A stretch of DNA of 64,000 bases, from assembly GCF_030294945.1 (NCBI RefSeq), contig NZ_AP018448.1, positions 1,054,001 to 1,118,000 of the forward strand, in the 5' to 3' direction. Made by a program: the position numbers and the translations under genes. This stretch comes from Streptomyces graminofaciens (GTDB taxonomy: Bacteria; Actinomycetota; Actinomycetes; Streptomycetales; Streptomycetaceae). Positions 1-64,000 of the stretch are shown piece after piece; positions within the stretch are counted from its first letter, which is position 1, and each line of letters begins with the position of its first letter. The notes beneath the pieces were generated by a model, which did no database searches, had not been told where the DNA came from, and saw nothing but the letters and a program-made list of their open reading frames with translations.

Positions 1-635
1 TCGAGCATGAAGATGGTGATGCCGCCGGTGCTCATCAGCCGCAGCGCGACCGCGTAGAAGATCCGCAGCTCACCGGCCCCGTCGATCCGGGCCGCCTCCA
101 TCAGTTCGGTGGGCACCGAACTGTCGGCGTACACCTTGCCGAGGTAGACCCCGAACGGGTTGATGAAGTACGGGATGAGCACCGACCAGATGGTGTTGGT
201 GATCCCGATCTCGGAGAACACCAGGTACAGCGGGAAGGCCAGCAGGGTGCTCGGCAGCAGCGAGGCGCCGACGATGACCGCGAAGAGCGCGCCCCGGCCG
301 CGGAAGCCGAACTTCGACAGGCCGTACCCGGCGGCGAGCGAGATGAGGGTGGAACCGGCCGCGCCGAGGGTGGAGTAGAGGACGGAGTTGCCCAGCCAGC
401 GGACGAACACCCCGTCGTGGTAGGTCCAGATGTCCTGGAGGTTGTCGCCCAGGTGGTTGGAGGAGAACCACAGTCCGAACGTGGAGTAGAGGTCGGTCTG
501 GTCCTTGGTCGCGGAGACGATCAGGAACCAGGTCGGGGCGAGCGAGTAGAGCAGGAAGATCACCAGCAGACCGGTGGTGAGCACCACCGCGCGGCGGGAG
601 GGCCGTACGCCGCCCCCGGAGGCAACACTGCTCAT
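1..635 (-). CDS. Carbohydrate ABC transporter permease, MalG-like (partial)
   Basis: Inner-membrane permease of a binding-protein-dependent sugar importer. The ATG at 635 overlaps the stop of the upstream permease (ATGA), so translation is coupled. About 211 residues are visible; the 3' end lies beyond the left edge. A first membrane helix follows the basic N-terminus (VVLTTGLLVIFLLYSLAPTW), and the cytoplasmic EAA loop that contacts the ATPase is present as EAARIDGAGELRIFY near residue 180. This is the usual MalG half of a MalFG pair. No ATP-binding subunit is seen in the window; streptomycete sugar importers often share one ATPase (MsiK type), which is an inference here. Confidence 0.93.
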   Translation of the reverse strand, partial: MSSVASGGGVRPSRRAVVLTTGLLVIFLLYSLAPTWFLIVSATKDQTDLYSTFGLWFSSNHLGDNLQDIWTYHDGVFVRWLGNSVLYSTLGAAGSTLISLAAGYGLSKFGFRGRGALFAVIVGASLLPSTLLAFPLYLVFSEIGITNTIWSVLIPYFINPFGVYLGKVYADSSVPTELMEAARIDGAGELRIFYAVALRLMSTGGITIFML

Positions 636-1597
636 GACATCTTCCTGTTCGTGGCGCGGTAGAAGACGAAGGCGAGGATGCCGGTGACGACGGCCAGAAC
701 CAGGGACTCGGCGGCGGCGTACTGGTAGTCGCCGACCTTGAAGGCCTTGTCGTAGATCTCCATCATCGGCGTGAAGTCCGTGTTGATGGACTCCGGTGCG
801 ATCTGCCGCATGATCAGCGGCTCGCCGAACAGCTGGAGCCGGCTGATCAGCGAGAACATGCCGGTCAGCACCAGGATCCCGGTGATGTTGGGCACCTTGA
901 TCGACCAGGCGATCCGCCACTCCCGGGCCCCGTCCAGCCGGGCCGCCTCGTACAGCTCGCGGGGCAGCGCCTGCAGCGAGGCGGAGATAAGGATCATGTT
1001 GAAGCCGATCCCCTGCCAGGTGAGCAGATTGCCCAGCGAGAGATAGGTGTTGAGGCCGCCGAAGAAGGTGATCTGCGTGCCTGCGCGTTCCGCGATGTCC
1101 AGCAGCGGGCTGCCCGTCGGGCTGTAGAGGAACAGCCACATCAGGGTGGAGACCACGGCGGGGATGACGTACGGGATGAGCAGCGCCGCTCGGAAGAAAC
1201 GCACCGCGCGGGCGGCCACCCCGTCGAGCAGGAGGGCCAGCAGCAGGGCGATGCCGAGCATCACCGTGATCTGCACCGCGCCGAACAGCAGGGTGCGCCC
1301 CATGCTCGCCCAGAACGCGCTGTCACCCAGGACCGAGGCGAAGTTGGCGAAGCCCGTGTAGACGACCCGTGTCGGGCCGAAGCCGAGACCGGTGCCCTTC
1401 TTCTCGTACAGGCTCTGGCTGAAGGCGTAGCCGATCGGCACGACGTAGGTGGCCAGGAAGCCCAGCAGGAAGGGGAGCATGAACAGCAGCCCCTTGTAGG
1501 CTCCCCGTCTCCCGGCCCGGCGGGGGGAGGTCCGCCGGGCCGGGGAGTCGGTCGCGACCTTCGCCGGTCGCGTCAGGGTGGACACGGGTGTCTCCAA
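632..1597 (-). CDS. Carbohydrate ABC transporter permease, MalF-like
   Basis: First permease of the sugar importer, 321 residues, the usual length for MalF-type proteins of Gram-positives. After a basic N-terminal tail it shows about six membrane helices, beginning with LLFMLPFLLGFLATYVVPIG near residue 37, and the EAA loop EAARLDGAREWRIAWSIKVP about two thirds along. It lies 34 bp after the binding-protein gene and overlaps the next permease by 4 bp, so the three genes form one operon read leftwards. The substrate cannot be told from the sequence; the neighbouring 2-hydroxyacid dehydrogenase suggests a sugar or sugar acid. Confidence 0.93.
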   Translation of the reverse strand: METPVSTLTRPAKVATDSPARRTSPRRAGRRGAYKGLLFMLPFLLGFLATYVVPIGYAFSQSLYEKKGTGLGFGPTRVVYTGFANFASVLGDSAFWASMGRTLLFGAVQITVMLGIALLLALLLDGVAARAVRFFRAALLIPYVIPAVVSTLMWLFLYSPTGSPLLDIAERAGTQITFFGGLNTYLSLGNLLTWQGIGFNMILISASLQALPRELYEAARLDGAREWRIAWSIKVPNITGILVLTGMFSLISRLQLFGEPLIMRQIAPESINTDFTPMMEIYDKAFKVGDYQYAAAESLVLAVVTGILAFVFYRATNRKMS

Positions 1598-1631
1598 GTA
1601 AGAAGTGAGTCGGCTGTCTCCGGGGCGGGGC

Positions 1632-2960
1632 TCAGTTGCCCGCGACGGCCTTGATGCCCTTGTCGTTGAGGTCGTCGACGGTCCACTTCTCGATGCTCGT
1701 GAGCATCTCCTTGACCGTGATCTCCTTCTTCATGACCTTGCCCCACTGCTTCTGCATCTCGGAGTACATGGCCGCGTAGTTCGGGCCGTACTGCCACTGC
1801 TCGCCGACCCGGGAGGCGGCGGTCGTGATCACCTCGGCGCTGTCGGACTCGCCGTTGAACATCTCGGTGGGGATGATCTTGTCGACGTACGGGGAGACGT
1901 CCGGGACCGCAGGGAAGAGGCCGGACTTGGAGGCGGGGTCGGTGAGCGTGGTCAGCGACTCCTTGCTGCTGGACAGCCAGGCGGCGAACTCGGCGGCGCG
2001 GTCCGGGTACTTGCATCCCTTGAGCACGGCCAGGACGTCGAAGTTGCTGGAGGTCCGCGGCTTCGCGGTGTCGAAGACCGGTGAGTCCGCGAGCTGCCAC
2101 TTGCCCTTCGACTTGGGGAAGTTGGTGTCGTAGATCGGCAGCTGCCAGGTCGACGTCGTCATCGCGATGGTCGTCCCGAGGTCCCAGGTCTTGAAGACGC
2201 CCGGGTCGGCGTAGGAGGCGTTGGAGGCGAGGTCGTTGTCGACCAGCCGCTGGACGATGTCTCCGGCCTTCAGCGCCTCGGGCGAGGTGAAGTCGACGAC
2301 CCAGTGGTCGCCGTCCACCTTGTACCACTGGGCACCCGCCTCCCAGGACAGGTCGACCAGCGTGCTCGGGTCCTCACCGGCCATGTTGAAGATCTTGACC
2401 TTCTCGTCCTTCTTCTGCGCCTTCTTGCCGGCCGCGATCAGGTCGTCCCAGGTCTTCGGCGCCTCGATGCCGTACTTCTCGAACAGGTCCGCGCGATAGG
2501 CGGTGAACAGCGGTGAGGAACCCATGGGGATACCGAAGGTGGTGCCGCCGGGGCTGACCGCGTTCCACGCGGCGGCCGTGTACTTGCCCTTGTACGGCCC
2601 GGCGACCTTGGTGACATCGGTGAGCAGACCGTCCGCGGCGAAGTTCGCCAGGTTCATCCCGTCCATCTTCGACAGACAGGGAGCGGTGCCGGCGTTCACC
2701 GCGGCGCGCAGCTTCTGGTAGGCCGTCTCGCCCGCGGGGTTCACGAACTTGACCTGGGTGTCGGGGTGCGCCTTGTTCCACACCTTGGTCTGGGCCTCTA
2801 TCCCGTCGGTCCAGCTCCAGAACTCCAGGGTGACCTTGCCCTTGGTGGCCTTCGCGGCGGAATCGGATCCGGAGTCGCCGCCCCCACAGGCAGCCAGCAG
2901 AAGGGACAGGGACGCCGCGGCGGCCGCTGCGGCGAGGGCTCTGGCACGGAACTGGGACAT
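1632..2960 (-). CDS. Extracellular sugar-binding lipoprotein of ABC importer
   Basis: Solute-binding protein of family 1, 442 residues. The N-terminus is a lipoprotein signal: basic residues, an Ala/Leu-rich core, then the lipobox LAAC with Cys25 as the acylated residue, followed by a Gly/Ser/Asp linker. The mature part begins KVTLEFWSWTDG, typical of sugar binders, and keeps the long Trp- and Tyr-rich C-terminal lobe. It is the first gene of the importer operon and is probably the most strongly expressed. It would capture the sugar outside the membrane and deliver it to the two permeases. The ligand is unknown. Confidence 0.93.
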   Translation of the reverse strand: MSQFRARALAAAAAAASLSLLLAACGGGDSGSDSAAKATKGKVTLEFWSWTDGIEAQTKVWNKAHPDTQVKFVNPAGETAYQKLRAAVNAGTAPCLSKMDGMNLANFAADGLLTDVTKVAGPYKGKYTAAAWNAVSPGGTTFGIPMGSSPLFTAYRADLFEKYGIEAPKTWDDLIAAGKKAQKKDEKVKIFNMAGEDPSTLVDLSWEAGAQWYKVDGDHWVVDFTSPEALKAGDIVQRLVDNDLASNASYADPGVFKTWDLGTTIAMTTSTWQLPIYDTNFPKSKGKWQLADSPVFDTAKPRTSSNFDVLAVLKGCKYPDRAAEFAAWLSSSKESLTTLTDPASKSGLFPAVPDVSPYVDKIIPTEMFNGESDSAEVITTAASRVGEQWQYGPNYAAMYSEMQKQWGKVMKKEITVKEMLTSIEKWTVDDLNDKGIKAVAGN

Positions 2961-3067
2961 CGGTCCTCCACGAACGGAAACAGGACGGCGCTGAGGGTGG
3001 GGGAACCGGCGCGGTCAGCGGTGAGGCAGGGAAGGCGGGTACGCGGTGGCTCTTCCCGAGGGGCAGT

Positions 3068-3075
3068 AACCGGTT
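3068..3075. promoter_or_regulatory. Palindrome AACCGGTT, candidate operator
   Basis: Perfect 8-bp palindrome AACCGGTT within the sequence GTAACCGGTT. A related GTAACCG lies at 3275-3281, at the same position relative to the divergent promoter, so one sugar-responsive repressor could control both directions. No regulator gene is adjacent. Confidence 0.35.
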
Positions 3076-3082
3076 GTTGTGG

Positions 3083-3112
3083 ACCGTAGGGCGTGAGCAG
3101 CCCGAACCACAA
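3083..3112 (-). promoter_or_regulatory. Candidate promoter of sugar importer operon
   Basis: On the minus strand TTGTGG (3107-3112) and TACGGT (3083-3088) are spaced 18 bp, a plausible -35/-10 pair 120 bp before the binding-protein start. The palindrome AACCGGTT at 3068-3075 lies just downstream of the -10, a position where a repressor would block initiation. Confidence 0.4.
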
Positions 3113-3244
3113 GAGGGGAGTCCGGTTTGTTTCGTCTAACTTTCAACAGCGTTACCCAGCGACCCCACTCGACCTGCACTTTTTTCTACCTGGGTCACTT
3201 TGAGTAAGCACCATTCTCGAGCGAGCAACCCGTCGCGGTGAGCA

Positions 3245-3281
3245 TTGACCTAAGGGGTGATGCTCTCTAGCGTGGTAACCG
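3245..3281 (+). promoter_or_regulatory. Candidate promoter and operator of hydroxyacid dehydrogenase
   Basis: TTGACC (3245-3250), 17 bp, TAGCGT (3268-3273) is a good streptomycete -35/-10 pair. It is followed at once by GTAACCG (3275-3281), the same half-site as in the palindrome at 3068 near the divergent importer promoter. The 380-bp region between the two genes holds nothing else recognised. Confidence 0.5.
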
Positions 3282-3341
3282 TTTTCCTCACTGAGGCCCG
3301 ATCCGGCCTCTTCCCCGCCCCCGAGCCCAAGCAGGAGCGCC

Positions 3342-4355
3342 ATGCCCCCGCAACCGCTTCCCTCCGCCGTGTTCGCCATGGACCCGATGCATCTGCCGGA
3401 GCTCTTCCCGTCGCCGCTCATGACGCGGCTGCGACAGCTCGTGACGGTCGACCCCGGCCTCGTCGTCCAGGACTTCACCGATCCGGCGGCCGTCCGGGCA
3501 CTGGCGCGGGCCGAGGTGCTGATCACCGGCTGGGGCTGTCCGCACCTCGGCGCGGACGTACTGGCCGCGGCGCCCCGGCTGCGGACCGTGCTGCACGCGG
3601 CCGGCAGTGTGCGCAGCCTGATCGGCGACGCCGTCTGGGAGCGAGGGGTCACCGTCTCCAGCGCCGTCCGGGCCAACGCGCTTCCCGTCGCCGAGTACAC
3701 GCTCGCCGCGATCCTGTTCGCCGGCAAGGACGCCTTCGGGCTCCGGGAGCGCTTCCGGACCGAGCACGCCTACCCCGCACCGGACGAGTACCTGGCCGTC
3801 GGCAACCTGGGCCGACGGGTCGGCATCATCGGCGCGTCACGCGTGGGCCGCCGAGTGCTGGAACTGCTGCGGCCCTTCGACCTCTCGGCCGGCCTGTACG
3901 ACCCGTACGTGGACGAGGCCGAGGCGACGGCGCTCGGCGCGGTGTCACTGTCTCTCGACGAACTGCTGCGTACGAGCGACGTCGTCAGTGTGCACGCGCC
4001 CGACACACCGGAGACCCACCGGATGCTCAGCCGCGAACGGCTGGCGCTGATTCCCGACGGCGGCGTACTGATCAACACCTCGCGCGGTGCCCTCGTTGAC
4101 CCCGAGGCCCTCACCGACGAGCTGGTCGGCGGCCGGATCAGCGCGGTGCTCGACGTCACCGAACCGGAGCCGCTGCCCGCGGACTCCCCCCTCTACCGCC
4201 TGCCCAACGTCTTCCTCACCCCGCACATCGCGGGCTCCCTCGGCAACGAGCTGGCGCGCCTCGGCGGCACCGTCGTGGAGGAACTCGAACGACTCGCCGC
4301 CGGGCTGCCGCTCTCGCACGGCGTCCGTCGGGGGGAGCTTGCGATCAGCGCATGA
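3342..4355 (+). CDS. D-isomer-specific 2-hydroxyacid dehydrogenase
   Basis: NAD-dependent dehydrogenase of the 2-hydroxyacid family, 337 residues. The Rossmann fingerprint is altered but visible: VGIIGASRVGRRVLELL near residue 163, followed by the conserved region SDVVSVHAPDTPETHRML and INTSRGALVDPEAL. The catalytic Arg lies in the NTSRGALVD segment, the Glu in LDVTEPEPLP, and the His in LTPHIAGSLGNE. The start at 3342 has the upstream AGGAG. It diverges from the sugar importer, so it probably acts on a keto- or hydroxy-acid derived from the imported sugar. The usual GxGxxG is degenerate (GASRVG), but this occurs in this subgroup. Confidence 0.88.
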   Translation: MPPQPLPSAVFAMDPMHLPELFPSPLMTRLRQLVTVDPGLVVQDFTDPAAVRALARAEVLITGWGCPHLGADVLAAAPRLRTVLHAAGSVRSLIGDAVWERGVTVSSAVRANALPVAEYTLAAILFAGKDAFGLRERFRTEHAYPAPDEYLAVGNLGRRVGIIGASRVGRRVLELLRPFDLSAGLYDPYVDEAEATALGAVSLSLDELLRTSDVVSVHAPDTPETHRMLSRERLALIPDGGVLINTSRGALVDPEALTDELVGGRISAVLDVTEPEPLPADSPLYRLPNVFLTPHIAGSLGNELARLGGTVVEELERLAAGLPLSHGVRRGELAISA

Positions 4356-4373
4356 AAAAGCGCATGAAAAGAC

Positions 4374-4403
4374 GTCGGCCCGGCCGATTCCGGCCGGGCC
4401 GAC
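4374..4403. terminator. Bidirectional terminator hairpin
   Basis: Perfect 13-bp GC stem (GTCGGCCCGGCCG at 4374-4386 pairing with 4391-4403) with loop ATTC, placed between convergent genes ending at 4355 and 4423. An A-rich run lies just before it (a T-run on the minus strand), so it is best suited to the minus-strand transcript. Confidence 0.8.
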
Positions 4404-4422
4404 GAGCGAGGAACGGTGTACG

Positions 4423-5397
4423 TCAGGCGACGTCCAGCACGATCTTGCCGCGGACCCGTCCGGTCTGGCTGAGGCGGAGGGCGTCAGCGGCCTCGGCCAG
4501 GGGCAGCACGCGGTCGATGTGGACCGTGAGGTCGCCGGCGTCGGCGAGAGACGCGAGGGCGGCGAGGTCCTCGGGAACGGGCTGGGTCCACACCTGGTGT
4601 CCGCCGAGCCGGGTGACCTCGGGGTCGACGATCGAGGCGACCCGGGAGGGGTCCTTCAACAGCTTCTGGGAGACGGCGACGGCGTCACCGCCCACGCAGT
4701 CCACGGCCGCGTCGATGCCCTCGGGGGCCAGCTCCCGCACCCGCTCGACCAGACCGTCGCCGTAGACGACGGGCTCGGCGCCCAGCGAGCGCAGGAACTC
4801 GTGGTTGCGTTCGCTGGCTGTACCGATGACCCGAGCGCCCTGGGCGACGGCGATCTGCACGGCGAGGGAGCCGACACCGCCGGCCGCCGCGTGGACCAGG
4901 ACCGTCTCACCCGCCCCGGCGCCCACCCGGGTCAGTGACTGCAGCGCGGTGAGTCCTACGAGCGGGAGGCCGGCCGCCTGCTGCCAGGTCAGCGAGGCGG
5001 GCTTGCGCGCGATGGTGTGCACGGGCGCGGCGACGAACTCCGCGTAGGTGCCGTACTGCACCTGGTCCGTGCGGACGTAACCGAACACCTCGTCCCCGAC
5101 GGAGAAATGCGTGACGTCCGGGCCGACGGCCTCGACCACACCGGCGACGTCGAAGCCGGGCACGAGCGGCAGGCTGACCTTCAGGATCGAGTCGAGGTGC
5201 CCGGCCAGGACGTGCCAGTCGACCGGGTTGACCCCAGCGGCCTTCACCCGTACCAGCACCGAGCCGGGACCCGCTTCGGGCTTGTCGATCTCCGTCAGCT
5301 GCAGGGTCTCGGGGCCGCCGTACTGCTGGGCGACGACCGCTCGCATACGTCCCTCGCCCTGCGCACCGGGCAGACGGCTGTCGATGTGGGTCGTCAT
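4423..5397 (-). CDS. NADP-dependent oxidoreductase, quinone reductase / MDR type
   Basis: Medium-chain dehydrogenase/reductase of the zinc-free quinone oxidoreductase type, about 324 residues. GroES-like N-terminal domain (MRAVVAQQYGGPETLQLTEI), then the nucleotide-binding motif VLVHAAAGGVGSLAVQIAVA and the C-terminal SGRVRGKIVLDV-like ending (TGRVRGKIVLDVA). The ATG at 5397 is chosen because GAGGAG sits 6-8 bp upstream; an ATG further up at 5451 has no such site. It would reduce quinones or enones with NADPH. It diverges from a MerR regulator, and the promoter between them has MerR-type spacing, so it is probably that regulator's target. Confidence 0.9.
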   Translation of the reverse strand: MTTHIDSRLPGAQGEGRMRAVVAQQYGGPETLQLTEIDKPEAGPGSVLVRVKAAGVNPVDWHVLAGHLDSILKVSLPLVPGFDVAGVVEAVGPDVTHFSVGDEVFGYVRTDQVQYGTYAEFVAAPVHTIARKPASLTWQQAAGLPLVGLTALQSLTRVGAGAGETVLVHAAAGGVGSLAVQIAVAQGARVIGTASERNHEFLRSLGAEPVVYGDGLVERVRELAPEGIDAAVDCVGGDAVAVSQKLLKDPSRVASIVDPEVTRLGGHQVWTQPVPEDLAALASLADAGDLTVHIDRVLPLAEAADALRLSQTGRVRGKIVLDVA

Positions 5398-5457
5398 GTC
5401 AGAACTCCTCTTGATCCGTGCCTGGTCCGTGGCGCCCGGTCCGCCGGGCACGGCATT

Positions 5458-5489
5458 AGGCTAGAACCTCACATCAATGTCAGAGGCAA
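5458..5489 (-). promoter_or_regulatory. MerR-type promoter with long spacer
   Basis: On the minus strand TTGCCT (5484-5489) and TAGCCT (5458-5463) are separated by 20 bp, longer than the normal 17 and typical of MerR-activated promoters. The spacer holds an imperfect dyad CCTC...ACATTGATGT...GAGG. It points at the oxidoreductase gene. Confidence 0.6.
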
Positions 5490-5533
5490 GTCCCTGCGCA
5501 GAGGGTGCGGAGGGTCACAGCCGGGAGGACGAC

Positions 5534-5911
5534 ATGCGCATCGGGGAGCTGGCATCACGGTCCGGAGTCAGCGTCCGGTCCCTGCGGTACTACGAGGAGC
5601 AGGGGCTGCTCACGAGCACCCGCAGCGCCGGTGGACAGCGGCACTACACGGACACCGACGCGGAGCGGGTCGCATTCGTCCAGCGGTTGTTCGCCGCCGG
5701 GCTGTCCAGCCGCACCATCGTGGAGCTGTTGCCCTGCGTCGAGGCACCCAGTGAGCGGAACTCCGACGCCGCGCTGGCGCGCATGGAGCAAGAACACGAC
5801 CGGCTGAGCCGGCACATCGCCGACCTCGTGCGTACGCGGGACGCACTGGACGCGGCGATGACCTCGGCACGGGCACATCGCGAGGCCCTGCGGACAGCGG
5901 CGCCCGACTGA
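5534..5911 (+). CDS. MerR family transcriptional regulator
   Basis: Short MerR regulator of 125 residues. The winged helix starts at the first residues (MRIGELASRSGVSVRSLRYY) and has the usual E-Q-GLL turn, followed by a helical coiled coil (LARMEQEHDRLSRHIADLV). There is no long C-terminal sensor domain and few cysteines, so metal sensing is unlikely. The start at 5534 is preceded by GGGAGGAC. It diverges from the oxidoreductase and probably controls it by twisting the 20-bp-spacer promoter between them; the inducing signal is unknown. Confidence 0.93.
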   Translation: MRIGELASRSGVSVRSLRYYEEQGLLTSTRSAGGQRHYTDTDAERVAFVQRLFAAGLSSRTIVELLPCVEAPSERNSDAALARMEQEHDRLSRHIADLVRTRDALDAAMTSARAHREALRTAAPD

Positions 5912-5942
5912 CCCGACGCGGGCGGCCCGGACTCGTCGGCGC

Positions 5943-6755
5943 TCAGGCCCCCGCGCCGGGCCCTCCCAGTCGTTGCGGGGCCGCTTCCACCACCCGCTCC
6001 TCTATCCGGTGCACCGCGGCCCGCAGGTCGTCCAGATGCCGACGCGCCACTTCCTGTGCGGACATGACCGACTTGCGCCAGGTCACGTTGACGCACCCCA
6101 GCACCTCGCCGTGTACACGGATCGGGACGGCGATCGAGTTGCGGCCGTCGAAGTCGTACTCCGGCGCGCGCACGCTGTACCCGCGTGACCGGGTGGTCGC
6201 CAGCAGTTGACGCAGCCACCTGGGGTCGTGGGCGTACTCGTTGCCCGGGACGTCGTGGTCGCGCAGGCGCCGCAGGACCGCTTCCCGCTCACGCTCGGGG
6301 CAGAAGGCGACGTAGGCCCGGCCCGAGGCGCCGAGCAGCATGTGGGAGCGGAAGCCGACGGGGGCGACGGGGACGACCTCGTCGAAGTAGGCCTTCGGGC
6401 TGTTCGTGTCGATCGTCTCCATGTAGTCCAGCCGCGGCACGGTCAGCACGGAGGGCCACATCACGCGTTCGCACAGCTCTTCCAGGACCTGCGACGCCAA
6501 CTCGCCGAGCCACTCGGCGTCGTCGTACGGGGCGCGCTGCGGTCGGAGGCTCGCGATGAACGCCCCGTCGGCGAGCCGCTGCCACACCAGGCCCTGCTCG
6601 TTGCAGGTGTGCAGGATGCGGAGCAGCGTGGCCTTGGGGATGCCGGTCACCTGGTGCAGATCGTGCAGGCTCGCGGCGCGCATCTCCTGCAGGGTCCGCA
6701 GCACCCGCAGGCCGCGCTCCAGAGAGCTGATCGTCTTCACCTGATAGTTCCGCAC
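5943..6755 (-). CDS. IclR family transcriptional regulator
   Basis: IclR-type regulator of about 270 residues. N-terminal winged helix: SLERGLRVLRTLQEM, ASLHDLHQVTGIPKATLLRIL; C-terminal effector domain with GASGRAYVAFCPEREREAVL. The GTG at 6755 is chosen: the helix-turn-helix starts right after it and a GAGGGCGGG lies upstream. An in-frame ATG at 6887 would run across the divergent promoter and the next gene's start. It faces the acetoacetyl-CoA synthetase/carboxylase operon and a perfect dyad lies between them, so it is probably the pathway-specific regulator sensing a substrate or intermediate. Confidence 0.88.
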   Translation of the reverse strand: MRNYQVKTISSLERGLRVLRTLQEMRAASLHDLHQVTGIPKATLLRILHTCNEQGLVWQRLADGAFIASLRPQRAPYDDAEWLGELASQVLEELCERVMWPSVLTVPRLDYMETIDTNSPKAYFDEVVPVAPVGFRSHMLLGASGRAYVAFCPEREREAVLRRLRDHDVPGNEYAHDPRWLRQLLATTRSRGYSVRAPEYDFDGRNSIAVPIRVHGEVLGCVNVTWRKSVMSAQEVARRHLDDLRAAVHRIEERVVEAAPQRLGGPGAGA

Positions 6756-6790
6756 AGGACCCGCCCTCACCTGCGGAGATGCCGACCGGA

Positions 6791-6805
6791 TTTCACTGGG
6801 TGAAA
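6791..6805. promoter_or_regulatory. IclR-type operator TTTCAC-TGG-GTGAAA
   Basis: Perfect 6-bp inverted repeat TTTCAC/GTGAAA with a 3-bp centre, in the short gap between the IclR gene and the carboxylase operon. Dyads of this size are usual for IclR regulators. Its placement between the two starts suggests control in both directions. Confidence 0.6.
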
Positions 6806-6876
6806 AGTTAGCAGCCGATGGTTGCCCGGTCCATGGCCAGTCGTGGACCGTTCGTTCCGTGACGCGAGGAGGCGAC

Positions 6877-8994
6877 ATGGACGTCAAGGCGGCAGCGGGC
6901 TCATATGCCCCCGATCCGAAGGCCGGCGCGGCCGACGAGCCAGTGACGGTGGCCGAGGGCGAGCTGCTGTGGACACCCGGCCCGCGACGGGTCGCCGAGG
7001 CGAACCTGACGTCCTTCCTGGACTGGCTGGCCCGCGAGTGCGGGCGGCGCTTCGACGGTTACGACGAGCTGTGGCGCTGGTCCGTCACCGATCTGCCGGG
7101 TTTCTGGGGCGCGCTGTGGGACTACTTCGACATCCGGTCCGCGACCCCGTACTCCGAGGTGCTCGGCAGCCGTGACATGCCGGGCGCGCAATGGTTCCCC
7201 GGGGCGCGGCTGAACTACGCCGAGCATGTGCTGCGCCACGAACGCCCCGGCGCGGACGCCCTGCTGTTCTGCTCGGAAGGCGCCGCTCCGGCCGGGGTGC
7301 CGTGGGAGGACTTCGCGGGCCGGGTGCGCATCCTGGCGACGCGGCTGCGCGCACTCGGGGTGCGTCCGGGTGACCGGGTCTGCGGCTATCTGCCGAACGT
7401 GCCGCAGGCCGCGATCGCGATGCTCGCGACAACGGCCGTCGGCGCGGTGTGGGCCGGCGCCTCCCCCGACTTCGGGTCACGAGGTGTGGTGGACCGGTTC
7501 AGTCAGCTGGGGCCGAAGGTCCTGTTCTGCGTCGACGGCTACCGCTACGGCGGGAAGACCTTCGACCGCCGAGCGGAGGCGCGCCTCATCGCCGAGGCCC
7601 TGCCGGGTCTGGAACACGTCATCCACCTGCCCTCTCCCGTGCACGGCGAGACCCGGCCGGTCGTCGACGGCGGACACCCGTGGGCCGACCTGCTGTGGGA
7701 CGACGTCCTCGACCATCCGCCCGTGTCCGCCGAGGACTTCGCGTTCGAGCACGTTCCCTTCGACCACCCGCTGTGGGTGCTCTTCTCGTCCGGTACGACG
7801 GGACTGCCCAAGGCGATCGTGCACGGCCACGGCGGCATCCTGCTGGAGCAGCTGAAGCTGCAGACCTTCCACATGGACCTGCGCGAGGGCGACCGGCCGC
7901 TGTTCTTCACCACCACCGGCTGGATGATGTGGAACTTCCTGATCAGCTCCCTGCTGGTCGGTGCCTGTCCGGTGCTGTACGACGGGAACCCGGCCCACCC
8001 CGAGCCGGACGTGCTGTGGCGGATCGCGCAGGACACCCGGACCACCTTCTTCGGTGCCAGCCCGGCCTATGTCGACCTCATGAGCAAGGCCGGCATCGTG
8101 CCCGGCGAGCGGTACGACCTGTCGGCCCTGCGCACGGTCATGCCGGCCGGTTCACCGGTGTCACCGCAGTGCACCGCGTGGTTCCACCGCAACGTCAAGG
8201 CGGATCTGTGGGTGGCCACCGGCAGCGGCGGTACGGACTGCTGCACCGGCTTCGTCGGCGGGGTGCCCACACTGCCCGTGTACGCCGGTGAAATGCAGGC
8301 ACGGTCGCTGGGCGTCGCCGCGTACGCGTACGACGAGAGCGGCCGCGGGGTCGTGGACGAGGTCGGTGAGCTGGTGATCAGTGAGCCGCTGCCGTCCATG
8401 CCGGTGACCTTCTGGGGGCCGGACGGTGACGAGCGGTACCGCCGCTCGTACTTCGGGGACTTCCCCGGTGTCTGGCGGCACGGCGACTTCTTCAAGGTCA
8501 ACGCGCGCGGTGGCTGCTTCGTGCTGGGCCGCTCCGACGCGACGCTCAACCGGCAGGGGGTGCGCATCGGCACCGCGGAGATCTACCGCGTGGTGGAGGC
8601 ATTGGACGAGGTCGCCGCAGCCTTGATCGTCAGTCTCGACCTGCCGGACGAGAAGTTCTTCATGCCACTGTTCGTCGCCCTCAAGGAGGGCAGGACGCTC
8701 GACGCCGGGATCGAGGACACGATCCGCGCCCGGCTGCGCCGGGAGTACAGCCCCCGGCACGTACCGGACCGGATCATCCAGGTCCCGGCCGTCCCGACCA
8801 CCCTGACCGGCAAGAAGCTCGAAGTGCCGGCGCGCAGGATTCTGCTCGGCACCCCCGTCGAGGAGGCGGCCGACCGCAGCGCGGTGGCCGACCCCCGCGC
8901 ACTCGACGCCCTCGCCGAGTACACCCGTACCCAGCGCGACTATCCCCTGGCCGCCCCTGCCGTCGCCACTGCCGCTGCCGCCGGCGCCGTCTGA
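6877..8994 (+). CDS. Acetoacetyl-CoA synthetase (acetoacetate-CoA ligase)
   Basis: Adenylate-forming ligase, 705 residues, the length of acetoacetyl-CoA synthetases rather than acetyl-CoA synthetases. N-terminal FDGYDELWRWSVTDLPGFWG and GAQWFPGARLNYAEH are typical of that family; the phosphate-binding loop FSSGTTGLPK is at residues 303-312, followed by TTTGWMMWN and the C-terminal LPSMPVTFWGP, GRSDATLNRQGVRIGTAEIY and the catalytic Lys in LTGKKLEVP. It would turn acetoacetate or a similar keto acid, ATP and CoA into the CoA thioester. The start at 6877 follows GAGGAGG. It is the first gene of the operon; the carboxylase encoded downstream could supply its substrate. Confidence 0.93.
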   Translation: MDVKAAAGSYAPDPKAGAADEPVTVAEGELLWTPGPRRVAEANLTSFLDWLARECGRRFDGYDELWRWSVTDLPGFWGALWDYFDIRSATPYSEVLGSRDMPGAQWFPGARLNYAEHVLRHERPGADALLFCSEGAAPAGVPWEDFAGRVRILATRLRALGVRPGDRVCGYLPNVPQAAIAMLATTAVGAVWAGASPDFGSRGVVDRFSQLGPKVLFCVDGYRYGGKTFDRRAEARLIAEALPGLEHVIHLPSPVHGETRPVVDGGHPWADLLWDDVLDHPPVSAEDFAFEHVPFDHPLWVLFSSGTTGLPKAIVHGHGGILLEQLKLQTFHMDLREGDRPLFFTTTGWMMWNFLISSLLVGACPVLYDGNPAHPEPDVLWRIAQDTRTTFFGASPAYVDLMSKAGIVPGERYDLSALRTVMPAGSPVSPQCTAWFHRNVKADLWVATGSGGTDCCTGFVGGVPTLPVYAGEMQARSLGVAAYAYDESGRGVVDEVGELVISEPLPSMPVTFWGPDGDERYRRSYFGDFPGVWRHGDFFKVNARGGCFVLGRSDATLNRQGVRIGTAEIYRVVEALDEVAAALIVSLDLPDEKFFMPLFVALKEGRTLDAGIEDTIRARLRREYSPRHVPDRIIQVPAVPTTLTGKKLEVPARRILLGTPVEEAADRSAVADPRALDALAEYTRTQRDYPLAAPAVATAAAAGAV

Positions 8995-9054
8995 GCGGCT
9001 CCGTCCTCGCCCTCAGCTCCCTGTCCCCTTGAACCGCACCTTTTGGAGAGCACC

Positions 9055-10875
9055 GTGAACGATGCGAGACCCGCCTCCCGCTTCCCTCTTCCTTCAGAGC
9101 TCACCGATGTGGCGGGCGCCGAGGAGTGGGCGTCGATGTATCCCTATTACACCCGGTTCCAGCCCGAGGACGACCAGCGGTTCTGGTTCTACAACGCCAT
9201 GCACTTCCCCGAGCCGATGCCCGCGTTCGACGCCGTCACGGCGGAGGCGCCCTACACCGCCCTCGGCGCCAACACGGCACGCATGTTCGTCTTCCCCACG
9301 ACGCTCGGCATCGAGCACCGCATCGTCAACGGCCGGGTCTACATCACCGCCAACCCGGTCACCGACCCGGCGGAGATCCAGCGCAGGCTCGCGCAGTTCA
9401 GCGAGCGGGCGGGGCACTACTACGAGAACTGGGACGAGCTGTACCAGGGCTGGGTCACCCGTATCACCGGCCTGATCGACGAGGTGCAGCGGATCGAGGT
9501 GCCGCAGCTGTCGGAGTTCGAGGACCCGGACGTCGTCTTCCAGGCCAAGGGCGTGGCCCAGAACCACTACGTGCGCGAGAACTACCACCGGCTCATGGAT
9601 CTGTACTCCAAGATGTGGCACCACCACTCGGAGTTCCTGATGCTGGGCTACGGCGCCTACGTGGTGTTCTTCGAGTTCTGCAAGAAGTCGTTCCCGGAGA
9701 TCCCCGACCAGGACGTGGCCCGGATGGTCGCGGGGATCGACGTGATCCTCTACCGGCCCGACGACGAGCTGAAGAAGCTGGCGAAACTCGCTGTCGAATA
9801 CGGCGTCGACGATCTCTTCGTGGAGGGCTGCGAGCCGGACAAGGTGCTGGCCGCGCTCGCCGCCCGCGGGGACGGGGGACAGCGCTGGCTGAAGGCCATG
9901 GACGACGCGCGTGAGCCGTGGTTCAACATGTCGACCGGCGCCGGGTTCTACCACCACCACCGCAGCTGGAACGACGACCTCACGGTGCCGTTCGCGGCGC
10001 TGCCCGGCTATGTCGACCAGGCGCGGCGCGGCGAACTGCTCGACCGTCCCACCGAGCAGCTCACGGCGGAGCGCGAACGCATCGCCAGGGAGTACCGCTC
10101 CCTGCTGGCCGGCGAGGAGGAACAGGCCGCCTTCGACCAGATGCTCGAACTGGCCCGCGTGGTGTTCCCCTTCGTGGAGGACCACAACTTCTACTGCGAG
10201 CACTACTTCACCACGAAGTTCTTCGCGAAGGTGCGCGAGTTCGGTGAACTGCTGTGCGCACAAGGCGTGTTGGCCGACGCCGAAGACGTCTTCCAGCTGA
10301 ACCACACCGAGGTCGGCCAGGCCCTGACCGATGTGATGCTCGCCTGGGCGGCCGGTTCGAAGCCGGTGGGCTCGGCCCATGTGCGGGAGACAGTGGCCGA
10401 GCGCAGGCGGATGCTGGAGTCCCTCGCGGGCTGGTCCCCGCCGCCCGCGCTGGGCCCGGTCCCCGAGGCGCTCAACGACCCGGCGGTGCGCATGCTGTGG
10501 GGCATCACCGCGGAGACCATCCAGGCCTGGTCGACACCGGCCGAGGCGGGTGACGACGAGGTGCGCGGTTTCGCCGCCTCACCGGGCGTGGTCGAGGGCA
10601 CCGCCCGGGTGCTGATGAGCGCCAACGACATAGGCCAGGTACGGGAGGGCGAGGTGCTGGTCTGTCCGGTGACCGCGCCCAGCTGGGGGCCCGTCTTCGG
10701 CAAGATCGCGGCCGCCGTCTCGGACATCGGCGGCACCATGTCCCACGCGGCCATCGTGGCCCGCGAGTACGGACTGCCCGCCGTCGTCGGCACGGGCCAC
10801 GCCACCAAGCGGATCACCACGGGTCAACGACTGCGCGTGGACGGCGACCGCGGCATCGTCACCCTCCTCGACTGA
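9055..10875 (+). CDS. PEP-utilizing enzyme, phenylphosphate-synthase alpha-like (phosphohistidine domain)
   Basis: Protein of 606 residues with no ATP-grasp part of its own. The C-terminal 100 residues are the swivelling phosphohistidine domain of PEP synthase and PPDK: GFAASPGVVEGTARVL, then GGTMSHAAIVAREYGLPAVV with the phosphate-carrying His at about residue 564. The long N-terminal part (HYYENWDELYQGW, HSEFLMLGYGAYVVFFEF) replaces the substrate domain and has the same arrangement as the large subunit of phenylphosphate synthase (about 70 kDa). The next gene supplies the missing ATP domain. GTG at 9055 has GGAGAG upstream; an in-frame TTG at 9043 is less likely. It would pass phosphate from His to a small substrate, perhaps an enol or phenol; the substrate is not known. 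Confidence 0.8.
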   Translation: MNDARPASRFPLPSELTDVAGAEEWASMYPYYTRFQPEDDQRFWFYNAMHFPEPMPAFDAVTAEAPYTALGANTARMFVFPTTLGIEHRIVNGRVYITANPVTDPAEIQRRLAQFSERAGHYYENWDELYQGWVTRITGLIDEVQRIEVPQLSEFEDPDVVFQAKGVAQNHYVRENYHRLMDLYSKMWHHHSEFLMLGYGAYVVFFEFCKKSFPEIPDQDVARMVAGIDVILYRPDDELKKLAKLAVEYGVDDLFVEGCEPDKVLAALAARGDGGQRWLKAMDDAREPWFNMSTGAGFYHHHRSWNDDLTVPFAALPGYVDQARRGELLDRPTEQLTAERERIAREYRSLLAGEEEQAAFDQMLELARVVFPFVEDHNFYCEHYFTTKFFAKVREFGELLCAQGVLADAEDVFQLNHTEVGQALTDVMLAWAAGSKPVGSAHVRETVAERRRMLESLAGWSPPPALGPVPEALNDPAVRMLWGITAETIQAWSTPAEAGDDEVRGFAASPGVVEGTARVLMSANDIGQVREGEVLVCPVTAPSWGPVFGKIAAAVSDIGGTMSHAAIVAREYGLPAVVGTGHATKRITTGQRLRVDGDRGIVTLLD

Positions 10876-10903
10876 CCTCCTCGACCACGCAGGGAGCACC
10901 ACG

Positions 10904-11992
10904 ATGGACACGTCACCCCTCGTCCGCCGGTTCGGGGATCTACGGCTCACCGACCGGCCCACCGTCGGCGGCAAGGGCGCCAGCCTGGGCGAACTCACCT
11001 TCGCCGGCGCCCCCGTACCGCCCGGCTACGTCGTCACCACCACCGCCTTCGAGGCCTTCCTCGACGCCCTCGACCCGGACGGCGAGATCCGCGCCGGAGT
11101 CGAGGCTCTGGACGCCGAGAACACCGAGGCGATCGCCCGCGCGACCGCGCCGATCAAGGAGCGCATCGAAGCGGCCGAGCTGCCGGAGGAGGTAACGGCG
11201 GCGATCCGGGGCCACTACCGGGACCTGGACAGCGAGTCCGACACCCCCGGTGAGCCCGCCCCTGTCGCCGTACGCTCCAGCGCCACCAGCGAGGACGCGG
11301 AGGACGCCAGCTTCGCCGGACTCCAGGACACCTACCTGTGGGTGCGCGGCGAGGACTCCCTCGTCGAGCACGTCCGGCGGTGCTGGGCCAGCCTCTACAG
11401 CGTGGAGTCGGTGAGCTACCGGCGGCGGCTGGGCCTGCCGGAGCAGGATCTCGCGATGGCCGTCGTCGTCCAGCGCATGATCGACCCGCGCTGCGCCGGT
11501 GTCATGTTCACCCGTAGCCCGCTCACCGGGGACCGTTCCGTCGTCGCTCTCGAAGGAACCTGGGGCCTGGGGTCGGCACTCGTCGGTGGCGACGTGACAC
11601 CCGACAAGTACGTCGTCGGCAAGGTCACTGGGGACATTTGCTCCCGCACGGTCTCGACGAAGCTGCGACAGCACCGGATGGACCCGAGCGGCTGCGGGGT
11701 GCTGGAGGAGGACGTACCGGAGTACCTGCGGGACGAGCCCTGTCTGTCCGACGCGGAGATCCAGGAACTGGTGCGGATCGGCCGACAGGTCGAGTCCCAC
11801 TACGGGACCCCGCAGGACATCGAGTGGGCGATCTCCCGCAACCTCGTGCCCGGCCAGAACATCTTCCTGCTCCAGAGCCGCCCCGAGACGGTGTGGGCGA
11901 ATCGGGCGAAGACGCCGACGGCCGCACCCAAGGCCAGGGCGTTCGACCATGTGCTGTCCCTGCTCGGCGGTACCGGCGGAGGCACGCCGTGA
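10904..11992 (+). CDS. PEP/pyruvate-binding ATP-grasp subunit, phenylphosphate-synthase beta-like
   Basis: 362 residues matching only the N-terminal ATP-grasp half of PEP synthase: GGKGASLGELTFAGAPVPPG at residue 25, VRSSATSEDAEDASFAGLQ near 123, the hinge VQRMIDPRCAGVMFTRSP and the final IEWAI...LLQSRPET. It lacks the His domain, which is in the gene 28 bp upstream. The pair (606 + 362 residues) matches the two large subunits of phenylphosphate synthase in size and order. It would bind ATP and phosphorylate the partner's His, giving AMP and Pi. It overlaps the biotin-carrier gene by GTGA, tying the kinase pair to the carboxylase. Confidence 0.85.
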   Translation: MDTSPLVRRFGDLRLTDRPTVGGKGASLGELTFAGAPVPPGYVVTTTAFEAFLDALDPDGEIRAGVEALDAENTEAIARATAPIKERIEAAELPEEVTAAIRGHYRDLDSESDTPGEPAPVAVRSSATSEDAEDASFAGLQDTYLWVRGEDSLVEHVRRCWASLYSVESVSYRRRLGLPEQDLAMAVVVQRMIDPRCAGVMFTRSPLTGDRSVVALEGTWGLGSALVGGDVTPDKYVVGKVTGDICSRTVSTKLRQHRMDPSGCGVLEEDVPEYLRDEPCLSDAEIQELVRIGRQVESHYGTPQDIEWAISRNLVPGQNIFLLQSRPETVWANRAKTPTAAPKARAFDHVLSLLGGTGGGTP

Positions 11993-12491
11993 GCCTGACC
12001 GGCGAAGACGTCCAGGACATCCTGCGGATCATCGACGACATGGACGTCGATCGCCTCCATCTGCGCACCGGCCGGTTCGAACTGTCGCTGCGCCGGAGCG
12101 ACGACGGCGAGTGGACACAGTCCGCACGCACCTCCGCCGAGCCGGTGCTGATGGACCGTGCGCCGGAGGAGCGGCCGGCTGACGGGGAGAGGGACGGGAC
12201 CGCACCGGACAAGCAGGCGGTGTCCGGCCGTGAGGGCCTGGCCGAGGTACGTACGCCGTTGCCGGGAGCCTTCTACCGGGCGCCGAAGCCCGGCGCGCCG
12301 CCCTTCGTGGAGATCGGGGACGAGGTCACCGAGACCACCGTGGTCGGGATCGTCGAGACGATGAAGTTGATGAATTCCGTGTACGCGGGGGCGACCGGCA
12401 CCGTGGCGGACATCGGTCTGGCCGACGGCGACTTCGTCGAGCAGGGGGCCGTGTTGATGTACATCGACACGGCGGCCGGCGGGGCGGCACC

Positions 12492-12495
<4 letters not shown>
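11989..12495 (+). CDS. Biotin carboxyl carrier protein
   Basis: 168-residue carrier protein. The N-terminus (EDVQDILRIIDDMDVDRLHL) resembles AccB, a Ser/Glu/Asp/Pro-rich linker follows, and the C-terminal biotinyl domain ends the protein: PGAFYRAPKPG, then VGIVETMKLMNSVYAG with the biotinylated Lys at residue 126 (ETMKLM instead of EAMKM, as in many AccB proteins). GTG at 11989 is read from a GTGA overlap with the gene before, and GGAGG precedes it. It overlaps biotin carboxylase by 4 bp. It would carry CO2 from the carboxylase to the carboxyltransferase. Confidence 0.92.
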
Positions 12496-13875
<1,380 letters not shown>

Positions 13876-13883
<8 letters not shown>

Positions 13884-15351
13884 CATCCAGCTCGTCGACG
13901 TGTCATTGCGCGACGGCAACCAGAGCCTGTGGAGCGCCACCGGACTGGACACGGGCAAGATCCTCCAGATCGCCCCGATCCTGGACCGCGTGGGCTTCCG
14001 GGCCCTCGACTACACCTCCAGCACCCACATGGGCATGGCGGTACGGACCCACCGCGAGGACCCCTGGGAACGCATCCGGCTCACCCACCGGGCCATGCCC
14101 AACACCCCGCTGCAGTTCATCGGCACCGGGCTGCGCTTCATCTCCTGGGAGGTCGCCCACCCGGAGTTCATGCAGCTCGTCTACGACCGGCTGGTGGCCA
14201 ACGGCGTCACCCGGTATGTCGTGCTCGACCCCATGCACGACATGGACGCCGTACGCGAGTCCGCGCGGATGATCCGCCGGGCCGGCGCCGGCGAGATCGT
14301 CGGAGCGCTCACCTACACCGTCAGCGACGTGCACGACGACGCCCACTACGGCTCCCTCGCCGCCCAGATGGCGGCCTGCCCGGACATCGACCGCGTCTAC
14401 ATCAAGGACCCCGGCGGACTGCTGACCACGGAGCGTGCCACCACGCTGATCCGGGCCGTCATCCGCCACCTCGGCGGCAAGCCGCTGGAACTGCACTCCC
14501 ACTGCACCATCGGGCTGCCGGGCCTGACCTACCTCAAGGCCGCCGACCTGGGGGTGCAGGCGCTGCAAGTGGCCTGCGGGGCTCTGGCGGGCGGCACATC
14601 CCTGCCCAACGCCCAGCAGGTGGTGGCCAATCTGCGGGAGTTCGGCCACACCGTGGACATCGACGACCGGCTGCTCGGCGTGGTGTCGGACTACTTCCAC
14701 CACATGGCCGGGGCCGAGGGTCTGCCCGCCGGCGGCCCCCGGGACTTCGACGCCGCGTTCATGCGCCACCAGGTGGCCGGCGGTGTGATGACCACGCTGC
14801 GCCGCCAGCTCGACGAACTGGGCTTCAGCGACCGCTTCGACGCGGTCATCGAGGAGGTGACCCGGGTCCGCGCCGAACTGGGCCACCCCATCATGGTCAC
14901 CCCCTTCCCACAGATGGTCTGCACCCAGGCGCTGTACAACGTGGTCGGCGCCGAGCGCTACGCGAACGTCTCCGACCCGGTGATCCGGTATGTGCAGGGC
15001 AACTTCGGCAGGCCGACCGGCCCCGTGGACCCGGACATCGCCGACCGCATCCTCGACCGGCCGCGAGCCAAGGAACTCGCGGACGAACCGCCCCCGCCGA
15101 CCGTCGCCGAACTGCGCGCGCGCTTCTCTCGTGGCATCAGCGACGAAGAGCTGCTCCTGCGGGCCACCATGCCCGCCGAGCAGGTGGACGCCATGGTGGC
15201 GGCCGGCCCGGCCCGGCAGCACTACAACCCCCGGGTGAAGCCGGTACTGAACCTGCTGCACGGCCTGCGGACCCGCCCGGCGACACCCGAACTGATCCTG
15301 GAACGGCCCGACTTCCGACTGGAGCTGCACCGTGACCGCCGACCCGACTGA
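13876..15351 (+). CDS. Biotin-dependent carboxyltransferase, pyruvate-carboxylase / 5S type
   Basis: 491 residues of the HMG-lyase-like carboxyltransferase fold of pyruvate carboxylase, transcarboxylase 5S and oxaloacetate decarboxylase. Visible: the metal Asp in VSLRDGNQSLW, the Lys of IKDPGG at about 177 (the carbamylated position in the family), and the metal HxH at 207-209. Odd points: LRDGNQ for LRDAHQ, KDPGG for KDMAG, and HSHCTIG for H-T-H-D-T, so the acceptor pocket probably differs from that for pyruvate. The biotin domain is on a separate protein. The acceptor is not known; the kinase pair upstream and CoA ligase suggest an activated ketone or enol phosphate. Confidence 0.85.
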
Positions 15352-16198
15352 CGAGGCCGCCGCCCTGGTGACCGACCGCCTGCGCGCCATCGGCGGCATC
15401 GTCTTCGACCTGGACGGCACCCTCGTGCTGGGCGACCGACGCAACCACGGGCTCACACCCCTCCCCGGAGCCCTGGAACTCACCGCCGCGCTCACCGCAC
15501 GCGGCCTGCCCTGGCTCACTTTCACCAACGGCACCACCCGTACGCCCGAGGAGTACGCGCGGACCCTGCGCCGGATCGGCTTCGACCTGCCCGACGAGGC
15601 CGTGCTCACCCCCGCCACCAGCGCCGTCGACCACTTCCTGGCCATGGGGCACCGCAGCGTGCTGGTGCTCGGCGGCGACGGGGTGAAGGAACCGCTGCGC
15701 CGGGCCGGCATCGAGGTCATCGAGCCCAAGGGGAAGCCCGAGGCAGACGCCGTACTGGCCGGCTGGTACCGCGAGTTCACCATGGACGACCTGGAGGCGG
15801 CCTGCCATGCCGTCCTCGGCGGCGCCGCCCTGTACAGCTGCTCCCAGTCGGTGTTCTTCGCCACGGCCGAGGGCAGGGCCCTGGGCACGTCCCGGGTCAT
15901 CTGCGCCATGATCAGCAGTGTCACGGGGGTCACCGAACAGATCGTGGGCAAACCCTCCCTGATCGGCCTGCGATGCGCCGCACAGCGGCTGGATGTCGCC
16001 CCGCAGGAACTCGCCGTCGTCGGAGACGACCCGGAACTGGAGATGGCGATGGCCCGCGACGCCGGCGCCCTCGCCATCGCGGTGGGCACCGGCATCCATC
16101 CGGCGGACCGTTACACCGGACTCCCGCCGAAGCACAGTCCGCACCTCACCGTCGGCGGTGTCGGCGAACTCCTCGCGCTCCTGTCCACGGCAGGCTGA
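15332..16198 (+). CDS. HAD-superfamily hydrolase, NagD-like
   Basis: 288-residue HAD phosphatase with a NagD-type cap: motif I VFDLDGTLVLGD near residue 27, motif II FTNGTTRTPEEYARTL, motif III VGKPSLIG and motif IV VVGDDPELEMAMARDAGALAIAV. GTG start at 15332, inside the end of the carboxyltransferase gene (20-bp overlap) with GGAG before it. As last gene of the carboxylase operon it could hydrolyse a phosphorylated intermediate or a wrongly phosphorylated side product of the kinase pair; this role is an inference. Confidence 0.9.
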   Translation: MTADPTDEAAALVTDRLRAIGGIVFDLDGTLVLGDRRNHGLTPLPGALELTAALTARGLPWLTFTNGTTRTPEEYARTLRRIGFDLPDEAVLTPATSAVDHFLAMGHRSVLVLGGDGVKEPLRRAGIEVIEPKGKPEADAVLAGWYREFTMDDLEAACHAVLGGAALYSCSQSVFFATAEGRALGTSRVICAMISSVTGVTEQIVGKPSLIGLRCAAQRLDVAPQELAVVGDDPELEMAMARDAGALAIAVGTGIHPADRYTGLPPKHSPHLTVGGVGELLALLSTAG

Positions 16199-16372
16199 CC
16201 ACACCCGTACTCGGTCTCCACCAGCCGCCGCATCGCCGGGAGCCGAGCGCCGCACGATGAGCACGTCAGCGTCGGCTGGCAGAACTGGCGAGCGGGGCAT
16301 GTCCCCAGAGACTGTTGGCCCCGTACACGACAATCAGGTACGAGGCCAACGACACATACGAGTGCTTCTGCG

Positions 16373-17365
<993 letters not shown>

Positions 17366-17403
17366 GAGTTCTCTCCCTATGCAGGTGCCAGACAAGCCAG
17401 CAC

Positions 17404-17424
17404 CAAACCAACCTGTTTGGTTTG
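17404..17424. promoter_or_regulatory. TetR operator CAAACCAA-N5-TTGGTTTG
   Basis: Perfect 8-bp inverted repeat with a 5-bp spacer, in the gap between aldo/keto reductase and the divergent TetR gene. A further half-site CAAACCAAG lies near 17450, closer to the TetR start. Both genes are probably repressed from here. Confidence 0.75.
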
Positions 17425-17484
17425 AGTCTAGGCGTCAGTCACCGCAACGCCAAACCAAGCAGTTCGGCCGCTTATCCTGGTCGT

Positions 17485-18132
17485 ATGCCTCGCCCCACCA
17501 CCGCCGCCGACCAGACCGCGGAGCCCGCTGCCCCGGAGGGCGCCGACTCGACCCGTGAGCGGATCGTCACCGCCGCCAGGGACGAGTTCGCCCGCCACGG
17601 AATCGCCGGCGCCCGGGTGGACCGCATCGCCAAACAGGCCAGGACCAGCAAGGAACGCGTCTACGCGTACTTCCGCGGCAAGGAAGCGCTCTACGCGCAT
17701 GTCTCCGCACGTGAACTGGCCCTGGTCGCGGAGGCCACCCCCATGGACCCGGCCGATCTGCCCGGCTACGCGGGTCGTCTCTTCGACCACTTCACCGTCG
17801 CCCGCCCCGACCACCACCGCCTGATCACCTGGGGACGCCTCGAACTCGCAGACACCACTCCCGACCACGACGACCCAATCCTGGCGACCATCGCCCGCAA
17901 GCTCGACCAATTGCGCCAGGCACAGCAAGCGGGACAACTCGATCCCGCCTGGGATCCGGTCGACGTCCTCGCCCTGGTCAACCAGCTCGCCACCACGTGG
18001 GCGACACAGACCGAGATCGGCGCCGCCGCGGCCGAACAGGCTGCGGACCCGTCCCTCGCCGCTCGCCGTGCCGCAGTGGTGGCAGCGGTCGAACGCCTCT
18101 TCCCCCGCGCGAAGCGGGGCCGAGCCCACTGA
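17485..18132 (+). CDS. TetR family transcriptional regulator
   Basis: 215 residues. The DNA-binding part is STRERIVTAARDEFARHGIA, then ARVDRIAKQARTSKERVYAYFRGKEALYAHV; the C-terminal ligand domain (FDHFTVARPDHHRLITWGRLE) is of the TetR_C-like type found next to oxidoreductases. The ATG at 17485 is chosen because it gives the standard distance to the helix-turn-helix; the ribosome site is weak. It faces the aldo/keto reductase and the shared palindrome at 17404-17424. Confidence 0.92.
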   Translation: MPRPTTAADQTAEPAAPEGADSTRERIVTAARDEFARHGIAGARVDRIAKQARTSKERVYAYFRGKEALYAHVSARELALVAEATPMDPADLPGYAGRLFDHFTVARPDHHRLITWGRLELADTTPDHDDPILATIARKLDQLRQAQQAGQLDPAWDPVDVLALVNQLATTWATQTEIGAAAAEQAADPSLAARRAAVVAAVERLFPRAKRGRAH

Positions 18133-18368
18133 CCGATGGGAGATCGGCTGCAGCGGCGCCTGCCGCCTGGCATGGCGGGTGTGTCACGGTCACACGGCCG
18201 AGGGCCCGCAGGCCTGATCAAGGACGCCGCCGACCCGTCCGGCCCCGATTCACAGCCTTGTTACCGGAATCGTTCAGGGACGCCGACGGGTCGCGTTGGG
18301 CCACTGAGTCCTGCTGCCGGTCGTCACACGCATTGCTGCCCCCCGCGGCCCCGACCGTTCGCCAGCCC
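18133..18368. other. Intergenic region, convergent genes
   Basis: 236 bp between the convergent TetR and binding-protein genes. No gene, strong hairpin or repeat was recognised. Confidence 0.5.
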
Positions 18369-19511
18369 CTATTTGTCCCAGATCTTGCGGTAGGCCTGAC
18401 GGTAGCCCTCCGAGTCCCAGGACAGTGCACCGCCGCTGTTGTCCGCGGTGGTGATGTGGACAGGGGCGACATATCCGCTGGCCGGCTCGCCCGCGAAGGC
18501 GCGGTTGAACTCGTCGATGATCTGCCATCCCTGTTCGGACAGGGGCTCGGGCACGGTGGCGGACTGGAACTGTTTGCCGTTGATCCGCTCAAAGGCTGAC
18601 GGGTCGCCGTCACCGGCACCGATGTTGAACGGAGCGCCGTCGCCCTTGTGACCGGCAGCGCGCAGCGCTGGTGCGGCGTGGTCGAAGTACAGGTCGTTGA
18701 TGGCGGCGGAGTAGGTCCATCTGTCACCGAAGCGGGACTGGAGAGAGGAGACCTTGTCGACGGTGCGGCTGTTGGCCTCCGGGATGGGTATGTCCTCGTA
18801 GCTCAGCAACTCGACATCGGAACAGGTGGCGAGTTTCTTCTTGATCAGATCGGACTTCCGCTTGGCGAACGGTATCGAGGCGTCGGTGAACAGCACCACG
18901 CCCGCGCGGCCGCCCGAGCGGGCGATGATCCAGTCGGCGCTGATCTCCGCGACTTCCTCGACTCTGGTGGTGACGTTGCTGAAGAGCTTCGGATCCTTGC
19001 TGGGGCCAGGGGCGGCCGCGGCGTGCCAGCCGATCAGCGGGATGCCTGCGGCCTCGGCCCGCTCGACCTGCTTGGTCACGGACTTGGGGTCGAAGCCGCC
19101 GATGACGATGCCGGAGGGCTTGAGATCGATGGCCTCGGCGAAGGCCTTCCGGATGCCGGCGGGCGTGCCCTGCCCGTCGATGGTTCGGACGTCCCAGCCG
19201 AGGACCTTCGCCGCTTCCTGAACGCCCCTGGCGACTCCGGAGACACCGGGGTTGGTCATGGTCTGGGCGACATAGGCGATGGTCTTGCCGGAGACGGCCT
19301 CGGGTCCGGTGGTGGGGCCGCCCCAGGGAGCGTTGATGTCCTCGGCCTCCTTGACGGCCTGTTTCGCCTCCTCGAGGACGGCAGGGCAACCCGGCTCCCG
19401 CGAACCGACGGTGGACGCGTTGGTGGTCGAACCGCTGTCACAGCCCGCGGCAGCGGTGGCCAGGACCAGGAACGTGACGGCTGCCGCCGTAGCTTTGCGG
19501 GTGGGATGCAC
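18369..19511 (-). CDS. Orphan sugar-type substrate-binding lipoprotein
   Basis: 380-residue periplasmic-binding-protein family member (RbsB/Peripla_BP_4 type). Lipoprotein signal with lipobox AAGC and acylated Cys24. The mature part has the typical IAYVAQTMTNPGVSGVARGVQ, then GIVIGGFDP and GVVLFTDASIPFAKRKSDLI of that fold. No permease or ATPase gene accompanies it; it stands alone, divergent from the conservon. It may serve a distant transporter or present a ligand to a surface sensor. The intergenic region holds two AT-rich palindromes. Confidence 0.9.
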   Translation of the reverse strand: MHPTRKATAAAVTFLVLATAAAGCDSGSTTNASTVGSREPGCPAVLEEAKQAVKEAEDINAPWGGPTTGPEAVSGKTIAYVAQTMTNPGVSGVARGVQEAAKVLGWDVRTIDGQGTPAGIRKAFAEAIDLKPSGIVIGGFDPKSVTKQVERAEAAGIPLIGWHAAAAPGPSKDPKLFSNVTTRVEEVAEISADWIIARSGGRAGVVLFTDASIPFAKRKSDLIKKKLATCSDVELLSYEDIPIPEANSRTVDKVSSLQSRFGDRWTYSAAINDLYFDHAAPALRAAGHKGDGAPFNIGAGDGDPSAFERINGKQFQSATVPEPLSEQGWQIIDEFNRAFAGEPASGYVAPVHITTADNSGGALSWDSEGYRQAYRKIWDK

Positions 19512-19694
19512 GGGATCTCCTCAACTGGACACGAGGGAATACGGGTTGCGTGGGGGGAGGAGAACGAGCCGGCAGACGGCCGGAATCACAACGACGGCAG
19601 CACCTCGGGCTGCGGCCCGGCGGGTTGTCGCGGTGGGAATGTAGCAGGGCCTCGACCAGTCCCTCCACGGAGGCAGCACCGCTCAGTAGGCGCG

Positions 19695-19725
19695 TACGAA
19701 CAATTCGTAATCAATTCTTGATTAC
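19695..19725. promoter_or_regulatory. Two overlapping palindromes
   Basis: TACGAA-CAA-TTCGTA (19695-19709) and GTAATCAA-TTC-TTGATTAC (19707-19725) are both perfect and overlap by 3 bp. They are strikingly AT-rich for this genome and sit mid-way in the 416-bp gap between the orphan binding protein and cvnA. They look like operators for one or two regulators; no regulator gene is adjacent. Confidence 0.6.
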
Positions 19726-19927
19726 ACACAGACTCAAAGCGATCACACAGGCGATAGTCTCCGACCGACCGGATCCGGACACATGACGTGATCCCGTCGT
19801 TCACGCCACATGTCCGATCGCTCACGCCCGGCGACACCGTGCGAGCGTCGGGCCTTTCCCGGTCGTTGACGGTCCTGCGGCAACGACCCTGCGGTCACTA
19901 CTCACCCGAACATCGAAGGAGGCCAGC

Positions 19928-22387
19928 GTGCCCACGAACACAGTGGAGCCGCCGCCCGGACGCAGGGACCGGACTCCTCCGTTCCGCCGGAGGGCGGTAT
20001 CCGTTCTCGCCCGGTGGCCTTTCCGGCGGAAACTCAACGTGCTCGTCATCGCGCCCATCGCGGTCGTCGGCGTACTGCTCGGCATCGGCGTCACCGGCCA
20101 GATCGAGCAGGTCCGCGACGCCGACCGGATCGCCGAACTGGTGCGCGACAGTGAGCAGGTGGCGGCGCTCATCAACGACATACAGGCCGAACACCGGCTG
20201 GCACTCCTGCTGTCCGTGCAGTACGAGGCGGCCCGCCCCGGGGCCTCCCAGCCGTCGACGAACGCATACCGCGAGGCACAGCAGGCCACCGACGAACGGG
20301 TCGCGGCCGTGCGGTCCGCGTTCGGGTCGAGCCTGCCGGCCGACGAAACGCAGGCGCTCGAGTACATCGCCAGCCTCGGCTCCCTGCGTGAGAAGCTCGG
20401 TCGGGACTATGTCCCCGCCGCCAACATCGACCCCGCCTACGCCGCCGCGGTCGGCTACCTCATCGACGGCATCGGACTCGACCGCTTCGCCGCGACCTCG
20501 GAGTCCTCGGTCACCAATCTGCTGGACGCGGCACTACGCGCGGACGCTGCCCACGCGGCCTTCGAGAGCGCCGTGTTCTCCGCACAGACCCGTGACGCGA
20601 ACGCCCTCACCGAGTACACCCGCGCGGTCGGCGCCCACGAGCTCTACACCTACCAATCGGACCGCTTCAGCCGTATCGCCACGCCGGAGCAGGTCCTGAG
20701 GATGGGCGGCATCGAGCGCGGCGCCGAACAGAACGACATCACCTCCCAGTTCGCGGAGCTCCAGATCGATCCGGGCTCCCTGCAGTCGCAGACCACGCGG
20801 GAACTGCGCGAGAAGATCGCCGCCGGCGAGCTGCAGGCCGACGCGCGCCTCGGCATCACCCGGACGCTGATCAACCAGATCGCCGCTCAGGCCGACTCTC
20901 TGTCCGCGAACGCCCTGCGCAAGGCATGGTTGATGCTCGGTGTGGCTCTGCTCGGCTTCACCGCGTGGCTGGCGTTCTGTGTCGTGGTCCGGCGTTCGGT
21001 GATCCGCCCCCTCATGGCCCTGACCGGCTCCGCCCAGCAGGTGGTCGAGGCCGTCGACGAGGAGCTTGCCCGGGTCGCGGACGACGAGTCCGCCGACGAC
21101 GCCCCGTTCCGACCGCAGGCGATTCCGGTCCCGGTCCGGGACGAGATCGGTGAGCTGGCCGAGGCCTTCAATCATGTGCAGGTCACCGGCGCCGCGCTGC
21201 TGGAGCGGCAGGTACTGAGCCGCCGCAACGTCGCCGAGATGTTCGGCAACGTCGGGCGCCGGGTCAGCAATCTGACCACCCGCCAGCTGTCGCTGATCGA
21301 TGCCGTGGAACGCGAGGAGACCGACCCCGACCTCCTCGACCGGCTCTACCGCATCGACCACATCGCCGTACGACTCCAGCGCAACGCCGACAGCCTGATG
21401 CTGCTCGCCGGAATCCGCGAAACGGATGTCGAGGCCCGGCCGACCACTCTGGTTGACGTCATACGCTCCGGCCTCGGCCGGATCGAGGGATACCAGCGGG
21501 TGTCCCTGCGGTCCGAGACGGACATCACCGTGGGCCCCGACATCATCGGCGACCTGACACTGATGCTCGCCGAACTGCTGGAGAACGCGGTCTCCTTCTC
21601 CCCGTCCGACACTCCCGTCGAGGTGGTCGTGCGGCCCGGCACTGATGTCACCAAGGACGGCGGGGCACTGATCGAGGTCATCGACCACGGCCTCGGCATG
21701 AGCGCGGAACGCCTCGCCGAGGAGAACGCCCGCCTCGTCCGCCGGGAACGGCTCGACCTCGTGCCGACCAAGGTGCTCGGCCTCTTCGTGGTCGGTAGCC
21801 TCGCCCGCCACCTCGGACTTCGCGTCACCCTGAGCCGTACATCGGGTGGTGGTGTCACCAGTACCGTCTGGATCCCCTCCGTACTCCTCCTGGCGATGAG
21901 CCCCATGGACGGCACACCGCCCGCTGCCACGAGCCCGACCGGGACCACGGCAATGGGCACGACGAGGCGCAAGGGAACGGCGGTCGTAGCCGCCGAACCG
22001 GCCACCACGGCCGTTCCCGAGCGACGGCCGACCATCGTGTCACCGCACAGCGACCTGCCCCGACGTGTCCCACCTCGCCTCGGCGCGGGAACAACCACCA
22101 CTCCCGAGGGACCTTCGTCGACAGCCACCCGGCCACTACGACGACGGGTCCGGGGCGCAACGCTCACCGTGACCACACCAGCGGCCGACCGGAACATCCC
22201 ACCGGTGCGACAGCCTCTCGACGCCGAAGCCGTCCGCTCAGAACTCGACGAGTTCGAAGCCGCCGTACACCGGGCGGAACAGGACGCTGCCTCGCCCCCT
22301 GACGAATCCGGCACCACCGCAACACCAGAAACTCCAGAAACCCCAGAAGGCCAGAAGGAGACGGGCAGTGACCACGTCGACAGGTGA
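19928..22387 (+). CDS. cvnA: Conservon sensor histidine kinase-like protein CvnA
   Basis: 819 residues. Membrane helix at 36-57, an extracytoplasmic nitrate/nitrite-sensing type domain (helical, about 60-330), a second helix at 333-356, HAMP (PLMALTGSAQQVVEAV), then a dimerisation region (NVAEMFGNVGRRVSNLTTRQ) and an HSP90-like ATPase domain: N-box LLENAVSFSP at about 548, IDHGLGMS, and G2 LGLFVVGSLARHLGL. The C-terminal 150 residues are Pro/Thr-rich and disordered. It is the first of four overlapping conservon genes. CvnA proteins act with B, C and D as a membrane signalling complex that resembles eukaryotic G-protein systems. GTG start at 19928. Confidence 0.92.
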   Translation: MPTNTVEPPPGRRDRTPPFRRRAVSVLARWPFRRKLNVLVIAPIAVVGVLLGIGVTGQIEQVRDADRIAELVRDSEQVAALINDIQAEHRLALLLSVQYEAARPGASQPSTNAYREAQQATDERVAAVRSAFGSSLPADETQALEYIASLGSLREKLGRDYVPAANIDPAYAAAVGYLIDGIGLDRFAATSESSVTNLLDAALRADAAHAAFESAVFSAQTRDANALTEYTRAVGAHELYTYQSDRFSRIATPEQVLRMGGIERGAEQNDITSQFAELQIDPGSLQSQTTRELREKIAAGELQADARLGITRTLINQIAAQADSLSANALRKAWLMLGVALLGFTAWLAFCVVVRRSVIRPLMALTGSAQQVVEAVDEELARVADDESADDAPFRPQAIPVPVRDEIGELAEAFNHVQVTGAALLERQVLSRRNVAEMFGNVGRRVSNLTTRQLSLIDAVEREETDPDLLDRLYRIDHIAVRLQRNADSLMLLAGIRETDVEARPTTLVDVIRSGLGRIEGYQRVSLRSETDITVGPDIIGDLTLMLAELLENAVSFSPSDTPVEVVVRPGTDVTKDGGALIEVIDHGLGMSAERLAEENARLVRRERLDLVPTKVLGLFVVGSLARHLGLRVTLSRTSGGGVTSTVWIPSVLLLAMSPMDGTPPAATSPTGTTAMGTTRRKGTAVVAAEPATTAVPERRPTIVSPHSDLPRRVPPRLGAGTTTTPEGPSSTATRPLRRRVRGATLTVTTPAADRNIPPVRQPLDAEAVRSELDEFEAAVHRAEQDAASPPDESGTTATPETPETPEGQKETGSDHVDR

Positions 22388-22844
22388 CAGCACCCCCGAA
22401 CAGGCGAAGCCCAACGACCTGCGAACCGCGGCGGCCGACTTCACCTGGTTGCTCGACCGCTTCGCCACGGACACCGCCGGTGTCGTCGACGCCATCGCGG
22501 TGTCGTCCGACGGCCTGCTGATCGCCGTCTCCCAACTACGAGACAGGGCCGACTCCGAGAGGCTCGCCGCGATCGTGTCAGGCATCACGAGTCTCGCCGC
22601 AGGCGTCTCCGGCAACTACAGCCTGGGCGGTCTCAACAAGGTCATTATCGACCTGGAAGGCGGCCATGTACTGGTGTCGGCCATCGGCAACGGCGCCGTT
22701 CTCGGTGTGGTCGCCTCCAAGGAGGCGAAACTGGGCAACATCGCCTACGAGATGACCCTCTTCGCCAACCGCGCCGGGGCCGCACTCACCCCCCAACTGG
22801 TGATGGAGCTGAAGAACAGCGTCGGCTCCACACCGGCCGGCTGA
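22368..22844 (+). CDS. cvnB: Conservon roadblock/LC7 protein CvnB
   Basis: 158-residue roadblock/LC7 protein: FTWLLDRFATDTAGVVDAIA, then VSSDGLLIAVSQ and the hydrophobic strand GHVLVSAIGNGAVLGVVA. GTG at 22368 lies within the end of cvnA (20-bp overlap). Roadblock proteins are regulators or scaffolds of small GTPases; here the GTPase is the CvnD gene two positions downstream. Confidence 0.93.
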   Translation: MTTSTGDSTPEQAKPNDLRTAAADFTWLLDRFATDTAGVVDAIAVSSDGLLIAVSQLRDRADSERLAAIVSGITSLAAGVSGNYSLGGLNKVIIDLEGGHVLVSAIGNGAVLGVVASKEAKLGNIAYEMTLFANRAGAALTPQLVMELKNSVGSTPAG

Positions 22845-22874
22845 CCCATCCCCGCAAGGCAGGAGGTCGTCGTC

Positions 22875-23321
22875 ATGGCCGTCGGTGGACAAGGACCACA
22901 TGAGGCAGCAGAGGACACTTGGGGCGGCTCGCCGGAGCCGATCGGCCGCGCCCCCGCGGTCCGGCCGTTCTTGCTCACCGCCGGGCGGGTGTCGGGGCGC
23001 GGCGCAGCGGCACCGATCCCGATCGAGACCCAGATCGTGTCGACCTCGGCCGGACTCTCCGTCCTCGGCACGCTCGCCTTCGAACACCACGACATCGTCG
23101 CCGCCTGCCGGCGGCCGCAGTCGGTGGCGGAACTGGCCGCCTGCCTGCGACTGCACCTCAACGTGGTCCGGGTGCTCGCCGAGGACCTGTGTGCCGCCGG
23201 GCACCTGGCTGTCCACGTGCCCAACGCCCGGACCGCCCAGGACATCTCCGTACTGCGAAGGGTTATCAATGGTCTCCGTGCCGTCCCCGACTCACGGGGC
23301 ACACTCCGCGACAGCGGCTGA
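22875..23321 (+). CDS. cvnC: Conservon DUF742 protein CvnC
   Basis: 148 residues with the DUF742 winged-helix pattern: VRPFLLTAGRV near the N-terminus, IPIETQIVST, then an HTH-like part HHDIVAACRRPQSVAELAAC and LRLHLNVVRVLAEDLCAAGH. ATG at 22875 follows AGGAGG at 22861-22866. It lies 30 bp after cvnB and overlaps cvnD by 53 bp, the standard order. Confidence 0.93.
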   Translation: MAVGGQGPHEAAEDTWGGSPEPIGRAPAVRPFLLTAGRVSGRGAAAPIPIETQIVSTSAGLSVLGTLAFEHHDIVAACRRPQSVAELAACLRLHLNVVRVLAEDLCAAGHLAVHVPNARTAQDISVLRRVINGLRAVPDSRGTLRDSG

Positions 23322-23883
23322 GCAGCCGCCGCTACCGGTCAAGCTGGTCATCGCCGGCGGCTTCGGGGTCGGCAAGACCACCACCGTGGGCTCGATATCA
23401 GAGATACGACCGCTCACCACGGAAGCCGCGATCACCGAGGTCGCGGCAGGCGTGGACGACCTCACGCACACTCCCGGCAAGACCACCACCACCGTCGCCC
23501 TGGACTTCGGCTGCATCACGCTCGACCCGACCCTGAAGCTGTACCTGTTCGGGACACCGGGCCAGGACCGGTTCGGCTTCATGTGGGACGACGTGGTCGA
23601 GGGCGCTCTCGGTGCCCTCGTCATCGTGGACACCCGCCGCCTCGACGACTGCTACGCCGCCGTGGACTACTTCGAGCACAAGCGCATCCCCTTCGCGGTC
23701 GCCGTCAACGCGTTCGACGGGGAGGTCGAACACGACCTGGACGAAGTGCGGTGGGCACTGGACATCGCCGAGCACGTCCCGCTGATCGTCTTCGACGCAC
23801 GCAAGACGGGCTCCGTCCGTGACGCGCTCCTGGTCGTACTCAACGTCGCCCTCTCCCGCGCCGAATCGGCCGCGGCGACCTGA
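23269..23883 (+). CDS. cvnD: Conservon Ras-like GTPase CvnD
   Basis: 204-residue small GTP-binding protein. P-loop GGFGVGKTTTVGS, switch region TTTVALDFGCITL, G3-like LFGTPGQDRFGFMW, then FAVAVNAFDG in place of NKxD, typical of conservon CvnD proteins (NxFD). The ATG at 23269 lies within the end of cvnC and gives the standard N-terminus; a GTG at 23278 is possible. A P450 gene often follows in conservons of type 9/10; none is present here. A weak inverted repeat GACTGCC/GGCAGTC at 23882-23911 may end transcription. Confidence 0.92.
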   Translation: MVSVPSPTHGAHSATAAEQPPLPVKLVIAGGFGVGKTTTVGSISEIRPLTTEAAITEVAAGVDDLTHTPGKTTTTVALDFGCITLDPTLKLYLFGTPGQDRFGFMWDDVVEGALGALVIVDTRRLDDCYAAVDYFEHKRIPFAVAVNAFDGEVEHDLDEVRWALDIAEHVPLIVFDARKTGSVRDALLVVLNVALSRAESAAAT

Positions 23884-23919
23884 CTGCCACCCCTCGCCCA
23901 GGACGGCAGTCGCCGCCAC

Positions 23920-24117
23920 AGCCTTGACCGAACTGATCCTTGGCCTGACGTGCCATCAGGCCAAGGGCAAGGAGTGGAGCACCGTCGGGGTCCGGCTGGA
24001 GGAGAACGATACGGCAGCGCTGCACAACGGCCTCGTCCCCGAAGACGAGGAGCATCGTTCCCTGTACGTCGCCCTTACCCGGGCACGCCGCCACACCATC
24101 GCTCTTGTTCGAGCCAG
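23920..24117 (+). pseudogene. UvrD-like helicase fragment, motifs V-VI
   Basis: Plus-strand remnant with GLTCHQAKGKEWSTVGV (helicase motif V/Va) and LYVALTRARRHTIALV (motif VI), the C-terminal end of a UvrD/PcrA-type helicase. No start or upstream motifs are joined to it. The motif II-IV part lies just downstream on the opposite strand, so the gene was broken by an inversion. Confidence 0.7.
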
Positions 24118-24411
24118 CGGTTGGCTTGTTCGGCGAGCAGAGGGCCGAAGCGGAAGGAGCGGGTCAGAGTGAGAGCGGTGGCGTCGAAGTCGGTCATCAC
24201 ATCGCGGGCACCTCGCCAGCCATAGATGGCCTTGGCGGAGTCGCCGACCATGACGAGTTGGGGGTGGTCGCGCCGGGCGTCGAAGACCTGTTCCAGGACG
24301 GCGTTGGTGTCCTGGGCTTCATCGAGGAAGAGGAAGTTTGCTTCGATCCTGGGCTGGATCAGCGCCCACATCTTCAGGTAGTGGTCGTGTTCGAATCGGA
24401 CCGGTCTCCGT
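24100..24411 (-). pseudogene. UvrD-like helicase fragment, motifs II-IV
   Basis: Minus-strand remnant with NFLFLDEAQDTNAVLEQV (motif II DEAQD), LVMVGDSAKAIYGWRGARD (motif III) and LTLTRSFRFGPLLAEQANR (motif IV). It reads towards and ends at the plus-strand motif V-VI fragment. Motif I and the N-terminus are missing; the fragment stops where the DinB gene begins. Confidence 0.75.
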
Positions 24412-24429
24412 TGTGTGTAGTGTGCGGAA

Positions 24430-24978
24430 ATGACAAGAAGCGAGCGAATCGCGGACCAGCTGGACCGGCACTGGCACAAGAACCTGCGGCCGCGGCTGCA
24501 CGGTCTTGCCGATGAGGAGTACTTCTGGGAGCCGGTACGTGGCTGCTGGAGCATCCGCCCACGTGACACGTCGGCCGCACCGATGTCGACAGGTTCGGGG
24601 GAATGGACGATGGACTCCGCGTCGCCTGACCCGGTGCCAGCGCCGGTGACCACGATTGCCTGGCGGCTGGCGCACATCATCGTCTCCTGCCTGGGCTACC
24701 GGGTCGGATGGCACTTCGGCGGCCAGGACGTCGACTCCCAGACATTCGCCTACGCGGGGACTGCTGACGAGGCGCTAAAACAGCTCGATGAGATGTATGG
24801 GAGATGGAACGCGGGGGTCCGCGAGCTCTCGGACGCTGACCTGGAGAATCCGCCCACGGTGGGTCCCGAGCGGTTTCCCATGGAGGGCATCGTCCTGCAC
24901 GTCAACAGGGAGCTGATCCATCACGGCGCCGAGATTTCCCTGCTGCGCGACCTCTACTGCCGGACCTGGAGGAGATGA
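24430..24978 (+). CDS. DinB family protein
   Basis: 182-residue DinB/YfiT four-helix-bundle protein: IADQLDRHWHKNLRPRLHGL at the N-terminus, the metal or active-site His in TIAWRLAHIIVS, and the second His pair in LHVNRELIHHGAEISLLRDL. Members are metal-binding, often mycothiol-dependent transferases or of unknown function in actinomycetes. The ATG at 24430 has only a weak ribosome site (GCGGAA). It lies in decayed DNA between a helicase remnant and an unrecognised frameshifted piece, but is itself intact. Confidence 0.85.
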   Translation: MTRSERIADQLDRHWHKNLRPRLHGLADEEYFWEPVRGCWSIRPRDTSAAPMSTGSGEWTMDSASPDPVPAPVTTIAWRLAHIIVSCLGYRVGWHFGGQDVDSQTFAYAGTADEALKQLDEMYGRWNAGVRELSDADLENPPTVGPERFPMEGIVLHVNRELIHHGAEISLLRDLYCRTWRR

Positions 24979-24989
24979 ACCGCCCTGAG

Positions 24990-25260
24990 GGCCGACTGTT
25001 CCCGCCCGCGATCACCTCCGACGGTCCGATAGAACTCGGCGCCAGGCTGGCCGACTTCGTCCGGCGATTCCCTGACAGGGCGGCAGCGGCCAATCGAGCC
25101 GTGTTCCTGGCCCGTACCGAACTCGGTCTGCGCTCGATCGAGGAAGCCGGCCTCACCCGGCCGACATCAGCCGGGTCACCCATGTGTTCTCCGGTGGAGA
25201 GGCCTACCTCGGCAACATCTTTGATCGCCGCCCGAGCGGTGCAGGGCTTCGACGCCGCGA
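24990..25260 (+). pseudogene. Unrecognised frameshifted fragment
   Basis: After the ATGA overlap with the DinB gene an open frame reads LFPPAITSDGPIELGARLAD and ANRAVFLARTELGLRSIEEA, protein-like, then becomes low quality after about 25160; the +1 frame continues sensibly as DISRVTHVFSGGEAYLGNIF. One base change near 25160 would join them. It may be a piece of a ketoacyl-synthase-type protein, but this is a guess. Confidence 0.4.
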
Positions 25261-25784
25261 TCGTAGCGCCGCTGACACGCTCACCTTGCTGTCGGCCGCC
25301 GTCCTGCCGAACGCCGTGCGTGGCCTTCGGCATCTGGGGCGCGGCCAGCCGGCATCGCTGTGGCCAATAAGCCGCAGCAGAACGGCAGTCAGGGCTGGTC
25401 GCACCGAGCAAACACTGCGATCCGCCAGCCCTCAGAGGTGCGGGCGAACTGGATGGTTCTTGCCCCATCCCCCCTCGAACGGCGCACCGTCCAAGTCCCG
25501 GACTTGCGGTACTCGCCGAACGCGACGCGATATCACCGGAAATGGCGCGACAGTAACAGCGCAGGAGTGCCGGACACCGTCGGTCCCGACAAGCTGCGGT
25601 ACGTCGTCGAGAAGCCCGTCGCACGCCCCATGCGACAGGGCCTCGAAGCAAAGCCTGCGGAAATGACGACCGGCTTCGGACGGCCTCTGGCAAACTCCCG
25701 CGAGGACGGGGACGGCCTCCTCGCCCAGCAGGTCGATCTGCCCAGCACGGAGGAGGGCAAGCAGCCGCGGTGGTGAGAGCGCGG
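25261..25784. other. Region with no recognised gene
   Basis: About 520 bp. Several short open frames exist on both strands, but none shows a recognised motif. It is probably decayed sequence. Confidence 0.4.
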
Positions 25785-26327
25785 TCAGGCGGCTAGGGAG
25801 GCGAGCAGTTCGTTGTACTGCTTGGCGGCGGTGGCCAGGTCCTCGTCGGAGAGGCCGAAAGCCGTGCCGCACACCTTGACCATCGGCTGCTGGAAGTCGA
25901 ACTGGCACAGCCGCAGGGTCGCCTCCCAGCTGTTGAGGAGGGTTTCCAGGGTGGCCTTGTTCGAGCCTTCGGGGGTGTAGTGGTCGGCGGGGACGCCCGC
26001 GGTGACGGCGACGACCGCCTTCTTGCCCGCCAGCTGCGAGGCAGAGCCGTCGAGGGTGAAGGCCCAGCCGAAGGTGAGGACCTTGTCCTGCCACTGCTTG
26101 AACAGCGGGGTGGTGTTGTACCAGAACACCGGGTGCTGGAAGACGATCACATCGTGCTCCGCCAGCAGCGCCTGCTCGGCGGCGACATCGATCTGGAAGT
26201 CGGGGTAGGTGGCGTAGAGGTCGTGCACGGTGACATGGGGCAGATCGCGGACAGCGTCCACGAGCGCCGCGTTGGCCTTCGACTGGGACAGGTCGGGGTG
26301 GCCTACGACGAGGAGAACCTTGGACAT
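25785..26327 (-). CDS. NAD(P)H-dependent oxidoreductase, flavodoxin-like
   Basis: 180-residue FMN-binding quinone reductase of the KefF/MdaB type: KVLLVVGHPDLSQSKANAAL at the N-terminus, HDVIVFQHPVFWYNTTPLFK with the PVFWY flavin contact, and KKAVVAVTAGVPADHYTPEG. It would reduce quinones or nitro compounds by two electrons. It is the last gene of a run of minus-strand redox genes; a near-perfect dyad lies just upstream at 26340. Confidence 0.9.
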   Translation of the reverse strand: MSKVLLVVGHPDLSQSKANAALVDAVRDLPHVTVHDLYATYPDFQIDVAAEQALLAEHDVIVFQHPVFWYNTTPLFKQWQDKVLTFGWAFTLDGSASQLAGKKAVVAVTAGVPADHYTPEGSNKATLETLLNSWEATLRLCQFDFQQPMVKVCGTAFGLSDEDLATAAKQYNELLASLAA

Positions 26328-26339
26328 GATGAGAAACCT

Positions 26340-26357
26340 TTTCAGTGATCAGTGAAA
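26340..26357. promoter_or_regulatory. Near-perfect dyad TTTCAG-TGATCA-GTGAAA
   Basis: 18-bp dyad with one mismatched pair, 13 bp upstream of the oxidoreductase start. The 10-mer GTGATCAGTG (26345-26354) also occurs at 27495-27504, upstream of the aldo/keto reductase, suggesting a common regulator. Confidence 0.5.
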
Positions 26358-26470
26358 TGGGTGAAGAAATGCAGGTTGGTCGGGTGTGACGGGTCAGGAA
26401 CTTCGCCGGGGCGTCAGTCCTTCGCGAAGTCCAGGAGCGCGGGCTGAGCCGGGCGCAGCGGTGCCGGCGG

Positions 26471-27451
<981 letters not shown>

Positions 27452-27630
27452 CAGGTACTCCTTGTCGTGACGGCCGTCAGGCCCGGTCGGTGTCGTGATC
27501 AGTGCGGTACGCCACCAGCCGGCGGACCGTGCTTCGGGGCGTATTGCTCAGGCGTGGGGTGGCCGTAGGCCAGGCCGGTGTCACCGGTGACAGGCTGCGG
27601 GGATCGGTAGGCTGAATCGGTTGTGCCGGG

Positions 27631-28113
27631 TCAGTGCTCCTGGGCAGCCGGTTCCAGGACGAGGACCGGGATTTCGCGGTCGGTGTTCTGCTGGTATTCG
27701 GCGTAGGTCGGGAAGGCCTCGACGGCTCGGGCCCACCACAGGGCCTTCTCGTTGCCGGTCACCTCGCGTGCCAGCATGTCCTGGCGTAGGGGGCCGTCCT
27801 GAAGTTCGACTCGGGGGTCGGCCACCGCGTTGAGGTACCAGACCGGGTGCTTGGGGGCTCCTCCCGCGGAGGCGACCACGGCGTAGGAGCCGTCGTGCTC
27901 CACCCGGATGACCGGGGACTTGCGGATCCTGCCGCTCTTCGCGCCCAGGGTGGTCAGGATGACGACGGGCACGTCCCGGAGCTTCTCGTCTTCTTCCCGT
28001 GTGACCAGGACACTCAGCGTCGTTCCCTGTGTACCGCCGGAGCTTTCGTACAGCTCCACATGGTCACGTACGAACTGCTCCCTGCTCGGCTCGTACTCGC
28101 CTTTGAGTGGCAT
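27631..28113 (-). CDS. Deazaflavin (F420)-dependent nitroreductase family protein
   Basis: 160-residue protein of the Ddn family: [33 protein letters not shown] and [19 protein letters not shown], the last being the family hallmark. Such proteins bind F420H2 and reduce quinones or nitro compounds. The ATG at 28113 follows GAGAGGG. It lies 10 bp after the SDR gene and probably shares its message. F420 cofactor use is the family property, not shown here. Confidence 0.9.
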
Positions 28114-28123
28114 GTTGTCCCTC

Positions 28124-28969
28124 TCAGGCGTGGGTGTTGTCGTAGGCGAGGTTGTCGCCCAGTTCGCGGGATGCCTCGGCCTGGGCGAGGAGTTCCTTCG
28201 CCTTGGCCGCGGCGGCCTCGATGGCGTCCGCGCCGGCGACGAAGCGCTGCAGGGGCTTCTCCTGCTGGGCGATGGTGAGCAGGGCGCGGGCGAGCTTGGC
28301 GGGGTCGCCGGGCTGCTTGCCGTTGATGCTCTTGATGCCCTCGATCCTGGGGGCGGTGCGCGGGGCGTAGTCGTGGATGGACAGCTCGGGCCAGGTGGGG
28401 GACCCGTCCACGAGGAATTCGGTGCGGAAGTAGCCAGGCTCCACGGCTGTGGTGTGGATCCCGTAGGGCTCGACGTCGTAGCGAAGGGACTCCATCCAGC
28501 CCTCTTCCGCGAACTTGGAGGCGGCGTAGGCGGAGGTGAACTCCATGCCGACCAGGCCGGCGGTCGAGGTGATGGTGATGATGTGCCCGGCGCGCTGGCG
28601 GCGCATGATCGGCAGGACGGCGCGGGTGACGTTCATCGGGCCGAAGAGGTTGGTCTCGAACTGCTGGCGCATCTGCGCGGGCGAGATCTCCTCGAAGTAG
28701 CCGGCGACAAGATACCCGGCGTTGTTGATCAGGACGTCGATGCGGCCGAAGCGGTCGACGGCGGCCTGCGCGGCGGACTCCGCGTCGTCCAGGCTGGTGA
28801 CGTCCAGCTTGGTGACCAGCAGGTTGTCCTGCGGCCCGCCCAGGGTCTTCTCGACCTCCTCGGGACGGCGGCCGGTGGCGACGACCTGGTGCCCGGCGGC
28901 CAGGGCCTCGCGGGCGATGTCCGTGCCCAGACCGCGTCCGGCACCGGTGACGAGAATGACCTTGCTCAT
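28124..28969 (-). CDS. Short-chain dehydrogenase/reductase
   Basis: 281-residue classical SDR. NAD(P) site [24 protein letters not shown] in [14 protein letters not shown], catalytic Ser in [10 protein letters not shown] and Tyr/Lys in [10 protein letters not shown]. The Arg-Arg after the second strand (TGRRPEEVE) favours NADP. ATG at 28969 has AAAGGA upstream. It is 10 bp before the Ddn-like gene and follows a frameshifted SDR. Substrate unknown. Confidence 0.92.
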
Positions 28970-29086
28970 GAGGAATTCCTTTCAGGCGCCATATCCGGCA
29001 CCCGGTATGTGCGGGGGTGATGTGTCGTGCCCGTCCCGGCGGCGGGCCAGGGATGGACAGGGGAGGATCTGGCGGGTCGGACGGCG

Positions 29087-29851
29087 TCAGGCCGACTCGG
29101 TGGGCATGATCCACAGGTCGGCGATGGAGGCATGCCGGGGGCGCGTGACCATGTAGGCAACGCCGTCGGCGATGTCCTCGGGGGCGAGGAACTCGACCAC
29201 TCCGAGGAGGGGGGGTGATCATCGCGTCCTGGATCTCGGGCTTGTTGTGCGAGGCCAGCTCGGTGTACACACCACCCGGCTCCAGGACACCGACGCGGAC
29301 GTGCCGCTGGGTGACTTCCTGGCGCAGGGACTCGGTGAAACCGTTCACACCGAACTTGGTGAGGTTGTAGACGCCGAGACCGTTCGTGGCGACGCGGCCG
29401 GCGACGGAGCTGATGTTGACGATGTCGGCGACCCGGCGCGGACCGTCCTCGGCGGCCTTGAGCAGGTGCGGGAGGGCGGCACGGGTGGTGTAGAGCAGGC
29501 CCTGGACATTGACGGCGATCATGCGCTCCCACTCCTCGGCGTCCGCGCCGACGACCGGGCCCAGGAGCATCACGCCGGCGTTGTTGACCAGAGTGTCCAG
29601 CCGACCGAAGTACTCGACCGTCTGCTCGACGGCGGCCTCGGCCTACTGCGGTCGGTGATGTCCGCTTCCACCACCAGCGCGGTGCCGCCGGCCTTCTCGA
29701 TCTCGGCGGCGAGACCGTCCAGACTGTCCTTGCGCCGAGCCACCAGAGCCACGGACGCGCCGTGCTCGGCGAACTGGTGGGCGGTGGCCTCGCCGATACC
29801 GCTGCTCGCGCCGGTGACGAGAACGACCGTGCCAGTCAGTTTCGATGCCAT
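29087..29851 (-). pseudogene. Short-chain dehydrogenase broken by two frameshifts
   Basis: The N-terminal part (29851 to about 29643) reads VVLVTGASSGIGEATAHQF and stops making sense after EADITDRS. A one-base loss there moves the frame; MMLLGPVVGADAEEWERMI, NISSVAGRVATNG and YNLTKFGVNGF (Tyr/Lys) continue in a second frame. At the C run near 29213 one extra base shifts it back, and LLGVVEFLAPEDIADGVAY to the TGA at 29087 completes a normal SDR. The two indels compensate, so this is either a recent pseudogene or two sequencing errors. Otherwise the protein is a full-length SDR of about 250 residues. Confidence 0.85.
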
Positions 29852-30027
29852 GGGGGGGTTTCCTGTTTCTCTGGTTCTGTTCTTCGGATCTCTACATGTG
29901 CGGCACAGGGCCCGGCGGGGCGGACCCGTGCGTGCCGAGGGCGCGGCGAGCGCGCCGTATCCGGGCCGTTCACACCGCCGTGAGGCGGTGCATCACCAAC
30001 AAAACCGGTTGTCACGGGAGTGTGGGA

Positions 30028-30061
30028 GTCCCTGATGAGGGGGTCACTGACAGGGACCCCC
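30028..30061. promoter_or_regulatory. Interleaved inverted repeats upstream of XRE gene
   Basis: GTCCCTG/CAGGGAC (30028-30034, 30050-30056) and GGGGGTC/GACCCCC (30039-30045, 30055-30061) overlap in the gap between the SDR pseudogene and the XRE regulator, 33 bp before its start. Either could be an operator for autoregulation. Confidence 0.4.
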
Positions 30062-30093
30062 TCCCCGGCGGAAGCGCTCGTAGAGTGGAGCGC

Positions 30094-31053
30094 GTGGCAG
30101 GCAGAAACGACCCCAACGGCACCAACCGCGACATCCGTGATGACTTCCGCGCGGAGATCCGGGAATTCCTGGGCACGCGACGGGCCAAGGTCACCCCTGA
30201 GCAGGCCGGACTGCCGGTCTACGGCGGAGAGCGCCGACGGGTCCCTGGACTGCGCCGCGAGGAGGTCGCCCTGCTCGCGGGCATCTCCAGCGAGTACTAC
30301 ACCCGGCTGGAGCGCGGCAACGCCACCGGAGTCTCCGAGAGCATCATCGACGGCATCGCGCAAGCGCTGCAGCTCGACGAGGCCGAACGCATCCACCTGC
30401 TCGACCTCCTGCGCGGCGCAGGCACGACCCGCCCACCACGCCGCCGACCGGCCCAGCAGCGCGTGCGGCCCCCGGTGCAACGCGTCCTCGACTCGATGAG
30501 CGGCACCCCCGCCTTCATCCTCAGCGGACGCGGGGACATCCTGGCCGCCAACCACCTCGGGCACGCCCTGTACTCCCCGGTCTACGCCGACCCGGTGCGC
30601 CCGCCCAACAACTCCAGGTTCATCTTTCTCGACCCCCGCGCGATTGAGTTCTTCCGCGACTGGGACCAGGTCGCAGGCGACTGTGTCGCCATGCTGCGCG
30701 CCGAGGCCGGCCGCGATCTCTACGACCGGCGGCTGACGGACCTGATCGGGGAGCTGTCCACCCGCAGCGAGGAGTTCCGGCGCCGCTGGGCGGCCCACAA
30801 CGTCCGAATGCACGCCACCGGCGTGAAGCTCCTGCACCACCCGGTCGTCGGCGACCTCGACCTGCCCTTCGAAACCTTCCCTCTAGGCGCCGACCCCAGC
30901 CAGGTCCTCCTCACCTACACAGCTGAGCCTGCCTCGCCCTCGCAGGACGCCCTGAACCTGCTGGCCAGCTGGGCCGCGGCCAACGACGACATCGAGCGGT
31001 CCGCGCCGGCTACTGACTCCGAACCGGTCGACTCCTCCGACACTCCCGACTGA
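30094..31053 (+). CDS. XRE family regulator with MmyB-like ligand domain
   Basis: 319 residues. N-terminal helix-turn-helix: REFLGTRRAKVTPEQAGLP, VPGLRREEVALLAGISSEYY and TRLERGNATGVSESIIDGIA. C-terminal MmyB-like PAS domain: PAFILSGRGDILAANHLGHA and LLTYTAEPASPSQDALNLLA. The GTG at 30094 is chosen (GGAG 5 bp upstream); a GTG at 30085 is the alternative. It faces the SDR, Ddn and aldo/keto reductase genes and probably controls them. Such regulators commonly bind a fatty-acid-like ligand; the ligand here is unknown. A second member of this family is at 49591. Confidence 0.9.
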   Translation: MAGRNDPNGTNRDIRDDFRAEIREFLGTRRAKVTPEQAGLPVYGGERRRVPGLRREEVALLAGISSEYYTRLERGNATGVSESIIDGIAQALQLDEAERIHLLDLLRGAGTTRPPRRRPAQQRVRPPVQRVLDSMSGTPAFILSGRGDILAANHLGHALYSPVYADPVRPPNNSRFIFLDPRAIEFFRDWDQVAGDCVAMLRAEAGRDLYDRRLTDLIGELSTRSEEFRRRWAAHNVRMHATGVKLLHHPVVGDLDLPFETFPLGADPSQVLLTYTAEPASPSQDALNLLASWAAANDDIERSAPATDSEPVDSSDTPD

Positions 31054-31219
31054 TCGATGAGCCACGCGTGTCGATCCGCAGGGGTCGTCAACGCTTCCTG
31101 CGCAGCGGCACGATCCTCCACCGAAAGCATCGGCTGCCACGACTGCCCTTCGGGGCAACAGTCCGCAGCATCTGACTCTTCAAGCGGCCAGATCAGACCT
31201 GGTACCCCCAAGAATCGCC

Positions 31220-31345
31220 AAGACGAGCGACACTCTGACCCGCGGCTACTCCATGGCCTTCACCGCTGCTGGCCTCCTTTGCCTGGCCGCTGACACTGGC
31301 CGCACGGTCGTCACCACGCCCGCCATCAACGCCAAGAACCAGTAG
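31220..31345 (+). pseudogene. Terminal fragment of an MFS transporter
   Basis: A 41-residue open stretch reads TLTRGYSMAFTAAGLLCLAA and ends in NAKNQ then a stop, like the last membrane helix and tail of a DHA2-type MFS transporter. Nothing upstream continues it. It lies in decayed DNA between the XRE gene and the OLD-family remnant. Confidence 0.4.
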
Positions 31346-32770
31346 CCCTCCGAAGGCGCGCCGGCCGACCTTCGGCGTGGGCTGACTCCTCGAAACGGGC
31401 ACGGACATCGCCCCGTCGACTGGCCGAGGTCAGCATCTCCGCCGAGCACTTCAGCTTCTTGCGCATCTCCGCGGAGGTACCGGCTGGAAACAGGTCCCGG
31501 TCCCGGATGCAGGCCACGGTGACCGGTATCTGCTCGCCGTCACGCTGGAGGATCCGGCTGTAGCGGAAGAGACCGACGCCGCCGACATTGACGACGCTGA
31601 CGCCGCATTCGCTGAACGACCGGCCGACCGCCTGTGCGAGGGCGGGCAGGAGAATGGCTTCGGCGTCGCCCTCGACGATGGCCACGCTGCGAGCGAAGAA
31701 CAGGTTGGCTGGTCACCTCGAGGAAGCGGGTAAGGAAGGCGTAGTCCCCCTCGTCGAGCCGGGTCAGGCCCGGTGCCAGGCGGAAGGTCGATCCGCGGGC
31801 GACGAGGGTGAGGTGTTCGACCGGGGTGGCCGAGGCCAGGTTGGGGCTGTGGGTAGTGAGGATGACTGGACCGGCGGCGTCTCCGCTGTGTTCGCGGTCT
31901 CGGCGCGATCCCGCAGGAGGTCCATGATGCGGGTCTGGAGCTGCGGGTGGAGGTGAGCTCGGGTTCCTCGATCAGCAGCAGGGGCGCGAAGTCGCTGTTG
32001 CCGAGCAGGAGCAGTTCGGCCGCCATGAACAGGGCGTTGTTGTAACCCAGGCCATGTCTGGTCCACTCCCCCGTGCCCGCGAACAGCGTGAGCTCCAGCC
32101 GCTCCAGCGCACGGGCGAGTGTGGCATCACCCGCAACGCCGATCTCACCGCGCAGGACGTCCGAGCCGATGGAGAACTTCTGCAGGTAACCGGTGTTGAT
32201 GTCGTCCCGGGCCGCGGCCACCGCCTCGTTGTCGCTGATGTGCCGTTCCGCGCGGCGCAGGATCCCGACCAGGGTGGAGGCGCTGCCGGTCGCCTCGTCG
32301 AAGTCGTCCTCACCTTGTGCACGCATGGCCGGGTAGCCGGCCAGGATTTGCGACAGCCGTGATCCCCGGCCGGAGCGCAACTCCGCCTCGGCATCCCGCA
32401 ACGGACGCAGATAGGTGGCTTTCAGCAGTTCACGCGCAGCACCGTCCAGGGCCGGCCCCTGCCCATCGCGGCCGGTGCGCGTGGTCACCGCGACGCGGTG
32501 GGGCCGCAACGGGTCCTCAACTCCGCCTTGACGGTGACGTAGAGGGCGACGTTGCCCTCATCGTCCGTGGTCAGCAACTCAGGAAGACGGTTTGCTCCTC
32601 CGTCGTGAGGCCCTTGAACCCACAGGTGATCTTGAAAGTGCCCGCGCGGCCGTCCGGTCCGACGTGGAAGTCGTCGCGCGTGATGCGGTAGAAGTCAGCC
32701 GCGGTCGCCAGCAGGCACAGGCGGATCGCATCGATGATGGCCGTCTTGCCGCTGTCACCCGGGACGTCGT
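31326..32770 (-). pseudogene. OLD-family ATP-dependent endonuclease, multiply frameshifted
   Basis: Minus-strand pieces of an OLD/RecF-like nuclease in several frames: the end of a Walker A (DSGKTAIIDAIRLCLLATA), the central ARELLKATYLRPLRDAEAEL, the pre-Walker-B AAELLLLGNSDFAPLLLIEE, then in another frame AHLHPQLQTRIMDLLRD, VILTTHSPNLASATPVEH, and in a third the TOPRIM part IVEGDAEAILLPALAQAV and IRDRDLFPAG. The P-loop start and the C-terminus are lost. At least three frame changes (about 32580, 31960, 31880, 31690) show that it is dead. OLD nucleases act in phage defence, so this may be the remains of a defence gene. Confidence 0.8.
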
Positions 32771-32994
32771 CTCCGGGGCCCCGGCCGAAGCCGGCAGCCA
32801 CCTGGCCCGCACCCGTTCGGAAGCCCCCCTCGACCACGGCGGCATTGAGGAGCCCGCGCGAGGCGCCCCCCACCGACATGCCTCGCGGGCCTTGGAGCAC
32901 TCGCCGGGTTCCCGTCGCCGGGCGATCTGTCCGCAGGTTCGGGCAGGGAGCCCGCGCAGGTGAATCGCGGGGAGGTCGACCTCCGCTCTGGTAA

Positions 32995-33028
32995 TTGACA
33001 GGGTACGGACGTACCTCTTAACGTACCC
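32995..33028 (+). promoter_or_regulatory. Promoter and TetR operator of CocE operon
   Basis: TTGACA (32995-33000) with 18 bp to TAACGT (33019-33024) is a near-consensus promoter. Between and over the -10 lies the dyad GGTAC-GGAC-GTACC (33002-33015) followed by TAACGTACCC (33019-33028). The same arrangement recurs in the opposite orientation at 38033-38060, in front of the TetR gene. Confidence 0.8.
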
Positions 33029-33067
33029 GCATCCCGGGCAAGGCCATCAGCTCAACGAGGAGCACCG

Positions 33068-34813
33068 ATGCAGCACCTGTACGACATAGATGTCCAGGTT
33101 CCGATGCGTGACGGCGTAGCTCTTGCCGCCAACGTGTGGCATCCGGCCGAAGGGGAGGCTCCGGCGCTGCTCGTGCGCCTGCCGTACGGCAAAGACGTGA
33201 TGGGCTTCGGCCAGTCAGCCATCCCCGACCTCCTGACTCTGGTGGAGGCCGGCTACGCGCTGGTGGTGCAGGACTGCCGGGGCACCCACCGCTCGGAAGG
33301 CGAGTTCGTTCCCCACATGGCCGACCGGGCCGACGGCGAGGACACCGTCGCCTGGATCGCCGAGCAGCCGTGGTCGGACGGCACGGTGGGCATGTACGGA
33401 CCGTCCTACCTCGGGATGGTCCAGTGGGAAACCGCCGCCACTGGCGCCCCCGCCCTCAAAGCCATCGCGCCGACCTTCACCTCGATCGACAACTACGAGG
33501 CGCCCTGGTACTCCGCGGGAGGTGCGCTCTCACTGAGCCTGGTCACGTGGTGGAACGCCATCATGTACGCGGCCGACGCGCAGCGGTCCCTGGCGGCCGG
33601 CGAGGACACTCTGTCCCAGCTGCAGCAGCTCGGTCAGGCGGTCCTGTTCCCCGAGCCTCTCAACGACGTGCTGCCGACCGCCGAAGTTCCGGTTCTGGCG
33701 GCGTACGGCAAGTGGTGGGACGACTGGATGGCCCACCCCTCCCACGACGGGTACTGGGACGCCATGGAGCTCACCCCCGAGCTCAAGAACGTCACGGCCC
33801 CGGCGCTGAACATCGGCGGCTGGTACGACCTCTACATCGGCCAGACCGTCCGCACCTACACCACCGCCCGCCGGCAGGCGGGCAGTGCACAGGCGCGTGA
33901 GGGGCAGCGGCTGATCATCGGTCCGTGGGATCACATGGCCACGACCGGCGTCTATCCCGACCGCTCCTTCGGCCCGCTGGCCAGTGCCCAGATGCTGGGC
34001 CTGACCGGTCTGCATGTGAAGTTCTTCGACCGCTGGCTGCGCGGCGACACCACCGCTCTGGACGACGTGGCGCCCGTGAAGATCTTCGTGATGGGCATCG
34101 ACCAGTGGCGCGACGAGCAGGAGTGGCCGCTGCCCGACACGCTGTGGACCGACTTCCACCTGACGAGCAGCGGACACGCCAACACAGCAGACGGCGACGG
34201 CGTGTTGACGACCGATCCACCGGCCGGCACCGGGCACGACACCTACCTCTACGACCCGCGCCGCCCGGTTCCCACCGCCGGCGGGGCATCCATGCCGACG
34301 ACATTCGGATTCTGCGGTCCGGTCGACCAACGGACGGTCGCCGGCCGCGAAGACGTCCTGTGCTTCGCCACGCCCGTGCTCGAAGAGGCCGTCGAGGTCA
34401 CCGGTCCGGTCAGCCTCACCCTGTTCGTCTCCTCCTCGGCGGTGGACACCGACTTCACCGCCAAGCTCGTCGACGTCTTCCCCGACGGCAAAGCGATCAA
34501 CCTGTGCGACGGGATCCTGCGCACCCGCTACCGAGGCGGCCTCGCCACGGAAGAGCTGATGGAGCCCGGCACGGTCTACGAGATCACCATCGACATGACC
34601 GCCACCTCGAATGTGTTCCTCCCCGGTCACCGCATCCGCGTGGACGTCTCCAGCAGCAACTTCCCCCGCTACGACCGCAACACCAACACCGGCGGTGTCA
34701 TCGCCCGTGAGAGCGAGGAGCAGATGATTCCCGCGGTCAACCAGATCCATCACGGGCCGAACCACCCCAGCCGCCTGGTCCTGCCGGTCATCGACCGCAA
34801 GGACCAGCGATGA
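33068..34813 (+). CDS. CocE/NonD family hydrolase (S15-type esterase or acylase)
   Basis: 581-residue alpha/beta hydrolase of the cocaine esterase/X-Pro dipeptidase family: VPMRDGVALAANVWHPAEGE at the start, YALVVQDCRGTHRSEGEF, the nucleophile elbow MYGPSYLGMVQW with Ser113, and the likely acid/base in NIGGWYDLYIG and IIGPWDHMATTG. The C-terminal jelly-roll is typical (VTGPVSLTLFVSSSAVDTDF). GAGGAG precedes ATG 33068. No signal peptide is seen, so it acts in the cytoplasm on an ester, amide or beta-lactam-type bond. First gene of a four-gene coupled operon. Confidence 0.9.
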   Translation: MQHLYDIDVQVPMRDGVALAANVWHPAEGEAPALLVRLPYGKDVMGFGQSAIPDLLTLVEAGYALVVQDCRGTHRSEGEFVPHMADRADGEDTVAWIAEQPWSDGTVGMYGPSYLGMVQWETAATGAPALKAIAPTFTSIDNYEAPWYSAGGALSLSLVTWWNAIMYAADAQRSLAAGEDTLSQLQQLGQAVLFPEPLNDVLPTAEVPVLAAYGKWWDDWMAHPSHDGYWDAMELTPELKNVTAPALNIGGWYDLYIGQTVRTYTTARRQAGSAQAREGQRLIIGPWDHMATTGVYPDRSFGPLASAQMLGLTGLHVKFFDRWLRGDTTALDDVAPVKIFVMGIDQWRDEQEWPLPDTLWTDFHLTSSGHANTADGDGVLTTDPPAGTGHDTYLYDPRRPVPTAGGASMPTTFGFCGPVDQRTVAGREDVLCFATPVLEEAVEVTGPVSLTLFVSSSAVDTDFTAKLVDVFPDGKAINLCDGILRTRYRGGLATEELMEPGTVYEITIDMTATSNVFLPGHRIRVDVSSSNFPRYDRNTNTGGVIARESEEQMIPAVNQIHHGPNHPSRLVLPVIDRKDQR

Positions 34814-36453
34814 GCGCCGCCGACCGGGTCGCCGAACTGAACGCGACCTTCACAGCCCCTTCCCTGAACGCGGCCTTGCTGCTGTGCGACCGGCACCCCG
34901 CGGACCGTGTCGCGTTCACCGTTGTCGACAGTGACGGCAAGGCTTCCATGCTGTCGTACGGAGAGCTCGCCGCGGACTCCCACCGCTGTGCGCGAGCCCT
35001 CCAAGGGCTCGGGGTCGGTCCCGGTGACAGGGTCGCGACCCTGATGGGCAAGAGCACCGACCTGGTCACCGTCATCCTCGCGATCTGGCGGCTCGGCGCG
35101 GTCTACGTCCCGCTGTTCACCGCGTTCGCACCCCAGGCCATCGCCCTGCGCCTGGAAGGCTCAGGCGCGCACGTCGTGGTCGTCGACCCGGACCAGCGCC
35201 ACAAACTCGACCCGGGCCCCGACATGCCGGACGACCCCGAGCGCCGCGTCGTCGTCACCGGAACCAGCACCTCCCGCGGTGACACCTTGCTGGCCGACCT
35301 CATCGCGGCCGCGTCGCCAGAGCCGGTCCCCGCCGTCACCACCAGCGGGGACGGACCGCTGGTGCACATGTTCACCTCCGGCACCACCGGCAAGCCCAAG
35401 GGCGTCATCCACCCCGTCTCCTACATCGCCGGATGGCAGGTCTACCTGGAGTACGGCCTGGGCGTCACCCGGGGCAGTAGCTACTGGTGCGCAGCCGATC
35501 CAGGCTGGGCCTACGGGCTGTACTCCGCCATCGTCGCTCCGATGGCCGCCGGCATCCCCAGCCTGCTGCTGTCCGGCGGGTTCTCCCCGGAGACGACCTG
35601 GCGCACCCTCGTCGACCACCAGGTCACCGACTTCGCCGCCGCCCCGACCGTGTACCGGGGACTGCGCTCCTCATCGGTGCCCGTGCCCCGGGGCCTGTGG
35701 CTTCAACGGGCGTCCAGCGCGGGGGAGCCCCTGACCCCTGAGGTCAATGAGTGGGCCGGCGCTGCGCTCGGCCTGGCCGTGCACGACCACTTCGGCCAGA
35801 CCGAGGTCGGGATGCCCTTGGCCAACCACCACCACCCCGAACTCGCCCACCCTCTCAAGGCCGGATCGATGGGCCGGCCTCTGCCCGGCTGGAGCCTCAC
35901 CGTCCTGGCCGACGAGAAGGACGAGCCCGCCGGCCCGGGCGTGCTCGGCCGGGTCGCGATCGACGTCGCCGAAAGCCCGCTGATGACCTTCCGCGACTAC
36001 CAGATCCCCGGGCAGAGCGACGCCAAGTTCACCCCCGACGGCCGCTATTACCTCACGGGCGACGCCGGACGCATCGACGCCGACGGCGACTTCTTCTTCT
36101 CCTCCCGCGACGACGACGTCATCATCATGGCCGGCTACCGGATCGGCCCGTTCGAGATCGAGAGCGTCCTCGCCCAGCACCCCGCCGTCGCCGAGTGCAG
36201 CGTCATCGGCGCACCCGACGACGTCCGCGGCGAGGTCATCGAGGCATACGTCGTCCTGCGCGACGCCGGCGACGCCTCGCGGCAACTGGCCACCGAACTC
36301 CAGCAGCTGGTCAAGACCCGCTACGCCGCCCACGCCTACCCGCGCACGATCCACTTCATCGACGCCCTGCCCAAGACGCCCAGTGGCAAGACCCAGCGCT
36401 ACCTGCTGCGCAGCCGCCGACGCGCCGAACTCGCCACCCCGGAGTCCCGTTGA
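34810..36453 (+). CDS. Acyl-CoA ligase (AMP-forming)
   Basis: 547-residue adenylate-forming ligase. A3 loop HMFTSGTTGKPKGVIHPVSY near residue 180, WCAADPGWAYGLYSAIVAP, HDHFGQTEVGMPLANHH, the DGRYYLTGDAGRIDADGDFF core and the catalytic Lys in PKTPSGKTQRYLLR. It resembles acetyl/medium-chain ligases. The ATG overlaps the hydrolase stop (ATGA). It probably activates the acid freed by the CocE-type enzyme. Confidence 0.92.
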   Translation: MSAADRVAELNATFTAPSLNAALLLCDRHPADRVAFTVVDSDGKASMLSYGELAADSHRCARALQGLGVGPGDRVATLMGKSTDLVTVILAIWRLGAVYVPLFTAFAPQAIALRLEGSGAHVVVVDPDQRHKLDPGPDMPDDPERRVVVTGTSTSRGDTLLADLIAAASPEPVPAVTTSGDGPLVHMFTSGTTGKPKGVIHPVSYIAGWQVYLEYGLGVTRGSSYWCAADPGWAYGLYSAIVAPMAAGIPSLLLSGGFSPETTWRTLVDHQVTDFAAAPTVYRGLRSSSVPVPRGLWLQRASSAGEPLTPEVNEWAGAALGLAVHDHFGQTEVGMPLANHHHPELAHPLKAGSMGRPLPGWSLTVLADEKDEPAGPGVLGRVAIDVAESPLMTFRDYQIPGQSDAKFTPDGRYYLTGDAGRIDADGDFFFSSRDDDVIIMAGYRIGPFEIESVLAQHPAVAECSVIGAPDDVRGEVIEAYVVLRDAGDASRQLATELQQLVKTRYAAHAYPRTIHFIDALPKTPSGKTQRYLLRSRRRAELATPESR

Positions 36454-37238
36454 CCGACACCGAACCTCTGCTCGTCGAGCAACGCGGCCCCGTCCGGTGG
36501 CTGCTGCTCAACCGCCCCGATCGGCGCAACGCCCTCGACATCTCCCTCGTCGAAGCCCTGGACAAGCAGATCAGCAGCGCCGAGGCCGACCCCGCCACAG
36601 CGGTCATCGCCGTGGCAGGCAACGGGCCGAGCTTCTGTGCCGGCGGGGACTTCCACCAGTTCCTGGAACTGCACGACAGGGGCGACAACCCGGTCGATTT
36701 CCTGGCCGACGTGTCGGCCTGCTTCAGCCGCATCGCGGCCAGCCCGAAACCATGGGTCGCCGTGCTGCACGGTCACGCCGTCGCCGGGGGCCTCGAACTC
36801 GCGCTGGCCTGCGACGTCGTCGTCGCCGCCGACACCACGCTCATCGGCGACGGTCACCTGCAGCGGCGGCTGGTACCGGCCGGCGGGTCCAGCGTGCGGC
36901 TTCCTGGTGCGGTCGGACGCGGCCTGTCGCGTTGGCTCCTGCTCACCGGCGAACTGCTGCCCGCCACCGAGTTCGCGCACACGGGCTGGATCCACGCGAT
37001 CGTGCCCGAGGCCGACCTCGACGACACCGCCACCCGCGCCTGCCACCAGTTGGCCGACCGCAACAGCCCAGCCCAGCAACGGCTCAAGACGCTGCTGCAC
37101 CGGATCGACGGCCTCGCCCCCGAGCAGGCCCTGCGCAAGGAACTGGCCACCTTCGCCGACAACTGGACGGCAAGCTCCGTGGCCGACGCCCTGCGGGCCT
37201 TCCTCGCACCCCGGACCACGAAAGCAGACCACAAGTGA
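36450..37238 (+). CDS. Enoyl-CoA hydratase/isomerase family protein
   Basis: About 262 residues of crotonase fold: RPDRRNALDISLVEALDKQI, oxyanion loop FCAGGDFHQFLEL, and second loop HGHAVAGGLELALACDVVVA. The TTG start at 36450 overlaps the ligase stop (TTGA) and is preceded by GGAG; no better start exists. The second catalytic Glu (GAGG-type region) is replaced by GDGHLQRRLVPAGGSSVRLP, which is variable in the family, so hydratase versus isomerase cannot be told. It would act on the CoA ester made by the ligase. Confidence 0.88.
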   Translation: MTDTEPLLVEQRGPVRWLLLNRPDRRNALDISLVEALDKQISSAEADPATAVIAVAGNGPSFCAGGDFHQFLELHDRGDNPVDFLADVSACFSRIAASPKPWVAVLHGHAVAGGLELALACDVVVAADTTLIGDGHLQRRLVPAGGSSVRLPGAVGRGLSRWLLLTGELLPATEFAHTGWIHAIVPEADLDDTATRACHQLADRNSPAQQRLKTLLHRIDGLAPEQALRKELATFADNWTASSVADALRAFLAPRTTKADHK

Positions 37239-37993
37239 ATCGCTACCAGGGACGGGTCGTCGCCATCACCGGGGCCGCACAAGGTCTCGGCCTCGCCATG
37301 GCAACCCGCTTCGCCGCCGAGGGCGCCACCGTCGCGCTGTCCGACGTCAACGAACAAGCCCTCATCGATGCCGCCGGGACCATCACCGACGCCCATGACG
37401 CGAAACTTCGCACCGACGTGGTGGACGTGACCGACTCGGCTCAGGTCAATGCCTGGATCACCGGGGTCACCGCCGACCTCGGCGGCCTCGACGTGCTGGT
37501 CAACAACGCCGGCATCATCCGCGACAACCGCGTCGAGGACATCACCGACGACGACTGGCACGCGGTCATCGGCGTCAGCCTCACCGGCGGCTTCCACTGC
37601 GCCCGCGCCGCGTTCGGCCCCATGAAACGCCAGGGCTACGGACGTATCGTCAGCTTCTCCTCCATGTCATGGCGCGGGAACTTCGGCCAGACCAACTACG
37701 TGGCCGCCAAGGCCGGCATCGTCGGCATGACCCGCACCCTCGCGCTGGAGGGCGCCCGCCACGGCATCACCGCCAACGCCATCGCCCCCGGCCTCATCGA
37801 GACACCGATGCTCGCCTCGATGAACGGCCCGGCGCGAGACAAGCTCACCAGCAAGGTCCCGATGCGTCACACCGGCAGGCCCGAGGACATCGCCGAAGCC
37901 GCAGCCTTCCTCGCCAGTGAAGCCGCCGGCTACATCACCGGCATCGTCCTCGACGTTGACGGCGGCATCTCCATCGGATCCTCGATCCGGTAA
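37235..37993 (+). CDS. Short-chain dehydrogenase, 3-oxoacyl reductase-like
   Basis: 252-residue FabG-like SDR: VVAITGAAQGLGLAMATRFA, DVLVNNAGIIRDNRVEDITD, catalytic Ser in FSSMSWRGN, Tyr/Lys in TNYVAAKAGIVGM, and the typical C-terminus TGIVLDVDGGISI. GTG at 37235 overlaps the hydratase stop by GTGA. It would oxidise the 3-hydroxyacyl-CoA from the hydratase, giving with genes 1-3 a short beta-oxidation-like route for the acid released by the hydrolase. Confidence 0.92.
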   Translation: MNRYQGRVVAITGAAQGLGLAMATRFAAEGATVALSDVNEQALIDAAGTITDAHDAKLRTDVVDVTDSAQVNAWITGVTADLGGLDVLVNNAGIIRDNRVEDITDDDWHAVIGVSLTGGFHCARAAFGPMKRQGYGRIVSFSSMSWRGNFGQTNYVAAKAGIVGMTRTLALEGARHGITANAIAPGLIETPMLASMNGPARDKLTSKVPMRHTGRPEDIAEAAAFLASEAAGYITGIVLDVDGGISIGSSIR

Positions 37994-38032
37994 CGGCTAA
38001 CCCGGAGCTGGAGGCTCAAGAGGGCTCGACGA

Positions 38033-38060
38033 GGGTACGTTAGATGGTACGCTAGTACCC
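38033..38060. promoter_or_regulatory. Second copy of TetR operator, inverted
   Basis: GGGTACGTTA (38033-38042) and GGTAC-GCTA-GTACC (38046-38059), the reverse orientation of the element at 33001-33028, with identical spacing and 22 of 28 bases the same. It lies about 80 bp upstream of the TetR gene, so the regulator probably controls itself and the upstream operon. Confidence 0.75.
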
Positions 38061-38136
38061 GTCTGCTAAGATCAGTCTTCCTGCCCGGACGGTCATCCGC
38101 TGCTCGAGGCGGAGATGCTCATGGGAGACTGCTGCG

Positions 38137-38814
38137 GTGACGGCCCAAACTGACTCGCGTGACCGACGCCCGCGCCGAACGGCGCGCAGGCGGGTCGTCG
38201 ACACTCGGCGGCGGGACGAACTGCTGCGCCTGGCCGAGGCGATCATCCTCACCGAAGGCTTCACCGCGGTGACCATGGATGAGCTCGCCCAGCGACTGGA
38301 GTGCTCGAAGGCGACGCTGTACAGCCTCGCCTCCACGAAGGAACAGTTGGTCCTGGCGGTCACCCGCGCCTTCTTCCGGGATGCGACAGCCGAGATCGAA
38401 CAGGCCGTCCAGGCCGAGCCCGACCCCAGGCAGCGCATCCGCGTCTACCTCACCGGCGTCGGCACGGCCATGCGCCGGCATTCCCACGCCTTCTACGACG
38501 ACATGGTCGGTTACGAACCGACCGCGCAGATCTACCGCAAGAACTCCGCCGCCGCGGCGCACCGGGTCCACGAACTGATCGAGGAGGGCGTGCAGTCCGG
38601 CGTTTTCCGCGCGCTCAACGGGCACTTCGCCGCCCAGGTCGTAGCGGTCACCATCGACGCGGTCCAGTCGGGAATCCTCCTGGAGAGGACCGGCCTGACC
38701 GCCGGCGACGCCTTCTCCGAGCTCGGTGACCTCCTGTTGGACGGGCTCAGCTCGGAGCAGGGCACATTCGAGCCTCCTTCCACAGCGGTGCGCTCGCCCA
38801 AGGACCCGGTCTAG
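38137..38814 (+). CDS. TetR family transcriptional regulator of CocE operon
   Basis: 225 residues. DNA-binding domain: RRDELLRLAEAIILTEGFTA, VTMDELAQRLECSKATLYSL, ASTKEQLVLAVTRAFF. The C-terminal domain (RKNSAAAAHRVHELIEEGVQ) is of the type found in acyl-CoA- or fatty-acid-responsive TetR proteins. GTG start at 38137. It follows the four-gene operon, and its leader carries the same 28-bp operator, which identifies its target operon. The inducer is likely an acyl-CoA or substrate of the pathway (inference). Confidence 0.92.
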   Translation: MTAQTDSRDRRPRRTARRRVVDTRRRDELLRLAEAIILTEGFTAVTMDELAQRLECSKATLYSLASTKEQLVLAVTRAFFRDATAEIEQAVQAEPDPRQRIRVYLTGVGTAMRRHSHAFYDDMVGYEPTAQIYRKNSAAAAHRVHELIEEGVQSGVFRALNGHFAAQVVAVTIDAVQSGILLERTGLTAGDAFSELGDLLLDGLSSEQGTFEPPSTAVRSPKDPV

Positions 38815-39327
38815 GCGCCGAGCTAAAGCCCAGGCAAGGGGCGCACCTCGCGGATCGTCTCTGACCAGACACCACCCTCATATCCAAAAGCATCGCTGGC
38901 ACGTTTGCGCTGTCACGTCGCGGACGGCCCGGCTTTCACCACGTGAGGGCGCACATGGGTGGTGGGACCATGTGATCGTCAACAAGCCGCACCGAGTGCC
39001 GGGCCTGCGGGGACGCCAGGGTCGCCGGGCAGTCGAGCGCGTATCAGCTGTCGTCAGTGGTGCCGCCGAAGGCGTCACCAAGGGCTTCGCCTTCGGCGCT
39101 GACATGCGGCGGTCGACCGTGGAGGGCTCTTCACCGACGCCGACCAGGAACGGCCTGGCGGATGTGCGTCTGCGCGGGTTGTCCGACGGGCTTCGGCCCC
39201 AGAGCGGCTGAACCGTTCAGTTCCCTGATTCAGAAGGGGAAGCCGGCGTGGGCGCGTCCAGGGCCGGCCTCGGATGCCGCGACGCCGAAGCGATACCGGA
39301 TCCGCTGGGTGGGACCTCTCCGCCAGG
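38815..39327. other. Region with no recognised gene
   Basis: About 510 bp between the TetR gene and the molybdenum hydroxylase leader. Short open frames show no known motif. A perfect 10-bp inverted repeat GCCGAAGGCG/CGCCTTCGGC lies at 39065-39097 with a 13-nt loop. Confidence 0.4.
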
Positions 39328-39347
39328 CAGAGACCGCCGATCCATGG
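39328..39347. promoter_or_regulatory. Shared operator box, copy 1
   Basis: CAGAGACCGCCGATCCATGG, containing most of the palindrome ATCCATGGAT (39340-39349). The same 20-mer with one difference lies on the opposite strand at 49537-49556 before an XRE regulator, and GCCGATCCATGGAT recurs at 48383-48396 before an SDR. Confidence 0.7.
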
Positions 39348-39439
39348 ATAAACCTTCCTCTCCCGCTCCTGCGCGGGCGCTTCTACGGTCGAGGCCGCAG
39401 GCGCTCACCCGCCCGCCGCAACGAAGGAGCGAGCCCCCT
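39336..39439 (+). repeat. Leader segment homologous to 48383-48486
   Basis: The 104 bp before the 2Fe-2S subunit start are about 85% identical, without gaps by eye, to the 104 bp before the SDR start at 48487, from GCCGATCCATGGAT through CTCTCCCGC, CGCGGGCGC and CTACGGTCGAGG to CGAAGGAGC. One copy probably arose by duplication. Confidence 0.85.
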
Positions 39440-40057
39440 ATGGAGAAGACATCGACGACCACGAGGCCGCCGACCGGCCTTGTCGAGACGGCCTTCACCG
39501 TCAACGGCGAGGAGGTGTGCCTCGCTCTGGATCCTCGTGAGTCTTTGCTCGACGTGCTGCGCGAGCGTCTCGTGCTGACCGGAACCAAGAAGGGGTGCGA
39601 TCAGGGGCAGTGCGGCGCCTGCACGGTGCACATCGACGGCCGTCGCGTCGTGTCCTGTCTGACTCCGGCGGTCCAGGTCGCGGGACAGGATGTGACGACC
39701 ATCGAAGGCGTCGCGGCCCCCGACGGCACACTGCACCCGTTGCAGCAGGCGTTCGTCGACTGCGACGCCCTGCAGTGCGGCTACTGCACACCTGGGCAGG
39801 TGATGTCCGGCCTGGCCTGCCTGGCCGAAGGGCACACCGGGACCGACGGCGACATCCGTGAGTACATGAGCGGCAACCTGTGCCGGTGCGGCGCGTATGT
39901 CGGCATCACCGCCGCAATCCGCCGTGTGGCCGAGCAGGCCGAGCAGGCCGAGCAGGCCGAGCAGGCCGAGCAGGCCGAGCAGGCCGAGCAGAGCGAGCAG
40001 CCCGAGCAGAGCGAGCAGCCCGAGCAGGCCGAGCAGAGCGAGCAGAGCGAGGTGTAG
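39440..40057 (+). CDS. Molybdenum hydroxylase 2Fe-2S subunit (PaoA/YagT-like) with EQ-repeat tail
   Basis: 205 residues. Plant-type [2Fe-2S] cluster Cys53, Cys58, Cys61 and Cys73 in KGCDQGQCGACT and VSC; second cluster in CGYCTPGQ and NLCRCGAY. This is the electron-transfer subunit of a xanthine dehydrogenase-family aldehyde or heterocycle hydroxylase. Odd: after the conserved IRRVAEQ the protein ends in a tail of 13 repeated AEQ/SEQ/PEQ triplets, absent from normal family members. ATG at 39440 has GAAGGAGC upstream. It is followed at 4 bp by the FAD subunit. Confidence 0.92.
   Translation: MEKTSTTTRPPTGLVETAFTVNGEEVCLALDPRESLLDVLRERLVLTGTKKGCDQGQCGACTVHIDGRRVVSCLTPAVQVAGQDVTTIEGVAAPDGTLHPLQQAFVDCDALQCGYCTPGQVMSGLACLAEGHTGTDGDIREYMSGNLCRCGAYVGITAAIRRVAEQAEQAEQAEQAEQAEQAEQSEQPEQSEQPEQAEQSEQSEV
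39929..40053 (+). repeat. Tandem 9-bp coding repeat (AEQ/SEQ/PEQ)
   Basis: GCCGAGCAG-type 9-mers repeated about 13 times in the 3' end of the 2Fe-2S subunit gene; the first seven are nearly identical, later ones vary at the first codon (GCC, AGC, CCC). It looks like slippage expansion kept in frame, giving an acidic, Gln-rich tail. Confidence 0.9.
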
Positions 40058-40060
40058 ACG

Positions 40061-41062
40061 GTGCGCTCATTCGCCTATGTGGTGCCCGACAGTGTCGCCG
40101 GGGCCGTCGACGCCCTGGCCGCCGCCGAGCCGGGCACCAAGATCCTGGCCGGTGGCACGACCTTGTACGACCTGATGAAGCTCGGCATCGAGGCGCCTCC
40201 GGCCGTCATCGACATTCACCGTCTCGCCGAGCTGACCGAGATCAGTACGGGTGAGGACGGACTGTCGTTCGGTGCGGGGGCGAGAATGGCCGAGGTCGCC
40301 GACCATCCGGTCGTACGCCGTGACTATCCGGCGCTGTCGGAATCCCTGTGGCGGGCGGCGTCCCAGCAGCTGCGCAACATGGCGACGGTAGGCGGGAACC
40401 TGCTGCAACGCACGCGATGCGGCTACTTCCGCGGCGGAGCGGAGTTCCCCTGCAACAAGAGGAATCCCGGCAGCGGCTGTGCGGCTCTCGAGGGACTCGA
40501 CCGCACCCACGCGCTGCTGGGTACCAGCGACACCTGCATCGCCACCTACCCGGGCGACTGGGCCGTAGCCCTGATCGCGTTCGACGCCGAACTCGACGTG
40601 GTCGGCCCAGCAGGCGAGCGGACGCTGCCGCTCGGCGAACTGCACGTCGAACCGGGAGACAACCCCCTGCTCGAACACACCCTGGCTCCCGATGAGTTGA
40701 TCCTGCGGATCCGCGTTCCCGCGACACCCGCCGGTCGCGGCTCCACCTATCACAAGATCCGTGACCGGGAGTCCTACGCCTTCGCCCTCACCTCGGCCGC
40801 CACCGCCGTGACGCTGGACGCCCAAGGTCTGGTCACGGACTGCCGGATCGGTCTGGGAGGGGTCGCCACGCGCCCCTGGCGGGCGACGACAGCGGAACGC
40901 TCACTGATCGGCGAGCAACTCACCAGGGAAACCGCCCGCCGCGCGGGGGAAGTCGCCTTCGCCGAGGCCCGCCCTCCGCGCACCGGCGCGTTCCGAGTGG
41001 AGCTGGGCATCCGCACCGTCACTGACGCACTGCTCACCGCCGGGAAGCGAGCCGCCCGATGA
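40061..41062 (+). CDS. Molybdenum hydroxylase FAD subunit with extra [4Fe-4S] loop (PaoB/YagS-like)
   Basis: 333 residues. FAD-binding motifs KILAGGTTLYDLMKLGIEAP and TVGGNLLQRTRCGYF are present. Between them and the C-terminal domain is an insertion with CGYFRGG and CNKRNPGSGC, the cysteines of the additional [4Fe-4S] cluster found in PaoB/YagS-type subunits but not in classical xanthine dehydrogenase. GTG at 40061. It overlaps the molybdenum subunit by ATGA. It carries electrons from Mo via Fe-S to FAD. Confidence 0.92.
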   Translation: MRSFAYVVPDSVAGAVDALAAAEPGTKILAGGTTLYDLMKLGIEAPPAVIDIHRLAELTEISTGEDGLSFGAGARMAEVADHPVVRRDYPALSESLWRAASQQLRNMATVGGNLLQRTRCGYFRGGAEFPCNKRNPGSGCAALEGLDRTHALLGTSDTCIATYPGDWAVALIAFDAELDVVGPAGERTLPLGELHVEPGDNPLLEHTLAPDELILRIRVPATPAGRGSTYHKIRDRESYAFALTSAATAVTLDAQGLVTDCRIGLGGVATRPWRATTAERSLIGEQLTRETARRAGEVAFAEARPPRTGAFRVELGIRTVTDALLTAGKRAAR

Positions 41063-43233
41063 AGACCCCAGACCTGCGCCGCGTCGACGCCCACGAAAAG
41101 GTCACCGGCAGCGCACGCTACGGCGCCGACCGCGTCCCGGCCGACCTGGCGTATGCCATGTTCGCCGTGGCCACGTTCGGCAGGGGCCGCACCGTGGCCA
41201 TCGACACGGCCGCGGCCGAGGCGGTCCCCGGAGGCCGTCTGGTCCTGACCCGGTTCAACGAGGACGAACTGCGCGGCCCCGGGTTTCTGATGGGTGGAGG
41301 CTTCGCCTTCCAGAGCCTGCAGCCGCTGCTCAGCGATGTCGTCGCCTACCGGGGACAGCCGATCGCGTTGGTCGTCGCCGACACCCTGGTCGCCGCCACC
41401 GAAGCGGCGGAACTCGTCCGGGCACGCTACGAGGCCGAGCCGTTCGCCGTCGGACTCGACGACGAAGGCGCCACCTCCGTCGTCCAGGAAGAAGCCCTGC
41501 CCTGGTTTCCCGACGTCAAGGTGGGCGACGCCGAGAGCGCGTACGCGGCGAGCCCGGTGCAGATCGACGAGACCTACCTGCACCCGGCTCAGCACCAGGT
41601 CCCGATGGAACTGATCAGCTCAGTCGTGGAATGGCAGGGCGACAGGCTCGTGGTGCACGAGGGCACCCAGAACGCCGGCGCACTGCGCCACGGAGTCGCC
41701 ACGCAGCTGAACCTCGATCCGGCCGACGTCGAAGTCATCTCGCCCTACATCGGGGGCGGCTTCGGATCCCGCAACGCGCTGCAGCCACACATCGGGCCAC
41801 TGGCGCTCGCCGCACGCAGGCTGATGCGTCCGGTCAAGCTGGTCGTTCCGCGCCCGCAGACGTTCCACGCCGGCAGCTTCCGGCCGGTCAGTCGTCATCG
41901 CATCCGGCTCGGCGCCGACCCGTCGGGACGGCTCCTGGCCGCCCTCCACGACGCGGAGCACCAGACGTCCCGCCACGACCTGTACCCCGCCATGTTCACG
42001 GAGATGACGTCGAGGCTGTACGCCGTACCCAACTTCGGGGGACGTCAGCGCCTGGTTCAAACCGATGTCCAGACGCCGGGATTCATGAGGGCTCCGATGG
42101 AGGGCCCGGCCAGCTTTGCGTTCGAGTCGGCCATGGACGCACTGGCGTACGCCACCGGCCAGGACCCCGTCGAGCTGCGGTTGGCCAACGACACCGCCAC
42201 GGACCCGGTCACCGGGCTGCCCTTCTCCTCCCGCCACCTGGCCCAGTGTCTGACGCGGGGTGCGGAGCGGTTCGGATGGGGCAAACGCGATCCGCGTCCG
42301 GGGTCGATGCGTGCCGCTGACGGATCGTTCGTGGGCCTGGGCGTCGCTGTCGGCGCCCACCCGGTCATGGTGGCTCCCGCCGTGGCCCGTATGTCCGCGG
42401 CGGCCGATGGCCGGGTGACCGTCAGCGTCGACGGCCACGAGATGGGGCAGGGCATCCGCTCGGCCATCGCTCTCCTGGTCGCGGAGGACCTCGGTGTTCC
42501 CGTGCGGGACGTCGTCGTACGGGTCGGTGACACGCGCTTGGCACCGCAGCATCTCACCGCCGGTGCGTGGGGCACCGCGACCGCGTTGCCCGCGGTGCAC
42601 AAGGCACTGCGCGAGCTGCGGGGGCAGCTCGGCACGGGCGACACCGGGACAGTGGATGTGGCAGCCGCGGTCCGAGCCACCGGAGGCGGGTCGCCGGAGG
42701 TGGAGGTGACCTCCGTGGGACCGGGCCAGCCCCCCGAGATGCTCGACCGTTCACGGGCCGGCCTGTTCTCCGCCGCGGGTCCGGTCTTCCCGGACTTCAC
42801 GGCCTTCAGCTGGGCCGCTCACTTCGTCGAGGTCCGCATCGAGGCCACGACACGGCGCATCAGTGTGCCCAGGGCGCTCTGCGTGGCCGACTGCGGACGG
42901 GTCGCCAGCCCGGTCACCGCGGCCAGTCAGGTCCGCGGGGGCGTGACCTGGGGCATCAGCCAGGCGCTCCGCGAGTCGAGCGAGGTCGACGGGCGCTTCG
43001 GCGGATTCCTCAACACAACGCTGGAGGAGTATCCCGTCGCGGTCAACGCCGACATCCAGGAGATCGACTTCGACTTCATCGACGAGCCCGACCTGCTCCT
43101 CAACGACATCGGGGTGAAGGGCCTCGGCGAAGTCACGATGATCGGCGCGGCAGCCGCTGTCGCGAACGCGGTCTTCCACGCCACCGGACAGCGACAGAAC
43201 CAGCTGCCCATCCGGATCGAGCACGTGATGTAG
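41059..43233 (+). CDS. Molybdopterin-binding aldehyde oxidoreductase subunit (PaoC/YagR-like)
   Basis: 724 residues. Moco contacts YIGGGFGSRNALQPH and DGHEMGQGIRSAIALL; the catalytic Glu691 is in VKGLGEVTMIG, where the usual proline after Glu is replaced by Val. The N-terminal VDAHEKVTGSARYGAD is the typical first domain. Together with the two genes before it, it forms a PaoABC-like enzyme, which oxidises aldehydes or N-heterocycles in the cytoplasm or periplasm; no Tat signal is present. The PaoC-type order (2Fe-2S, FAD, Mo) supports an aldehyde dehydrogenase. Confidence 0.93.
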   Translation: MKTPDLRRVDAHEKVTGSARYGADRVPADLAYAMFAVATFGRGRTVAIDTAAAEAVPGGRLVLTRFNEDELRGPGFLMGGGFAFQSLQPLLSDVVAYRGQPIALVVADTLVAATEAAELVRARYEAEPFAVGLDDEGATSVVQEEALPWFPDVKVGDAESAYAASPVQIDETYLHPAQHQVPMELISSVVEWQGDRLVVHEGTQNAGALRHGVATQLNLDPADVEVISPYIGGGFGSRNALQPHIGPLALAARRLMRPVKLVVPRPQTFHAGSFRPVSRHRIRLGADPSGRLLAALHDAEHQTSRHDLYPAMFTEMTSRLYAVPNFGGRQRLVQTDVQTPGFMRAPMEGPASFAFESAMDALAYATGQDPVELRLANDTATDPVTGLPFSSRHLAQCLTRGAERFGWGKRDPRPGSMRAADGSFVGLGVAVGAHPVMVAPAVARMSAAADGRVTVSVDGHEMGQGIRSAIALLVAEDLGVPVRDVVVRVGDTRLAPQHLTAGAWGTATALPAVHKALRELRGQLGTGDTGTVDVAAAVRATGGGSPEVEVTSVGPGQPPEMLDRSRAGLFSAAGPVFPDFTAFSWAAHFVEVRIEATTRRISVPRALCVADCGRVASPVTAASQVRGGVTWGISQALRESSEVDGRFGGFLNTTLEEYPVAVNADIQEIDFDFIDEPDLLLNDIGVKGLGEVTMIGAAAAVANAVFHATGQRQNQLPIRIEHVM

Positions 43234-43355
43234 GCCGTCACCTCGCCAGGGTCCGGCCGTCGGACCTACCAGGGTCGCCCCCGCGTACGCGCTCAGCGTC
43301 CGCGCGCGGCGGCAACCGCCCTACCCACCCCTGCGGGGAACCCGGAGGACGCCCC

Positions 43356-44510
43356 ATGCTGAACATCGCGGACACACTGCACCACTGGTGCCGCGAGGCA
43401 CGCCCCTTCGCCCTGGCCACCGTCGTCGACGTCACCGGAAGCGCGCCCCTGCCCGTCGGTACGTCGGTCGCCGTGGACGAGGACGGCAACGCGGTCGGCA
43501 GCATCTCCGGCGGCTGCGTCGAGGGCGCCGTCTACGAACTGTGCCGACAGGTGCTCTGTGACCTGGGTGCCCCGCAGCGCGCCTGGTTCGGTTACTCCGA
43601 CGACGACGCCTTCGCCGTGGGCCTGACCTGCGGCGGCCAACTCGACGTCCTCGTCCAGCGCATCGACCCCGTGACCCGGCCGCTTCTCGGCGCGGCCCTC
43701 GCGGAGGTTGCCGGGGGCCGACCCGCCGCCGTGGCACAGGTCGTCGACGGGCCCGACGGACTGATCGGCGCCACCCTGGGCGTTCTCGGTGACAGCTGGA
43801 TCGCCGACGGGTCGCTGGCCGCGGGTCCGACAGGCATGGCGGTGGCGGACCGGGCCACAGCCCAGCTGCGGGTGGGCCGCACCGCGGTCGTCTCGCTCGG
43901 CGGGGACGCGGACACCTGTCCCGAACGGCTCTCCGTCCTCGTCCACGTGGCCGCGACCCGCCCCCGCATGCTGATCTTCGGCGCGGTCGACTTCGCCACC
44001 GCGCTCAGCCAGGCCGGCCGCTTCCTCGGCTACCGGGTCACCGTGTGCGACGCCCGCCCCGTCTTCGCGACTGCGGCACGCTTCCCGCACGCGGACGAGG
44101 TCGTGGTCGACTGGCCGCACCGCTATATGGAACGCACCGAGGTGGACGGCCGAACCGCCGTCTGCGTCCTCACCCACGACTCCAAGTTCGACATCCCCCT
44201 GCTGCGGCAGGCACTCGATCTGCCCGTCGGTTACGTGGGCGCGATGGGATCCCGCCGGACTCACGACGAACGCCTGCGTCTCCTGCGCGAGGCGGGCGTC
44301 GCGCAGGACCGATTGGCTCGGCTGCGCTCCCCGATCGGTCTCGACCTCGGTGCGCGCACGCCCGAGGAGACGGCGATCTCCATCACCGCGGAGATCATCG
44401 CCCACACCAACCAGGGCACGGGTCTGCCCCTGACTCTCGGCACGGGCCCGATCCACCGGCCTGGTGACCAGGCAGTCGACGAGCGTCGTGCCCTCGACGC
44501 CCGCAACTGA
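43356..44510 (+). CDS. XdhC family molybdenum-cofactor insertion protein
   Basis: 384 residues. XdhC/CoxF-type: RPFALATVVDVTGSAPLPVG, SISGGCVEGAVYELCRQVL and VGLTCGGQLDVLVQ in the first domain, and a Rossmann domain LLIFGAV...VCDARPVFATAARFP, VLTHDSKFDIPLL and VGYVGAMGSRRTHDERL at the end. XdhC proteins bind and sulfurate Moco and hand it to the hydroxylase. ATG at 43356 follows GGAGG. It lies 122 bp after the Mo subunit and serves this enzyme. Confidence 0.92.
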   Translation: MLNIADTLHHWCREARPFALATVVDVTGSAPLPVGTSVAVDEDGNAVGSISGGCVEGAVYELCRQVLCDLGAPQRAWFGYSDDDAFAVGLTCGGQLDVLVQRIDPVTRPLLGAALAEVAGGRPAAVAQVVDGPDGLIGATLGVLGDSWIADGSLAAGPTGMAVADRATAQLRVGRTAVVSLGGDADTCPERLSVLVHVAATRPRMLIFGAVDFATALSQAGRFLGYRVTVCDARPVFATAARFPHADEVVVDWPHRYMERTEVDGRTAVCVLTHDSKFDIPLLRQALDLPVGYVGAMGSRRTHDERLRLLREAGVAQDRLARLRSPIGLDLGARTPEETAISITAEIIAHTNQGTGLPLTLGTGPIHRPGDQAVDERRALDARN

Positions 44511-44590
44511 CGCCGTGACCGGGCAAGCCCTCCGGGTCGCAACCGCCCTCTCCCACACAAGGACTGATCATGACGACCTTCGCCCTCGCC

Positions 44591-44614
44591 GGGGACGGCG
44601 CCTGCGCCGTCCCC
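44591..44614 (+). terminator. Terminator hairpin after XdhC gene
   Basis: Perfect 10-bp stem GGGGACGGCG/CGCCGTCCCC with loop CCTG, 81 bp after the XdhC stop, without a T-run. The rest of 44511-44853 holds nothing recognised. Confidence 0.65.
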
Positions 44615-44853
44615 GGGCCCGCATCGCAGCGCGGCCGGAACGGCGGCACCCGCGGCTCTGCCAGATCTTCGGGCACGCCGGGAGCTGCCGGCCGTTGTTC
44701 TCTGCCGTGTCGGACTTCCTCCGGACCGAAGGCTCGGATGTCGAATTTCCGGGATCCGGCGGTCGTGGCTGGCCTCGGCTCCCCGGCGGGGCGGAACGTT
44801 GCGGCGGAAGCCGGCCGGTCACAGCGCCCGGCGCTTTAGGGAGAGAGTCTTTC

Positions 44854-46494
44854 GTGAACGTCACGACCACGGGGAACGCGCCGCGGGAGCGGCGGGTGCC
44901 CACACTCGTCATGGCCTGCGTCGGCGTGTTCGTCGCCTATCTGCCGGTGACCACCGTATCGGCGAGCCTGCCCGCCATTCAGCGGGCGCTGAACACGTCG
45001 ACCGCTCAGCTGTCCTGGGTGAGCGTCGCGTTCGTGCTGCCCATGGCCGCGCTCATCCTCACCGCGGGCGTCTTCGGTGACGTGCACGGCCGCAAGAAGG
45101 TCTTCCAGGCGGGCCTGGCCTTCAGCGGTCTGGGTGCCCTGATCGCACTGTGCGCCCAGTCGATCGAGGTCGTCTGGGCCGGGCAGGCCTTCGCCGGTCT
45201 GGGCGCGGCCGCGTTGCTGCCCACGACCCTGGCCCTGATCAGCCACGCCGTCCCCGACCCGCGCGAGCGCGGGAAGTTCATCGGCGTGTGGGCGACCTCC
45301 CTGATAGCCGCCCTCGCATTCGGCCCCGTCATCGCGGGCGTGATCCTCGACCACTTCACGTGGCGCTGGCTCTACCTGCTGCCCGTCCCCGCCTCGCTGC
45401 TCGCGCTGGTCGTCTCGACGAAGCTGCTCACCGACTCCCGTGCCCCGGGCACGCGCCGACTGGACTGGCCCGGCCAGCTCACCTCCGCGCTGGCCATCAC
45501 CGCTCTGGTCTACGGGATCATCGAGGGCGGCGCCAACTCCTTCACCGACACCAAGGTGATGCTTGCCCTGTTCACTGCCGTTGTCGCATCGGTCGCTTTC
45601 GTGCTGGTGGAGCGGCACAGCTCCAGCCCGATGCTGGACCTGACACTGTTCCGCAGCCCCTCCTTCACCGCCACCGCGCTGATCGCCATGATCAGCTTTC
45701 TCGGGCTCATCGGGTTCTTCTTCGCCCTCAGCCTCTACTTCGGCGTGGTCCAGCAGCTCAGCACCCTCGAATCGGCCTGGCGCCTGCTGATGGTGTGCAT
45801 AGTGCCGCTGGTCCTCGGTGTCCCCATGGGGCGCCTGGTGCACCGGGTGTCTCCTCGGGTGCTGATTACCGGCGGCCTCCTGCTCGCCGCGGTCTCGCTG
45901 CTGTCGCTGACCACGATCGGCGCCAACACCTCGTTCGGTTCACTGGCCTGGCGGCTGGCCCTGCTCGGTCTGGGCGTGTCTTTCGTCCTCACCCCGATGA
46001 CCGCCACCGCCGTCAGTTCGGTGCCGTTCCACCAGGCCGGTATGGCCGCTGCCGCCAACAACGCATTCCGTCAGCTCGGCGCCGCCCTGGGCCCCGCTGT
46101 CCTGGGCACGCTGTTGTCCTCTCGGGCCGTGGACGCTCTGCCCGGACATCTCACCGCCGCGGGGCTGGACGGGGCGACGGTCCGGCGCGTCACCGAGACC
46201 GCGGACGCCGGCGGACTGAGTGCGGTCGGCAGGCTTCGCCTGGGCGCGGACACCCCGCATGTCCTCGGCGCCCTGTCGCAGGCGTTCATCGACAGTCTTC
46301 AGCTCTGTCTGATCGCCGCGGCCGTCCTGACCCTGCTGGCGGCCGCGGTGGGATTCGTCCTGCTGCGTCGGCCGCGGCAGTCGGCCCCATCGGCCGCAGG
46401 CCCCGCTGCCTCCGCCCAAGGGCCTGGCACACCCGACCAGCCCACCGCCGACATTCGGACGGCAGCCGGGCCGCAGGCAACCGCCCCTCGGTGA
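44854..46494 (+). CDS. MFS transporter, DHA2 (EmrB/QacA) family
   Basis: 546 residues with about 14 membrane helices and a hydrophilic Pro/Ala-rich tail, a drug:H+ antiporter-2 layout. Seen: LVMACVGVFVAYLPVTTVSA first helix, GVFGDVHGRKKVFQAGLAFS (motif A, GxxxDRxGRK variant), and QAFAGLGAAALLPTTLALIS. GTG at 44854 with GGGAGAG upstream. It follows the molybdenum hydroxylase operon but has its own leader after a hairpin; it could export a product or toxic substrate. The specificity is unknown. Confidence 0.92.
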   Translation: MNVTTTGNAPRERRVPTLVMACVGVFVAYLPVTTVSASLPAIQRALNTSTAQLSWVSVAFVLPMAALILTAGVFGDVHGRKKVFQAGLAFSGLGALIALCAQSIEVVWAGQAFAGLGAAALLPTTLALISHAVPDPRERGKFIGVWATSLIAALAFGPVIAGVILDHFTWRWLYLLPVPASLLALVVSTKLLTDSRAPGTRRLDWPGQLTSALAITALVYGIIEGGANSFTDTKVMLALFTAVVASVAFVLVERHSSSPMLDLTLFRSPSFTATALIAMISFLGLIGFFFALSLYFGVVQQLSTLESAWRLLMVCIVPLVLGVPMGRLVHRVSPRVLITGGLLLAAVSLLSLTTIGANTSFGSLAWRLALLGLGVSFVLTPMTATAVSSVPFHQAGMAAAANNAFRQLGAALGPAVLGTLLSSRAVDALPGHLTAAGLDGATVRRVTETADAGGLSAVGRLRLGADTPHVLGALSQAFIDSLQLCLIAAAVLTLLAAAVGFVLLRRPRQSAPSAAGPAASAQGPGTPDQPTADIRTAAGPQATAPR

Positions 46495-46605
46495 GCGCCG
46501 GCCCCTCCACCGAGGTAACACCAGGCGTACCGGCACGGGCTCAGGAGCGGACAGTCACCGCGCCGGTGCCGGCGCCGACCGTGGGGACGGGCACGGCGCC
46601 GCTCA

Positions 46606-46641
46606 GTGGCCTGGGACCGGACCCTTCCGGTCCCAGGCCAC
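46606..46641 (+). terminator. Strong terminator hairpin after MFS gene
   Basis: Perfect 16-bp stem GTGGCCTGGGACCGGA with loop CCCT, between the MFS stop and the Lrp-type gene. Confidence 0.8.
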
Positions 46642-46697
46642 ACAGCGCTGTCGTACGACCTGACGTGAACAAAACCCGCTCGAAACAGGAGCCATCG

Positions 46698-47672
46698 ATG
46701 CAGTCCCCTTCACCCGACGCGCTTGATCTGAAACTGCTGCACGCGCTCCAGGTGGACGGGCGGGCGCCGTTCAGCCGTATCGCCGAGATCCTCGGAGTGT
46801 CCGACCAGACCGTCGCCCGCCGCTTCCGCAAACTGCGCACAACCGCCGGACTCAGGATCGTCGGCATGACCGACGAGAGCCTGCTGGGCCGCCAGAGCTG
46901 GGTCGTCCGGCTGCGCTGCACTCCCGACGTGGCCGAACAACTCGCCACCGCGCTGGCCCGGCGCCCCGACACCTCGCACGTCGATCTCATCTCCGGCGGC
47001 ACCGAAGTGCTGTGTGCCATGAGAGCCCGCAGCCGACAGGCCCGCGACGAGCTGCTCTTCGACCGCCTGCAACGCACGCCTCAGGTCATTTCGGTCAGCG
47101 CCCACTGCCTGCTGCACACCTTCTTCGGCGGTCCCCTCGGCTGGCTCGACAAGACTCAGGCGCTCGAACCCGACCAGGAGGCGGCACTGCGTCTCCCGTA
47201 CAGCGAACCGGTAGCCGCCCCCATCGCTCTCGAAGGAGCGGACGAGGCGCTGCTCGCCGTGCTACGGCGCGACGGCCGCGTTACCTTCAGTGAACTGCAG
47301 ACCAGCACCGGCCAGTCGGAGTCCGCTGTCAAGCGGCGCCTGGAGCGTCTGCGCTCCACGGGCATCCTCTACTTCAAAGTGCAGCATGACCGCGAGTCCC
47401 TCGGACACGGCATCAGCGCGATGCTCTGGCTCACCGTCGCCCCCTCCGCACTCGACACCGCCGGACGGAAACTGGCCGAACACCACGAGGTCCGCTTCGC
47501 CGGCGCCACCACTGGCCAGGCCAACCTCGTCGCCACCGTCGCCACCTCGAGCACCAGCGAGCTCTACACATACCTCAGCGAGAAGATCGGCGGCCTCGAC
47601 GGCGTGCAGTCCGTGGAAACCGCCCTGACTCTGCGGCATGTCAAGCAACTCACCTACGAGCCGAGCCGCTGA
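46698..47672 (+). CDS. Double Lrp/AsnC family regulator
   Basis: 324 residues with two Lrp modules in tandem: first HTH DLKLLHALQVDGRAPFSRIA, ILGVSDQTVARRFRKLRTT; second HTH DEALLAVLRRDGRVTFSELQ, STGQSESAVKRRLERLRSTG. Each is followed by a ligand (RAM)-type domain. The ATG at 46698 has AGGAG. It lies after the MFS gene and its terminator. Twin Lrp proteins are common in actinomycetes; the ligand is probably an amino acid or aromatic acid but cannot be told. Confidence 0.9.
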   Translation: MQSPSPDALDLKLLHALQVDGRAPFSRIAEILGVSDQTVARRFRKLRTTAGLRIVGMTDESLLGRQSWVVRLRCTPDVAEQLATALARRPDTSHVDLISGGTEVLCAMRARSRQARDELLFDRLQRTPQVISVSAHCLLHTFFGGPLGWLDKTQALEPDQEAALRLPYSEPVAAPIALEGADEALLAVLRRDGRVTFSELQTSTGQSESAVKRRLERLRSTGILYFKVQHDRESLGHGISAMLWLTVAPSALDTAGRKLAEHHEVRFAGATTGQANLVATVATSSTSELYTYLSEKIGGLDGVQSVETALTLRHVKQLTYEPSR

Positions 47673-48240
47673 CCGCCGAACGGCCACCAAGCAACTGAGT
47701 CGCACATGGACCCTTGCGTACGGACCGACGGAGCGACCCGTGGTTGGGTGCTGCACAGTCGACGGACGCGCTCGTCTCCTCTGCGTCTCGCCGAGTCGGG
47801 GTACAGGGCAGGCGGCCCAGCCGCCCGCGTTGCTCTCCAGCAGCTCTGCGACCGCCTTCTCCTCGGCGACCAAACGGTGCTCATGCCCGTATGCCGTCCA
47901 GCGAGGTCACAACCGGGGCGCGGTGCCGACCGTCGTCCGGGCCACCACCGGCATCGACCTGGAGGGAAGACCGCAGGACTGTCCGTGGTTGCCCGCTCCC
48001 TGGGCCGACCCCGGCTGTTCAGCGGGATGGGTGAGCTGACGTCCTGACGGCAGAAAGGTGCCGCTGATCTGCAAGGATGCGATCGTATCCGGTGCGGGGG
48101 TCAGGAAACCTTTCCGGTGGTCAGGCGTGCCGGGTGGGGCCATGGGCTGTCGGTGGCGGCCGATGGGAAGGCGCTGGTTGTGCACGCGGGAGCAGTGCTG
48201 CCGCGGAGGCCAGCGGACGCTGGAGCCGGCCGGGTCCGCG
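47673..48240. other. Region with no recognised gene
   Basis: About 570 bp after the Lrp gene. Short open frames on both strands, none with recognised motifs. It borders the reductase fragment and is probably decayed. Confidence 0.4.
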
Positions 48241-48369
48241 CGGGTGCTGCGGTGCAACGACGGATCCGCCGTTACCGCACAGGTTGTGATCCTGGCCACC
48301 GGGTTCTCCTATCGGTGGCTCGCTACGCCCGCTCTGGAAGCGCTGACCGGCAGGAGCGTCGTCTGCGGC
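48241..48369 (+). pseudogene. Thioredoxin-reductase-like fragment
   Basis: About 43 residues read RVLRCNDGSAVTAQVVILAT and GFSYRWLATPALEALTGRSV, like the NAD/FAD hinge region of thioredoxin-reductase-type flavoproteins (VILATG-SYR-L-PALEALTG). No FAD site or continuation is present. The fragment stops where the shared leader of the SDR begins. Confidence 0.65.
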
Positions 48370-48396
48370 TCAGCCATGGAGCGCCGATCCATGGAT
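48367..48396. promoter_or_regulatory. Shared operator boxes, copy 2
   Basis: GGCTCAGCCATGGA (48367-48380), identical to 49530-49543, is followed by GCCGATCCATGGAT (48383-48396), identical to 39336-39349. Both contain CCATGG. The XRE regulator nearby at 49591 is the likely binder. Confidence 0.7.
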
Positions 48397-48486
48397 AAGC
48401 CGTCCTCTCCCGCCCCTTCGCGGGCGCCCCTACGGTCGAGGCTGCGGGCGCTCACCGGCCCGCCGTACCGAAGGAGCAAGACCCCC
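48383..48486 (+). repeat. Leader segment homologous to 39336-39439
   Basis: The 104 bp before the SDR start match the leader of the 2Fe-2S subunit gene base for base in spacing, about 85% identical by eye, including operator, TACGGTCGAGG and CGAAGGAGC. The upstream border is abrupt, at the end of a reductase fragment. Confidence 0.85.
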
Positions 48487-49236
48487 ATGAAGATGACCGG
48501 CAACACGATCCTGATCACCGGCGGAACCTCGGGCATCGGCCTCGGTCTGGCCCTGCGTCTGCACGAGGCCGGCAACAAGGTGATCGTCGCCGGTCGGCGC
48601 AAGGAACTCCTCGACGAGATCACGGCCGAGCACCCCGGCATCGACGCGCTCACCCTCGATGTCGCGGACCCCGACTCGATCGCCCGGGCCCGCGAGACCG
48701 TGGCGGCGAGCCACCCCGAGCTGAACGTCCTCGTCAACAACGCCGGCATCATGCTGCGGGAGAACCTCCTCGACCCGGCCGAACTCCCGGTCGCCGAGGA
48801 CCACGTCACCGTCAACCTGCTCGGCACGATCCGGATGACGTACGCCTTCCTGCCGCTGCTGGTGGGCAAGGACGACGCCGTCGTCATGAACGTCACCTCG
48901 GCGCTGGCGTTCGTCCCGTATCAGAGCACCCCGACCTACAGCGCGACCAAGGCCGCGCTGCACTCCTTCTCCGAGAGCCTGCGCATCCAACTGGCCGGTG
49001 CTGACGTCGGCGTCCAGGTGATCGAGATAGTCCCGCCGGGCGTGCGAACGACCCTGCTCGGCCAGCAGGACAGCGAACACTCCATGCCGTTGGACGACTT
49101 CCTCAGCGAGACCCTCGACCTGCTGCGCGAGAAGCCCGACGCGAAGGAGATTGTCGTCGAGCGCGCCAGGTTCATCCGCGACGCGCAGGCCACCGGCTCC
49201 TACGACGACGTCCTCGCCATGATCGCCGGCAGCTGA
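48487..49236 (+). CDS. Short-chain dehydrogenase, DltE-like
   Basis: 249-residue SDR: NTILITGGTSGIGLGLALRL, LNVLVNNAGIMLRENLLDP, catalytic Ser in MNVTSALAFVP, Tyr/Lys in TYSATKAALHSFS, and IVPPGVRTTLLG. ATG at 48487 with CGAAGGAGC upstream. The leader is homologous to that of the molybdenum hydroxylase operon, so both should answer to the same regulator. It may oxidise an alcohol to the aldehyde used by the hydroxylase or detoxify the same compound; this is inference. A dyad at 49244-49265 (GTTATTTCC/GGAAACAAC) follows the stop. Confidence 0.92.
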   Translation: MKMTGNTILITGGTSGIGLGLALRLHEAGNKVIVAGRRKELLDEITAEHPGIDALTLDVADPDSIARARETVAASHPELNVLVNNAGIMLRENLLDPAELPVAEDHVTVNLLGTIRMTYAFLPLLVGKDDAVVMNVTSALAFVPYQSTPTYSATKAALHSFSESLRIQLAGADVGVQVIEIVPPGVRTTLLGQQDSEHSMPLDDFLSETLDLLREKPDAKEIVVERARFIRDAQATGSYDDVLAMIAGS

Positions 49237-49368
49237 CCGACCTGTTATTTCCGACGGGAAACAACAGCACGCGAGCGCCGTCACACGACAAACCTCGTCG
49301 TATCGGCCAGGCCGGGCGACGAGGCCCGGGGCCCGTCCAAAGCGTCAGGCGTCCTCGACGGAGCCCGT

Positions 49369-49403
49369 CGCCGCAGGCCGTTCCATACCGACGGCCTGCG
49401 GCG
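49369..49403. terminator. Strong hairpin between SDR and XRE genes
   Basis: Perfect 13-bp stem CGCCGCAGGCCGT/ACGGCCTGCGGCG with a 9-nt loop. Nothing else is recognised in the 350-bp gap except the weaker dyad at 49244-49265 and the operator box at 49530-49556. Confidence 0.8.
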
Positions 49404-49529
49404 TACCGCCGACAGGCGGCGAATTTCCCAGCGGGTCACGCAGGGGCAGGTGATCATCGGGTCGTCTCGCTGCGCGCGCCCTCGCGTCGGCCGTACGAGC
49501 GGCTTCGCGCGGGTGGGAGGGGAGGTGCG

Positions 49530-49556
49530 GGCTCAGCCATGGATCGGCAGTCTCTG
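49530..49556. promoter_or_regulatory. Shared operator boxes, copy 3, before XRE gene
   Basis: GGCTCAGCCATGGA (49530-49543) overlaps CCATGGATCGGCAGTCTCTG (49537-49556), whose reverse complement differs from the box at 39328-39347 by one base. It lies 35 bp before the XRE regulator start, consistent with autoregulation. Confidence 0.7.
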
Positions 49557-49590
49557 GATAGCCGGGCGGGATGCGGCGAGGATGGACGGC

Positions 49591-50430
49591 ATGGACAAGA
49601 AGGAACTGGCGGAATTCCTACGCCATCGCCGTGAGGCGCTGCGGCCCCGCGACGTCGGGCTGGTCGAAGGGGCGCGCAGGCGCACCCAGGGGCTGCGCCG
49701 CGAGGAGGTCGCTCAGCTCGCCGGCATGTCCACCGACTACTACGCCCGCCTGGAACAGCAGCGCGCCCCGCAGCCCTCCGTTCAGATCACCACCGCTCTC
49801 GCCCGGGCGCTGCGGCTGACCCCGGACGAACGCGACCACCTCTTCGTCCTCATCGGCCACAACGCCCCGGCCCGCTTCCACCGCTCCGAACACGTCCGCC
49901 CGACCCTGCTGCGGGTCCTGGACCGCCTGGACGACTCTCCGGCCCTGGTGCAGACCGACCTGCTCGACACCCTCGCGATGAACCCGTTGGCCGTCGCGCT
50001 GCTCGGCGACCAGACCCGCCACACCGGTCTGGCCCGCAGTGGTTATTACCGCTGGTTCATGGACCCGGCCGAACGCCTGGTGTATCCCGAGGAGGTCCAC
50101 GAACACCACGGCCGCGCCCATGCAGCGCGCCTGCGGGCCGCGCTGACAGCCGGCAGCGACACCCCGCGAGCCGCCCGGATCCTCGCCGAACTCCAGGAAC
50201 ACAGCCCCGAGTTCGTCCGCATGTGGGAACTGCAGGAAGTCGCACAAAGCTACGACGACTGCAAGACCCTCCTCCATCCCGAACTCGGCCGCATCGACGT
50301 CGACGCCCAGCTCCTGTTCACCGAGAACCGCGCCCAGACCTTGGTGGTGCTGACCACCCGCCCCGGCACGGAGAGCCACAGCAAACTCGAACTGCTCGCC
50401 GTCATCGGACACCAACAGCTCACTCCCTGA
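49591..50430 (+). CDS. XRE family regulator with MmyB-like ligand domain
   Basis: 279 residues. Helix-turn-helix: ELAEFLRHRREALRPRDVGL, TQGLRREEVAQLAGMSTDYY and ARLEQQRAPQPSVQITTALA. C-terminal MmyB-like domain: LGDQTRHTGLARSGYYRWFM and TLVVLTTRPGTESHSKLELL. The ATG at 49591 has GAGG 8 bp upstream; an ATG at 49582 is in frame. Its leader carries the operator box shared with the SDR and the molybdenum hydroxylase operon, making it their probable controller. The ligand may be a quinone, aldehyde or lipid. Confidence 0.92.
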   Translation: MDKKELAEFLRHRREALRPRDVGLVEGARRRTQGLRREEVAQLAGMSTDYYARLEQQRAPQPSVQITTALARALRLTPDERDHLFVLIGHNAPARFHRSEHVRPTLLRVLDRLDDSPALVQTDLLDTLAMNPLAVALLGDQTRHTGLARSGYYRWFMDPAERLVYPEEVHEHHGRAHAARLRAALTAGSDTPRAARILAELQEHSPEFVRMWELQEVAQSYDDCKTLLHPELGRIDVDAQLLFTENRAQTLVVLTTRPGTESHSKLELLAVIGHQQLTP

Positions 50431-50582
50431 CGTCCTGGGACGGGGCCGGGCCGGGCTCGGCGCTGGAGGGGCCGGACAAGGGCACCCTGGAATGGTGCAG
50501 CCCGTACGGCTTTTGCCCTGTGCTCTACGGCTAAATGTGTCGACCCCCTGCGATGTCCGGGCTCCGCGCTCAGGCCGCCGGT

Positions 50583-50630
50583 TTGACCGGACGCTGCCTC
50601 CGTTTTACTCTCGACCAAGTACGGAGGCAG
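50583..50630 (+). promoter_or_regulatory. Promoter and dyad of TetR gene
   Basis: TTGACC (50583-50588) with 17 bp to TACTCT (50606-50611) is a good promoter. A perfect 10-bp inverted repeat CTGCCTCCGT/ACGGAGGCAG (50594-50603, 50621-50630, 17-bp spacer) straddles the -10, and TCCGTTTT occurs twice. Autoregulation by the TetR protein is likely. Confidence 0.6.
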
Positions 50631-50676
50631 CATCCGTTTTGATCCGGCCGGAGGATCGCGGCAGGCAGGAGGGCGC

Positions 50677-51270
50677 ATGAGCGCCGACGAACAGCGGGGA
50701 CGCAAGCCCCGTGCGGACGTCCAGCGCAACCGCGCTGCCCTCCTGGAGACCGCGCAGCGTCACTTCCTGCAGCACGGGGTCGGCACCTCCCTCGAGGCGG
50801 TGGCCAAGGAGGCGGGCGTCGGGCCCGGCACCCTGTACCGGCACTTCCCCACCCGGGAGGCACTGCTGGCGGCCGTGCTGCAGACGCGCTCCGAGGAACT
50901 CGTGGCCCGCCAGGCGGACATCGAGCAACTCGGTGACCCGGCCGAGGCGCTGGAGCAGTGGCTGCGGGCGATGGAGGAGTACTTCAGCGCCTTCAGCGGG
51001 CTGCCGGACCCGCTCATGGCCGCGGCCCGGGCGCAGGAGCCGGACAACCCCCTCACGATCCCCTGCGACATCCTCATCTCCGCCACCGATCAGTACGTGC
51101 GAGCCGCCCAGCTCGCGGGGCGCGTGCGCGCGTCGGTGCGGGGGCACGACCTGTTCCTCGCGGCCTGTTCCGTTGCGTGGATCAAGGGCACCGGCACCGA
51201 GGAGGAGTCACTCGACCGGCTCCGCACGCTCATCGCGAGCGGCTACCGCCAGCAGGACACCCAGGCGTAA
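50677..51270 (+). CDS. TetR family transcriptional regulator
   Basis: 197 residues. DNA-binding part: NRAALLETAQRHFLQHGVGT, SLEAVAKEAGVGPGTLYRHF, PTREALLAAVLQTR; short C-terminal domain of the SbtR-like type (CSVAWIKGTGTEEESLDRLR). ATG 50677 follows GCAGGAGG. It is in the same direction as the F420-type oxidoreductase and nitroreductase genes that follow, which it probably controls. Confidence 0.93.
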   Translation: MSADEQRGRKPRADVQRNRAALLETAQRHFLQHGVGTSLEAVAKEAGVGPGTLYRHFPTREALLAAVLQTRSEELVARQADIEQLGDPAEALEQWLRAMEEYFSAFSGLPDPLMAAARAQEPDNPLTIPCDILISATDQYVRAAQLAGRVRASVRGHDLFLAACSVAWIKGTGTEEESLDRLRTLIASGYRQQDTQA

Positions 51271-51375
51271 ATCGCCAGGCACCCCGCTCCGCCCCCGCAA
51301 CGCCAGGCGGCACCACGATCCATCCATCACATCGTGCTGCCCCCAGGGGCGGCACAACCCCCTAAGGAACAAATC

Positions 51376-52116
51376 GTGAAAATTACTGTCATAGGCGCCG
51401 GTGCCATCGGCGGGAACCTCGCTGCCAAGCTCAGCACGGCCGGTCACGACGTCCAGGTGGCCGACGCCCGCGGCCCCGAGGCCGTCCGGGCGGAGGTGCT
51501 GGAGTCCGGGGCCCGCGCGGTGGAGCTCGCCGACGCCGCCGTCCAGGGCCGGGACGTCATCGTCCTGTCGATCCCGTTCGGGGTGGCGGGCCAGCTGGCG
51601 GACCTGTTCGCGTCGGTGCCCGACGAGACGGTGGTCATCGACACCTCGAACTACTACCCCGGCATGCTCAGCGAGCCGATCGAGGCGGTGGACAACGGCC
51701 AGGTGGAGAGCGTGTACACCGCCGAGCTGCTCGGCCGCCCCGTGGTCAAGGCGTGGAACGCCGCGCTGGCCGAAACCCAGCGGACCAAGGGCGTCCCGGC
51801 CGGAACGCCCGGCCGCCTCGCCATCCCCGTCGCCGGCGACTCCGAGGAGGCGCGGAAGGTGGCCATGAGCCTGGTGGACGACACCGGCTTCGACCCCTAC
51901 GACACCGGCACACTGGCCGACTCCTGGCGCCAGCAGCCGAACAGCCCCGCCTACTGCACCGAACTGACTTTCGACGAGCTGCCCGCGGCCCTGGCCACGG
52001 CCGACCGCGCCAAGGACGCGGCCATCCGCGACAGCCTCCCGGAACGCTTCGCCGCCCTCCCGGCCAACCCCACCGTCGACGACGTCGTCGAGATGAACCG
52101 CGCCGCCCACCGCTGA
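51376..52116 (+). CDS. NADPH-dependent oxidoreductase, F420-reductase-like
   Basis: 246 residues with a strong N-terminal Rossmann motif KITVIGAGAIGGNLAAKLST, then DVIVLSIPFGVAGQLADLF and DTSNYYPGMLSEPI, the family of NADP:F420 oxidoreductase (F420_oxidored). GTG at 51376 has AAGGA upstream. Members move hydride between NADPH and F420 or act on small carbonyls; the exact role is open. It follows the TetR gene and precedes a nitroreductase, a small redox set. Confidence 0.88.
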   Translation: MKITVIGAGAIGGNLAAKLSTAGHDVQVADARGPEAVRAEVLESGARAVELADAAVQGRDVIVLSIPFGVAGQLADLFASVPDETVVIDTSNYYPGMLSEPIEAVDNGQVESVYTAELLGRPVVKAWNAALAETQRTKGVPAGTPGRLAIPVAGDSEEARKVAMSLVDDTGFDPYDTGTLADSWRQQPNSPAYCTELTFDELPAALATADRAKDAAIRDSLPERFAALPANPTVDDVVEMNRAAHR

Positions 52117-52355
52117 GACACCCGACGCGACTCTCGCGCACCCAACGGCACGAGGGCGGCAGCGCCGGCACGCCGCGAACGAGAAGACGAACACGAAGAG
52201 CGCACAGTCCCCCGCGCTGCAGACTGCAGCTTCGGCACGCCGCTGCCTGCGAGCATCCGCAAGCCTGCCGGCACCCGCAGGGTGCGTCCGCAGTCGCGGC
52301 GGCCTCCGCGCAGCGCAGCATGGCAGATGACTGTGCGCCACGGAGAGGAACCACC

Positions 52356-53054
52356 TTGCTCGGCACCGCGTCACCCTTCACCGACATCGCACGCTCCCGC
52401 CGCTCCCCCCGGCAGTTCCTGCCCACCGCCCTGTCCCCTGCGGACATCCGCGGTGTGCTGGAAGACGCGCAGACCACCCCCTCGAACAGCAACACCCAGC
52501 CGTGGACGGTGCACGTCGTCTCGGGTGCGGCGCGGGACGCCCTGGGCAAAGAGCTGCTCCGGGCCGAGGAGGAGGGGCGGACCTCCCCGGATTTCACCGA
52601 TGGCTACGGCGAGGGCATCTACCTCGAGCGGTCGCAGGCCCTGGGCGCGAGTGTCTACCGGGCCCGGGGCGTCGAGCGCTCGGACCGGGACGGCAGGAGG
52701 GCGGCGGTCCGCGAGAACCTGGAGTTCTACGGGGCTCCCCATGCCGCGTTCCTGTTCATGCCGGCGCTCGGAGACGGGGTACGGACGGCCGGCGACATCG
52801 GCATGTACGCGCAGAACTTCCTGCTCTCGCTGACGACCCGGGGGCTGGCCGGCATCCCGCAGACCGTACTCGGCGTCTACGCCGACACCGTCCGCGAGTT
52901 CCTGGGCGTCCCCGCGGAGCTCAAGCTGCTGTTCGGCATCTCCTTCGGCATGGCCGACCCGGCGGCACCGGTGAACACGCTCCGCACGGAGCGGGTTCCG
53001 CTGCGGCGAAGCGTGGTCCTGCATGACACCCCGGGAGTCCTCGACAGGCGGTAG
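52356..53054 (+). CDS. Nitroreductase family protein
   Basis: About 232-residue FMN nitroreductase: RSRRSPRQFLPTALSPADIR, LEDAQTTPSNSNTQPWTVHV (SNTQPW flavin motif), and GMYAQNFLLSLTTRGLAGIP in the C-terminal part. It reduces nitro groups or quinones with NAD(P)H. The start is uncertain: TTG at 52356 with GGAGAGGA upstream is preferred to ATG at 52320, which has no ribosome site. The 239-bp gap before it holds nothing recognised. Confidence 0.88.
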   Translation: MLGTASPFTDIARSRRSPRQFLPTALSPADIRGVLEDAQTTPSNSNTQPWTVHVVSGAARDALGKELLRAEEEGRTSPDFTDGYGEGIYLERSQALGASVYRARGVERSDRDGRRAAVRENLEFYGAPHAAFLFMPALGDGVRTAGDIGMYAQNFLLSLTTRGLAGIPQTVLGVYADTVREFLGVPAELKLLFGISFGMADPAAPVNTLRTERVPLRRSVVLHDTPGVLDRR

Positions 53055-53133
53055 TTCCTCCGCCCGCAGGAACCATCCGGCGCCTGGGCCCGGGCCGCCA
53101 CTCGGTCGGCCCGCGCCCGGCGCCCGCACGGCT

Positions 53134-53165
53134 TCGGCAATTCGGAGGATGCCTCCTATTGCCGA
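53134..53165. terminator. Two-part hairpin after nitroreductase
   Basis: Arms TCGGCAAT/ATTGCCGA (8 bp) enclose a second stem GGAGG/CCTCC with loop ATG and a small bulge. It lies 80 bp after the nitroreductase stop and just before the luciferase-like fragment. Confidence 0.6.
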
Positions 53166-53182
53166 GGAAGTAATCGGAGGCC

Positions 53183-53539
53183 ATGCCCAGCCCGCACGAT
53201 CCGCGCTCCGCCCGCGCCCTCGAAGTTGCCCGGGAAGGCTGGACCCTGCGCGACGTGCTCGCCCACGGCGTCATCGACTACCACCCGGTGGTCGCCGGCA
53301 CCGCCGCCGACGTGGCCGACCACATGCAGCAGTGGTTCGAGGCGGGGGCCTGCGACGGCTTCTCGATCGCCATCGACAGCTACCACGACGGCTTCGACGC
53401 CTTCGTCGACAAGGTCGTTCCGATCCTGCAGGAACGCGGCCTCTTCCACGACGACTACGAAGGCCCCACCCTGCGCGAGAAGCTCGGCGCCCACGAGCAG
53501 TACGGCCTCGACCCGCGCCTCACGAAGGCCCAGTCATGA
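53183..53539 (+). pseudogene. C-terminal fragment of luciferase-like monooxygenase
   Basis: 118-residue open frame matching only the last quarter of a NtaA/SnaA-type flavin monooxygenase (LLM family): VLAHGVIDYHPVVAGTAADV, FEAGACDGFSIAIDSYHDG, VVPILQERGLFHDDYEGPTL and REKLGAH. The flavin-binding barrel is missing. It may be a truncated gene with its own start or a remnant. It overlaps by ATGA a 45-residue open frame at 53536-53673 that is not recognised. Confidence 0.75.
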
Positions 53540-53916
53540 CCACCACCACGCAGCCCATTTCTCGACGCGACCTGAATGGACATGGCTTCCGCATGTTCCG
53601 CCAGGACGACACCGGTGGCTACACCGCGCTCTGCCTGGAGGATCTCCCTGATGGTCTGCTGGGCGACAGGTGAACCACTGACCTCAGAGATTGGGACATA
53701 CAGGGCAGGTGAGCGGTGTCGCCACCCGCTTGCGCCGCCATCGTCGGCCTCAACCGGGTCTTCACGATCCTCACTGACAGCAACTGACGCACACCCGGGC
53801 ACGCCTGTCACCCACCCAGGTGATGGTGCAACACCTGTGGCGCCAACTACCCTTCCGCTAGAGCTGTTGAGCTGCACGTTCGCGCCCTCAGCCCGTCGCA
53901 CCACTCTCCGGCCTCT

Positions 53917-54515
53917 AGAGAAGGCAGCGAGTTCGGCTGGCACCGGCGCAACCTGAAACCGCGCTCCACGCGCGACGGCGACTGGTTGATTGGCACCGGC
54001 ATGGCCACTGGCGTCTACGACACCGCCCGCAATGACGCCCAGGCGTCGGTCAGGCTGGACGCCGACCGCACCGCGCTCATCCAGTCCGCGGCCAGCGACA
54101 TGGGCCCGGGCACCTACGCCTCCCAGACCCAGCTTGCTGCGGATGCCCTCGGCCTGCCTATGGGCAGGGTGTCGTTCCGGCTCGGCGACTCCCTCATGCG
54201 CCGCTCGCCCCACCGCGCGGCGGCTCCTGGACCATAGCCAGCGTCGGATCGGCCGTCCAGGACGGCTGCGACACAATGCGGGAGCAGGCCATCAAGCTCG
54301 CCGTCGAGGACGCCAAGTCGCCGCTGCACGGCGTCGACCCCGACACCGTCGTCGCCAGCGCCGACCGGCTGCACGTCAAGGGCAACCCCGCACGCGGCGA
54401 GACCTACCGGCAAGTCCTGACCCGCAACAACCGCACCCGCCTCGAAACAATGGGCTCCTTCACCCGGCCCATGGGCCCTGAACGGTTCTCCCTGTTCGCC
54501 TACGGCGCGGTCTTA
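53917..54515 (+). pseudogene. Molybdenum hydroxylase large-subunit remnant
   Basis: Interior piece of a xanthine dehydrogenase-type Mo subunit: EFGWHRRNLKPRSTRDGDWL, IGTGMATGVYDTARNDAQAS, IQSAASDMGPGTYASQTQLA and ADALGLPMGRVSFRLGDS, then a frame change near 54215 and IASVGSAVQDGCDTMREQAI, GNPARGETYRQVLT, RPMGPERFSLFAYGAVLV. It ends abruptly in the mini-element TSD. The family relative at 41059 is intact and not closely similar, so this was another enzyme. Confidence 0.8.
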
Positions 54516-54793
54516 GTGGGCGTTTGATGTTGATTCGCACCTACTGTTTCGATGCGGTTTGCTTGTATTCATCGTCAACGTGCACAGCTTGAAATGCCTG
54601 GAAGGTCCCGATGAATGGGGAGCTTCCAGGCCATCGCTAAACCAGACGGAATCCGGGACTGAGAAGCGGAGCAAACGGACGGCCGGGCCGATGTGTCGAA
54701 GGGCGCGAAGCGGTAGGTCCGGCACGGACCACCCCAAAGCCCCTGACCGTAAAGGGGGCCGATCGCCAGAAACTATGCCTAAACGCCCACTTA
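54513..54793. mobile_element. Mini-element (MITE-like) with TSD TTA
   Basis: 275 bp (54516-54790) bounded by perfect 10-bp inverted repeats GTGGGCGTTT/AAACGCCCAC and flanked by the direct repeat TTA (54513-54515, 54791-54793). It encodes no protein. Inside is a perfect 8-bp stem CCTGGAAG/CTTCCAGG. It interrupts the molybdenum hydroxylase remnant, and its right TTA was then used as target by the next IS. Confidence 0.75.
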
Positions 54794-55740
54794 GAGAGCA
54801 TCTGATCAGTTTTCACGCGGATTCGAGCCGAATGTCCGTTTCGATTCGCCAGGTTGGTGTGGATTCTCCGGTCAGTTCGCGGGACATTTTGTTAGCCATG
54901 GCCCAGTGGATCATCGCTCGTGATCGTTGGGGCAGGGCTTCGTAGTCCCGCGCCAGGCGGCGGTGCTGCATCAGCCAGCCGAAGGTCCGCTCGATCACCC
55001 ACCGTTTCGGCAGAGGCTCGAACCCCTTGGCCCGCGGCCGCTGCACCACCTCGACATCGATGCCCAGACCGGCGCCGTGGTTGCAGATGCTGTTCTGGTA
55101 ACCGCCGTCGGCCCAGACCTTGGACACGCTGGGATGTGCCGCGGCCAGGTCGTCGAGCAGGAGCTTGCCGCCGGTGGTGTCGTGCACGTTCGCGGCGGTG
55201 ACCAGGACGGCCAGCACCAGACCGAGCGTGTCCGTGATCAGGTGCCGCTTGCGTCCCTTGATCTTCTTGCCGGCATCGATGCCCTGGCTCGTCTTGGCGA
55301 CATTTGCCGAAGTCTTCACGCTCTGCGCGTCCACCACGGCCGCGGTCGGCTCAGCGCGGCGGCCGTGGAATCGGCGGGTCTTGCCGCGTAACAGGTCGTG
55401 AACCTGCTGGGTGGTGCCGTCGGATTCCCACTTCGCGTAGTAGTCGTAGACGGTCTTGTACGGCGGGAAGTCGTGCGGCAGGTACTCCCACGGGATGCCG
55501 GTGCGGTTGACGTAGAGGATCGCGTTGACGATCTCTCGCAGGTCGTGCACCCGGGCTGCCGTTCCGGGTCCGGTCCGTCTCGCCCGCCAGTCGTCGAAGA
55601 CCGGTTTCATCAAGGCCCAGCGGGCGTCGGACACGTCACTGCGGTACGGACGACGAACACTCACGCCTCATCCAACGACCGCCAACAGCACCAGTCACAA
55701 AACCATCCCAGAACACCAACTACCTAGATCAGATGCTCTC
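54794..55740 (-). mobile_element. IS5-family insertion sequence (IS427-like)
   Basis: 947-bp element with perfect 14-bp terminal inverted repeats GAGAGCATCTGATC (54794-54807) and GATCAGATGCTCTC (55727-55740), bounded by a 2-bp TA target repeat (54792-54793, 55741-55742). One transposase gene fills it. IS5-family members of the IS427 group make TA duplications. The element sits inside the TTA repeat of the mini-element and at the stop codon of the MarR gene. Confidence 0.85.
54813..55664 (-). CDS. IS5-family transposase
   Basis: 283-residue DDE transposase. N-terminal YRSDVSDARWALMKPVFDDW; first catalytic Asp in AAVVDAQSVKTSANV, second in VWADGGYQN, Glu in WVIERTFGWLMQHRRLARD. Length, order and intact frame suggest it is active. 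It ends 19 bp from the left end of the element and starts 76 bp from the right. Confidence 0.93.
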   Translation of the reverse strand: MSVRRPYRSDVSDARWALMKPVFDDWRARRTGPGTAARVHDLREIVNAILYVNRTGIPWEYLPHDFPPYKTVYDYYAKWESDGTTQQVHDLLRGKTRRFHGRRAEPTAAVVDAQSVKTSANVAKTSQGIDAGKKIKGRKRHLITDTLGLVLAVLVTAANVHDTTGGKLLLDDLAAAHPSVSKVWADGGYQNSICNHGAGLGIDVEVVQRPRAKGFEPLPKRWVIERTFGWLMQHRRLARDYEALPQRSRAMIHWAMANKMSRELTGESTPTWRIETDIRLESA

Positions 55741-56234
55741 TAAGCCCGTTTCCCACCGTTCTGCTCCCGGACGGTGTCGAACAGGGAGGTCAGAGCGGGA
55801 CTTCCCGCGAGACTGTCCAGCAGGACGTGAAGCGACTGTCGTTCCGTGGTGCCCAGGTCTGCGAGGATTTCGCCGTCGAGATCGACGAGTGTGCGGTTGA
55901 GGCGGGCCAGGACCTTGCGCCCTTCGGCGGTGATGTCCACGGCGTAGCGGCGACGATCCTGCGGATCTCGTGTCCGCTCCGCGTATCCGGCGCGCTCCAG
56001 GTCGTCGAGACTCGTCACCATCGTCGCGGGGTCGATGCGCAGGAACGAGCCAAGTGCCAGTTGCGGCATGGCACCGTTGTCCGCCAAAGCCTGCAGGACG
56101 CTGTAATGCCGCACTCGCAGGCCGGTCCCGCCGATGCCGTCCTCGGCGATCCTGAACGCCACCTGCCCGAGTTTGACCAGCAGGCAGATGGTGTGTTCGG
56201 CCACTGTCCCCGGTACCAGCGGAGCCTCGGACAT
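55740..56234 (-). CDS. MarR family transcriptional regulator
   Basis: 164 residues. Winged helix: RVRHYSVLQALADNGAMPQL, ALGSFLRIDPATMVTSLDDL, ERAGYAERTRDPQDRRRYAV. The C-terminal tail ...DTVREQNGGKRA ends at a TAG made of the IS target TA and the first IS base, so the original stop (TAA) has been replaced without harm. Upstream, CGTACG occurs at 56258 and 56279, 21 bp apart. Its target may be the acyl-CoA dehydrogenase gene that follows. Confidence 0.9.
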   Translation of the reverse strand: MSEAPLVPGTVAEHTICLLVKLGQVAFRIAEDGIGGTGLRVRHYSVLQALADNGAMPQLALGSFLRIDPATMVTSLDDLERAGYAERTRDPQDRRRYAVDITAEGRKVLARLNRTLVDLDGEILADLGTTERQSLHVLLDSLAGSPALTSLFDTVREQNGGKRA

Positions 56235-56257
56235 CGTTTATCCCGCCCATGGTTAGT

Positions 56258-56284
56258 CGTACGTATGGTCCTGTCCATCGTACG
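56258..56284. promoter_or_regulatory. Two CGTACG boxes, MarR-type operator
   Basis: CGTACG at 56258-56263 and 56279-56284, exactly two helix turns apart, within a larger near-dyad (GTACGTATGG, tcctgt, CCATCGTACG). It lies 24 bp before the MarR start, so autoregulation is likely. Confidence 0.5.
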
Positions 56285-56357
56285 AGAAGGCCCGAGGCGC
56301 CAGGACCGCTGCAGGCCGGCGGGATCCGCCGGCTTACGGCCGGTGCGTCCTGGGTGG

Positions 56358-57584
56358 TCAGCCGACGATGGCCCGACCGAAGATCTGCCGGGCTATGACC
56401 CACTTCTGGATCTCGTTGGTGCCCTCATAGATCTCGCCGATCTTGCTGTCCCGGTAGATCGCCTCGACGGGGCCGGGGCTGCCGTCGGCACCCAGTTCGC
56501 GCGCGAAGCCGAGGCCTCCGAAGGCCTGGACGGCGTCGCGCGCCATGTCCACCGACAGCTTGGTGGCGTAGTACTTCGCCATCGCGGCCTCGGGCTCGGG
56601 GGACGGGGTGCCCGCGTCCAGACGCAGGGCGGCCTTGGTGTAGAGGGTGCGGGCGTTCTCGATCTCGGTGGCCCGTTCGGCGAGCAGGAACTGCCAGTGC
56701 TGGTTGGCGGCCACCGGCTTGCCGAAGGCGTGTCGCGTCGACAGGTGGGCCACGGTGTGGTCGAAGGCGGCCTGCGCCATGCCGACCCCGGCAGCCGCGA
56801 TGCCGATCCGGCCGTACGTCAGAGTGGACAGCGCATGGCGCAGTCCGTGTCCCTCGGCGCCACCGAGGAGGTCGTCGTCGGTCAGGTGCACATCCGTGAA
56901 GCGGATGTCCGCGGTGAGCTGGCCGCGGTTGCCCATCTTGCGGTCGGGAAGGCCGACTTCCACTCCGGGAAGTGCCGTGTCGACGATGAACATGCTCAGC
57001 CGGGTGCCGGTGCGGGCGAGAACCACCACGAACCCGGCGACGGGCGAGTTGGAGATCCACCGCTTGTGGCCGTTCAGCACCCAGCCGGCCTCGGTGCGTA
57101 TCGCCTCGGTCTGAACCGCCTGCGGGGACAGGTCACTTGAGGCGTCCGGCTCGGTGGTGGCGAACGCGCCGACCACTGAGCCCTCCGCGACCTTTCGCAG
57201 CCATCGCTGCTGCTGCTCCTCGGTGCCCTGCCGCAGGGCGTTGCCCGCCAGGATGCAGTGCACATCGAAGACGGCCGCGACGCTGCTGGAGTAGTAGGCC
57301 AGTTCCTCGATGGCCGCGGCGGTGGCGGTCGCCGGGTGGGTCAGACCGTCGCCGCCGACCTCGCCGGGGAAGGGGATCCGGAAGACCCCCGCCGACGCAA
57401 GCCCGTCAAACACCTGCCGGGGGAAGCCGTCCGTGCGCTCGTCACCCCCCGCGATCGCCACGGCGTGCGGAGCCACTTCGTGCTCTGCGATCCGGCGCAC
57501 GGCAGCGCGAACGGACTGTGTCTCTTTGGGGGCGAGGAGCTCGTGGTAGAGCCGGTCGATCTGGCGTGTGGGAGTGGAAGTCAT
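56358..57584 (-). CDS. Acyl-CoA dehydrogenase
   Basis: 408 residues of the acyl-CoA dehydrogenase family. FAD site FATTEPDASSDLSPQAV and NGHKRWISNSPVAGF; helical C-terminus with ARDAVQAFGGLGFARELGAD and YEGTNEIQKWVIARQIFGRA, where Glu is the catalytic base. N-terminal domain complete. It oxidises an acyl-CoA at alpha-beta and passes electrons to ETF. It diverges from the HSDL2-like SDR across a 63-bp gap with two direct repeats. Confidence 0.93.
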   Translation of the reverse strand: MTSTPTRQIDRLYHELLAPKETQSVRAAVRRIAEHEVAPHAVAIAGGDERTDGFPRQVFDGLASAGVFRIPFPGEVGGDGLTHPATATAAAIEELAYYSSSVAAVFDVHCILAGNALRQGTEEQQQRWLRKVAEGSVVGAFATTEPDASSDLSPQAVQTEAIRTEAGWVLNGHKRWISNSPVAGFVVVLARTGTRLSMFIVDTALPGVEVGLPDRKMGNRGQLTADIRFTDVHLTDDDLLGGAEGHGLRHALSTLTYGRIGIAAAGVGMAQAAFDHTVAHLSTRHAFGKPVAANQHWQFLLAERATEIENARTLYTKAALRLDAGTPSPEPEAAMAKYYATKLSVDMARDAVQAFGGLGFARELGADGSPGPVEAIYRDSKIGEIYEGTNEIQKWVIARQIFGRAIVG

Positions 57585-57594
57585 ACGGGGAAGA

Positions 57595-57620
57595 TACCAT
57601 TAGCATCACGTACCATTAGC
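57595..57620. promoter_or_regulatory. Direct repeats TACCATTAGC between divergent genes
   Basis: TACCATTAGC at 57595-57604 and 57611-57620, 16 bp apart, in the short gap between the acyl-CoA dehydrogenase and HSDL2-like genes. Probably an operator; the regulator could be the decayed TetR next to it or MarR. Confidence 0.45.
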
Positions 57621-57647
57621 TCGGCAATCTATTTTGGAGGTTCGACC

Positions 57648-58475
57648 ATGACACAGACGCTGGCCGACAAGACCATCCTGATGTCGGGAGGCAGCCGCGG
57701 CATCGGACTCGCCATCGCTCTGCGCGCGGCCCGCGACGGTGCGAACGTGGTGATGCTCGCCAAGACCGCCGTGCCGCATCCGAAGCTCGAAGGCACGGTC
57801 CACACCGCCGTTGACGAGATTGAGCGCGCGGGCGGCAAGGGGCTGGCCGTCGTCGGTGACGTCCGCGACGAGGACGATGTGCGCAGCGCCGTCGACGCGG
57901 CGGTCAGCGCCTTCGGTGGCATCGACATCGTGGTGAACAACGCCAGCGCGATCGACCTGTCGTCGTCGGATCAGCTGGAGATGAAGCGGTACGACCTGAT
58001 GCAGGACATCAACACGCGTGGCACGTTCCTGCTGAGCAAGGCCGCTATCCCGCACCTGCGCAAGGCGGGCAACCCGCACATCCTCACGCTCTCCCCGCCG
58101 TTGAACCTCGCGCCGCACTGGGTGGGGAAGCATCTCGGTTACACGCTGTCGAAGTACGGCATGAGTCTGTGCACCATCGGGCTCGCCGAGGAGCTCGCCG
58201 CCGACGGCATCGCCGCCAACTCGTTGTGGCCGCGGACCCTGATCGACACGGCCGCCGTGCGCAACGTGGTCGGCGGCGCCGGACAAGCCCGTAGTCCGCG
58301 GATCATGGCTGACGCCGCGTACGCCATCCTCACGCGTGACGCGCGGAAGTGCACCGCCAACCTGTTCATCGACGACGAGGTCCTGTCGGACGAGGGCGTC
58401 ACCGACCTGTCCGTCTACAGCCCTGCCGACTTCGAAGGTGATCTCGCGCTCGACATATTCGTCGATCCGGCCTGA
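57648..58475 (+). CDS. HSDL2-like short-chain dehydrogenase
   Basis: 275 residues, similar to the dehydrogenase half of HSDL2: KTILMSGGSRGIGLAIALRA, KTAVPHPKLEGTVHTAVDEI, VVNNASAIDLSSSDQLEMKR, catalytic Tyr/Lys in GYTLSKYGMSLCTIGL, and NSLWPRTLIDTAAV. The sterol-carrier half is absent. GGAGG precedes ATG 57648. It diverges from acyl-CoA dehydrogenase and probably acts on the same acyl-CoA or sterol chain. Confidence 0.92.
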   Translation: MTQTLADKTILMSGGSRGIGLAIALRAARDGANVVMLAKTAVPHPKLEGTVHTAVDEIERAGGKGLAVVGDVRDEDDVRSAVDAAVSAFGGIDIVVNNASAIDLSSSDQLEMKRYDLMQDINTRGTFLLSKAAIPHLRKAGNPHILTLSPPLNLAPHWVGKHLGYTLSKYGMSLCTIGLAEELAADGIAANSLWPRTLIDTAAVRNVVGGAGQARSPRIMADAAYAILTRDARKCTANLFIDDEVLSDEGVTDLSVYSPADFEGDLALDIFVDPA

Positions 58476-58486
58476 TCCCACACTGC

Positions 58487-58850
58487 TCAGTCGATGAACG
58501 CGAGGGCGTTCTTGATGCCCTTCTCGATGCCCTTCTCGAGGACCTCATCGGCGAGCTTCGAGTCGAAGGCGGCGCGGGACAGCTGCAGCGACCCAAGCCT
58601 TCGCAGCGGCCGATCCAGTCGAGCAGGGCGGCGGAGGGACATCCGACGCCGCGCTGGTCCCGGTGCTCGGGCGACAGATAGCCGCGAACGAGATCCTCGA
58701 GTCCCGGGCGGCCGGGCCGCCGGGCCGCCGGGCCGCCGGGCCGCCGGGCCGCAGAGTGCCGTACCGCGCCGTCTGCGTGCGTAGCTCCTCCGCGACGACG
58801 TTGGCGACGAGGTCGTCCCTTGATGCCACAGGATCCTCTGACGCCACAGG
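58487..58850 (-). pseudogene. TetR family regulator, decayed with GC repeat expansion
   Basis: Pieces in three frames: ASRDDLVANVVAEELRTQ (after the helix-turn-helix), DLVRGYLSPEHRDQRGVGCP and SAALLDWIGRCEG (typical TetR C-terminal core), and SRAAFDSKLADEVLEKGIEK to the stop at 58487. The DNA-binding end is lost, and the 9-bp GC repeat at 58708-58752 interrupts it. Confidence 0.65.
58708..58752. repeat. Tandem 9-bp GC repeat
   Basis: GGGCCGCCG repeated about 4.5 times inside the decayed TetR gene. It is a slippage-type microsatellite, not seen elsewhere in the window. Confidence 0.85.
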
Positions 58851-58968
58851 ATCCTCCGTTCATTCCGCAGGGCCATTGCCTTGCACGTCATCCCGAGCCT
58901 ATGGTCTGTCGAATGTAATGTTATGACTCAGATTTGATGGCACGTCAGAGTCAGAGATGAGGCATGCC

Positions 58969-60435
58969 GTGAGTGACGTCCCCTTCCAGCCCGCAGTGGA
59001 GCAGGCACGCGCGCTGGCCGCGGGTGAGATCTCGAGCCGGGAACTCGTCGAGCTCTATCTTGAGCGGATCGCCACCCATAACACCGCGTTGAACGCGGTG
59101 GTGACCCTCGACCCCGAGCGGGCCCGTCGCGAGGCCGGGGAAGCGGACGCCGCGCGGGCGGCCGGGCGAGACCTCGGTCCTCTGCACGGTGTGCCGATCA
59201 CGGTCAAAGACAGCTTCGAGACAGCCGGGATGCGCACCGTCTGCGGGCGAACAGACCTCAAGGACTACGTGCCCGACCAGGACGCCGAGGCGGTCAAGCG
59301 GCTGCGTTCGGCCGGTGCCGTGATCATGGGGAAGAGCAACATGCCTCCGGGCAACCAGGACGTCCAGGCCGACAACCCGGTGTTCGGTCCTTCATCGAAC
59401 CCGTGGGACACGACCCGTACCTCGGGCGGATCCGCCGGGGGCGGCGCCGTCGCCACCGCCGCGGGCCTCACGACGTTCGACTTCGGCTCGGAAATCGGCG
59501 GATCGACCAGGATCCCGTCCCACTTCAACGGCCTGTACGGGCACAAGTCGACGTGGCGGTCGATACCCCTCATCGGGCATGTGCCCTACGGCCCGGGCCC
59601 GGGACGATGGACCGAGGCCGACATGGGCTGCGGCGGCGCGCAGGTCCGCGACGCCCGTGACCTCGTCCCGATCCTGCGGGCAACGGTCGGGCCCGCCGAC
59701 TACGACGGCGGTTTCAGCTACACACTCGCACCGCCGCGCGCGACCAAGCTCGCCGACTTCCGGGTCGCCGTCTGGGGTGAGGATCCCGCGTGTCCGGTCG
59801 ACAGCGACGTCGCGGCAGCCGTGGACGATGCAGTCACTGCGCTGCGGGCGGCCGGCGCGAAGATCACGGTCCAGCCCGCCAGCCTCCCTGTCGACATCGC
59901 GACGAATCACGGGAAGGCCTTCCAGCCCCTGCTCTTCGGCGCGGGCGACCGCACCGGCCTCGCTCCTGCCTCCAGCGCCGCAGTGCTGGCCCGGTTCGTC
60001 CAGCACCCGCGGGGTGACGCCGGTCCCGCCCTGCTCGGAACCTTCCAGTCCCACTATCACTGGCTGCAGGCCCACATGGTGCGCAATGAAATCCGGCAGC
60101 GATGGTTCGAGTTCTTCCAGGACTTCGACATCGTGCTCATGCCGGTCACCCCGACGGCCGCCCCCGCCCACCACAACAAGCTGATCGACTGGTTCGGGCG
60201 GCCATTCGAAGTCGAAGGTGTGCGACGCCCTTACTGGGACCAGGTCAAGTGGAGCGCCGTCGCCAACGTCTCCGGGGGGCCGGCGACGACCATCCCGGTG
60301 CGCCGAGGCAGGAGCGGACTGCCCATCGGTCTGCAGGCCATGGGCCCGAGCGGGGGCGATCTCACCACCATCGAGTTCGCCGCCCTGCTGGGCCGGGAAG
60401 TGGACGGCTTCGTGCCGCCTCCGGCCTTCGTCTAG
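58969..60435 (+). CDS. Amidase (amidase signature family)
   Basis: About 488 residues. The catalytic Lys is in VPITVKDSFETAG, the cis-Ser in RTSGGSAGGGAVATAAGL, and the nucleophile Ser in FGSEIGGSTRIPSHFNGL, a complete Ser-cisSer-Lys triad. It resembles bacterial acylamidase and allophanate-type hydrolases and would hydrolyse an amide to acid plus ammonia or amine. GTG at 58969 is preferred (TGAGG upstream); an in-frame ATG at 58957 is possible. It is followed by a broken ligase that may have used its product. Confidence 0.9.
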   Translation: MSDVPFQPAVEQARALAAGEISSRELVELYLERIATHNTALNAVVTLDPERARREAGEADAARAAGRDLGPLHGVPITVKDSFETAGMRTVCGRTDLKDYVPDQDAEAVKRLRSAGAVIMGKSNMPPGNQDVQADNPVFGPSSNPWDTTRTSGGSAGGGAVATAAGLTTFDFGSEIGGSTRIPSHFNGLYGHKSTWRSIPLIGHVPYGPGPGRWTEADMGCGGAQVRDARDLVPILRATVGPADYDGGFSYTLAPPRATKLADFRVAVWGEDPACPVDSDVAAAVDDAVTALRAAGAKITVQPASLPVDIATNHGKAFQPLLFGAGDRTGLAPASSAAVLARFVQHPRGDAGPALLGTFQSHYHWLQAHMVRNEIRQRWFEFFQDFDIVLMPVTPTAAPAHHNKLIDWFGRPFEVEGVRRPYWDQVKWSAVANVSGGPATTIPVRRGRSGLPIGLQAMGPSGGDLTTIEFAALLGREVDGFVPPPAFV

Positions 60436-60486
60436 ACCCCCACCACTGGACCCTGACCACCCGCCCGAAAACCCCGAAGAACGACG

Positions 60487-61128
60487 ATGCACAGCTTGAG
60501 CCGCAACGCGTCACGACTCCTGACGGATTCCGCGTCCCGCTACCCGGAACGCACCGCGATCGTCTTCGGCGACGACCGCATCACCTACGAGGCCCTCGAC
60601 GCCGCGGCCAACCGGCTCGCGAACCCTGCTCGTCTCGCGCGGGATCCAGCTTGGTGACAAGGTCGCGCTGTCCTGCCCCAACCTGCCCCACTTCTCCAGC
60701 ATCTACTTCGGCATCCTCAAGGCCGGGGCCGCGGTCGTGTCGCTGAACATGCTGTTGAAGGGCCGCGAGGTCGCCTACCACCTCACCGACTCCGACGCGA
60801 AGGGCGTACTTCGCCTTCGAGGGCACCCCGGAGCTGCCGATCGGGAAGGCCGCCTGGGAGGGATTCCGGGAGAGCGCGGGCTGCACCGAGTTCTTCCTGA
60901 TAGAGAGCGGCGGCGCGCCATGGTCGGGGGACGAGACGCCGGAGTCCAACACCTCGGTCGTAGCCGAGCAGCCCGTGACGTTCCGGACGGTCGAACGCGA
61001 CGAAGACGACACAGCGGCGGTCCCCTACACGTCCGGCACCACCGGCCACCCCAAGGGCGCGGAGCTGCGTCACCGCAACGTGTATGACAACGCGCTCGCC
61101 GGCATCGACCTGTTCGTTTCGAGGGGGC
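60487..61128 (+). pseudogene. FadD-type acyl-CoA ligase, truncated and frameshifted
   Basis: N-terminal 220 residues of a long-chain acyl-CoA ligase: RLLTDSASRYPERTAIVFGD and TYEALDAAANRLA, then a frame change near 60625 and RGIQLGDKVALSCPNLPHFS, GILKAGAAVVSLNMLLKGRE, another near 60810 and VPYTSGTTGHPKGAELRHRN. After NALAGIDLF it ends where the convergent dihydrolipoyl dehydrogenase begins. It is dead, and the C-terminal ligase domain is missing. Confidence 0.85.
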
Positions 61129-61137
61129 AACGCCCTG

Positions 61138-62550
61138 CTACATGTTGATCATGTGGCCCGCGAGGCCGTGGACGGCTTCCTTGACCGCCTCGCCGAGGGT
61201 GGGGTGGGCGTGGACGTTGCGGGCGACCTCATGGACGGTGAGGTCCCACTGCTGGGCCAGCGTCAGTTCGGGGAGCAGCTCGGTGACGTCCGGGCCGATG
61301 AGGTGAGCGCCTATGAGCTCGCCGTACTTGGCGTCACTGATGAGCTTCACGAAGCCGGTCGCATCACCCAGGCCATGAGCCTTGGCGTTCGCGGTGAACG
61401 GGAACTGGGCCACCTGGACGTCGAAACCCTGCTCCCTCGCCTGTTCCTCGGTGTAGCCGAAGCTGGCGATCTGCGGCTGGCAGAAGGTGGTGCGCGGGAT
61501 CATGACGTAGTCCAGCTCCATGGTCTCCGCGCCTGAGAGCGTCTCAGCGGCGACCACTCCCATCGCCTCAGCGGCGTGCGCGAGCATGAGCTTCGCGGTG
61601 ACGTCACCGATGGCGTAGATGTGCGGAACGGACGTACGGCAGCGCTCGTCCACATCGATGGCGCCGCGCTCCGTGACCTTGACGCCGGTGTTCTCCAGGC
61701 CGTACCCGGTCACGTTCGGGGCGAAGCCGATCGCTTGGAGGACCTTGTCCGCCTCCAGGACCTGGCGGGCACCGTCCTTTCCGGTGACCGTGACGCGGAC
61801 CTGCTGCCCGGAATCATCGATCGACTCGACACGGGTCGAGGTGAGTACGTCGATGCCCAACTTTCGGTACTGCTTGGCGAGTACGGCGGAAACCTCGGCG
61901 TCCTCGAGGGGAGCGACTCGGTCCAGGAACTCCACGATCGTGACCTGCACACCGTAGTTGTGCAGGACGTACGCGAACTCGATGCCGATGGCGCCGGCAC
62001 CCGCGATGACGATCGACTGCGGGAGGTCCTCCGCGAGAATCTGCTCCTCGTACGTCACCACGCGCGCGCTGCGCTTGGTGCCGGGGAGCAGCTTCGGGGT
62101 GGCGCCCGTGGCGATGATGCAATGGTCGAAGCCTATGGTGCGGGAGTTGCCGTCGTGGTCGGCGACCAGAAGCGTGTGCGGGTCGAGGAACGTACCGCGG
62201 CCAGCGACTTCCGTGATCTTGTTCTTCTTCATCAGGTAGTGGACGCCCTTGACCCGGCCGTCCGCGACCTTCCGACTACGGCGGAATGCCTCCCCGTAGT
62301 CGAAGGAGACCTCACCGTCGACCTTGATGCCGAAGGTCTTCGCCTCGCGCGTGAAGATGTGCGCCAGTTCGGCATTGCGCAGCAGGGCCTTGGTGGGGAT
62401 GCAGCCCACGTTCAGGCAGACGCCGCCCCAGTACCTCTCCTCGACGACCGCTACGCGCTTGCCCAGTTGGGCGGCCCTGATGGCGGCCACGTACCCACCT
62501 GGGCCCGCGCCGAGTACGACGACGTCGAAGTGCTCATCCTGCTCGTCCAT
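61138..62550 (-). CDS. lpdA: Dihydrolipoyl dehydrogenase
   Basis: 470 residues, complete. FAD motif [20 protein letters not shown], redox disulfide [21 protein letters not shown] site [20 protein letters not shown], and active-site His in [16 protein letters not shown]. It reoxidises dihydrolipoyl groups of 2-oxoacid dehydrogenases or the glycine system. ATG at 62550 has GGAAAGGAGAGG upstream. No other complex subunit is nearby, so it is an isolated copy. Its 3' end abuts the FadD remnant. Confidence 0.95.
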
Positions 62551-62681
62551 GGACCTCTCCTTTCCACTGGGACGGTCGACTCCACGTCAGTGGCCGACTC
62601 GCTCCCGATCGCACAACCTGTTCATCAAATCAGTCGCTGTGGTTCAACGCCCCGGTGCCGTGATCCATGCCCACGCAGCGA

Positions 62682-63857
62682 TCACCGACGGGCCAACGCC
62701 CCGTCGACTTCGTACACTCCCGCCTCGGCGGCACCGAGCCTGAGGGTGTCGAGCCCGAAGGCAGCGACCGGACCGTGCACACCGGGCTTGAGGACGGCAT
62801 CCGGCGCCGCCGCATGAACCGCGCCCCATGCCAGGAGGGAGCCCGTCATCTCGTAGGGATCAGGTCCGGTGAGGGCCGTCGTGGCCAGGGGACGACCCTG
62901 GCCGTCGCGGGCGACCGCGATCACCAGGGAACGGCCGTCGGTGTCCGGCTCACGATGTGCTCCCGGGAGCCTCCCGGACCACCGCGTCAGGGCAGCCCGC
63001 ACCTTCGCCGACCTCAGCAAGGGCGCCTGGAGCATGGCGGCGATCTGTACCGGACGCGTCCACCGCCCGAGCCAGCCCATCCCCACCTCGACGCTCTCCA
63101 ACTGAGGGAAGACCTCGGGCAGGCCGAGATGCTCCGTGCCCGGGACGGTCATGGCCGGGCGTCGCACACCGGCGTAGCGGAAGGTGAGGACACGCTTGGC
63201 GGCCCGCTCGTCGACCAGTCGGGAAGAGGCTCCAGGGCGTGGAGAGCGGTAGGCGAACCCGTCCTCGGCCGCCGCGGCGACCAGCGTCTGGCGCGTGCCA
63301 CCCGTGGTCAGGTCCCAGGAGTCGCGCAGGGTGCTCCGGTAACGCAGCTCACTCCCGCGCCCCGAACGGGTGATGAAGTAGCCGATCTCGACATGGCATG
63401 CGCGCTCGCCCGCCTGTTCCAGGGCCAGGGCGCCGGCGAGATTGCCGGGCACGTAGTCGTAGCCGAACGCGGGCACGAGAGTCGCTCCCCGGGCGGCCGC
63501 GACGGAGTCCAGCTCAAGGAGGACCCGGCGGGCGAAGGGTCCCTCCCCCGTGGAGTCGAAGTAGCGCGCTCCCGCCCGCGCGGCAGCCGTGACCGTGGCC
63601 ATGCCCAGCTGCATGAACGGCCCGACCGTGGAGACGACCACATCGCTGGGGCCCAGAAGGCGCGTGAGGTGGGCGGAAGAGGTGACGTCCACTTCCGCCA
63701 CCGGCAGTTCCGCCTCGAAGCGGTCGGCCAGGGTCAGCATCTTCGTTCGGCTTCGCCCGACCAAGGTCGGCTTCTCACCTCGTGCGAGCAGTTCCCTGAG
63801 AACTCGCCGCCCCGTGTACCCCGTCGCACCCAGCAACAAGATTCTGCGCTTTTCCAC
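62682..63857 (-). CDS. Saccharopine-dehydrogenase-like reductase (trans-enoyl reductase family)
   Basis: About 391 residues with an N-terminal Rossmann fold RRILLLGATGYTGRRVLREL, LVGRSRTKMLTLADRF, STVGPFMQLG and PAFGYDYVPGNLAG, the family of trans-acting enoyl reductases and saccharopine-dehydrogenase-like proteins. The GTG at 63857 is preferred (GGAAGG upstream, fold starts at once), because the in-frame GTG at 63920 lies against the operator. Function is uncertain. It diverges from a TetR gene. Confidence 0.85.
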   Translation of the reverse strand: MEKRRILLLGATGYTGRRVLRELLARGEKPTLVGRSRTKMLTLADRFEAELPVAEVDVTSSAHLTRLLGPSDVVVSTVGPFMQLGMATVTAAARAGARYFDSTGEGPFARRVLLELDSVAAARGATLVPAFGYDYVPGNLAGALALEQAGERACHVEIGYFITRSGRGSELRYRSTLRDSWDLTTGGTRQTLVAAAAEDGFAYRSPRPGASSRLVDERAAKRVLTFRYAGVRRPAMTVPGTEHLGLPEVFPQLESVEVGMGWLGRWTRPVQIAAMLQAPLLRSAKVRAALTRWSGRLPGAHREPDTDGRSLVIAVARDGQGRPLATTALTGPDPYEMTGSLLAWGAVHAAAPDAVLKPGVHGPVAAFGLDTLRLGAAEAGVYEVDGALARR

Positions 63858-63920
63858 GGCTACGTCTGCCTTCCGGAGGGCACTGTCACCACGAGCACTG
63901 ACCGACCACGAGTCATTCAC

Positions 63921-63933
63921 TGACCTCAGGTCA
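63921..63933. promoter_or_regulatory. Palindrome TGACC-TCA-GGTCA, operator
   Basis: Perfect 5-bp inverted repeat with a 3-bp centre between the divergent reductase and TetR genes; an AATATA box at 63937-63942 reads as TATATT on the minus strand, a possible -10. The TetR protein likely binds here. Confidence 0.6.
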
Positions 63934-63953
63934 TTGAATATACGATGGTCGAC

Positions 63954-64000
63954 ATGAGAGGGCCAAACCGACGACAGCTGTACGCGGAGCAGACCCGGGC
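63954..64000 (+). CDS. TetR family regulator (partial, N-terminus)
   Basis: Only the first 15 residues are in the window: MRGPNRRQLYAEQTR. This is the typical start of TetR regulators (RRELYAxQTR). The rest lies beyond the right edge. It diverges from the saccharopine-dehydrogenase-like gene and the palindrome at 63921-63933. Confidence 0.6.
   Translation, partial: MRGPNRRQLYAEQTR

Follow-up and report, generated by a model that had tools for sequence, protein, structure and literature searches.

A Streptomyces operon that probably encodes an Hpe-type pathway for 4-hydroxyphenyl methyl ketones

Results

A seven-gene operon and its surroundings

The window analyzed here, a 64-kb stretch of Streptomyces graminofaciens DNA, carries on its + strand seven co-directional genes (6877-16198), delimited by ORF coordinates and assigned by Pfam and NCBIfam matches, with a regulator gene diverging upstream:

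5943-6887 (longest ORF), − strand: IclR-family regulator, divergent, upstream of the operon (Pfam HTH_IclR, IclR_C)
6877-8994 (ATG at 6877), + strand: AMP-forming 3-oxoacid CoA ligase of acetoacetyl-CoA-synthetase (AACS) type, HpeE-like, 705 aa (TIGR01217)
9055-10875, + strand: HpeH-like dikinase subunit, with a substrate-binding region and a C-terminal swivelling phosphohistidine domain, 606 aa (PF00391 at the C-terminus; NCBIfam PRK08296)
10904-11992, + strand: HpeI-like ATP-grasp subunit of the dikinase, 362 aa (PF01326)
11989-12495, + strand: biotin carboxyl carrier protein, HpeC-like, 168 aa (PF00364; BCCP-type families)
12492-13883, + strand: biotin carboxylase subunit, 463 aa (PF00289, PF02786, PF02785; accC-type families)
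13876-15351, + strand: carboxyltransferase with the pyruvate carboxylase/OadA fold, 491 aa (PF02436, PF00682)
15332-16198, + strand: HAD-IIA (NagD-like) phosphatase, HpeD-like, 288 aa (PF13344/PF13242)

Each of the seven operon proteins has at least one Pfam match far above the cut-off. Four of the six junctions are overlaps (4, 4, 8 and 20 bp), and at the remaining two the genes are 60 and 28 bp apart. The initial annotation had named the same seven genes and functions, including kinase subunits of 606 and 362 residues and a NagD-like phosphatase, as well as overlaps of 4-20 bp; the Pfam and NCBIfam matches, at identical coordinates, and the four overlapping junctions bear it out on both counts.

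The real start of the IclR regulator is probably downstream of that of the longest ORF, as its nearest relatives cover only 85% of the latter, and a homologue occupies the same divergent position in many, not all, related loci. Further out, on the strand opposite to the operon, 4423-5451 encodes a zinc-type alcohol dehydrogenase family protein (Pfam). No aromatic-pathway gene was recognized among the window neighbours put through Pfam, and neither an HpeF-type hydrolase nor pobA has a match anywhere in the 64 kb.

The two-part kinase

Near its C-terminal end, the HpeH-like subunit contains the swivel motif SDIGGTMSH, with His564 as the predicted catalytic residue. This sequence conforms to the pattern S/TxxGGxxxH, found in 43 of 45 near-full-length sequences, Pps and Cre-like ones among them, and shares with the phenolic dikinases both their described catalytic motif and the Met two residues ahead of the His (PMC12167813). 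The subunit is 48% identical to that of Rhodococcus JS3073 and 46% identical to its Pps counterpart in Azoarcus KH32C, and the top solved-structure match of its ATP-grasp partner is 9GOJ (E 2.3e-82), deposited as HpeI (PMC12167813). Phylogenetically, the window kinase forms a clade of its own, apart from both the JS3073 (Hpe) and Pps types, in a tree that carries long-branch warnings and in which neither type separates as the nearer to the window clade. A structure model of the HpeH-like subunit had a mean pLDDT of 48.9, too poor for use. The same genome encodes a paralogous kinase pair at C1:6570816 (43% identical), which we place outside the system, the other operon genes having no match in the surrounding 18 kb.

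The biotin enzyme

The carrier protein displays an ETMKLM motif with Lys126, which we take to be the site of biotin attachment. In the carboxyltransferase, the PYC_OADA domain stands out clearly (93.1 bits, cut-off 27), the HMGL-like stretch is the weakest Pfam call of the operon (32.7 against 29 bits), and the presumed metal-site residues are retained in an alignment with solved relatives. Its Thr84 takes the place of an Arg that lies within LLRGQN in four solved chains of the pyruvate/oxaloacetate type and binds the substrate carboxylate in pyruvate-type enzymes; over 86 related carboxyltransferases this position is T in 81, S in 3, V in 1 and R in 1 (Thr/Ser in 84/86). The window clade is also separate in the carboxyltransferase tree, and of 295 Streptomyces genomes only 4 encode the protein. 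C1:278787, considered as a functional second carboxylase copy in the same genome, was rejected as a decayed remnant.

Ligase and downstream genes in the genome

The operon ligase scores 802 bits against TIGR01217 (cut-off 521), similar to the ligases of three related clusters (766, 721 and 806 bits), and two further copies in its own genome reach 1104 and 833 bits; it is 42% identical to the JS3073 cluster ligase and 65% identical to that of Pseudomonas putida YC-AE1. Because the ligases of JS3073 and Rhizobium leguminosarum, which belong to a whole hpe gene set, pass the same cut-off, the name acetoacetate--CoA ligase is uninformative about the substrate. Elsewhere in the genome, at C1:3190648, an HpeF-type hydrolase that shares 67% identity with its R. 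leguminosarum counterpart adjoins an AMP ligase, and there are PobA-type matches (51% and 49%) together with a pcaH match above cut-off.

Conservation of the neighbourhood

As a rule, the carboxylase around related carboxyltransferases has a kinase gene next to it, so that the neighbourhood whose conservation the initial annotation had proposed to check is indeed kept: of the 75 loci selected for their similarity to the window and readable upstream, 72 have such a gene, be it for a two-part kinase (46) or, at that position, for a single Tm-1-like (UPF0261) protein (26), and none has both. A 2026 paper cites a kinase beside the carboxylase in 52 of 836 cases, counted by rules different from ours (PMC13101465). 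A HAD phosphatase homologue accompanies 42/46 two-part-kinase loci and 26/26 Tm-1-type loci; an HpeF-type hydrolase lies within the fetched stretch in a minority (8/46 and 2/26, respectively), and pobA shares the stretch with the cluster in L087 and L088, both of them annotated relatives. Since the arrangement is repeated in dozens of other genomes, it is not due to chance.

Among these relatives, a plasmid of P. putida YC-AE1 holds a Tm-1-type cluster with an adjoining hydrolase gene and pobA about 11 kb away, whose ligase, biotin carboxylase and carboxyltransferase are 65-69% identical to those of the window (phosphatase 55%, carrier 47%). This strain is a bisphenol-A degrader in which p-hydroxyacetophenone is reported as a bisphenol-A intermediate (PMC6958771).

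Relation to described systems

The closest described counterpart is the Hpe pathway of Rhodococcus rhodochrous GD02, reported in 2022 to combine a kinase, a biotin carboxylase, a phosphatase and a CoA ligase, with its first three steps proven in vitro on acetovanillone and 4-hydroxyacetophenone; as described there, the phosphate is placed on the phenolic hydroxyl, acetone has no part, and HpeCBA failed in E. coli (PMC9618137). Like hpeHICBADEF, the window has a two-part dikinase, a three-part biotin carboxylase, a HAD phosphatase and an AACS-type ligase, all from a single operon whose genes overlap slightly. Unlike it, the window has the ligase gene first rather than seventh, lacks hpeF in the operon and encodes a kinase outside the Rhodococcus-type Hpe clade. 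Its proteins are 38-51% identical to those of the JS3073 cluster, which has the hpe layout and, by gene order, stands in for GD02, Sphingobium sp. SYK-6 and Aromatoleum aromaticum EbN1, GD02 being compared directly only via 9GOJ.

By description, two further systems are comparable. The acvABCDEF genes of SYK-6 are cited as homologous and syntenous to hpeHICBAD, with VceA/VceB in place of an HpeE homologue (PMC9618137), and the genes for the last two steps are reported to be located elsewhere (PMC13101465), just as the hydrolase gene of the window genome lies outside the operon. XccBCA of A. aromaticum EbN1, cited as clustered with hpeHI homologues and tied to 4-hydroxyacetophenone breakdown (PMC9618137), is likewise a three-part biotin carboxylase, in an anaerobic setting.

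The Tm-1-like/UPF0261 clusters of sphingomonads, Pseudomonas and Geobacter share the carrier, carboxylase, carboxyltransferase (58-70% identical to that of the window in the 26 loci) and phosphatase, whereas a single protein of another family replaces the two-part kinase. This protein is probably of the MarK type of Novosphingobium aromaticivorans, considering that MarK is described as a single-component kinase in Novosphingobium (PMC13101465) and that a UPF0261 protein has been solved (9MPY); a search of the literature, judged on titles and listings, returned no link between the Tm-1-like/UPF0261 family and ketones. Compared with phenylphosphate synthase/carboxylase, encoded on a plasmid of Azoarcus sp. 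KH32C, the kinase subunits are 46% and 45% identical, but the UbiD-type carboxylase genes and CBS-domain protein of KH32C are absent here and biotin carboxylase genes are found instead.

Discussion

With a probability of roughly 0.8, we read the operon as a pathway of the Hpe type whose substrate is a 4-hydroxyphenyl methyl ketone, be it 4-hydroxyacetophenone, acetovanillone or a closely similar compound. We infer the substrate of the window clade, the exact ketone included, and every step in this Streptomyces from the computational analysis, as follows. The HpeHI-like pair would phosphorylate the phenolic hydroxyl with ATP via the phosphohistidine of the swivelling domain, yielding AMP and Pi; the three-part biotin enzyme would carboxylate the acetyl methyl group with bicarbonate, converting ATP to ADP and Pi; and the HAD phosphatase would take off the phosphate to leave 3-aryl-3-oxopropionate, of which the AACS-type ligase would make the CoA ester. 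From this ester, a CouO/HpeF-type hydrolase whose gene lies elsewhere in the genome may release acetyl-CoA and a 4-hydroxybenzoate, the latter of which would proceed via PobA and protocatechuate dioxygenase.

The Hpe-type reading is supported by the gene-for-gene match to hpeHICBAD plus hpeE, by the first rank of HpeI among the ATP-grasp structure matches and a catalytic motif that fits phenolic dikinases, and by a carboxyltransferase without the Arg of pyruvate-type enzymes. It is further favoured by a ligase that scores like those of related clusters in a genome holding another at 1104 bits; by the HpeF-type hydrolase, found in some related loci and elsewhere in the genome, with the PobA/pcaH matches; and by YC-AE1, whose cluster has hydrolase and pobA genes nearby and in which p-hydroxyacetophenone was detected (PMC6958771). 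It is weakened by the separate kinase clade and the modest identity to the JS3073 set, by the lack of nearby matches to the hydrolase, pobA or aromatic genes, with a hydrolase near few relatives, by the rarity of the carboxyltransferase in the genus, and by the alcohol dehydrogenase family neighbour.

The order of phosphorylation, carboxylation, dephosphorylation and activation had been put forward in the initial annotation for a set in which biotin carboxylase, phosphatase and 3-oxoacid CoA ligase accompany a split phenylphosphate-synthase-like dikinase. This part list is confirmed by Pfam, NCBIfam and the match to Hpe, and the order is judged right, the same combination constituting Hpe (PMC9618137). 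The combination had also been thought new, yet it is already published as Hpe (PMC9618137) and, as cited in PMC9618137 and PMC13101465, as Acv of SYK-6; given the close match to Hpe, we regard the operon as a further example of an established type of system and not a new acetone pathway.

The same chemistry could act on another phenolic ketone that this clade prefers, for instance acetosyringone, a hydroxyphenyl ketone with a longer chain or a specialized plant ketone. S. ipomoeae, S. stelliscabiei and S. caniscabiei, all plant pathogens, are among the closest named relatives, and kinase and carboxyltransferase each fall in a separate clade; moreover, the Hpe, Acv and MarK kinases are reported to differ in preferring acetovanillone or acetosyringone (PMC13101465). 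We nevertheless hold this to be unlikely, as HpeHI is already described as fairly broad in accepting phenolic ketones and aldehydes (PMC12167813) and no feature here favours one particular alternative.

Considerably less probable is a route for acetone or another aliphatic ketone, in which an enol would be phosphorylated, carboxylated with biotin and dephosphorylated to acetoacetate, then converted to acetoacetyl-CoA. Family models do name the first gene acetoacetate--CoA ligase, the missing pyruvate-type Arg would fit any ketone, and the zinc-type alcohol dehydrogenase family gene is nearby on the other strand; but the hpe-set ligases pass the same family cut-off, another ligase of this family in the genome scores much higher, pobA accompanies the cluster in L087 and L088, and the characterized two-part kinases named in PMC12167813 use phenols. 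Acetone or its enol, the lead substrate of the initial annotation, is unsupported, the Hpe phosphate going on the phenolic hydroxyl (PMC9618137). Among papers returned by a literature search, titles and abstract openings describe no biotin-dependent acetone route, and ATP-dependent acetone/acetophenone carboxylases appear instead. Such AcxABC/Apc-type enzymes are biotin-free and ATP-dependent, with hydantoinase-related subunits; the operon, by Pfam, lacks a hydantoinase-related domain and has a biotin carrier.

A place in central metabolism, with a split PEP synthase and a pyruvate carboxylase or oxaloacetate decarboxylase, is scarcely credible, although it is superficially suggested by the family names PEP synthase, pyruvate carboxylase subunit B and OadA, and is set aside on the basis of model cut-offs (TIGR01418, 100 and 324 of 740 bits; oadA, 265 of 757; PRK09282, 288 of 402), on domain layout (two kinase proteins rather than one chain that passes the model for PEP synthase, with similarity to PEP synthase confined, in the solved-structure search, to the ATP-grasp and swivel parts) and on the replacement of the pyruvate-type Arg, the sequences giving no sign of PEP production by the kinase pair or pyruvate use by the carboxyltransferase.

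The Hpe-type reading places such a route in Streptomyces, and the related loci reveal that two kinase-type proteins of different families swap places beside one carboxylase. For annotators, this swap means that, in such a neighbourhood, the breakdown of phenolic ketones is the most likely meaning of the labels 'PEP-utilizing enzyme', 'oxaloacetate decarboxylase', 'acetoacetate--CoA ligase' and 'UPF0261', a lesson of use in work on lignin and bisphenol A.

A conserved operon resembling the Hpe gene set

The window (positions 1,054,001–1,118,000 of one 11.6 Mb contig) has its closest named relatives in Streptomyces. The seven-gene operon that the initial annotation had recognized in it is borne out: the genes share one direction, encode the products named and overlap at four junctions (4, 4, 8 and 20 bp), with gaps of 60 and 28 bp at the other two. 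An IclR regulator gene lies upstream in divergent orientation.

6877–16198, + strand: ligase (705 aa), His-domain kinase subunit (606 aa), ATP-grasp kinase subunit (362 aa), biotin carrier (168 aa), biotin carboxylase (463 aa), carboxyltransferase (491 aa) and HAD phosphatase (288 aa), in this order

The operon is real and conserved. To judge from sequence comparison, its function is best explained as an Hpe-type phenolic-ketone pathway whose last hydrolase would be encoded elsewhere in the genome. In the 2022 Hpe paper (PMC9618137), hpeHICBADEF of Rhodococcus rhodochrous GD02 comprises a two-part kinase, a three-part biotin carboxylase, a HAD phosphatase, a CoA ligase and a hydrolase; HpeHI was demonstrated to phosphorylate acetovanillone and 4-hydroxyacetophenone, HpeCBA carboxylates the phosphorylated ketones only, converting one ATP to ADP for each, and HpeD dephosphorylates the carboxylated product. 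This is the gene set of the window operon, except that the latter lacks the hydrolase; the order carrier, biotin carboxylase, carboxyltransferase is common to the window and the plasmid cluster of Rhodococcus JS3073, which has the hpe gene layout. A table in the same paper lists hpeB as carboxyltransferase and hpeA as biotin carboxylase (PMC9618137); the stated masses (HpeA 57.4 kDa, HpeB 49.3 kDa; PMC9618137) would fit the reversed assignment, as judged by mass and not from the GD02 sequences.

Kinase and carboxyltransferase

Identity to the JS3073 proteins is 48% and 44% for the His-domain and ATP-grasp subunits, 51% for the biotin carboxylase, 50% for the carrier over its matched part, 45% for the carboxyltransferase, 42% for the ligase and 38% for the phosphatase. 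The best structure match of the ATP-grasp subunit is 9GOJ, deposited as HpeI. According to PMC12167813, HpeHI is a dikinase that yields mainly AMP and depends on the His of an S/TxxGGxxxH motif; this motif, present in the window subunit as SDIGGTMSH with His564, occurs in 43 of 45 near-full-length His-domain sequences. The two subunits are also 46% and 45% identical to the phenylphosphate synthase (Pps) pair of Azoarcus KH32C, and 43% and 40% to a Rhodococcus ruber pair considered cre-like from its gene neighbours. A quick tree of 34 kinases, which drew the program's long-branch warning, places the window in a clade of 22–23 with relatives from several phyla, apart from eight JS3073-type sequences, and does not settle which of the two types, Pps or Hpe, is closer; the kinase alone is therefore no proof of an Hpe substrate. 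The case for such a substrate is carried by the carboxylase, phosphatase and ligase linked to the kinase, together with the gene neighbours.

A second HpeHI-like pair of the same genome (C1:6570816–6572630, − strand; each subunit 43% identical) has no match to other operon genes within the 18 kb fetched around it. On a Thermomicrobium roseum plasmid (L091, 9986–12917), an HpeHI-like pair lies next to genes of the xanthine dehydrogenase family and a biotin carboxylase gene of opposite orientation, possibly a further use of the kinase family.

In the carboxyltransferase, R12, D13, Q16, H207 and H209 are invariant among 86 sequences, and K177 is kept in 85 of them; these are presumed metal-site residues. 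Four solved chains of the pyruvate or oxaloacetate type have an Arg, in LLRGQN, at a position where the 86 sequences carry Thr (81), Ser (3), Val (1) or Arg (1, the outlier L093); this Arg is presumed to bind the substrate carboxylate. Absence of the pyruvate-type Arg makes a pyruvate-like substrate improbable, and no more than this follows.

Elsewhere in the genome (C1:278787–279671; locus L004, 10781–12503), a decayed carboxyltransferase copy, partial from residue 195, accompanies a frame-broken phosphatase at 87% DNA identity; by eye, a reading frame about 4 kb off resembles a transposase gene. The carboxyltransferase of L075, a MAG labelled Klebsiella pneumoniae, groups with those of other gammaproteobacterial MAGs, making the label or binning doubtful.

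A phenolic ketone is favoured over acetone

Acetone, initially given as an example of the substrate, is unlikely in view of the aromatic-route genes found in some relatives and in the genome itself. The acetoacetate–CoA ligase family name is no guide to substrate, because ligases of three related clusters also pass TIGR01217 (JS3073, 766 bits; Rhizobium leguminosarum, 721; Pseudomonas putida YC-AE1, 806), with scores near that of the window ligase (802 bits); further copies in the genome score 1104 and 833 bits. A zinc-type alcohol dehydrogenase family gene at 4423–5451 would suit a 2-propanol route, and fits many others equally.

A phenolic ketone is favoured, first, because the remainder of an aromatic route is found in some of the relatives. 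In JS3073 and R. leguminosarum BT01 the set is complete: the kinase pair and the carrier, carboxylase and carboxyltransferase are accompanied by phosphatase, ligase and hydrolase. The YC-AE1 plasmid cluster combines a ligase and a Tm-1-like (UPF0261) protein with the carrier, carboxylase and carboxyltransferase, and also has the phosphatase and the hydrolase; pobA lies about 11 kb on. The strain is described as a bisphenol A degrader with p-hydroxyacetophenone among the intermediates detected (PMC6958771). On Sphingomonas bisphenolicum pBAR1, thioesterase and beta-keto acid cleavage enzyme genes directly precede the cluster; also within 10 kb are pobA and a gene of the carotenoid oxygenase family. 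Second, the genome itself contains a hydrolase 67% identical to that of R. leguminosarum and adjoining an AMP ligase, PobA-type matches at 51%, 49% and 35%, and, outside the window, a pcaH match over the cut-off; tblastn of the 64-kb window gave no hydrolase or pobA match.

The pathway type is already known; the Streptomyces operon appears to be a new example of it, in a clade of its own and with a phenolic ketone as the candidate substrate.

Conservation and distribution

A carboxyltransferase family scan with one genome per species gave at least 573 relatives among at least 591 matched stretches. The best 80, ten further stretches (L086–L095) and the window were compared by tblastn; 80 of these 91 sequences matched both carrier and carboxyltransferase, and dropping five with less than 1.5 kb before the carrier left 75 readable loci, each of the near-identical copies (L072, L073, L074 and L088; L016 and L087) being counted separately. 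The gene set proved conserved in this neighbourhood survey, in two types (see table).

Gene content of the readable loci; presence counts are lower bounds because contigs stop at different distances
Gene; two-part kinase loci; Tm-1-type loci
Gene directly before carrier; ATP-grasp subunit, 46/75 (window included); Tm-1-like protein, 26/75
His-domain subunit; 44/46 (no tblastn match in L008 and L037); –
Phosphatase; 42/46; 26/26
Ligase >40% identical; 27/46; 3/26
HpeF-kind (CouO-type) hydrolase; 8/46; 2/26

No readable locus has both kinase types in this slot, and three have neither. These are L024, L093 (a distant outlier) and L046, where His-domain and ATP-grasp genes lie slightly further upstream. 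In L008 (Streptomyces caniscabiei), the ATP-grasp gene directly follows the IclR regulator and there is no ligase or His-domain match; the operon front seems to be lost.

Among 296 genomes of the phylum, searches at E 1e-80 found a carboxyltransferase match in 18 and a His-domain match in 18. Seven genomes, this one included, have a carboxyltransferase at ≥580 bits, and in each of them a His-domain match lies no more than about 6 kb away on that contig; the remaining 11 carboxyltransferase matches (≤364 bits, His-domain match absent) are probably ordinary pyruvate-carboxylase-type enzymes. Another 11 genomes have a His-domain protein and no carboxyltransferase match at E 1e-80, and the kinase therefore serves elsewhere too. 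Within the genus, 4 of 295 genomes, this one included, match at E 1e-120; such rare and patchy occurrence suggests horizontal gain or repeated loss. Genome G541 has two equal-scoring carboxyltransferase copies, C1:316151 (+) and C1:11223210 (−), close to opposite ends of a single 11.5 Mb contig, a placement that resembles terminal inverted repeats.

Probable exchange of kinase types within the cluster

Two Tm-1-like proteins examined are UPF0261 members, one matching 9MPY, a UPF0261 protein of solved structure, as well as plant Tm-1. In L010, L011, L012 and L054 (Geobacter relatives and Telmatospirillum; Tm-1-type), a second Tm-1-like protein, 30–32% identical to that of P. putida, follows the carboxyltransferase; in the three loci of the Geobacter type a metallo-beta-lactamase-fold protein is encoded upstream as well. 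In L070, L072–L074 and L088, a beta-keto acid cleavage enzyme and a thioesterase beside the Tm-1-type cluster suggest another last step, cleavage with acetyl-CoA, replacing ligase and hydrolase. L072–L074 and L088 come from four sphingomonad records under different names, one of them plasmid pBAR1; their carboxyltransferases are identical, which points to recent transfer.

On a carboxyltransferase tree of 74 rows (12 of 86 left out: the upstream type was truncated or not read, or, in the case of L046, fell into neither class), five steps are needed to account for the switches between the two-part kinase and the Tm-1-like protein, at least three of them forced by well-supported branches. According to a 2026 paper (PMC13101465), a very similar pathway in Novosphingobium aromaticivorans begins with MarK, a single-component kinase; we infer that the Tm-1-like protein is a MarK-type kinase, and exchange of kinase types is therefore probably already known in principle. 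The 2026 paper also gives kinase and carboxylase genes as clustered in 52 of 836 cases (PMC13101465), a figure not directly comparable with the 72 of 75 readable loci (from the best 80 of at least 573 relatives, L086–L095 and the window) that have a kinase-type gene directly before the carrier, because the latter were picked by carboxyltransferase similarity to the window. What the survey adds is that kinase exchange recurs within otherwise constant clusters.
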